This document shows positions 1 to 32,941 of a DNA stretch of 32,941 nt, piece by piece. Location: contig JAAUSZ010000022.1 of NCBI GenBank assembly GCA_012031875.1, forward strand, positions 1 through 32,941, read 5' to 3'. Every line of letters begins with the position of its first letter. Position 1 is the stretch's first letter. Both the position numbers and the translations under genes were made by a program. A model generated the notes under the pieces. The model made no database searches. It was not told the DNA's origin and saw only the letters and a list, made by a program, of their open reading frames with translations. This DNA comes from Desulfobacula sp. GTDB taxonomy: Bacteria > Desulfobacterota > Desulfobacteria > Desulfobacterales > Desulfobacteraceae.

Positions 1-162
1 TTCATGCCCGTCAAGATCCCTGGCGGTTTTAATATCATACCGATTTTTAAGCCATTGGCCCGAAGACATCTTGAAATAATTATTCACCAGCTCTTCTGAA
101 ATTTTAACAGCCTCATCCACCTTAACAAGTTCTTCCTTGTTAAAATATTTAAACTGCTGCAT
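1..162 (-). CDS. Unrecognised protein, N-terminal 54 residues only
   Basis: An open frame begins with ATG at 162 and runs off the window start without a stop. The visible part starts MQQFKYFNKEELVKVDE and is rich in charged residues, with no signal peptide or membrane segment. It is divergent to the small ribosomal-protein gene at 276. I do not recognise the family. Codon use looks like that of its neighbours, so I treat it as real but partial. Confidence 0.55.
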   Translation of the reverse strand, partial: MQQFKYFNKEELVKVDEAVKISEELVNNYFKMSSGQWLKNRYDIKTARDLDGHE

Positions 163-192
163 CCCGTGTCTTTTCCTGTATGAATAAAAAAA

Positions 193-222
193 TGGACATT
201 TGGCAAATTCTTGTGCTATAGT
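193..222 (+). promoter_or_regulatory. Candidate sigma70-type promoter for the bS22-like gene
   Basis: TGGACA (193-198) and TATAGT (217-222) are separated by 18 bases, upstream of the small basic-protein gene. Both boxes are close to consensus. This is a pattern match only. Confidence 0.4.
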
Positions 223-275
223 GCCCAGTCAACTTAATCAATATATTATAAGCTGAAATAAAGGAGGTGATTTTT

Positions 276-371
276 TTGAGCAGTGTAATGAAAAAACGAA
301 GGAAAAAGATGAGAAAACATAAACATAAAAAACTCCTTGCCAAAACCCGACACCAGAGAAAGAAAAAATAG
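276..371 (+). CDS. Small ribosomal subunit protein of the bS22/mS38 (AURKAIP1/COX24) type
   Basis: This 31-residue, extremely basic protein begins MSSVMKKRRKKMRKHKHKKL and ends RKKK. The pattern SVxKKRRKKMxKHKxxKL is the hallmark of the AURKAIP1/COX24 domain, known as a short extra protein of bacterial small subunits (bS22 in mycobacteria) and as mS38 in mitochondria. The start is TTG at 276, chosen because a near-perfect Shine-Dalgarno AAGGAGG (261-267) sits 8 bases upstream; an internal ATG at 288 would cut into the conserved part. A strong terminator follows directly, so this is a monocistronic gene. It would act on the ribosome by binding rRNA. Its size puts it below usual gene-calling cut-offs. 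Confidence 0.85.
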   Translation: MSSVMKKRRKKMRKHKHKKLLAKTRHQRKKK

Positions 372-386
372 CGTCTTCCATACACG

Positions 387-428
387 GAGTATTGAGTTGC
401 AATCACCCCAGCTCAATACTCATTTTTT
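387..428 (+). terminator. Rho-independent terminator of the bS22-like gene
   Basis: A perfect 10-bp stem GAGTATTGAG (387-396) / CTCAATACTC (412-421) with a 15-base loop is followed by A and six T. It lies 16 bases after the bS22-like stop. There is no T-run on the opposite side, so it serves the plus strand. Confidence 0.9.
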
Positions 429-482
429 ACTCTTTTCCAATCCCTTTTAAATATTTCATAGAATCGGAATGGGTTGAAAGAA

Positions 483-1359
483 TCAGCGTAGTATCTTTTT
501 CAATGATTCCTTATACACTTCCAGCGATTTTAAGAACGCATAGAATTCCGGATCAGCTCCATAGGCGCTTGCATAAGTCCTTGCGGCTTCCGCATCGGCA
601 TCTCCTTTTATTTTCTGGGCATCCCTGTAAGCCTGGGATTTTATGACCTGGAGCTCTTTTTCCTTCTCTCCCCGGATGTTGCTTGCTTCACCCTCTCCCT
701 CGGCCCTGTATTTTTCCGCGATCTGCTTTCTCTCGGCTATCATTCGCTCATAAACGGCCTGGCGAACATTATCAATATAATTGATCCGCTTGATCTTCAC
801 ATCCACAAGCTCGACCCCGAATTCCTTCAGTTTTTCACTGGCCTGCTCAACAATCAGCCTTGTAATTTCATCCCTGCCAAGATTGATCTTATACTGAACC
901 CGTTTGACATTTTCATCCACATTATATTCAAAGGTATCCATGGACCGGTCCGTATTCCTGACGCTTTCGACCAAGGGGTGAGAAGTGATCAGATTCCTTA
1001 CCGCAGGATCAATGATCCCGTTCAGGCGGTCAATGGCAGAGGTCTCATTGTTCACGGTCTGGATAAATTTTACCGGATCCACGATTTTCCATCTGGCAAA
1101 GCTGTCCACATAGATATAAGTCTTATCCTGGGTCGGGACCTGGCCCGGAATACCATCCCAGGTCAAAAGGTTTTAGCAAAAACATTGGCTTTCTGCAGAA
1201 CGGCAGCTTGAACTTAAGGCCCGGTTCGGTTATGGGACTCCCCACCACCTTGCCGAACTGGGTAATAACGACCTGCTGGGTTTCATCCACCATATATGCT
1301 GCATTATAGGCCAGGAAAAGACCTGCGGCAAAGACAATCACAATAATATTTCTCATCAT
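483..1359 (-). CDS. hflC: HflC, SPFH membrane protein of the HflKC complex (two frame breaks)
   Basis: HflC pairs with HflK in the inner membrane, where the complex surrounds and restrains the FtsH protease. The N-terminus carries one membrane segment (IIVIVFAAGLFLAYNAAYM), followed by the SPFH/band-7 domain and the Ala/Glu-rich coiled coil typical of the C-terminus. The gene directly follows hflK. An ATG at 1383 abuts the hflK stop, but ATG at 1359 has AGGA at a better distance and gives about 292 residues, normal for the family. The frame is broken twice: near 1193-1200 (after LPF) and near 1165-1168. Restoring one base at each gives the family-like continuation QKANVFAKTF then LTWDGIPGQVPTQD. 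I read this as one gene with two one-base losses, probably consensus errors. Confidence 0.85.
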
Positions 1360-1383
1360 GCTGTTCCTATCCGCCCCTCTCAT

Positions 1384-2457
1384 CTAAGGGGTTTGATTCT
1401 GGGGAAGAGTAGTTCCTCCGCCCATATTTAAAAAAGGTAGAAAATTCTTCTGGTCGGCATCAATAATATATTTTGCGCCGAGCTTCGGAAAAACCTCCAG
1501 CATCGCTTCCAGATACAACCGTTTTTTTGTGATATCTTTGGCTTTTACATATTCCTGAAAAATAGCCGTATATTTATCAGCATCCCCTTTGGCCCGGTTA
1601 ATCCTGTCGACGGCATAGCCTTCGGCATCCTTTATGACTCTCCTGGCTTCGCCCCGGGCCAGCGGCACGGCTTTATTATATTCTTCCCTTGCTTTGTAAA
1701 TGGTCTGTTCTTTTTCCTGGGTGGCCTGGTTGACTTCATTAAAGGAAGGCTGGACAGGATCGGGAACATTTGTCTTTTTCATTTCAATGGTATTGATGGT
1801 GATGCCGGACTGGGCCCGGTCCATCTCTTTTTGAAGTATCTCCCTTGCGGCCAGAGCAATCTCCTCTCTTTTACTGATCACTTCATTGATGCTCCTGTCT
1901 CCGACTACCGTTCTCATGGTGGCTTCAGACATATCCCGCAAAATAGCCGTGACATCCTTAATCTTAAACAAATAATCAAGGGGATTGGAAATTCTGTATT
2001 GAACAATCCAGGGAACCACGGCGACATTCAGGTCCCCGGTTAACATCAGGGGGGTTTTCCTGGGATGCATTCTCAGCCCCGGACCGGTAAACAGCCGATG
2101 TTTTTCAATCTCGGAGCCGAATTCTTCCTGATATACCCTTTTTACCTTTACCTTGGTAATTTTTTCAATCCCCGTCGGAAACTTGAAATTCAAACCAGGC
2201 TGTGCTGTCCTGACATATTTCCCGAACCGCTGGATGACCCCGACCTCATCGGTTCCAATCGTAAAGACACTGGAAATAGCCAAAAGAGCAATCAGAAGTA
2301 AAAGTCCAATGGGAACAATCCCTGATTTCTTTAAATTTTTGAATCGTTCCAAGAGTTCATCCATTTGGGGCGGTTTAGGCATCCCCATCCCCCCTCCTTC
2401 TTTTTTACTCTCGTACTTCTGCTGGTTTTCTCTTAATTTTTCCCAATCCCAATTCAT
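1384..2457 (-). CDS. hflK: HflK, SPFH membrane protein of the HflKC complex
   Basis: This 357-residue protein is the partner of HflC in the FtsH-modulating complex. It has a short Gly/Pro-containing cytoplasmic N-terminus (GGGMGMPKPPQMDE), a single membrane segment (IVPIGLLLLIALLAISSVF), a band-7/SPFH domain beginning VGVIQRFGKYV, and a long helical Ala/Glu/Arg-rich region before a short tail. The start at 2457 (MNWDWEKLREN) was chosen because AGGA lies 8 bases upstream and homology-like sequence begins there. The open frame continues upstream to 2868, but that part does not look like protein. hflC follows with no gap. Confidence 0.92.
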   Translation of the reverse strand: MNWDWEKLRENQQKYESKKEGGGMGMPKPPQMDELLERFKNLKKSGIVPIGLLLLIALLAISSVFTIGTDEVGVIQRFGKYVRTAQPGLNFKFPTGIEKITKVKVKRVYQEEFGSEIEKHRLFTGPGLRMHPRKTPLMLTGDLNVAVVPWIVQYRISNPLDYLFKIKDVTAILRDMSEATMRTVVGDRSINEVISKREEIALAAREILQKEMDRAQSGITINTIEMKKTNVPDPVQPSFNEVNQATQEKEQTIYKAREEYNKAVPLARGEARRVIKDAEGYAVDRINRAKGDADKYTAIFQEYVKAKDITKKRLYLEAMLEVFPKLGAKYIIDADQKNFLPFLNMGGGTTLPQNQTP

Positions 2458-2498
2458 AAGCCATATCCTGTAAGTTGGTTTCTTTCTCGCGATGTTTG

Positions 2499-2526
2499 AA
2501 AATATAGCCATATTTATATTTATCAA
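2499..2526 (-). promoter_or_regulatory. Candidate promoter for hflKC
   Basis: Read on the minus strand, TTGATA (2526-2521) and TATTTT (2504-2499) are 16 bases apart, about 42 bases before the hflK start. The region is AT-rich, which weakens the match. A 7+3+7 inverted repeat (ATGTTTT/AAAACAT, 2539-2555) lies just upstream and could be an operator. Confidence 0.3.
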
Positions 2527-2662
2527 CCCTAAAAGGCAATGTTTTTTTAAAACATCACACCGGAAGAGTTTAAAAAGGCGTCCTGATTTTTTCCGGTATA
2601 TTCCATGGAAATTATATGATATGGGATAGGGGGCCTCACTATAATTAAAGGATGTATCCGGC

Positions 2663-2983
2663 TTGGACAAAAAGAAGAAAAACAATAATCTGATCCATAT
2701 CAGCGATGTTCTGAACTCCGCACTGGGAAAATTCAGACCTGCCCAGGACATATGGATGATGCGGGTCTGGGATGTCTGGGAAGGCGCTGTGGGCAAACCC
2801 ATTGCCATGAATGCCAAACCGGATTCCTTCAAGGATGGAATCCTCATCGTAAATGTATCAAGTTCCACATGGATCCATCAGCTCACCTTTCTTGAAAAGG
2901 AAATGATCCTGAATATCAATAAGCACCTTGACCAGCCCCTGATCAAAAAAATCCGGTTTAAAATTGGAAAAATACTCGGCTGA
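2663..2983 (+). CDS. dciA: DciA-like (DUF721) replicative helicase loader
   Basis: This 106-residue protein matches the DUF721/DciA pattern: an N-terminal helix (ISDVLNSALGKF), a central VWxxxVG (VWDVWEGAVG), the strand pair around DGILIVNVSSSTWIHQL, and an end with the N-x-x-L and IRFKIG elements. DciA loads the DnaB replicative helicase in bacteria lacking DnaC or DnaI. The start is TTG at 2663, with AAAGGA about 10 bases upstream; no in-frame ATG fits. It is divergent to hflK and overlaps the next gene by 20 bases. The family call is good; its role in this organism is inferred. Confidence 0.75.
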   Translation: MDKKKKNNNLIHISDVLNSALGKFRPAQDIWMMRVWDVWEGAVGKPIAMNAKPDSFKDGILIVNVSSSTWIHQLTFLEKEMILNINKHLDQPLIKKIRFKIGKILG

Positions 2984-3650
2984 CCGCGCCCCTCGTCATC
3001 AACTCCATATCTCCCAACCGGAAAAAGGGTATCGTTTTTCCCTGGACCCGCTGATTCTTGCAGCCCATATCCGCGCCAAGGGCAATGAAACCGTTATGGA
3101 TCTGGGATGCGGGTGCGGGATCATCTCTCTAATTCTGGCCCAAAGATATCCAAATCTGAAAATTACAGGCATTGAAATCCAGGAAGAATTATATGATTTT
3201 GCCCGGAAAAACATTCTTGCCAACGGTTTTGAAAAAAATATCCATGTTCTTCATGGGGATATCAGAACCCTTCCATGGGGCAGGATGGATGCCAAGGCCG
3301 ATATCATTGTTTCCAATCCGCCCTATAAAAAACTCGGCACCGGCAGAATAAACCCTGATCCCCAGAAGGCCATGGCCCGACATGAAATCAGCCTCGGCAT
3401 TGATGCGCTGGTTGAATGTTCAAGCCGTATGATCAGGGATCAAGGCCTCTTATGTGTCAGTTTCCCCTTTGACCGGTTATCGGATCTGACCCTGGCCCTG
3501 ACCCGGCATCAATTTTATCCTGAATTTATCCGGCATGTTCATACCAAGCCCGGCGCGAAAGCAATCCGTGTGATTGTCCGGGCAGTGAAAAAACGTCAAC
3601 AGGCAATGTTCCCTGTCCCCACCCCTTTTTATTTATACCCCGGGAAATAA
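2964..3650 (+). CDS. TrmN6/YfiC-type SAM-dependent N6-adenine methyltransferase
   Basis: This 228-residue class I methyltransferase resembles the COG4123 group, whose E. coli member methylates A37 of tRNA1(Val). Visible features are the family N-terminus QxxxGYRFSLDPLILAAH, the SAM-binding motif VMDLGCGCGIISLIL, the acidic GIEIQ strand end, and the catalytic NPPY of N6-adenine methyltransferases. The frame starts at a TTG (2964) inside the dciA end; no ATG is available before the conserved region, so the exact start is uncertain. The C-terminus is complete (FYLYPGK). The substrate is not shown by the sequence. Confidence 0.8.
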   Translation: MEKYSADRAPRHQLHISQPEKGYRFSLDPLILAAHIRAKGNETVMDLGCGCGIISLILAQRYPNLKITGIEIQEELYDFARKNILANGFEKNIHVLHGDIRTLPWGRMDAKADIIVSNPPYKKLGTGRINPDPQKAMARHEISLGIDALVECSSRMIRDQGLLCVSFPFDRLSDLTLALTRHQFYPEFIRHVHTKPGAKAIRVIVRAVKKRQQAMFPVPTPFYLYPGK

Positions 3651-3683
3651 ATACACCGAAGATTATCTTTCCCTGTTTTGATC

Positions 3684-3712
3684 TTGACACAATTATAAAA
3701 AGATACTATTTT
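3684..3712 (+). promoter_or_regulatory. Promoter upstream of tRNA-Ser and dnaX
   Basis: A perfect TTGACA (3684-3689) is followed after 17 bases by TATTTT (3707-3712), 21 bases before the tRNA 5' end. No other good promoter lies before dnaX, so it probably drives the tRNA and the dnaX operon together. Confidence 0.6.
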
Positions 3713-3733
3713 GCCCTGAATCAGAATTAATGC

Positions 3734-3825
3734 GGAGAGGTGGCCGAGCTGGCTGAAGGTGCACGCCTGGAAAGCGTGTGTACTCCAAAAGGGTACCGAG
3801 GGTTCGAATCCCTCCTTCTCCGCCA
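3734..3825 (+). tRNA. tRNA-Ser, anticodon GGA
   Basis: This 92-base class II tRNA has acceptor arms GGAGAGG / CTTCTCC, discriminator G and an encoded CCA (3823-3825). The anticodon stem CACGC/GCGTG closes the loop CTGGAAA with anticodon GGA at 3769-3771, reading UCC and UCU. The long variable arm and the TTCGAAT T-loop fit serine. Only 18 bases separate it from the dnaX start, implying that processing from a joint transcript frees the 3' end. Confidence 0.97.
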
Positions 3826-3843
3826 CTAACCATATCGGACAGC

Positions 3844-5509
3844 ATGTCATATCAAGTATTAGCCCTCAAATACCGCCCCCAGACCTTTGATGATGTGATA
3901 GGACAGGATCATGTCACCACCACGCTTAAAAACGCCGTTTCCTCAGACCGGGTCGCCCATGCCATTCTTTTTACAGGCCCCAGGGGAACAGGGAAAACCA
4001 CCATTGCCCGGATCCTGGCCAAGGCCATGAACTGCAAAAACGGCCCTTCGGCTTTTCCCTGCAATGCTTGCCGGATCTGTAAGGATATCATCGAAGGGCA
4101 CTGCACCGATGTTTTTGAAATTGACGGGGCCTCCAATAACAGCGTGGACCAGGTCCGGGATTTAAGGGAAAATGTCACTTATATGCCCTCGTCGGCAAAA
4201 TATAAAATCTATATCATCGATGAAGTGCATATGCTGTCTACCGCCGCCTTTAACGCCCTCCTTAAAACCCTTGAGGAGCCGCCCGGCCACGTGATGTTCA
4301 TCTTTGCCACCACCGAGGTGCATAAGATTCCGTCAACCATCTTATCCCGATGTCAGCGGCACGATCTGATCCGTATCCCGGTTAAATTGATTGCTGAACA
4401 TTTAAAACTTCTTTGTACGAAAGAAGGATTTCAGATAAGGGAAGAGAGCATCGATCTCATCGCCCGTGAAGCAGACGGCTCCATCCGGGACGGGTTAAGC
4501 CTTCTGGACAGGATACTGTCTTCATCACAAACACATGAAATTGATCCCCAATGGGTCCTGAACGCCCTTGGCGTCATTGATCATCAGGTGATGCACGATA
4601 TCGGCACCGCCATTATCGAAAAAAACGGGGCCGGGCTTATTGAAATCATTGAACAGGTCAATGATTCCGGAATCGATCTGAAAAAATTTTATGCCGATAT
4701 CATTCTTTATTTCAGAAATTTCAACGTGATCCGGCTCTGCGGACGGCAAAGCCCTGCCGTCAATCTTGCTGAACCGGAAAAAGAACGCCTGTTCCAAAGG
4801 GCCGTTCCCGCGGCACAGATTCAGGCCATCCTGGAAATCCTTTTAGAAGAGGAAAACCTTGTGCGGTATTCCTCCCATACCCGGATCGCCGTTGAAATGG
4901 TCCTGCTCAAACTCCTGCAGATGGATTCCGGAGCCGGGATTGATCATATCATTCATCAGTTGGATGCTCTTGCAAAACAGGTCGGCTCCTTGGAACCGGA
5001 CTCCGGATATTCGTCTGCGCCGGTGCCCCAGCCGGAATCCGGCCCGCCCTCTTCCCTAAGGGAAAAAGAAAAACCGCTGCCGGTTGAAAAAAGCCCGGTT
5101 ATCTCCCGGGAACCTGTTCCGGACCAAAATTATTCTCAGGGTGCCTCCTCAATATCCGAGAAAACCACCTGGCAGGATTTTTAAAAAAATCGAGCAAACC
5201 CAGCCCTTTATTTTTGCCCTTCTCACAAAGGGGTCTGTCCAAGAAACCCCCCATGGTGAAATCATTGTTGAGCTTGAAAACTGTTCTACCTTTGATAAAA
5301 AAAGGCTTGAGAATAAAGAAAATGAACTCAAAGATCTGTGCAGGGAATTTCTCGGGAAGACCCTGAGCATTAAAACAGAAATACAGAGTGTAAGGCCCGA
5401 TGAATCCCTCCGGCAAAAGAATGAAATCAAAGCCCGGCAGGCTGCTTTAAACCATCCCCTGGTGGTTGAAGCCCAGCGCCTTTTTAACGGAGAAATCATT
5501 AATACTTAA
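3844..5509 (+). CDS. dnaX: DNA polymerase III tau/gamma subunit, frame break at T5A7
   Basis: DnaX is the ATPase of the clamp-loader complex; the full-length tau form also holds the polymerase and helicase. The start at 3844 gives [15 protein letters not shown]. Walker A GPRGTGKT is at residues 45-52, the zinc cysteines at 64, 73, 76 and 79, and the Walker B/DEVH motif in [11 protein letters not shown]. The first frame ends at TAA 5182-5184 after 446 residues, at the end of a Pro-rich linker. The downstream frame (to 5509) continues as a tau-like C-terminal domain ([14 protein letters not shown]). Joining them needs one base skipped, or two added, within TTTTTAAAAAAA (5178-5189). It could be a programmed switch making gamma and tau, or a consensus error. 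The gene heads dnaX-ybaB-recR. Confidence 0.93.
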
Positions 5510-5522
5510 AAGGACCCAAATC

Positions 5523-5834
5523 ATGATGAACAATATGCACGCAATGATGAAGCAAGCCCAGAAACTCCAGAAAAAAATGCAGCAGACCCAGCAGGAGCTG
5601 GCGACAAAGACCATTGAAGCCTCATCCGGCGGCGGTATGGTCAAGGTCGTGGCCAATGGAGCCCAGAAAATTGAATCCATTGTTCTTGAAAAAGAAGTGG
5701 TGACCCCCGATGATATTGAAATGCTTCAGGACCTTATTCTGGCCGCGGTAAATGACGCCCTGGCCAAATCCCAGGAAATGGTATCCTCTGAAATGGGCAA
5801 ACTGACCGGCGGATTAAATATTCCTGGTTTTTAA
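5523..5834 (+). CDS. YbaB/EbfC nucleoid-associated protein
   Basis: This 103-residue protein matches the YbaB/EbfC DNA-binding family: a Met/Gln-rich N-terminal helix ([17 protein letters not shown]), the [10 protein letters not shown] strand, the [14 protein letters not shown] helix and a Gly-rich end (GGLNIPGF). The start is ATG 5523 with AAAGGA about 9 bases upstream; in-frame sequence further upstream lies in dnaX. It sits between dnaX and recR, the classic arrangement. It probably forms a dimer coating DNA. Confidence 0.93.
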
Positions 5835-5841
5835 ACCTGTC

Positions 5842-6441
5842 ATGACCCACTATCCTGAACCGATCATAAAACTGATTCAAAGCCTGTCCAGGCTTCCCGG
5901 CATAGGTAAAAAGACGGCGGAGAGGCTGACCCTTCACATCCTTCATGCCTCGCCCGGGGAAGCGGCAACCCTGGCGGCCGATATTATCGAGCTGAAAAGC
6001 AGTATCCGGCTTTGTGAAATCTGTTTCTCCTTCAGCGACCAGGAAAGATGTAAGATATGCACAGACCCCTCAAGGGACAAATCCCTTATCTGTGTTGTGG
6101 AAAACCCGACAGATATGGCGGCCGTTGAAAAATCAAAGGGGTATCACGGTATTTACCATATCCTGGGCGGGCTTTTGTCGCCCATTGACGGCATCGGCCC
6201 GGATGATATCCGGATCAGGGAACTGATGAAAAGAGCCGTTCCCGGAAAAATACAGGAGATCATCCTGGCCACAAAAACCAATGTGGAAGGTGAAGCCACT
6301 GCCTCCTATATTCTGGCAAAGCTGAAAAAAACAAATATCCGGTTAACCCGAATTGCCTCGGGAATCCCCATGGGAGGAGATCTGCAGTACATTGATCACT
6401 TAACCATGCAAAAAGCCATGGAAAAAAGATATGGATTCTGA
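5842..6441 (+). CDS. recR: Recombination mediator RecR
   Basis: At 199 residues this is normal length for RecR, which forms rings with RecO/RecF to load RecA at single-stranded gaps. It shows the helix-hairpin-helix (LSRLPGIGKKTAERL), the four-cysteine zinc module (CEIC and CKIC around residues 58-75), the Toprim domain beginning ICVVENPTDM, and the family motif GGLLSPIDGIGPDDI. The C-terminal Walker-like GEATASYI and GIPMGGDLQY segments are present. It starts 7 bases after ybaB and overlaps the following gene by 11 bases. Confidence 0.97.
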   Translation: MTHYPEPIIKLIQSLSRLPGIGKKTAERLTLHILHASPGEAATLAADIIELKSSIRLCEICFSFSDQERCKICTDPSRDKSLICVVENPTDMAAVEKSKGYHGIYHILGGLLSPIDGIGPDDIRIRELMKRAVPGKIQEIILATKTNVEGEATASYILAKLKKTNIRLTRIASGIPMGGDLQYIDHLTMQKAMEKRYGF

Positions 6442-6858
6442 ACCGAAGACAGGGGATGATATCTTTGTATGCCGTCAATGCGGTGATTGCTGTAAAGGAT
6501 TCGGCGGAACCTATGTCACGGCTCGGGATATCGGCCGGATATCGGCCCATATCGGTCTTGATCCGGGCCTGTTTTCTGCCCGGTATTGTGAAAATCCGGA
6601 TCAAGGTATGTCCTGGCCTGCGGCAGGGATGGCTACTGCATATTTTTTGATAAGGAAAAACAATGCACCATCCATCCGGTCAAGCCTTATATGTGCAAAG
6701 CCTGGCCTTTTATCGAGGCTGTCCTCCGTCACCCTGAAAACTGGAATATGATGGCGAATTCATGTCCGGGAATGAAAAAGGATATCCCTGAAGCAGCGCT
6801 TGAAAAAATCGTGGGGCATGAAAAAGAAAAGCGCCACACGTCCACCCCCAAAAACTGA
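6431..6858 (+). CDS. YkgJ-type CxxCxxCC cluster protein (one frame break)
   Basis: The N-terminus has CRQCGDCCKGFGG, the CxxCxxCC signature of the YkgJ/UPF0153 family, thought to hold zinc or an iron cluster. The first frame loses sense after RYCENP; a second frame supplies YVLACGRDGYCIFFD, CTIHPVKPYMCKAWPF and a charged end stopping at 6858. One extra A in the run at 6591-6594 (GAAAATCC) joins them into a normal 142-residue protein with further conserved cysteines. It overlaps recR by 11 bases and is the last gene of the dnaX operon, meeting the PilZ gene tail to tail after 8 bases. The function of the family is not settled. Confidence 0.8.
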
Positions 6859-6866
6859 TGTGCAGA

Positions 6867-7289
6867 TCAATCCCCCAAAATCCGGCGGATAAATTTTATG
6901 CCCAGTCCCTTTTCCCGGGACCTGGCAACCTCCCCTAAGATGATATAAATCTTATGGGTGGAAGGCACCTCGAATTTCACCATAACCTTTTCCCCGACGG
7001 CAAAAGACCGGCTGGTTTCAATAAACATCCCGCACCGGCTGATATCCCGGATAAAATCCACGGCAGGCCCCTCCTCGGTCTCAGGATTAAAAAAAACCGC
7101 CCAGGGTTTTTTAAGCAGGGTTCTGGCATGCCTCCGCGCGCCCCCGTATCCGGTTGCATCCAATTGCTTGAGAAGATCAAGCTGCTGTTCCAAACTCATC
7201 TCAAGGATCATATTCAGGAGACGGGAGGTCACCTCAATCTCATCAATTTCTTTGTTTTGTAATTCCATCAACCCGACCAACTGCTCCAT
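6867..7289 (-). CDS. PilZ-domain c-di-GMP receptor next to motAB
   Basis: This 140-residue protein has a helical N-terminus and a PilZ domain. The c-di-GMP-binding signatures are intact: RRHAR (R52 and R56 of RxxxR) and DISRCG (D/NxSxxG, 82-87), about 26 residues apart. It begins 3 bases after the motB stop, so it is surely co-transcribed with the stator. Known PilZ proteins of the YcgR type act as flagellar brakes on stator or switch; the context suggests the same here, though this protein lacks a YcgR N-terminal domain. Confidence 0.85.
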   Translation of the reverse strand: MEQLVGLMELQNKEIDEIEVTSRLLNMILEMSLEQQLDLLKQLDATGYGGARRHARTLLKKPWAVFFNPETEEGPAVDFIRDISRCGMFIETSRSFAVGEKVMVKFEVPSTHKIYIILGEVARSREKGLGIKFIRRILGD

Positions 7290-7292
7290 ATC

Positions 7293-8120
7293 TTATGGTT
7301 TTTCCCCGGCAGGCATCCCGGCCAGGTGCCGCGCAATGCTGTCCCTTTCATAAACAATTTCCACCCGCCGGTTCAAGGCTCTTCCCTTGGCCGTATCATT
7401 GGTGGCCACAGGATGATAATGGGCATATCCTTCCGCAGAAATATACTGGGGGGGAACCCCGTTATCCACCAGCAGCCTGACCACCATGGATGCCCTGGCG
7501 CTTGAAAGCTCCCAGTTGGAAGGATATATGGGTGAAGCTATGGGGGAGCTGTCGGTATGCCCTTTTATTTTGACATGGTAGGCCAGTTTGGAAAGAACCC
7601 CTGCAACCTTTTTTAAAATATCATGCCCTTTTTCAGAAAGTTGAGTCCCCCCTTCTGCAAACAACAAGAGATCCGACATGGTGATCACAATGCCTTCGTC
7701 GGTCTTTGTCACACTGACCTCTCCTCCCAGCTTGTTGAACAGAACCAGCTCCCTGACCTCGCTGACGATTTCCTCCATCTCTTTTTGGATCATGCCGCCC
7801 AGTTCATCAATTTCCTGGTTTTCAGAGGGTTCTTCCGAGGGCACCGCGTGCATGGTCAGGCCTTCCCGGGTGCCGGCCTCGGGGACAGACTGTGCTCCCA
7901 GGGCGCTTCTTAAGGACTGAACAAGCTCTTTATAAGTCTCCTGCTGGGTGGTACTCATGGCGAACAAGAGAACAAAAAAGCACATCAAAAGGGTGACCAG
8001 ATCCGAAAATGTACACATCCAGGCCGGCGCGCCCGCTTTCTGCTTTTTTTGTTCCTCGGGAGGGGCAGAAAGGCTGAACCCCTCTTCTCCCCCTTCCTGT
8101 TTATTTTTATCTTCAGCCAT
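7293..8120 (-). CDS. motB: MotB/PomB flagellar stator subunit
   Basis: This 275-residue stator subunit couples ion flow to flagellar rotation and anchors to peptidoglycan. After a charged N-terminus comes one membrane helix, TFSDLVTLLMCFFVLLFAM, with the ion-carrying Asp at residue 40. The C-terminal OmpA-like domain shows VKIKGHTDSSP, SSARASMVVRLLVDNG and NRRVEIVYE. The CFFVLL helix is closer to sodium-type PomB than to E. coli MotB. It follows motA by 11 bases and precedes the PilZ gene by 3. Confidence 0.95.
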   Translation of the reverse strand: MAEDKNKQEGGEEGFSLSAPPEEQKKQKAGAPAWMCTFSDLVTLLMCFFVLLFAMSTTQQETYKELVQSLRSALGAQSVPEAGTREGLTMHAVPSEEPSENQEIDELGGMIQKEMEEIVSEVRELVLFNKLGGEVSVTKTDEGIVITMSDLLLFAEGGTQLSEKGHDILKKVAGVLSKLAYHVKIKGHTDSSPIASPIYPSNWELSSARASMVVRLLVDNGVPPQYISAEGYAHYHPVATNDTAKGRALNRRVEIVYERDSIARHLAGMPAGEKP

Positions 8121-8131
8121 CTCAGTATATT

Positions 8132-8902
8132 TTATGCTTTCGCTTCCTTGCCCGCTTTTTTCTTATCACTGAGATAGATCCTCAGTTTATCCTCCATCAG
8201 TTTGGGATGTTCCCCTTCCCGGATGGAGATGATTCCTTCGAAAATAATATTCATATTGATAATTTCCTCTTCATTTCTCCCGGATAATTTCTCCGCCATG
8301 GGGATAAAAAACAGGTTGGCCAGGACGGCTCCGTAAAAGGTGGTGATCATGGCCACTGCCATGGCAGGACCGATACTGGAAGGGTCATCCAGGTTGGCCA
8401 GCATCTGGACGAGTCCGATCAAGGTTCCGATCATCCCGAAGGCAGGGGCATAGGCCCCCATTCCCTCGAAAACCTTCACCCCGGTATCCAGATTTTTTTT
8501 GGTCAGAGACATTTTTTTCTGCATGATGGCCGCAATATCCCCGGTTTTCACCCCGTCCACGGTCATTTGCAGGGCCTGGGCAAGATAGGGGTCCGGGGTA
8601 TTCTGGATATCGCTTTCTATGGAAAGCAACCCCCCTTTTCTGGCTTTGTTTGAAATCTCAACCAGGTTATTGATAATTTCTTCAGGGGGCTGGATCTTAA
8701 AAATAAAAACCTTTACAGCGGTTTTAAACACGCTTAAAAAATCCGCCAATGGAAAAGCAATCAGGGAAGAGGCCATGGAGCCGCCGACAACAACCAATAT
8801 GGACGGGATATCCACAAAGGCCATAATGCTTCCACCCAGCAAAATGGTCCCGATGACAAATCCGATACCTGAAACAACACCAATAATCGAAGCTATATCC
8901 AT
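8132..8902 (-). CDS. motA: MotA/PomA flagellar stator subunit
   Basis: This 256-residue integral membrane protein forms the stator pore with MotB. Four membrane segments are visible: residues about 2-24 and 31-53, then FEGMGAYAPAFGMIGTLIGLV and the stretch from AMAVAMITTFYGAVLAN. The cytoplasmic loop carries the charged residues used for torque. The opening MDIASIIGVVSGIGFVIG and VDIPSILVVVGGSMAS resemble PomA. The start lies 3 bases after the HD-GYP-like gene. Confidence 0.95.
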   Translation of the reverse strand: MDIASIIGVVSGIGFVIGTILLGGSIMAFVDIPSILVVVGGSMASSLIAFPLADFLSVFKTAVKVFIFKIQPPEEIINNLVEISNKARKGGLLSIESDIQNTPDPYLAQALQMTVDGVKTGDIAAIMQKKMSLTKKNLDTGVKVFEGMGAYAPAFGMIGTLIGLVQMLANLDDPSSIGPAMAVAMITTFYGAVLANLFFIPMAEKLSGRNEEEIINMNIIFEGIISIREGEHPKLMEDKLRIYLSDKKKAGKEAKA

Positions 8903-8905
8903 TTT

Positions 8906-10264
8906 CTAAACCCTTATATAAACAGTTTCGTCCACAGGATATTCCTTAGCATATTTTTTTACCTTATCAATTGCATCCTGAGTAAGTAAAGTATTTGCTG
9001 AAAAAAGTTTGGTCCCGGTATTGGTAAAAAGTGCTGTCCCAAGCGTCATTCCCGCCTCTAACTGGTGAATGCCCCGGCCTTTGATGCGATAGTCATCGGA
9101 CCCCATATGAAGAACGGCATATTTTTCCAGCAGGGCCACCACCGCCGGATCAAGTCTTGTCCCTGAATAGTCTTCCAGCCGTATCAAGAATCTTTCAAGG
9201 GATGACATATCCTGTTCTTCTCTTAAGGTATCGAATACGTCTGCCCCGGCTAAAATTTTTGACAATAAAGGGATATGGCGCTTTTTTAATCCATCCGGCT
9301 TTCCTGTTCCATCCGCATTTTCATTCAAATACCGGATGATTTCGGCGCAATTGAGAAATTCGGTACAGGATGAAAGAGCTTCCGCTCCTTTGACAGGAAA
9401 TTGCAGGAACAAACCCTTTTCAAATTCCGTGTGCTGCTCTTTTTCTTTTTGCAGCACTTTTTCAGGAATGAAAAGCAACCCTGTTTCATGCAGCATAGCA
9501 GCTTTTTGAAGATCCGCCAGTTTTTTTTCATCAATTTTTAATTGTTCCGCCATAAAGCCGGAAATTTTAGCAACCCGCTCCCCATGCCCCCTGTTTTTTT
9601 CTATCCTTGTTCTGATCAAGTCGGCAAGGATTTCTGCGAACCCTTCCATATTTCCATCAAGGGTTTCCCTTATGGTTTTGATATCCTGTTTCAGGCGGGT
9701 TCGTTCTTTTGCCATCTGGTTAATTTGTTTTAAAGCATGATTCAGGGAATAGCGCTCTTCATAAAGTTCCGTCTTGGTCTTTTTTAATTCCTGTTTGAAG
9801 CGTTTGAGATAGTCTGTTGTTTTTTCAAGCCGTTGGTTCAGGGCGCGGTTCGTCTGGCCGGTGTTTTTCTTATCTATAAAAATCCGGGCCTTCCTTTTAA
9901 CCTCTGCGGTTGAAAACGGCCGGATTAAAAAATCATCAATGCCTTCCCGGAGAAGTTCCAGTCTGACACCGGATGGGGGGTATTCATCAAGGGACAAAAA
10001 AAGCGCGGGTTTAAAATTATAGCCGGATCCGGATAATTCCTTGATCAGACGATGCAAAGGAGCCGCCTTATCCGACTCGATGATGATCAGATCCGGCTGC
10101 TTCAATTTCGCAGATCCGGAAGCGATTTTGAAATCATTGCAGATCTCTAGGACAAACCCGTTTTCCTTTGAAAATCCCATATCCGCCCCGATGGACCCTT
10201 CATCCTTGATGTACAGAAGAGAAACAGGCTCCGGGATCATTCTTTCATCATTCAGAGTAATCAT
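8906..10264 (-). CDS. Degenerate REC / coiled-coil / HD-GYP protein
   Basis: This 452-residue protein has a receiver-like domain (about 14-130), a charged coiled coil (about 140-205) and an HD-GYP-like domain (about 210-370), then a C-terminal tail. The receiver has E63 where the phospho-accepting Asp should be (PDLIIIE) and an Arg in place of the PF-motif Lys (LIRPF). In the HD-GYP core HD is HE (259-260), the later metal His is F289, HHE is LNE (313-315) and GYP is GKP (321-323). It therefore probably neither takes phosphate nor cleaves c-di-GMP. It lies just before motA in the operon and overlaps the HD hydrolase gene by 17 bases. A signalling or scaffold role for the stator is inferred. 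Confidence 0.85.
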   Translation of the reverse strand: MITLNDERMIPEPVSLLYIKDEGSIGADMGFSKENGFVLEICNDFKIASGSAKLKQPDLIIIESDKAAPLHRLIKELSGSGYNFKPALFLSLDEYPPSGVRLELLREGIDDFLIRPFSTAEVKRKARIFIDKKNTGQTNRALNQRLEKTTDYLKRFKQELKKTKTELYEERYSLNHALKQINQMAKERTRLKQDIKTIRETLDGNMEGFAEILADLIRTRIEKNRGHGERVAKISGFMAEQLKIDEKKLADLQKAAMLHETGLLFIPEKVLQKEKEQHTEFEKGLFLQFPVKGAEALSSCTEFLNCAEIIRYLNENADGTGKPDGLKKRHIPLLSKILAGADVFDTLREEQDMSSLERFLIRLEDYSGTRLDPAVVALLEKYAVLHMGSDDYRIKGRGIHQLEAGMTLGTALFTNTGTKLFSANTLLTQDAIDKVKKYAKEYPVDETVYIRV

Positions 10265-10817
10265 TCATCCACCATGCGTCCCAGCCTGTCTTGAGTATGG
10301 CCTCGCCCATGTTTTGCCCGGTCTGCGTCATAAGCCTTCCCAAAATGATGGGAAGCCATTTTTCAGGGCCTTTGACACCGGTGTCCATCAGCTTTTTCAA
10401 TTCCAGGATAAACGAGATCTGATCCGCATCATTGGCAAGCCTTGATTCTTCCGATTCCCCCAGGTTGAATTCATCCACCAGGGCCTTGATTTCATGACCA
10501 AAGGGAAGATGCCGGGTTAGATGGGAAACGGCTTTGGCCTCATCGGTCTCGCAGTAGTGTCTTTCCACATAGTTCAGATCTCCGGTCCGGGCCTCGGCAA
10601 TATCATGAACCAGGGCCATGGCCATGAGCTTTTCGCTGTCAACCCCCGGGTTCAGCCGGGCCATGGTAAAACAGATAAAAGCCGTCATGAAACTATGCTC
10701 GGCAATGGTTTCTCTTCCTGATCCCAGGAAGGCATATCCGCTTCTTACAATATCCTTTAATATCCTGACTTCGAATAACAGGTTGGCAACGTGTTCCATA
10801 TTTGATCCGGTACCCAT
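10248..10817 (-). CDS. HD-domain hydrolase, YfbR/HDDC2-like
   Basis: This protein of about 189 residues has the HD phosphohydrolase signature of the YfbR/HDDC2 5'-deoxynucleotidase-like group: AEHSFMTAF (His 41), ALVHDIAEARTGDL (His 71, Asp 72) and a later ANDADQ carrying the final Asp. Family members remove phosphate from (deoxy)nucleoside monophosphates; the substrate here is not shown. The start is ATG 10817 or ATG 10799 (MEHVANLL, GGA 6 bases upstream). It leads the stator operon and is divergent to the LysM gene. Confidence 0.8.
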   Translation of the reverse strand: MGTGSNMEHVANLLFEVRILKDIVRSGYAFLGSGRETIAEHSFMTAFICFTMARLNPGVDSEKLMAMALVHDIAEARTGDLNYVERHYCETDEAKAVSHLTRHLPFGHEIKALVDEFNLGESEESRLANDADQISFILELKKLMDTGVKGPEKWLPIILGRLMTQTGQNMGEAILKTGWDAWWMNDYSE

Positions 10818-10908
10818 GATAATCGCAACAATCCTTGACTTTTTATAGAACAGGAGTTTAAATAAAGTCAAGAATTCGAATTTAAACTTTGCCAAATCAG
10901 GAGGCAAT

Positions 10909-11937
10909 ATGCAGTGTGGAAGAACAATGGCGGCGGCATTTGTTTTAACCATAGCGGGTCTTGTGCTCTGTTTATCCGGATTTGCCGAAGAGAATAAAGA
11001 TTTTGTTCCGGGTGAGGATTCGGGTTTTTATTATACGATTAAAAAAGGCGACACCCTGTGGGATCTGTCCCAAAAATTCTATAATTCCGAATGGGACTGG
11101 CCCGGACTCTGGGAAATGAACCAGGAAATCAAAAATCCCCATTGGATTTATCCCGGGAGGAAAATCAGAATTTTCCTGAAGGAAAAAGCAGCCCTTGCAC
11201 CTGAAACGGCAAAAGCTGAGGAAGTCAAACAGGAAAGCCCTCCTGAAAATATCATCCCTTCCTTTTCTTTTTCCGAAATGGATCGGATCGGATTTATAAA
11301 AGAAAAAGCCGATCCCGATCTTGGAAGCGTCATCAGGGACCAGGACGGCAAAATAATAATGTCTTCCAATGATATCATTTATATAACACCCTCCGGCAAA
11401 GGGACACTGATTCCAGGGAACCTCTATCACGTTTTTTCTGTCAGCCCGGTTGAAAGAAAGGCCAAAGACGGAAACTTTTCAGGTGTGAGGCACCTTCTCC
11501 ATGCCCGGATCGAAATCCTCGAACACAAGACAACATATGCAACTGCAAAGGTGGTCAAGGCTTACAGGGAAATCCGGGAAGGAAACCTGATCATGGCGTA
11601 CAATAAACGGGAGCCTGTACTGACGGTTGATGAAAACCCGTCGCCCGTCAAGGCGAAAATCCTCTGCTCCGAGGATGACAATATTATCATCAATGACCAT
11701 CGGATCGCCTTTATCGACGTCGGCAGCGCCCTTGTCAGACCCGGACAGATCTATTCCGTTATGAGGGGGATTGGCTCGGCAGGCAAGAGTCTCTGGCCTG
11801 AAAATTCAAAGGATCAGGTAAAATTTGACCCGGTTACCGCCGGCAAACTGATTGTGCTTCACACGGAAGCGGTTTCATCCACCGTGATGATCCTGTCGTC
11901 CAAATATGAAATCAACCCGGGTGATATTATTAATTAA
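10909..11937 (+). CDS. Secreted or periplasmic LysM-domain protein
   Basis: This 342-residue protein has a signal peptide (hydrophobic to about residue 25, ending GFAEE) and a LysM peptidoglycan-binding domain at about 41-90 (YTIKKGDTLWDLSQKFY ... WIYPGRKIRI). The Trp-rich insert WDWPGLWEMNQEIKNPHWI is typical of the LysM group found in Desulfobacterota and related bacteria. The rest (about 120-342) is beta-rich with no motif I can name. The start has a strong AGGAGG 6 bases upstream. The tail faces the GspE gene with a 71-base gap and no clear terminator. Confidence 0.85.
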   Translation: MQCGRTMAAAFVLTIAGLVLCLSGFAEENKDFVPGEDSGFYYTIKKGDTLWDLSQKFYNSEWDWPGLWEMNQEIKNPHWIYPGRKIRIFLKEKAALAPETAKAEEVKQESPPENIIPSFSFSEMDRIGFIKEKADPDLGSVIRDQDGKIIMSSNDIIYITPSGKGTLIPGNLYHVFSVSPVERKAKDGNFSGVRHLLHARIEILEHKTTYATAKVVKAYREIREGNLIMAYNKREPVLTVDENPSPVKAKILCSEDDNIIINDHRIAFIDVGSALVRPGQIYSVMRGIGSAGKSLWPENSKDQVKFDPVTAGKLIVLHTEAVSSTVMILSSKYEINPGDIIN

Positions 11938-12008
11938 GGTCCTCCCCTGATTTTCCAGGAACCCGGAATCACCTTATCTTTTTATATCAAGGGCCGCATG
12001 AAATGGCC

Positions 12009-13823
12009 CTAATCCCAGGTCACCCTTAAGATTTCCTGATAGGTGGTCTGCCCGCTCAACATTTTTCGGATGCCGTTTTCGCGCAAAAGCACAAGGCCTT
12101 CCTCCACTGCTTTTTTCCGGAGCATATCCAGATCGTCGCCTGCCGTTAAAAGTTTAAGCGGTTCTGAATAGGGCATGACTTCATAAATCCCGGTCCGGCC
12201 CTTATACCCCGTATTCCTGCATTTTGAACACCCCTTGCCGTGTTTGAGTTTAACAATGCCCTGGGATTGAATCTTCAGCCCCAGATCCGACAATTCTTTT
12301 GCACTCATTTCAAAACTCTGGGAACAATAGGGGCATATTTTTCTGACCAGCCTCTGGGCCACAATCCCATTCAGGGAAGAGTGAATCAGATAGGGCGGGA
12401 TTCCTAGGTCAAGAAGCCTGAAAATAGTTGTGGCGGCATCATTGGTATGAAGGGTGGAAAGCACCAGATGCCCTGTCAGGGCCGCCTGAACTGCTGCCTG
12501 GGCTGTTTCAAGATCCCTGATCTCACCCACCATGATAATATCGGGATCCTGTCGGAGGATATTTCTCAGCACCGACCCGAAAGTCACATTGATGGCCGGC
12601 TGGACGGCAATCTGGTTAAATTCTTCGTGAATCATTTCAATGGGATCTTCTATGGTGGTGATGTTCACCTCGGGGGAAGACAGCATTCTGAGACTGGAAT
12701 AAAGGGTCGTGGACTTGCCGGACCCCGTGGGGCCCGTCACCAGGACAATACCAAAAGGCAGGGTAATCAGCTTTTTATACCTCTCAAAATCCTCCTCGGA
12801 AAATCCGAGAAGTTCAAGATCCTGGAAAAGAACATCCGGGTCCATGATCCTGAGCACCACTTTTTCACCAAAGGCTACCGGAATGGTTGAAACCCGGATC
12901 TCCACCTCTTTATCATCCTTTTCCATTTTGATCCGGCCGTCCTGGGGCCTTCTTTTTTCGGCCATATCCAGTCTGGACAGGGATTTTATCCTGCTGACCA
13001 CGGCATTGTGAAGTTTTTTGGGAAGCTTGTAGACCGTATGCAGCACCCCGTCAATCCTCATTCTCACAAGGCAGATATCCCGCTTGGGTTCGATATGGAT
13101 ATCGCTGGCCTTCTGGTCAAAGGAATAGCTGAAGAGATGATTTACCGCGTTGATAATATGCTGGTCCGTTGAAGGAAACTCATCAACGGATTTTAAGCTG
13201 ACAAACTGCTCAAGGTTGCCGATATCAATCCCCCTGGTGGAAAAAAGATCTTCAGCCGCGGCAATGGAATGCCTGAATCCGAAAAACTCCCCGATAAGCT
13301 TTTCAATATCCGATTTTGAGCTGAGAACGGTTTTTACCTTGAGTTTTGAAACTGTTTCAACATCCTTGATCGCCTCATAATTAAATGGATCAGGGGTTGC
13401 AACGATTAATTTGCCTTCCTCAATCGTCAATGGCAGCAGGAGATGTCTTGCGGCAAAGGATTTTGATATGGTGCCCGTGACAAGATTCAATTCCAGCGTT
13501 AAAGGATCAATTTTTTTATAAGGAATTTTCCATACCTGGGCCAGGGTCGAATAAATTAAATCCTCATCAATCATCTTACCGGGTTCGTCGTTCCTTGCCA
13601 GCTTTAAATACAGGATAACATCAATAAAAGAGACGAGATCCGCCTGCTGCGCCTGGGAGAATTCATTCTCTTTTCCCTTGATCCTTTGTTCCAAAAGAAC
13701 CGTCCGCACCCGGCCTTCTTTCTTTAAAAGATCCTGGGCCTGTTCCCTTGAAATCAACCGGGCAGCCATAAGCGCCTTACATATATTCTGGGAGGAAAAT
13801 CTTTTATCCTTCTGGTTCTGCAT
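12009..13823 (-). CDS. GspE/PilB-type secretion or pilus assembly ATPase
   Basis: This protein of about 604 residues is a type II secretion or type IV pilus extension ATPase. The N-terminal half carries an MshEN/T2SSE_N domain (around VWKIPYKKIDP to LIVATPDPFN). The core has Walker A GPTGSGKST (about 359-367), the Asp boxes, Walker B-region IMVGEIRDLETAQ, and STLHTNDA. A four-Cys zinc site, CPYC and CSKC, follows. I start at ATG 13823 (MQNQKDKRF) because AGGA lies 6 bases upstream; a GTG five codons earlier is possible. It stands alone with no other pilus or secretion gene nearby, so GspE versus PilB cannot be decided. Confidence 0.92.
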   Translation of the reverse strand: MQNQKDKRFSSQNICKALMAARLISREQAQDLLKKEGRVRTVLLEQRIKGKENEFSQAQQADLVSFIDVILYLKLARNDEPGKMIDEDLIYSTLAQVWKIPYKKIDPLTLELNLVTGTISKSFAARHLLLPLTIEEGKLIVATPDPFNYEAIKDVETVSKLKVKTVLSSKSDIEKLIGEFFGFRHSIAAAEDLFSTRGIDIGNLEQFVSLKSVDEFPSTDQHIINAVNHLFSYSFDQKASDIHIEPKRDICLVRMRIDGVLHTVYKLPKKLHNAVVSRIKSLSRLDMAEKRRPQDGRIKMEKDDKEVEIRVSTIPVAFGEKVVLRIMDPDVLFQDLELLGFSEEDFERYKKLITLPFGIVLVTGPTGSGKSTTLYSSLRMLSSPEVNITTIEDPIEMIHEEFNQIAVQPAINVTFGSVLRNILRQDPDIIMVGEIRDLETAQAAVQAALTGHLVLSTLHTNDAATTIFRLLDLGIPPYLIHSSLNGIVAQRLVRKICPYCSQSFEMSAKELSDLGLKIQSQGIVKLKHGKGCSKCRNTGYKGRTGIYEVMPYSEPLKLLTAGDDLDMLRKKAVEEGLVLLRENGIRKMLSGQTTYQEILRVTWD

Positions 13824-13936
13824 ATTTTTTCCTGACACATTAGGGTTACCATTTTCACTCTCATATATATGGACCGCATGTAAAATTGTAAAGCTTCATT
13901 TTTTTTGATTCAACATTGAACTGTTGGGGGGGCTCA

Positions 13937-13962
13937 TCCGGAGGGGTGCCCCGGCCTCCGGA
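13937..13962. repeat. GC-rich inverted repeat upstream of csp
   Basis: TCCGGAGG (13937-13944) and CCTCCGGA (13955-13962) are perfect complements around a 10-base loop; a GGGGTGCCCC palindrome (13943-13952) overlaps the left arm and loop. It has no downstream T-run on either strand, so it is not a standard terminator. It sits in the gap between the GspE gene and csp, about 80 bases before the csp promoter. The rest of 13824-14002 holds nothing I can assign. Confidence 0.6.
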
Positions 13963-14002
13963 AAAAACACCTTTCCTTCAGGCCGCAGCAGGAATACGGA
14001 AC

Positions 14003-14039
14003 AGGAATATTATTATACTTGACATTTAATAATATTCCT
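14003..14039. promoter_or_regulatory. Operator-like 13-bp inverted repeat over the csp -35 box
   Basis: AGGAATATTATTA (14003-14015) and TAATAATATTCCT (14027-14039) are perfect inverted copies separated by 11 bases. The loop holds most of the TTGACA box of the csp promoter, and the right arm ends one base before the -10 box. The centre-to-centre spacing of the arms is 24 bases. The arrangement suits a dimeric repressor. The binding protein is unknown. Confidence 0.7.
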
Positions 14040-14046
14040 ATATATT
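14019..14046 (+). promoter_or_regulatory. Promoter of the cold-shock gene
   Basis: TTGACA (14019-14024) and TATATT (14041-14046) are 16 bases apart. Transcription would start near 14053, giving a leader of about 128 bases before the csp ATG; long leaders that refold with temperature are known for cspA-type genes. Confidence 0.65.
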
Positions 14047-14180
14047 GTATGACAATGTGCTGATATAAGAGATGCACATATGTTTCTTCCTTAAGGTGTA
14101 TATCCCTGATATTCAAATGTGATTACCCCCCAAAGTTCGAAGCTACAATTTTTTTATTTTTATTACAGGAGACTGCCAAT

Positions 14181-14386
14181 ATGGCTACTGGTATCGTAAA
14201 ATGGTTTAACGACTCAAAAGGTTTTGGATTTATCGAAAGAGAAGATGGCGGAAAGGATGTATTCGTACATCATTCAGGTATTAATACCACAGGATTCAAA
14301 TCCCTCAATGAAGGGGCCCGCGTTTCTTCGATATCGAAGAGGGTCAGAAAGGACCTTCCGCAGCAAATGTAACCGTGATTAGTTAA
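14181..14386 (+). CDS. CspA-family cold-shock protein (one frame break)
   Basis: This is a single cold-shock domain, an RNA- and DNA-binding five-strand barrel. Both nucleic-acid motifs are present: KGFGFIE (RNP1) and DVFVHHS (RNP2). The start has AGGAGA 8 bases upstream. As written, the frame leaves the family sequence after GARVS and ends early with [14 protein letters not shown] at 14372. Adding one T at 14327-14328 restores [21 protein letters not shown] and a 68-residue protein ending at 14386, exactly the usual length. It is monocistronic, with its own promoter and terminator. Confidence 0.93.
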
Positions 14387-14427
14387 CCGTTTTATTTGCT
14401 TTAGAAAAAAGTTATTTCGGTAACTTA

Positions 14428-14467
14428 AAAGCCTCCGGGTATCTTATACCCGGAGGCTTTGTTATTT
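14428..14467 (+). terminator. Rho-independent terminator of csp
   Basis: A 15-bp stem AAAGCCTCCGGGTAT / ATACCCGGAGGCTTT (14428-14460) with a 3-base loop is followed by a T-rich tail. It lies 41 bases after the csp stop. A homopolymer pair, C10 then T6, follows at 14475-14490. Confidence 0.95.
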
Positions 14468-14528
14468 TTAAACGCCCCCCCCCCTTTTTTCAATATTCGC
14501 TTACAATTGTTTTCAGACTCTATTTTTC

Positions 14529-14558
14529 TTGACATTTAACCGCTTGTCTGGGCAAATA
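14529..14558 (+). promoter_or_regulatory. Candidate promoter for the DMT transporter
   Basis: A perfect TTGACA (14529-14534) is followed after 18 bases by the weak -10 CAAATA (14553-14558), about 28 bases before the ATG. The weak -10 keeps confidence low. Confidence 0.3.
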
Positions 14559-14586
14559 AACGGGCTGTGTCAAATGAAAGGGGAAA

Positions 14587-15489
14587 ATGACCTATCTTAA
14601 ACTATTATTGACGGCTGTATTCTGGGGCGGCACCTTTATAGCGGGAAAATGGATTTCTGCAGATGTGGACCCCTATTCGGCAGCCTTTTTAAGATTTTTA
14701 ATCGCGTCTTTTTTTCTCATCTTTGTAACACTGAAACTTGAGGGCCGTCTTCCAGGCATTTCTTTTGGCAAACTTCTGATCATCATTGTCCTCGGACTCA
14801 CCGGCATCTTTTCATACAACCTGTTTTTTTTCTCAGGACTCGGCCATATCCAGGCCAACCGGGCCTCCTTGATCATTGCCTGCAATCCTATTTTTATCAG
14901 TCTCTGCTCTGTTATTTTTTTCAGAGAGCGCCTGAACAGCATGAAGATCATCGGGCTTAGCCTATCCGTCACAGGCGCCCTCATCGTCATTTCAAAAGGG
15001 AATCTGTTTAAAATATTCGAATCCGGCATCGGGAAGGGCGAACTCCTGATTTTCGGTTGCGTGATCTCCTGGGTGATCTATTCCATCCTCGGCAAAAAGG
15101 CCATGAATGATCTGTCGCCCATTGTGTCCGTCTGCTATTCATCCATCGCAGGCACGGTGCTGCTCTTTTTTCCGGCCTTGAATAAAGGGGTTTTTACAAA
15201 TCTTTTGACTTACAGCCTTGTGGATTGGGCCAGCCTTTTTTATCTTGGATTTTTTGGTACGGTGCTGGGCTTTTTCTGGTATTATGAAGGCATTAAAAAA
15301 ATAGGCCCGCTGAAAGCCGGAATTTTTATCAATTTTGTCCCCATCAGCGCCATTGTCATGTCGTTTTTTATTTTAAACGAGCCCTTAAGCCTTTCCCTTT
15401 TGACCGGGGCCGCCCTGGTCATCGCAGGTGTATATCTGACCAATACGGCTCAATCCCGTCCAAGACCAGGATCACCGATTGAAAGATAA
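14587..15489 (+). CDS. DMT-superfamily (EamA) transporter
   Basis: This 300-residue protein has about ten hydrophobic segments arranged as two EamA repeats. The first repeat begins YLKLLLTAVFWGGTFIAGKW and includes SADVDPYSAAFLRFLIAS; the second begins GKGELLIFGCVISWVIYSIL and contains GTVLGFFWYYEGIKKIGPLKAG. These are standard drug/metabolite exporter motifs. AAAGGGG lies just before the ATG. Substrates of such proteins vary (amino acids, purines, drugs) and none is indicated here. It is monocistronic and convergent with the ferredoxin gene. Confidence 0.92.
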   Translation: MTYLKLLLTAVFWGGTFIAGKWISADVDPYSAAFLRFLIASFFLIFVTLKLEGRLPGISFGKLLIIIVLGLTGIFSYNLFFFSGLGHIQANRASLIIACNPIFISLCSVIFFRERLNSMKIIGLSLSVTGALIVISKGNLFKIFESGIGKGELLIFGCVISWVIYSILGKKAMNDLSPIVSVCYSSIAGTVLLFFPALNKGVFTNLLTYSLVDWASLFYLGFFGTVLGFFWYYEGIKKIGPLKAGIFINFVPISAIVMSFFILNEPLSLSLLTGAALVIAGVYLTNTAQSRPRPGSPIER

Positions 15490-15545
15490 TGGGCCGCAAA
15501 CGGATAAGGGCTGATTTTACCGAAATAAGGTGACTTTGAAATAAA

Positions 15546-15578
15546 AATGCCGGATCATGTGTTGGCACATCCGGCATT
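15546..15578 (-). terminator. Terminator of the ferredoxin gene
   Basis: A 10-bp stem AATGCCGGAT / ATCCGGCATT surrounds a 13-base loop. On the minus strand it is followed by a T-rich run (TTTATTTC), 28 bases after the ferredoxin stop. It may also help stop the DMT transcript, though the plus side lacks a T-run. Confidence 0.8.
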
Positions 15579-15605
15579 CTCATCTATTATAAGATACGGT
15601 TCGAT

Positions 15606-15794
15606 CTAGTCTTCTTCAACTACAATCGCATCCTGTTCGCACACTTCCACACAGCTTTCACAGCCCATGCATTCTTCCGCATTGACAGGGACGGATTTTT
15701 CGTCCTGCATCTCAAATACCTCTACCGGACAAACATCGACACATTCTTCACAGCCCACACATTTTGCCTCATCAACAATTGGATGGAATCCCAT
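15606..15794 (-). CDS. Small 2x[4Fe-4S] ferredoxin
   Basis: This 62-residue acidic electron carrier has two cluster motifs, CVGCEECVDVCP and CMGCESCVEVCE. The second ends CE rather than CP, a tolerated variation. The start at 15794 (MGFHPIVDEAKC) is fixed by AAGGAGG about 9 bases upstream; an upstream in-frame ATG at 15824 is not supported. It stands alone with its own terminator. Such ferredoxins serve low-potential electron transfer in anaerobes; the partner is not evident here. Confidence 0.95.
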   Translation of the reverse strand: MGFHPIVDEAKCVGCEECVDVCPVEVFEMQDEKSVPVNAEECMGCESCVEVCEQDAIVVEED

Positions 15795-15869
15795 TTTAAT
15801 ACCCTCCTTAAGTAAGATTAACATTATTATATTATAAATTCATTAAATATAATCTGTATAAAAAACGCA

Positions 15870-15897
15870 TTTATAACATGTAATTCACTAAAATCAA
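15870..15897 (-). promoter_or_regulatory. Candidate ferredoxin promoter
   Basis: On the minus strand TTGATT (15897-15892) and TATAAA (15875-15870) are 16 bases apart, giving a leader of about 70 bases to the ferredoxin start. The whole gap is AT-rich, so other positions are possible. Confidence 0.3.
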
Positions 15898-15905
15898 GCT
15901 TTTTA

Positions 15906-16869
15906 TCACTTTAATCGGATCAAACAGACCCGTATCTGTTTATCTTTAAGATTAAAGAGATCGCGAACATTATTCCCGGAAAAAAGACTCAACTTAATCT
16001 GCCCTGAAAGGAGGCATCCATCCTCCCCTTCAAAGGGATAATTCTGCCGGCCCGTATCACCTTTTGCAGCGGATATCAGTTGCTCAAAGACCTGTTGCCG
16101 CCACCCGGTTTTATTTTCACAATCATTTTCATGCACTTTTATCGGATCGATGTCAAGGGCATTTATTGCATCTGAAGAAATAGTCTCCAGATAATCCGCC
16201 ACAGCCTCACTGGTCGTCACAAACAAAGGGCTTTCACCGGCCGGCCGGAACCCGCCATGATGAATCATGCACCTTGACCAGGCTTCTATCCGCTCCCGGG
16301 TCATTACGGCGCCCGGGTCAGTGATGCCCTCCCCCCTGCCGGATGGGGCCATATTCTTCAAGCCCTCCTCTCCCAGAAGGGCGGAAAGCATTCGGCTCCC
16401 GGCGGTATCAATATTTTTAAGCTGAATATCAATGCTCTCATTTTCCAGGTCACACTGTCTGGCCATCCTTAAAAACAATAGATCCCGGAGCAAGATGTCC
16501 TTTCCTGTTTTTTCCGGTTTTTCCGCGGCCTCTCCCGCCCCCCTGATCTGTGATTTAATGGCCGTCAGATCGGAATCGCTGGTAAAATAGGGGTTATTCT
16601 TTAACAGACCCCTGAGATTATTCTCGTTTCCCCTATTCACCTTTACCCAGGCCATGTATTGCTCAAAGGAACGATCAACCGACGCCAGGTCCCGGGGGAT
16701 GATAAGATGGGAAGCACAGCCCCCTTATCGGCCAGGGCCTGCAAGGCCATATGGTGATTTAAATTCCCGGCTGCAGGAAAAAAGGAAAATGAGGGAAAAA
16801 AAGCCTGAAGCGCGGCAAGCTGATCCTGAGAAATATGCGAAAAGGGAAAAAAATAACAGGGGGCGTCAT
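15906..16869 (-). CDS. Unrecognised protein translationally coupled to cysK-cysS (two frame breaks)
   Basis: The ATG at 16869 shares ATGA with the stop of the CysK-CysRS-like gene. Three reading frames join into one protein of about 321 residues if one base is restored in each of two homopolymers: A7 on the plus strand (16847-16853) and G5 (16694-16698). The result begins MTPPVIFFPFSHISQDQL and continues LADKGAVLPILSSPRDLASV, then FEQYMAWVKVNRGNENNL. Later segments include NPYFTSDSDLTAIKSQIRG and a probable alpha-helical centre. An alternative without the first repair starts at ATG 16888 (MTKRWKHDAP). No signal peptide, membrane segment or catalytic motif was recognised. I do not know the family. 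Coupling to the upstream gene suggests a shared task. Confidence 0.65.
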
Positions 16870-19151
16870 GCTTCCACCTTTTTGTCATGAACATGAACAC
16901 CCAGGGCCGTCAACCTCTCCCTGATCTTGTCCGCCAGTTCAAAATCATTCTTATCCCTTGCCAGCTCCCTGTCTTTTATAAGTTCCCGGATATCCTGAGA
17001 ATGCTCGGCCAATTGATCGAAATTAAATATTCTTAAAACCGAATCCATCTCCCTGAAACACCCCAGAAGCTTTTGAGCGCTCTCAGGATCAATCCGGTTC
17101 TGATTGATCAGGCTGTTGATGGTCTTCACATTGGCCAGCAATGATGACACAACACCGGATATCTTCAGGTCGTCTTCCATGAATTTCAGGAAGGTGGCCC
17201 GGATATCGTAGATCAGCTGATCGATCTCTTCAAATACCCGGCCGGCCTGAATTGCATTCAGGGTTTCCAGACACCGGTTGATTTTATCCAAGGTATACCG
17301 GGCCTCTTTGAGGGACTGTTCAGACAGAAGAAGCACTTTCCGGTAATGATTGGAAATCAGCCAGAACCGGAGGGTTTTCATTTCCCATCCCCTGCTGCTG
17401 AGATATTCAAGGGTCAGGGCATCCATATCCGGCGCACCCAGTGACCCGTCATATTTCACCGGTGCGCAGTGGAGCCAGCTCCGTGCAAGAGTTGCTCCCT
17501 TGGCTGCTCTTGCAATGGCCACCTCGTTCTCATGATGAGGGAAAATCAGCTCCCGGCTGCCGGTCTGGATGTCAAATGCATTGCCCAGGTATTTCATGGC
17601 AATGGCCGCGCATTGAAGATGAAGAGAGGGGCGCACGTTTCCCCATTGGGTTTTGATCCCGACCCCTCTTTTCAGTTCTGAGAGCCGGACCCGCTTGAAC
17701 AGCGTGAAGTCCTTGGGATTAAGCTTTTCATACTCATCAAGATCAACGGTGGCGCCGGGTTTGATTTTCTCCAGGTCAATTCCGGAAAACTCCCCATACC
17801 CGGGCAGGCTTGAAATATCAAAATAAAGAGAGTGCAGCTTTTCATAGGAATGTTGACGGGATTGCAATTGATTTGCCACCTCTATCATGTCGTCAAAATG
17901 ATCCGATACCTTGGGATAGGCTTCCGCCTGACGGATATTGAGACTTTCGAGATCCTGGCGAAAAACATCAAGGTGCTTCTGCGTGAATCCGGGAAGGGTC
18001 ATCCCTGCCTGATGTGACCCCTGGATGGTTTTGTCGTCATAGTCCGTGATGTTCACGATATGGTTGACACTGATATTGTGATACTCGATATACCGGATGA
18101 GCAGGTCTGTAAAGGCGTACCGCCTGAGTTGGCCGATATTGAGCCTTTTGTGAACCGTGGGACCGCAGGTATAGACCGATACCTTCCCCTTTTCCAGGGG
18201 TTCAAAAGGCTGTTTTGATTTTGAGAATGAATTGAACAGGGATAAGGCGATACGGTTTTCCACGGAAAAAAGAGTTGTGGACAGATACCTTTCTCCGCTG
18301 TCGGGGAAAATGACCACCACCACACCGGTTTTTATCTTCCGGGCCTCTTGAATGGCCGCAGCCATGGCGGCCCCGCTGCTCATGCCGACGAAAATCCCCT
18401 CTTTGACGGCCAGCATCCGGGCCGTTTCAAAAGCGGTTTCATCATCAATATTTATTTTTTCGTCAATGAGGCTCTTATCCATGATTTCAGGCGTATAGGA
18501 TTCTTTCAGGTTTTTGAGGCCCTGAATCTTATGGCCCAGATAGGGTTCGGCACAGATGATCCGGATGTCCTTGTTATATTCCTTGAGTCTTCTGGAAAGC
18601 CCCATGAGGGTGCCGCTGGTGCCGATGGAGGCCACCAGGCTGGAAACCGAACCCCGGGTCTGGTCAATAATTTCAGGGCCCGTTGTATAATAATGGGCCT
18701 TCCAGTTGGCATCATTATTATATTGATCCGTCAAAAAATATTTATCCGGATTTTCCCTGGCAAGCCTGTAGGCTTCTTCAATGGCCCCGTCAGACCCCAG
18801 ATGCCTGGGGGTGAGGATTATTCTTGCCCCCCTGGCCCGCAGAATTTTTTTTCGTTCCTCGCTGGCGTTTTCAGCCATGGCAAGGGCGATCTTATACCCT
18901 TTCACCGCGCAGATCATGGCCAGGCCGATGCCTGTGTTTCCGCTGGTGGCCTCAATCACGGTTTTGTCCCGTGTCAATTCCCCCGACTTTTCCGCTTCCG
19001 TGATCATATACAGGGCGGCCCTGTCTTTGACGGACCCGCCCGGATTCATATATTCAAGCTTGGCAAAAATCCGGACCCCTTCCACGGGATTCATCTTGGT
19101 GATCTCTACAAGGGGGGTCTTGCCGATGCAATCTAAAATTGAAAATGTCAT
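16866..19151 (-). CDS. Cysteine synthase fused to a degenerate cysteinyl-tRNA synthetase
   Basis: This is one uninterrupted 761-residue frame. Residues 1-300 form a CysK-type PLP enzyme, which makes cysteine from O-acetylserine and sulfide: SVKDR with the PLP Lys 42, the TSGNTG loop (69-74), GTSGTL (177-182) and SSGAA. Residues about 320-755 align with CysRS from CGPTV (329-333) to the C-terminal helices (ARDKNDFELADKIRERL). The zinc and cysteine ligands are all kept: C329, C514, H539, E543, at E. coli spacing. The catalytic motifs are eroded: HIGH/HIGN is NIGQ (338-341) and KMSKS is KYDGS (566-570); GWHIECS is SLHLQCA. Aminoacylation is therefore doubtful. It may bind the product cysteine as a sensor or channel. 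It overlaps the next gene by 4 bases. Confidence 0.88.
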   Translation of the reverse strand: MTFSILDCIGKTPLVEITKMNPVEGVRIFAKLEYMNPGGSVKDRAALYMITEAEKSGELTRDKTVIEATSGNTGIGLAMICAVKGYKIALAMAENASEERKKILRARGARIILTPRHLGSDGAIEEAYRLARENPDKYFLTDQYNNDANWKAHYYTTGPEIIDQTRGSVSSLVASIGTSGTLMGLSRRLKEYNKDIRIICAEPYLGHKIQGLKNLKESYTPEIMDKSLIDEKINIDDETAFETARMLAVKEGIFVGMSSGAAMAAAIQEARKIKTGVVVVIFPDSGERYLSTTLFSVENRIALSLFNSFSKSKQPFEPLEKGKVSVYTCGPTVHKRLNIGQLRRYAFTDLLIRYIEYHNISVNHIVNITDYDDKTIQGSHQAGMTLPGFTQKHLDVFRQDLESLNIRQAEAYPKVSDHFDDMIEVANQLQSRQHSYEKLHSLYFDISSLPGYGEFSGIDLEKIKPGATVDLDEYEKLNPKDFTLFKRVRLSELKRGVGIKTQWGNVRPSLHLQCAAIAMKYLGNAFDIQTGSRELIFPHHENEVAIARAAKGATLARSWLHCAPVKYDGSLGAPDMDALTLEYLSSRGWEMKTLRFWLISNHYRKVLLLSEQSLKEARYTLDKINRCLETLNAIQAGRVFEEIDQLIYDIRATFLKFMEDDLKISGVVSSLLANVKTINSLINQNRIDPESAQKLLGCFREMDSVLRIFNFDQLAEHSQDIRELIKDRELARDKNDFELADKIRERLTALGVHVHDKKVEA

Positions 19152-19269
19152 TTTCCTTTGCCCCTGCCCTGATAAACCATGGAAATCATGGATTCAGGCT
19201 TGACTTTTAAAGTATAAAATGGCTTTATACAGGAATTTCAAGGATGTGCAATTTTTTACTGGAAAGAAC

Positions 19270-21546
19270 ATGATCTCTTTTTTAGGAAGGAAGTATCTGC
19301 CGGTTCAAGCCGCGGTTGCTTTTGTTTACGGTCTCATTTGTTTACAGGGTTCAGTTTTCGCTGATCCTCTGCCGGAGAACCCCAAAGAGATCCCCTGGCA
19401 CATATCGGCCCTGTCCGTCACCTTTGATAATATCCGGAACCTCTATATTGCTGAAAATCAGGTCGTGATCACCGGCGGCAAAACCCGCCTTGAAGCCGAC
19501 TATGTTGAATTTTCAAACAAAACCAAGGACGCCCTTGCCCAGGGCAATGTCATCCTTATTTCCGGAGAGGATTCCATCTCCTGCGATGCCATGAACATCA
19601 ACCTGGAAACGGAAATCGGAACCATCCATAAAGGCACCATATTCATCCAGAAAGACAATTTTTACATCCATGGTGAAAACATCAGGAAAACCGGTGAATT
19701 TACCTATAGCGCGGAAAAGGGAACCATTACCTCATGTTCAGGAGAATCGCCGGACTGGAAGATCTCGGGCCGGAGCGTCAATGTCACCATTGAAGGGTAT
19801 GGGACCGCCAGGGATGCCGTGCTCTGGGCCAAGGAAATTCCGGCCGCCTACACCCCCTTTCTGATGTTCCCGGTCAAAACCAAGCGCCAGACCGGATTTC
19901 TGATGCCGGGCGCCTCAAGCTCCATCCGGAAGGGCTACCAATACGAGCAGCCTTTCTTCATCGCCATTTCAGAAAGCAGCGACGCCACCCTGTATGCGGA
20001 TTATATGTCGGACCGGGGAACAAAAACAGGGGTTGAATACCGGTATATTCTCGACAATAAATCAAAGGGAACGGTTTTTTTCGATTACCTCAAGGACAGC
20101 AAGATTGACGACGGAACCGCGGCAACCGAAGACTACAGCTTTTCCTCAACCCCCCAAAGGACCAATACGGACCGCTATTGGTTCAGGATGAAACACAACC
20201 AGGAGCTTCCCAACGGATTTTCCGCCAAACTGGACCTGGATGTCGTCAGTGATGCGGATTACCTCCATGAATTCCGGGAAGGCTTTTCAGGATACATTCC
20301 CACCAAGGAGTATCTGGAAACGGAATACGGCAGGAGCCTGGATGAGTATGACCAAACCATCCGGAAAAACCGGCTGAACGTCAACAAATCCTGGTCCACC
20401 TATATATTAAACATGGATGCCCTCTGGTATGACAATATCACGGCCCGGCGCCAGGACCTGGATGATACCACCCTGCAGACCCTCCCGGCCATCCAGTTCG
20501 ACGCCTTCAGGCAACAGCTCGGCGCCTCGCAGTTCTATTATACCCTGGACAGCGAACACCGGTCCTTTTACCGGCAGGACACAACCACCACCCTGGTAAA
20601 GGGCCATAGAACCGATATTTATCCCAGGGTTTATCTTCCCATGCGGTTCAATAAAATTTTTTATTTCGAGCCCTCTCTAGGCGCCAGGGAGACCCTCTGG
20701 TACACGAATGATTTCACCTCGGCGGCCGGCGATTCAGACCCTTTGAGGGCAAGGCACATGGCTGATTTTGGTGCGGAAATCTCAACCAAAATCTTCCGGG
20801 TTTTTGATCCGGGCAACACCTTTGCCGAAAAAATCAAACATGAAATGGTCCCGAAACTTCAGTACTCCTTTATCCCGGATGTGGATCAAAACGACCTGCC
20901 GGTATTTGACGCCCTGGACCGCATCACCGAACAGAACCTCATCACCTGGAGCGTGACCAATTATTTTATTGCCCGGAAAACCATCCTGACCCCCCAGGAC
21001 AAAGAAATCCGGACCTACCGAGATTTTGCCTATGCCCAGCTTTCCCAGAGTTATGATCTCAAAAAAGAAAAAGAAAACCAGAAGGAGCCCTTTTCCGACA
21101 TCCTTCTGACCGGCATCCTGGACCTGAATGAATTTGTTTCCGTGAACACGGATTTTTCCTGGTCTCCCTATGACAATAAATATCAGATATTCAACCTGGG
21201 CGGGCTCCTCAAAGACAAACGAAAGGATGCCCTGGCCCTTGAATACCGATTTGACAGAGACACCCCCCTGGAAACCATCTATTCGGAAATCGATATTGCC
21301 CTGACCAATAAATTGACCGCGTATTATGCAATTGAAAAAAACCTTAAGGATGAGCGGACCGTCCAGACCCAGACAGGCTTTATCCTGACAAAAGAGTGCT
21401 GGACCCTTGATCTTGCCGTCACGGAGACCACCAGCGACCTTAATATCGGATTTCTGGTCACGCTTCACGGCCTTGGAGAACTGGGCACCGGCTCCAAAAA
21501 GACCCTGGCTTCCGGCCAATCCTCACGTTATCAGAGAACTCAATAA
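19270..21546 (+). CDS. lptD: LPS-assembly outer-membrane protein LptD
   Basis: LptD is the outer-membrane barrel that, with LptE, inserts lipopolysaccharide. The start at 19270 gives 758 residues and a signal peptide (MISFLGRKYLPVQAAVAFV to about VFA); GGAAAG precedes it, whereas ATG 19219 lacks a ribosome site. An OstA/LptA-like N-terminal domain (about 35-150) shows the repeated LEADYVEF and ALAQGNVIL pattern. The LptD family motif PFLMFPVKTKRQTGFLMP follows, then a long alternating-strand barrel. Its presence implies an LPS-bearing outer membrane. The NusG-like gene follows after 3 bases. Confidence 0.9.
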   Translation: MISFLGRKYLPVQAAVAFVYGLICLQGSVFADPLPENPKEIPWHISALSVTFDNIRNLYIAENQVVITGGKTRLEADYVEFSNKTKDALAQGNVILISGEDSISCDAMNINLETEIGTIHKGTIFIQKDNFYIHGENIRKTGEFTYSAEKGTITSCSGESPDWKISGRSVNVTIEGYGTARDAVLWAKEIPAAYTPFLMFPVKTKRQTGFLMPGASSSIRKGYQYEQPFFIAISESSDATLYADYMSDRGTKTGVEYRYILDNKSKGTVFFDYLKDSKIDDGTAATEDYSFSSTPQRTNTDRYWFRMKHNQELPNGFSAKLDLDVVSDADYLHEFREGFSGYIPTKEYLETEYGRSLDEYDQTIRKNRLNVNKSWSTYILNMDALWYDNITARRQDLDDTTLQTLPAIQFDAFRQQLGASQFYYTLDSEHRSFYRQDTTTTLVKGHRTDIYPRVYLPMRFNKIFYFEPSLGARETLWYTNDFTSAAGDSDPLRARHMADFGAEISTKIFRVFDPGNTFAEKIKHEMVPKLQYSFIPDVDQNDLPVFDALDRITEQNLITWSVTNYFIARKTILTPQDKEIRTYRDFAYAQLSQSYDLKKEKENQKEPFSDILLTGILDLNEFVSVNTDFSWSPYDNKYQIFNLGGLLKDKRKDALALEYRFDRDTPLETIYSEIDIALTNKLTAYYAIEKNLKDERTVQTQTGFILTKECWTLDLAVTETTSDLNIGFLVTLHGLGELGTGSKKTLASGQSSRYQRTQ

Positions 21547-21549
21547 GAC

Positions 21550-22074
21550 ATGAAAGACCCCTTGAACTGGTTTGCACTCCTGACAAGAAGCCATTTTGAA
21601 CGAACGGTGTATACCAGTATCCTTAAAAAGAAGATACCGGCCTTTCTGCCCCAGATCCGGCGGAAAAGCATCCGGAAGGATAGACAGCTCATGGTTGAAT
21701 ATCCGCTTTTCCCCGGCTATATTTTTGTCCAATCCACCTTTCAAGCCGCGGATCAGTTGAATATTCTGAAAACCACGGGGGCGGTCCGGCTCCTGGGGAA
21801 TCAGGCCGGCCCTTTGCCCATTCCGGATATTCAGGTGGAATCCCTTAAAATCCTGACCAGCTCCCAGGTGGATCTCATCACAGGCGCCAGTATCAGCCTT
21901 AAGAAGGGAGATCCGGTCATGATCATTGCCGGCCCCCTGGCCGGAATCAGGGGGGAATTCATCCGGCAGAAGGGCAAGGGCCGGGTGGTGATTAAAATAG
22001 ACCTTCTGAGTCAGTATGCCGGGACTGAGATAGAAGAGGATAAAATTGAAAAGATCCCTGAATTACTGGTATAA
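21550..22074 (+). CDS. NusG-family specialised antiterminator (RfaH/LoaP/UpxY-like)
   Basis: This 174-residue protein has a NusG N-terminal domain (WFALLTRSHFERTVYTSIL to LFPGYIFVQ) and a C-terminal KOW domain (KKGDPVMIIAGPLAGIRGEF). The order and length fit NusG paralogues that load on RNA polymerase at particular operons, rather than housekeeping NusG, which is normally beside secE and rplK. It follows lptD by 3 bases. A role in expression of a long envelope or polysaccharide operon is inferred from family and location only. Confidence 0.85.
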   Translation: MKDPLNWFALLTRSHFERTVYTSILKKKIPAFLPQIRRKSIRKDRQLMVEYPLFPGYIFVQSTFQAADQLNILKTTGAVRLLGNQAGPLPIPDIQVESLKILTSSQVDLITGASISLKKGDPVMIIAGPLAGIRGEFIRQKGKGRVVIKIDLLSQYAGTEIEEDKIEKIPELLV

Positions 22075-22078
22075 CTCC

Positions 22079-22107
22079 TTGACTTTTTATCAAATTTTCA
22101 ATAGAAC
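22079..22107 (+). promoter_or_regulatory. Weak candidate promoter for the HU gene
   Basis: TTGACT (22079-22084) is followed after 17 bases by TAGAAC (22102-22107), about 50 bases before the HU start. The -10 box is poor, so this is tentative. Confidence 0.25.
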
Positions 22108-22157
22108 CAAAAAATTATACAAAAATACGGGTTCACCCGAAACAAGAAAGAGGACGT

Positions 22158-22433
22158 ATGAATAAGCTTGAATTGATTTCAGCACTAAAAGATAGAGCCG
22201 ATTTGACAAAATCCGAAGCAGCAGATGTCATCAAGCTGTTTTTCGACTCGCTTTCCGAAGCCTTTAAAAATGGAGAACGGGTAGAGATAAGAGGATTCTG
22301 CAGCTTTCATATCAAAAAATATAAAAGTTATACCGGCAGGAATCCGAAAACCGGTCAAAAAGTGACCATTCCACCTAAGCGCCTGCCTTTTTTTAAATGC
22401 GGAAAAGAACTCAAGGAGAGGGTGGATTACTAA
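22158..22433 (+). CDS. HU/IHF-family DNA-bending protein
   Basis: This 91-residue protein is a dimeric DNA-bending protein of the HU/IHF family. It shows the helical N-terminus (NKLELISALKDRADLTKSEA), the RVEIRGFCSFHIKK strand region and the DNA-binding arm GRNPKTGQKVTIPPKRLPFF with its intercalating Pro. The start has AGAGGACGT upstream. It sits 3 bases before holB. Confidence 0.93.
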   Translation: MNKLELISALKDRADLTKSEAADVIKLFFDSLSEAFKNGERVEIRGFCSFHIKKYKSYTGRNPKTGQKVTIPPKRLPFFKCGKELKERVDY

Positions 22434-22436
22434 CCC

Positions 22437-23480
22437 ATGGGGATTGATCAAACCGCGTCTGATTTTGATCAAATGCAATACCAATCCGAGGCCTTTCTAG
22501 AACTCACCCATATCATCCGGACAAAAACCATTCCCAACGCCCTTCTTTTTTACGGCCATGAAAATACCGGCAGGAAGGAAGCGGCTTTGATGTTTGCAAA
22601 AAGCTGTAATTGCAATGGCGGTTCAGGACTTTTCTGCGGCGCCTGCACCCCCTGCCGCAAAATTGACAGCAACAGCCACCCGGATATGATCATGATTGAC
22701 CCGTTGGCAGGAAAGCAGGGGATTACCGTCTCCCTGATCCGGGAGCTTGCACGCGTCCTTTCCTCCCGGCCCAATGAGGCCAAGTACCGGATGGTGCTTA
22801 TTTCAAAGGCGGATTCAATGAATGTCCAGGCCCAGAACGCCCTGTTGAAAATGCTGGAGGAGCCCCCGGAAAATACTTTCTTTATTCTCATGGCGGTTAA
22901 AATCGATCTCCTGCTTCCCACCATTATTTCCAGGTGCCGGAAGATCCGGTTCAAACCCTTAAGCGGCAAAATCATTGCAAAACGCCTGGTGTCCGAATTT
23001 CACACCGAACCCGAGCTTGCCCATATTGTATCCGAAACCCTTGATTCGGATTTCAGCAAAATCCTGGCCTGTTTGAATACCGATATTGAAAAAGACGGTT
23101 TCAACTGGATCAAAAAAAGAAAATGGCTCATCAACGGCCTTATCGATATCCTCCGGACGGGCAGCGACGCGTCAAAGGGGCTGATGCTGTCCCAGGCCTT
23201 AAGCCGTGACCCCGGCTTTATACATGATGCCTTATCCATTATGAAAACATTTTTCAGAGACCTCATGATTTTTCATATCCTTCCTGAAAAAATAGTTAAC
23301 CTTGATTTTTTTGATTCTTTTTCACATATTAGTCAGACAGGGCACAAGGACAGATATTTTGAATGGCTGACATGCCTTTATGAATCAGAGAAGAAAATAG
23401 AGGCCAATTGCACATTGAGACTGATTCTGGACGGTTTTTTCCTAAGGATTGCAGGGAATAAAAGGGAAGTTTGCGTATGA
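22437..23480 (+). CDS. holB: DNA polymerase III delta' clamp-loader subunit
   Basis: This 347-residue protein fits DnaX-like delta'. It has a degenerate P-loop (GHENTGRKE in place of GxxGxGKS), a Cys-rich zinc module (CNCNGG, CGACTPCRK), the SRC motif (TIISRCRKIRF) and the QNALLKMLEEPPENTFFIL segment shared with clamp-loader subunits. Delta' usually does not hydrolyse ATP, so the altered P-loop is expected. The order holB-ricT-metG is a conserved neighbourhood. The stop overlaps ricT as ATGA. Confidence 0.9.
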   Translation: MGIDQTASDFDQMQYQSEAFLELTHIIRTKTIPNALLFYGHENTGRKEAALMFAKSCNCNGGSGLFCGACTPCRKIDSNSHPDMIMIDPLAGKQGITVSLIRELARVLSSRPNEAKYRMVLISKADSMNVQAQNALLKMLEEPPENTFFILMAVKIDLLLPTIISRCRKIRFKPLSGKIIAKRLVSEFHTEPELAHIVSETLDSDFSKILACLNTDIEKDGFNWIKKRKWLINGLIDILRTGSDASKGLMLSQALSRDPGFIHDALSIMKTFFRDLMIFHILPEKIVNLDFFDSFSHISQTGHKDRYFEWLTCLYESEKKIEANCTLRLILDGFFLRIAGNKREVCV

Positions 23481-24280
23481 TCAAAATCGCCGGCGTAAAA
23501 TTTAAAACAGCAGGAAAAATATATGATTTCAACAGCAGCGCCTTTGTGCTGAAAGAAGGGGATGCCGTTATCGTCGAGACCGAACAGGGGCTCGGATTCG
23601 GAAAAATTGCCATCCCCCCGGCCGAAACCGAGCAGCGGGATAAGGAATTCAAACACATCGTCCGCATGGCCACCAAAGAGGATTTCCTGAGAATGGAAGA
23701 AATCCGGGTCCTTGAAAACAACGCGTTTGATTTCTGCATCCGGTGCATCAATGACCTGGATCTTCTCATGAATCTGTTCAGTGTTGAATGCGCATTTGAG
23801 CGCAATAAACTGACCTTTTTCTATACCGCGGACGGCCGGATCGATTTCAGGGAGCTGATCAAGCTTCTGGTCAAAGAGTTTAATATCCGGATCGAAATGC
23901 GCCAGGTCGGGATCCGGAACCTTTCAAAGCATTGCGGCGGGGTCGGCAAATGCGGCCGGGAAATCTGCTGTTCCTCTTTTCTGCAAGCCTTTGATCCGGT
24001 TTCCATCAAGATGGCCAAGGAACAGGGCTTGTCCCTGAACCCCACAAAGATATCCGGGGTCTGCGGCAGGCTCATGTGCTGTTTGACCTTTGAGAATGAA
24101 ACCTATAAAAGCCTGAAACGGGACATGCCGAAACTCGGCAAAAAGATAAATCTCAAAGAAGGGCAGGGAAAAGTCGTCCGCCAGAATGTCCTGAAAGAGA
24201 CCGTCACCATACGCATGGAGGACAATACGGAAATCGACAGGAATATCCATGACCTGGAGGAAGAAAAAAGACAGGACTAA
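23477..24280 (+). CDS. ricT: PSP1-domain protein, RicT/YaaT-like
   Basis: This 267-residue protein has the PSP1 domain. The N-terminal part contains IAGVKFKTAGKIYDF and EQGLGFGKI; the C-terminal half has the Cys motifs CGGVGKCGREICC and CGRLMCC. In Bacillus RicT/YaaT belongs to an iron-sulfur complex that helps RNase Y process mRNAs; the function in this group is untested. The start ATG 23477 overlaps the holB stop; a TTG at 23471 is less likely. metG follows after one base. Confidence 0.9.
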   Translation: MIKIAGVKFKTAGKIYDFNSSAFVLKEGDAVIVETEQGLGFGKIAIPPAETEQRDKEFKHIVRMATKEDFLRMEEIRVLENNAFDFCIRCINDLDLLMNLFSVECAFERNKLTFFYTADGRIDFRELIKLLVKEFNIRIEMRQVGIRNLSKHCGGVGKCGREICCSSFLQAFDPVSIKMAKEQGLSLNPTKISGVCGRLMCCLTFENETYKSLKRDMPKLGKKINLKEGQGKVVRQNVLKETVTIRMEDNTEIDRNIHDLEEEKRQD

Positions 24281-24281
24281 A

Positions 24282-26204
24282 ATGAAAACCCAATATTTCA
24301 CTACACCCATATATTATGTCAATGCCAAACCCCATCTGGGCCACGCCTATACCTCCATTGCCGCTGATACGGCGACCCGCTTCAAAAAAATGGAAGGCGC
24401 GGATACTTATTTTCTCACGGGAACCGATGAACACGGGGATAAGATTGTCCAGGCTGCAGAAAAACAGAATACAAGCCCCAAGATTTATGCAGATCAAATC
24501 AGCCGCCTGTTTCAGGATCTTCTCCCGGCCCTGGATGTTGAAAACAATCAATTTATAAGGACCACGGACCCGGCCCATATTGCCATCGTGGAAGCCCTGC
24601 TTTCAAAAATCCATGATTCCGGGGATATCTATTTCTCAAGCTATGAAGGGCTGTATTGTTTTGGATGCGAACGGTTTTACCAGGAAAGGGAGCTGGTGGA
24701 GGGGAAATGCCCGGACCATGGGACCGCACCCCAAAAAATCAAGGAATCCAATTATTTTTTCAGGATGAGCAAATACCAGGACTGGCTCATGGACCATATC
24801 AAAACCCATCCCGGATTCATTTCCCCTGCCCGGTATGAGACCGAGATCCTCTCCTTTTTAAAAGAGCCCCTGGAAGACCTCTGCATTTCCCGTCCAAAGG
24901 CTCGCCTGACCTGGGGCATCACCCTGCCCTTTGACAAAGATTACGTGACCTATGTCTGGTTTGACGCCCTGGTCAATTATATTTCCGCCCTGGGCTATCC
25001 GGATGGAAGCCTGTTTAAAAAATTCTGGCCCGGCGCCCGCCATTTTGTGGCCAAGGATATTATCAAACCCCACGGGATTTATTGGCCCATCATGCTGAAG
25101 GCCGCGGGCATTGAAATTTACAATGGGCTCAACGTCCACGGGTTCTGGAACGTCAGGGGCGGCAAGATGTCCAAAAGCATCGGCAATGTGACGGATCCCC
25201 TGGAAGTCATTAAAGAATACGGCCTGGACCCCTTCCGGTATTTTCTCATGCGGGAGATGGCCTTTGGCCTGGATGCCAATTTCACGGAAGATATTCTTGT
25301 GACACGGATCAACTCCGATCTTGCCAATGACCTGGGCAATCTTTTTTCGCGGGTTCTTTCCATGACGGTAAGGTATTTTAAGGGCGAGGTTCAGGCGCCC
25401 CACCCGGACATCGAAAAAGAAAGAAAAATTTCCCTGGCCCCGGAAGCCGCCAAAACCATTGAAGATTATAAGCAGGCCATGGCGTTGTGCGAATTTCATA
25501 AAGGCCTGGGCGCGATCTGGCAGTATATCCGCTTCATGAACAAATATATCGACACCACCGAACCCTGGGCCCTGGCAAAAGATACAGCCACCCTGCCCGA
25601 TCTTGAAACCGTTCTGTATAACCTCATCGAAGGGCTGAGAGTGGTGTCCTGCCTGATTTATCCCGTCATGCCTCACACCTCGGCAAAGATACAAAAGGCC
25701 CTTGGCATCGGCAAAAAGGATAAGGGGTTTTATTCCCTGGAGGAAGCCTCGGTCTGGGGACAGATTCAAAAAGGAACCCGGATTCAACCCCCGGAGATTT
25801 TATTTCCCCGGATTGATACCCAAAAGGATGAATCCAAGGCCCCTGCCCCGGATATCAAATCCCTTTGCCCTGCCCTGAAGGAAGAAATCACCATTGAGGA
25901 TTTTTTAAAAATCGATTTAAGAACCGGAACCGTGGTCGGGGCTGAAAAAATAGAAAAGTCCAATAAACTATTAAGATTGAAGGTGGATCTCGGGGCCGAG
26001 ACCCGGCAGATCATCGCGGGGATTGCAAAGGATTATTCCCCGGATGACCTCATCGGCAAACAGGTGATCGTCGTGGCCAACCTCAAGGAGGCCAAGCTCA
26101 TGGGAGAACTGTCCCAGGGCATGGTTCTGGCCGCTGGATCAAAAAAAAGGCTGGTGCTCTCAGGCTTTGACGGTCCAGTGGAACCCGGACAACCGGTAAA
26201 ATAG
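24282..26204 (+). CDS. metG: Methionyl-tRNA synthetase with C-terminal tRNA-binding domain
   Basis: This 640-residue protein charges tRNA-Met. It has the class I HLGH (PHLGHAYTSIAAD, residues about 17-20), a zinc knuckle (CFGC and CPDHG near 125-150), KMSKSIGN, and the helical anticodon domain. The C-terminal region (IDLRTGTVVGAEKIEKSNKL) is a Trbp111/EMAPII-like tRNA-binding fold. The start at 24282 was chosen because family sequence begins there, one base after the ricT stop; the in-frame extension upstream lies in ricT. Confidence 0.97.
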   Translation: MKTQYFTTPIYYVNAKPHLGHAYTSIAADTATRFKKMEGADTYFLTGTDEHGDKIVQAAEKQNTSPKIYADQISRLFQDLLPALDVENNQFIRTTDPAHIAIVEALLSKIHDSGDIYFSSYEGLYCFGCERFYQERELVEGKCPDHGTAPQKIKESNYFFRMSKYQDWLMDHIKTHPGFISPARYETEILSFLKEPLEDLCISRPKARLTWGITLPFDKDYVTYVWFDALVNYISALGYPDGSLFKKFWPGARHFVAKDIIKPHGIYWPIMLKAAGIEIYNGLNVHGFWNVRGGKMSKSIGNVTDPLEVIKEYGLDPFRYFLMREMAFGLDANFTEDILVTRINSDLANDLGNLFSRVLSMTVRYFKGEVQAPHPDIEKERKISLAPEAAKTIEDYKQAMALCEFHKGLGAIWQYIRFMNKYIDTTEPWALAKDTATLPDLETVLYNLIEGLRVVSCLIYPVMPHTSAKIQKALGIGKKDKGFYSLEEASVWGQIQKGTRIQPPEILFPRIDTQKDESKAPAPDIKSLCPALKEEITIEDFLKIDLRTGTVVGAEKIEKSNKLLRLKVDLGAETRQIIAGIAKDYSPDDLIGKQVIVVANLKEAKLMGELSQGMVLAAGSKKRLVLSGFDGPVEPGQPVK

Positions 26205-26240
26205 GCATATTGAAATCATGAATACAAAACGGAGTGTCAT

Positions 26241-27637
26241 TTGAATCACTACAGCAGCGATAATTCCTGGCGGGAATACCAATCTGAATACATTGTCCGA
26301 AAAAAAAAGAGAGCGCATTTCATTAAAACCGTCAAATCCGGCATGGGGGTCTTTACCCTTATTTTCTGTTTGCCGGGATATTTTTTTTAAATATTGAGGC
26401 TCCTGAAAAAAATACGCCTGAAAAAGATAAAATGGTTGCCATCCAGGAGGAAACACCCGAGGAAGCCGTGTCCCCGCCCACCCCTCCCGAAACCGGCAAA
26501 ATTTCAAAGGAAAAACTTTTCAACATCCTTTCACAAACCGATGTCTCCAAAACCGATAAAAATATTTTTCTGGTGGACACCCCTGAATCCAATTTTAAAA
26601 TCTTCACCAGCATTGACGTCCCTCTCCAGGAATACCTGTTGTCCCTGATCAGCCAGGTGAAGCAACTGACCCGGGGAAAACCCCAGAGGATCGCCTTTGT
26701 CGTCATGGAACCCGATACCGGGAAAATCATTGCCATGACCGGTTATGACCTCAGCAAGCCGGATACCAACCCCTGTCTTGAATCAGACTACCCGGCCGCC
26801 AGTGTCTTCAAAATCGTAACTGCAGCCGCAGCCGTTGAAACCCTGGGCTATGATCCCCAGACCCAATTGTATTTCAACGGCAATAAATACACCTTATATA
26901 AACGCCAGGTCCAGGACACGAAAAACAATAAGCACGCCTATCAGATTTCCTTTTCCAGCGCCTTTGCAGAATCCGTGAACCCGGTTTTCGGCAAAATCGG
27001 GAAAAACCACCTGGGAAAGGAAAGGCTTGAATCCTATGCCAATGCCTTTGGATTCAACCAGCTCATCCATTCGGAACTGCCCTTTGTCTCCGGAAATTTT
27101 GAAACCAACAGCAACGACTTCCACCTGGCCGAACTGGGCAGCGGCTATAATTATGACACCACCATTTCCCCGGTCTTCGGGGCCATGCTCATCTCCGCGG
27201 TCATCAATCAGGGCCGGATCATGATGCCGACCCTGGTGGAACACGTCACAGACGCCGAAGGCGAGGTGATTTACAAAACCGAGCCGGCCACCTATAAATC
27301 CGCCATAACCCCCAAAACAGCCGAAACCATGATGCAGATCATGCAGAAAACCATCACCACCGGAACGGCCAGAAAATCCTTCAGGAATGCATCCAAGGAC
27401 CCCGTTCTTTCAAAGCTTGTCATGGGGGGAAAAACCGGTTCCCTGCATAACCGGGAACATACCATCAAATATGACTGGTTCACGGGTTTCGGCAAAGAAA
27501 AGAACGGGAATAAAAAAATTGCCATGGCCATTGTTGTGGGCCATGGCGAATATATCGGGACCAAGTCCAGCGCCTATGGGAATATGATTTTAAAGCAATA
27601 TTTTAAGAAACCGCCCGAGGCCCATGCCCAGCTCTAA
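26241..27637 (+). CDS. Penicillin-binding transpeptidase, anchored (one frame break)
   Basis: The transpeptidase signatures are complete: SVFK (SxxK) with the acylated Ser in ASVFKIVTAAAAVE, SVN (SxN) in AESVNPVFG, and KTGS (KTG) in GGKTGSLH. With one extra T in the T8 run (26381-26388), the upstream frame joins on. It starts at TTG 26241 with GGAG 6 bases before, MNHYSSDNSWREYQ, then a single membrane anchor (GMGVFTLIFCLPGYFFL) and a Glu/Pro-rich linker. The protein is then 465 residues, a class B monofunctional enzyme lacking a clear N-terminal dimerisation domain. As written, the downstream frame (from 26432) would lack the anchor. It precedes the GlmS-like gene by 32 bases, both serving wall synthesis. 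Confidence 0.85.
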
Positions 27638-27669
27638 TATCAATAATCTGTCTTTATCCGGGAGGAATA

Positions 27670-30600
27670 ATGTTTAAGCCTGTAACCGATATTTTGACAA
27701 GACTCGGTAAACTCTTTTCGTTGAACCTTGAAATGGGAAGTTCCCTTGCCGGGGCCAAGGAAAATTCCATTATTTTCCTTCCCTACCGGCCCAATACTTT
27801 TTCCTGCGGCATATCCGCCCTTGTTGCCTTTAAAGGCGCCCATGCCCTGCCCCCCTCTTTCCTGGACACCTTAAAGGAAAAAGTCTTCTTCTTAAACGAA
27901 AAAACCTTATCCGGCACGGCCCGGCCCATTCAAGAAGATTTCCTGGGGGGGAGACGATTTTCTAGATGACCTTTTTGAAGACTGCCAGGGATTAAAACAG
28001 GAAACCCCTTTTTCCGATATCTTTTTTGATCCGGACAAACAGGACCGGCTTCTTCTTATCAAGGACCACCTGGAAAACCTCTTTGCAGACCAGAGCACCC
28101 AATTTAAAAATAAAATGTCCGATTTTTCGCCGGCCGAGGCTGAAATTATTTCCCGGCGCCTTGAAAGGCTCTGCGACATTTCCTGGTGCCTCAAAAAAGA
28201 AATCCTGGAAAATATTACCGCCATTGAAAACCTTGCCCCGGACCTTGAAGATTCCGGCAATGCCAGGGGATTAACCGTATTCAAACGGGTCAATGCCGTA
28301 TTAAACAGCATTGACCGGCTTGAGGTCCGGGGAAGGGATTCCGCAGGCATCAGCCTCATCTTCACCTTTACCAAGGAAGAATTTGAACATTTCAGGGACG
28401 GCCTCATCAAGGCCGGCCATTCGGAAAGGCTCAAACAGCGAACCAATCATATTGTCCTGTCCAATAACAGCCTGACCATTCATGACACCTTCCCGGAAAA
28501 CGGCAATCATTTTGTTTCCATCTCCTTTGTCTATAAATTCGCCGCGGAAATCGGAGCCCTTGGAGACAACGTGGCCTTTCTCCGGAGCCAGATCAAAAAC
28601 GACCACCTCCTGCAAGTGCTGGCCCTTTATAATTTTACCTCCAATTCCGTGTCCGCCCACACAAGGTGGGCCTCGGTGGGGGATATCACCGTTGCCAACT
28701 GTCATCCCCAGGACAATACCCCCACCGATAAAAGCATCGGCAAGACCGGAATCATCCATGTCTGCCTGAACGGCGACATTGATAATTACCTGGAACTCAA
28801 AACCGAATATGAGGCCCGGTACGACAAACTCCATCCCGATATCAATACGGACACCAAGCTCATCCCCCTCCAGATCGAGCATTATCTCAAACAGGGCCGG
28901 CCCCTGGAAGAGGCCTTCAGGCTCTCTCTCAATGATTTTGAAGGCTCTCACGCCATCAGCATGCATTCGGACCTGGCGCCCGGAAAACTCTTCCTGGCCC
29001 AGAAGGGAAGCGGCCAGGCCATTTTTGTCGGGATTGCAAAAGATCATTATATGGCGGCCTCGGAACTTTACGGCATTGTGGAAGAAACCCGGGACTATAT
29101 CAAGCTCAACGGGGAAGACAAGGGCCAGATCGTTATCCTGGGTCATGAATCCGGGGGCGGGATCTCCGGCATCCGGTCCCACTATTATGACTGCACCCCC
29201 ATCCCCATGGATGAGTCCGGTATCATGACCAGCAACATTACATCCAGGGATATTGACCGCCAGAACTTTCCCCATTATTTTCTAAAAGAAATTTCAGAAT
29301 CTCCGGACTCTGTTGAAAAAACCCTCGACAACAAATTCAGGCAGTCCCCTGAAACCCGGCTTTTCACCATTACCCTGGATTCGAAGGTCATCCCGGAATC
29401 CATCGAAGATGACCTCAGGCTGAATAAGATCAAAAAAATCTATTTCATCGGCCAGGGAACAGCCGGGATCGCGGCCCAGGGCTGCGCCGACCTCCTGAAA
29501 TATTATATCGGAGATATCGGCATCCAGATCCGGGCCCTGAAATCTTCAGAACTATCCGGTTTTCCATCATCGAAGGAAAAACCGGGGAAAAATCCATGGC
29601 CGACACCCTGGTGGTGGCCATCAGCCAGTCCGGCACCACCACGGACACCAACCGGACCGTGGACATGGTCAAGGCCTCCGGCGCCAGGACCCTTTCCATC
29701 GTCAACCGCCGGGACTCGGACCTGACCTTCAAGACCGACGGGGTCTTATACACCAGCTCGGGCCGGGACATTGAAATGTCCGTGGCCTCCACCAAGGCCT
29801 TTTATTCCCAGATTGCGGCCGGCGCGGTTTTCGGTCTTCACATGGCGGCCCTCACCGGCACCAGATCCGCCGAGTTCATCACCGAAGAAATCCATGAGAT
29901 CCTTTCCCTGCCGGACAAGATGAGAACCATCCTGGGCATGAAGGAAGAGATCAGGGCCTCCGCGGCCCGCCTGGCCGTATCCAAATATTACTGGGCCACC
30001 GTGGGGTCGGGCTCCAACAAGACCTCTTCCGACGAGATCCGCATCAAACTCAGCGAACTCTGCTATAAAACCATTTCATCGGATTTTATTGAGGATAAAA
30101 AACATATTGATCTCTCCAGCGAACCCCTCATCATTGTCTGCGCGGCCGGCACAAGGGAAAGCGTTCTCGGGGACATCATCAAGGATACGGCCATTTTCAA
30201 GGCCCACAAGGCCACCCCCGTGGTCATCACCACCCTGGGCGAAGACCGGTTTGACCCCTATGCCGCGGATGTGTTCAAGATCCCGGAAACCAAGGAGCAT
30301 TTCGCCCCGATCCTGAATACCCTGGTGGGCCATATCTGGGGATATTACGCGGCCCTGGCCATCAATGAGGGGTCCCGGTTCATGTATGACGCCAGGTCCG
30401 AGGTCCAGGACCTTCTGGACGAATACACAGCCATGGGCCATGACGTCTATGAGATCCTTCTGGAAAAGCGGTTCAGGGAAACCATTGCCCAGTTCTACAA
30501 CCGGTTTTCCAAAAAACGGCGCCAGGGGGGATTTCCAGCCGCCATGGGGCTGGACAATGCCGCTAATCTCACCCTGCTCTTAAAATATCTTTCCGGCCGC

Positions 30601-31371
30601 CTGCCGGTATCGGATTTTGAAATTGATTTTGAGACAAGGGGCACCCCCACCAATATGCTGAACACCTTTTTCACCAATATCAACCATTCCATCAATATCA
30701 TGGCAAGACCGGTGGATGCCATCAAGCACCAGGCCAAGACCGTCACCGTGGGCACCAGCAGGATCACGGAAAAATTTGAAGGCATCATTTTCAATGAGCT
30801 GAATATCAATCATTTCCAGATCTCCCAGATCACCAATAAAAATGTCCTGGTCATCAAAAACCTCCAGGAGGTCATCTCAAGGGTCAACGGCGGACTGGTT
30901 TACCAGATTTCGGGGCTGAGCCTTTTAGGCGAGGTGACGCCTGAAACCAAGATCAGGATCATTAATAAAACCGGGGCATTGAAAGAAGAACCCTCCCGGG
31001 TGGAAGAGGATCCCAGGCTCAAGGGCACGAAAAACATCATTGTCAGGGAAGGCAATGTCTATATCGGCCGGGGCCGGAAAGACAACAAGAACATCCTGGT
31101 GATCCCCGTCATTTCAGCCAACCCGGCCACCCCCAACATCATTGAATACCTTCTGTCCCTGAACATCAGTTTCAAATCCTCGGAAGACGTCCCCCTCCTG
31201 AAAAAAATCAAGGCCCTGGGCGGGAAATACAACCGGCTTAAGGACTGGATTCTTGAAAGCGGGAATTTCCAGTGGGATGACCGGTATCTGAACCTGGTGG
31301 AGGTGGACACCCTGTTCGGGGATACCGCGGAAAGAGTGGTGGAAGCCATTGTGTCCAGGATCAAGGACTAG
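27670..31371 (+). CDS. Giant GlmS-like glucosamine-6-phosphate synthase (two frame breaks)
   Basis: GlmS makes glucosamine-6-phosphate from fructose-6-phosphate and glutamine. The reconstructed protein is about 1233 residues, twice the E. coli size. Frames join if one G is removed from G7 (27945-27951) and one T added to T4 (29560-29563). Glutaminase landmarks: CGI with Cys at residue 46 (not 1), RGRDSAG (about 220-226), HTRW (330), NGDIDN, and NTDTK. Isomerase landmarks: SQSGTTTDT (about 653), VASTKAF, EIRIKLSEL, KKH and the C-terminal Lys tail AKTVTV (about 1022). Extra parts are about 150 residues after CGI, about 100 before the tail, and about 205 after it. An N-terminal propeptide, or loss of glutaminase activity, is possible. 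The identity as GlmS-like is firm; the substrate is inferred. Confidence 0.85.
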
Positions 31372-31414
31372 CGGCACCTCAGGAATTCAGGCATAAACGG
31401 GAAAAGGGGGCGGC

Positions 31415-32620
31415 CTATCCTTTCAAAGGCGAATCCGGTTCTTTTTTCTCCGGGGGAGGGTCCTCGAAAAGGGTGACGGAAAAAGAGGTCCCCCTGTCCG
31501 GCGTCGAATCCACATAGATCTTGCCCCCATGCTCCCGGATGATCCCGTATACCACGGAGAGCCCAAGCCCGACACCCTTGCCTTTTTTCTTGGTCGTATA
31601 AAAGGGCTCGAATATATTGGACATCATCTCCCGGGGGATCCCTGCACCCGTGTCCATGACCTCAATACCCACGGTTTTTCCCGGCTCTTTGCTGAAGGTT
31701 CTGATGGTGAGCCGCTTCCTCGAAACCTGGGCCATGCTTTCCACGGCATTGGAAAGCAGGTTCATAACCACCTGTTTGATCTGATCTTCGGAACCGCAGA
31801 TAAGGGGGAGATTGTGTTCAAGTTCTTCAATGACCCTGATCCGGTTCAGCTTCAGAAGATTTGAATTCAGGATCAGGGTCTGTTCGATCAATTCATTCAG
31901 ATCAAACCGGACAAATTCGATTTTGGACTGCCGGGCAAAGGTCAGCAGGTTGCTGACAATCCTTCCGATCCGCCGGGTTTCGGTTTCCATGAGTCCGAGA
32001 TACTGGCGGAACAGGTCCAGCTCCGGGGCCTTGATCTCATCTTCCTTCAGAATCCGCCGGGACAGCATGACCAGATTCAGGATCCCGGCCACGGGATTGT
32101 TGATCTCATGCACCACGGCCGATGAGAGCTTCCCCAGGGAAGCCATCTTGTCCTGGTGGAGCAATCTTTCATGGCTCTCTTTGAGCTGGCGGGTTCTCTC
32201 CTCCACCATTTCCATGAGATAATCCTGGGTCTTTTTTTCATCGGATTTGCGCTTTGTGATGTCCCGGCTGATTTCAATAAATTTGGAGATCTTGCCTTTT
32301 TTTTCCCAGACAGGGAAGATGGTCAGCTCCGTATACCTGGGTTTCCCGTCTTTTGCAATCCGGTTTAATTCCGCCCGGCAATGGTGTTTTTCACGGATGA
32401 CCTTTTCCAAAGGGCATTTTTCATGGCAATTGCTGCTTTTTCGAGTCACCTCCCTGAACACCTCATAGCATTTGCGGCCGATGACATTCTCCCGCCTGCA
32501 ATTCATGTGCTTTAAAAACGCATCGTTGGTCTCAAGGATGTCCCGGTCCGGAGAAATGATCAGGATAAAATCCCGGATACCGTTAAAGATGGTTTCCATT
32601 TCATTTTTAGGAAGATTCAC
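31415..32620 (-). CDS. PAS-domain sensor histidine kinase
   Basis: This 401-residue soluble kinase starts at GTG 32620, with AAAGGAG about 7 bases upstream. A PAS domain (about 5-125) contains five cysteines, including NCHEKCP (65-70), then a coiled coil (about 125-160). The kinase core has the phosphorylated His 171 (VVHEINNPVAG), N-box NLLSNAVESM (Asn 291), G1 DTGAGIP (323-329) and G2 GKGVGLGLS. No membrane segment is seen, so the signal is cytoplasmic, perhaps redox or metal through the cysteines. No response-regulator gene is adjacent. The frame stays open upstream, but that extension has no ribosome site and is not protein-like. Confidence 0.9.
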   Translation of the reverse strand: MNLPKNEMETIFNGIRDFILIISPDRDILETNDAFLKHMNCRRENVIGRKCYEVFREVTRKSSNCHEKCPLEKVIREKHHCRAELNRIAKDGKPRYTELTIFPVWEKKGKISKFIEISRDITKRKSDEKKTQDYLMEMVEERTRQLKESHERLLHQDKMASLGKLSSAVVHEINNPVAGILNLVMLSRRILKEDEIKAPELDLFRQYLGLMETETRRIGRIVSNLLTFARQSKIEFVRFDLNELIEQTLILNSNLLKLNRIRVIEELEHNLPLICGSEDQIKQVVMNLLSNAVESMAQVSRKRLTIRTFSKEPGKTVGIEVMDTGAGIPREMMSNIFEPFYTTKKKGKGVGLGLSVVYGIIREHGGKIYVDSTPDRGTSFSVTLFEDPPPEKKEPDSPLKG

Positions 32621-32941
32621 CCCATCTCCTTTAAAAAAGGATAAAAAGCATGGATGCCTTATTTCATTTTTATCACAGGAAGCCCGGAGCCTGCAAGGGG
32701 TGCCGGGAATTAAGACAGGGCTGTGGTGAAATCCGGCAGCACCGGGTTTTACCTTGCTGCCAAAGGCTTCCAAAAGAATTGCCGGTTTCCGGAAAAAGGC
32801 TCCTGGCGTAAAATCCTGCGCCTGGATATTTTCACCTGTTTTGGGCCCGGAAAGGATAAATTCCCGGGAACCCATTTGAACCTGCTGTTTCCACGGTTTT
32901 CCCTCGGAAGTCCAACCCGGCACCCTTTTTGCTCTATCCTG
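32621..32941. other. Unassigned stretch upstream of the histidine kinase
   Basis: The minus-strand frame is open through here in line with the kinase, but its content is Pro/Gly/Lys-rich and lacks family features. The kinase start at 32620 has a clear ribosome site. I see no gene, RNA or convincing promoter; the kinase promoter may be here. Confidence 0.4.

Follow-up and report, generated by a model that had tools for sequence, protein, structure and literature searches.

A CysM-type cysteine synthase fused to a degenerate cysteinyl-tRNA synthetase in Desulfobacterota: a candidate link between cysteine synthesis and tRNA-Cys

Modules that derive from aminoacyl-tRNA synthetases and no longer charge tRNA can be tied to amino-acid supply, as is the HisRS-like domain of GCN2; both this domain and HisZ derive from the class II HisRS. 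Among relatives of CysRS, the paralogue MshC has no anticodon domain, and a cysteine persulfide synthase (CARS) activity has been claimed for some CysRS enzymes. Published work describes HisZ as a non-charging, synthetase-derived module tied to amino-acid supply (PMC9437257), MshC as ligating cysteine with ATP (PMC9437257), and CysRS* of the Desulfobacterales as a CysRS paralogue (PMC7609411) that charges its tRNA and has no anticodon-binding domain (PMC9437257, PMC7609411). The SepRS-SepCysE-SepCysS transsulfursome links O-phosphoserine and tRNA-Cys (PMC5688128).

Here we describe a gene of the same order as CysRS*, encoded by a single uninterrupted frame of 761 aa (16866-19151, minus strand) in a window of 32,941 nucleotides from Desulfobacula sp., the window being the whole stretch of DNA analyzed. 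Sequence, profile matches and an AlphaFold2 model (mean pLDDT 86.2) identify the product as a cysteine synthase followed by a CysRS-like pseudo-synthetase. An earlier note, made from the sequence alone, had recognized a cysteine-making enzyme and a CysRS-like part in one frame, and this is confirmed by the frame itself and by Pfam matches to PALP (residues 6-284, E = 5.6e-73), tRNA-synt_1e (316-618, E = 1.7e-65) and CysS_C (718-758, E = 7e-5). Both halves have the predicted folds of their families, a PLP synthase and a class I CysRS relative. A chance or assembly joint is ruled out because 55 full-length fusions (a count that takes in the window fusion and some near-identical entries) can be aligned end to end, one of them (L045) on a complete Desulfopila chromosome. 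A literature search of partial coverage, missing most subscription journals, found no description of a CysM-CysRS fusion.

Compared with E. coli CysRS (class I, 1U0B/1LI5), the window fusion shares the zinc ligands C, C, H and E and an anticodon-binding domain with its key residues, but is without HIGH, KMSKS and equivalents of Q241 and W184, and its module sits behind a cysteine synthase in a clade of its own. The likeness to CysM and O-phosphoserine sulfhydrylase (2BHS, 3DKI) lies in the PLP lysine and in a basic side chain where E. coli CysM has R210, and the difference in the C-terminal half derived from a tRNA synthetase. Whereas HisZ and GCN2 carry class II modules, the module here is, by sequence and predicted fold, a relative of class I CysRS, covalently attached to a biosynthetic enzyme. 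The fusion is the reverse of CysRS*, with the anticodon-binding domain present and the charging motifs lost. It also differs from MshC, scoring 150.4 bits against a TIGR03447 cut-off of 485.1 and possessing an anticodon domain. The transsulfursome comprises three proteins and a tRNA-bound substrate where the fusion is one chain, and the folds of those proteins are unrelated to those of the fusion.

For family-wide comparison, 130 fusion frames, a subset of all fusions detected, were reduced to 122 by removing repeats. The synthase half (residues 1-295; 18267..19151, minus strand) carries the PLP lysine K42, TSGNTG at 69-74, and K213. It had been called CysK in the earlier note; cysteine synthase stands, but the type is closer to CysM, since the NCBIfam model TIGR01138 (CysM) scores 377.3 bits and TIGR01139 (CysK) 329, with the CysM equivalog cut-off of 394.2 bits missed. 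The half belongs to the cysKM subfamily (TIGR01136, 369.8 bits, cut-off 344.15), and it is 47% identical to E. coli CysM 2BHS over 290 aligned residues and 37% identical to M. tuberculosis CysM 3DKI over 296. K42 is kept in 122/122 fusions, as is K213, which aligns with R210 of E. coli CysM, and the carboxylate-loop core SGNTG is invariant across the fusions compared. We propose, on the strength of this conserved active site, that the fusion protein is a working cysteine synthase. A GLKH/GMKH-M...VPGIYD loop resembling the GLKN loop of the fusion also occurs in standalone CysM-type relatives from Acidobacteria, Phycisphaerae, Gemmatimonadetes and Dormiibacterota records (L050, L054, L055, L058, L065).

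The CysRS-like half (residues 303-758; 16878..18245, minus strand) was mapped residue by residue onto E. coli CysRS 1LI5, in which HIGH occupies 37-40 and KMSKS 266-270. As the earlier note had it, HIGH is lost, its position (338-341; 18129..18140, minus strand) reading NIGQ. KMSKS is lost as well, although not at the KYDGS proposed before: that motif (566-570) lies five residues upstream of the aligned LGAPD (571-575; 17427..17441, minus strand). ATP-site residues are lost, and NITD and HHENE stay. The four zinc ligands claimed previously are all present, C329 (18165..18167) and C514 (17610..17612) aligning with E. coli C28 and C209, and H539 and E543, within HHENE (17523..17537), with H234 and E238, all on the minus strand. 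The window fusion misses the NCBIfam cysS cut-off (TIGR00435, 304.4 bits vs 340), which some other fusions pass, one with 457 bits.

These fusions were compared with 111 standalone CysRS sequences from the same and other phyla, one of which, L136, is a contig-edge fusion piece; it was dropped (leaving 110) from the invariant-column and motif/zinc-state counts and is still contained in the per-residue counts, the variability and fusion-constant comparison and the quick tree. The expectation that the zinc ligands would be conserved where the motifs are not holds in the first 55 fusions (C329 in 54, C514 in 55, H539 in 55, E543 in 51) and fails in the wider set of 122 (98, 103, 122 and 85, respectively), in which 82 retain all four ligands and 40 lack at least one. 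What the earlier note had named as counting against its reading is therefore observed in part, because the ligands are not constant in the wider set. Zinc or cysteine binding as a common theme of the family is not supported: in 17 fusions of four lineages (f98, f101, f128, f144) the site is reduced to its histidine, with HIGH and KMSKS also gone. Across the 122 fusions HxG[HN] occurs in 7 and K[MLI]S[KR]S in 13; zinc ligands, HIGH and KMSKS coexist in only 4 (L170, L173, L047, L177), against 95/110 standalone enzymes, and these four might, judging from their motifs, still charge tRNA. Q546 and W485 (E. coli Q241 and W184), fixed in standalone CysRS, are found in 0/122 fusions, and the position of E. 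coli W205, which we take to be a cysteine contact, is leucine in the window fusion and in 31/122 overall. In zinc-keeping lineages the pocket might also sense cysteine, free or tRNA-borne.

The opposite pattern is seen on the tRNA side. The C-terminal anticodon-binding domain (716-758; 16878..17006, minus strand) is retained, as previously suggested, with a PF23493 match in the window fusion of 23.3 bits (cut-off 23) and the key residues R728, R732, D741, R744 and D756 present by alignment and residue counts. R728, D741, R744 and D756 occur in 122/122 fusions, and R732 (E. coli R427) is arginine in 120 and lysine in 2; R427, D436 and D451 of the E. coli enzyme presumably lie at the anticodon of the bound tRNA. 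Five columns of this domain that are invariant in standalone CysRS (E. coli R423, A426, D436, R439, D451) are kept at 99-100% in the 122 fusions and fully in the 17 zinc-less ones. Scored as the share of columns invariant in the 110 standalone enzymes that is kept in the 122 and in the 17 zinc-less fusions, respectively, retention is 0.79 and 0.35 for the N part of the catalytic domain, 0.62 and 0.43 for its C part, 0.33 and 0.04 for KMSKS, 0.82 and 0.83 for CP1, 0.93 and 0.93 for the helical region, and 1.0 and 1.0 for the anticodon domain. It is the key positions alone that are fixed, the mean variability of the whole anticodon domain being 2.01 bits in fusions vs 1.82 in standalone enzymes, and the anticodon-domain residues may alternatively be retained for folding. 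The tRNA side, to which the earlier note had given a "perhaps", is thus the constant element of the family, with tRNA binding itself inferred from it. The fusion-specific constancy of R344 (120/122), R487 (121/122) and G496 (122/122) suggests a new shared function.

Both halves are under purifying selection. In six pairs of close relatives, for which several dS values exceed 1 so that the estimates are rough, dN/dS lies between 0.03 and 0.09 in the synthase half and between 0.04 and 0.25 in the CysRS-like parts; it runs from 0 to 0.39 for the 25-codon KMSKS loop in the same six pairs.

The simplest reading of the sequence trees is that the fusions share one origin, because they form one clade while the standalone genes of their host genomes group elsewhere. 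A quick tree of 67 fusions and 66 sequences labelled standalone places the fusions and the contig-edge fragment behind one branch with support of 100, and standalone cysS genes from fusion genomes cluster there with other standalone genes. A careful tree of the CysRS-like halves, with rows drawn by hand and at random and leaving out the long-branch fusions L241, L244 and L134 and the standalone rows L136 and L155, likewise separates 26 fusions from 23 standalone rows as one clade (support 100/100). Mapped onto a tree built from the synthase halves of 67 rows, the four-ligand zinc state requires at least 10 changes and the KMSKS state at least 6, and the simplest reading here is that the CysRS half decayed stepwise after fusion. 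Between one half and the other, pairwise distances show a correlation of 0.65, as expected if the halves travel together, though not tightly.

The separate canonical cysS that the earlier note had proposed looking for is present in the window's genome on contig C191, with HIGH and KMSKS; this gene (L007 7820-9252, G000) is assembled as two frames, with the break near L007 8070. Standalone cysS matches, some fragmentary, were found in 28/28 fusion genomes. Among relatives, 55/58 have a cysS match above the cut-off, in G002 solely via a fusion; the incomplete genomes G010 and G017 have a fusion but gave no standalone-type match, and in G022 the standalone-type pieces score less than the cut-off. 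Because the catalytic motifs are lost and a standalone cysS is found alongside, a non-charging role is likely, as the earlier note had suggested. In G041, G036, G042, G053, G044 and G048 the standalone cysS scores ~429-447 bits, vs ~550-607 in most others of the order, which perhaps reflects two types or a replacement.

Full-length fusions occur throughout the order, and carriers by record name include Desulfobacula, Desulfobacter, Desulfotignum, Desulfocapsa and Desulfopila. In a class sample of 291 genomes, counted by hand, 248 have a match stronger than 1e-240, another 11, which are fragments, split fusions or unsure cases, fall between 1e-150 and 1e-210, and the other 32 show nothing better than 1e-140. 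In the phylum sample, matches at E <= 1e-150 were found in 156/395 genomes (142/327 good genomes); standalone CysRS alone can reach 2.5e-156 with the fusion profile, and none of the 156 is weaker than 7.4e-180. Fusions were found in 0/148 genomes of a Nitrospirota group and in 2/146 of a Myxococcota group (L265 and L266, one with an in-frame TAG), where transfer or mis-binning is possible. G002 contains a second, diverged fusion (L134 592-2976) of 47% identity beside the orthologous one.

The genomic context bears on the substrate of the synthase half. Among 28 fusion genomes of our choosing, 12 have no TIGR01136 (CysK/M) match at 1e-40 other than the fused synthase (G400, G330, G500, G621, G509, G401, G339, G367, G405, G483, G316, G366; in G367 the fusion is fragmented), and no convincing serine acetyltransferase was found in these 12 with one profile model, the best cysE match being 2.9e-12. 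Strong cysE matches (E<1e-40) occur in 15/28 genomes, and these are precisely the ones that have a further CysK/M above the cut-off; the 13 without are the 12 and G427, whose second CysK/M match falls short of it. This contrast (15:0 against 1:12) gives a Fisher p of 4e-7, with independence overstated as the genomes are related. The absence of cysE depends on model sensitivity, because every cysE match in this phylum falls under the NCBIfam cut-off; the same model matches in 12/14 control genomes. Since the fusion is the sole CysK/M without a convincing cysE in 12 genomes and K213 is constant, we moderately favor O-phosphoserine, with sulfide, as the probable substrate. A basic residue at the R210 place, which in some microorganisms is reported to aid the choice of O-phosphoserine (PMC3805590), does not by itself imply its use, because E. 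coli CysM has arginine there too and C. jejuni CysM reportedly did not use O-phosphoserine (PMC9855970). For Desulfovibrio vulgaris, part of the GapMind study gives no cysteine gap, but an unresolved serine route (PMC7311316).

Taken together, the loss of ATP chemistry, the repeated loss of the zinc site and the fixed tRNA-side residues would make holding tRNA-Cys the shared job of the module, and we consider it quite probable from these sequence patterns that it binds tRNA-Cys. No longer activating cysteine, the module would read tRNA-Cys, most likely uncharged, with the free CCA end entering the emptied active site, and would signal the state of the tRNA to the PLP half, so that this gauge of tRNA-Cys charging raises or lowers cysteine synthesis and cysteine is made on translational need. 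That tRNA-Cys controls the synthase half is a conjecture to which we give slightly less than an even chance. The overall reading, a cysteine synthase that carries its own tRNA-Cys reader and matches cysteine synthesis to translational demand, stands at about even odds, and its extension to a phylum-wide, O-phosphoserine-type cysteine synthase gated by tRNA-Cys charging state, and the sole cysteine synthase in some lineages, is more tentative. Against a pure tRNA reader counts the four-ligand zinc site, which would be superfluous there and persists in 82/122 fusions. This persistence, near constancy in the first 55, the retention of NITD and HHENE while ATP-site residues were lost, and the precedent of HisZ (PMC9437257) would fit a feedback sensor that takes up free cysteine at its zinc site and then switches off the synthase, like HisZ-HisG with histidine; we nevertheless regard it as unlikely, as at least one ligand is absent in 40/122 fusions, the four-ligand state has changed on at least 10 occasions, the family continues where the site is gone, and the W205 equivalent is leucine in the window fusion and 31/122 overall.

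Other readings give the tRNA or the pocket a chemical role. The synthase might act on tRNA-Cys or pass cysteine straight to it as a bacterial counterpart of SepRS/SepCysS, since presumed O-phosphoserine chemistry and a tRNA-Cys module share one chain and the archaeal route too uses O-phosphoserine and tRNA-Cys (PMC5688128); synthesis directly on tRNA is made less likely by the invariant free-carboxylate loop SGNTG, into which an esterified substrate should not fit, and we consider such a step improbable. A weak or back-up CysRS working with altered motifs seems hardly more credible: the four near-canonical members (L170, L173, L047, L177) and the zinc site retained in most fusions speak for it, but Q546 and W485 occur in 0/122, HxG[HN] in 7/122 and KMS[KR]S in 13/122, and all 28 fusion genomes have standalone cysS matches. 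A persulfide-forming enzyme, akin to the CARS activity, would suit sulfide-rich hosts and a PLP enzyme adjoining a cysteine site, but no predictive feature was found and members across the family do without the zinc/cysteine site, so that this is very improbable.

If the tRNA-reader model is true, the fusion would wire amino-acid supply directly to tRNA charging, working without a kinase, riboswitch or transcription factor, and in many sulfate reducers and their kin the supply of cysteine may be linked directly to its consumer, tRNA-Cys. The fusion is also a concrete candidate for cysteine synthesis in those bacteria of the phylum for which no convincing serine acetyltransferase was found, and it offers a natural series of a synthetase losing its ATP site, and sometimes the zinc site as well, with the tRNA-side residues fixed.

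A downstream gene of unknown family (15906..16869, minus strand) starts in an ATGA overlap with the fusion stop. The coupling noted earlier is present in the sequence, but the gene is broken here by two frame changes; these and the split cysS suggest indel errors in this assembly. Beside the L010 fusion, which is 90% identical to that of the window, the downstream gene is intact and encodes 321 aa, and a homologue is found at 58 of 120 fusion loci with 900 b of downstream sequence, repeats of some genomes included.
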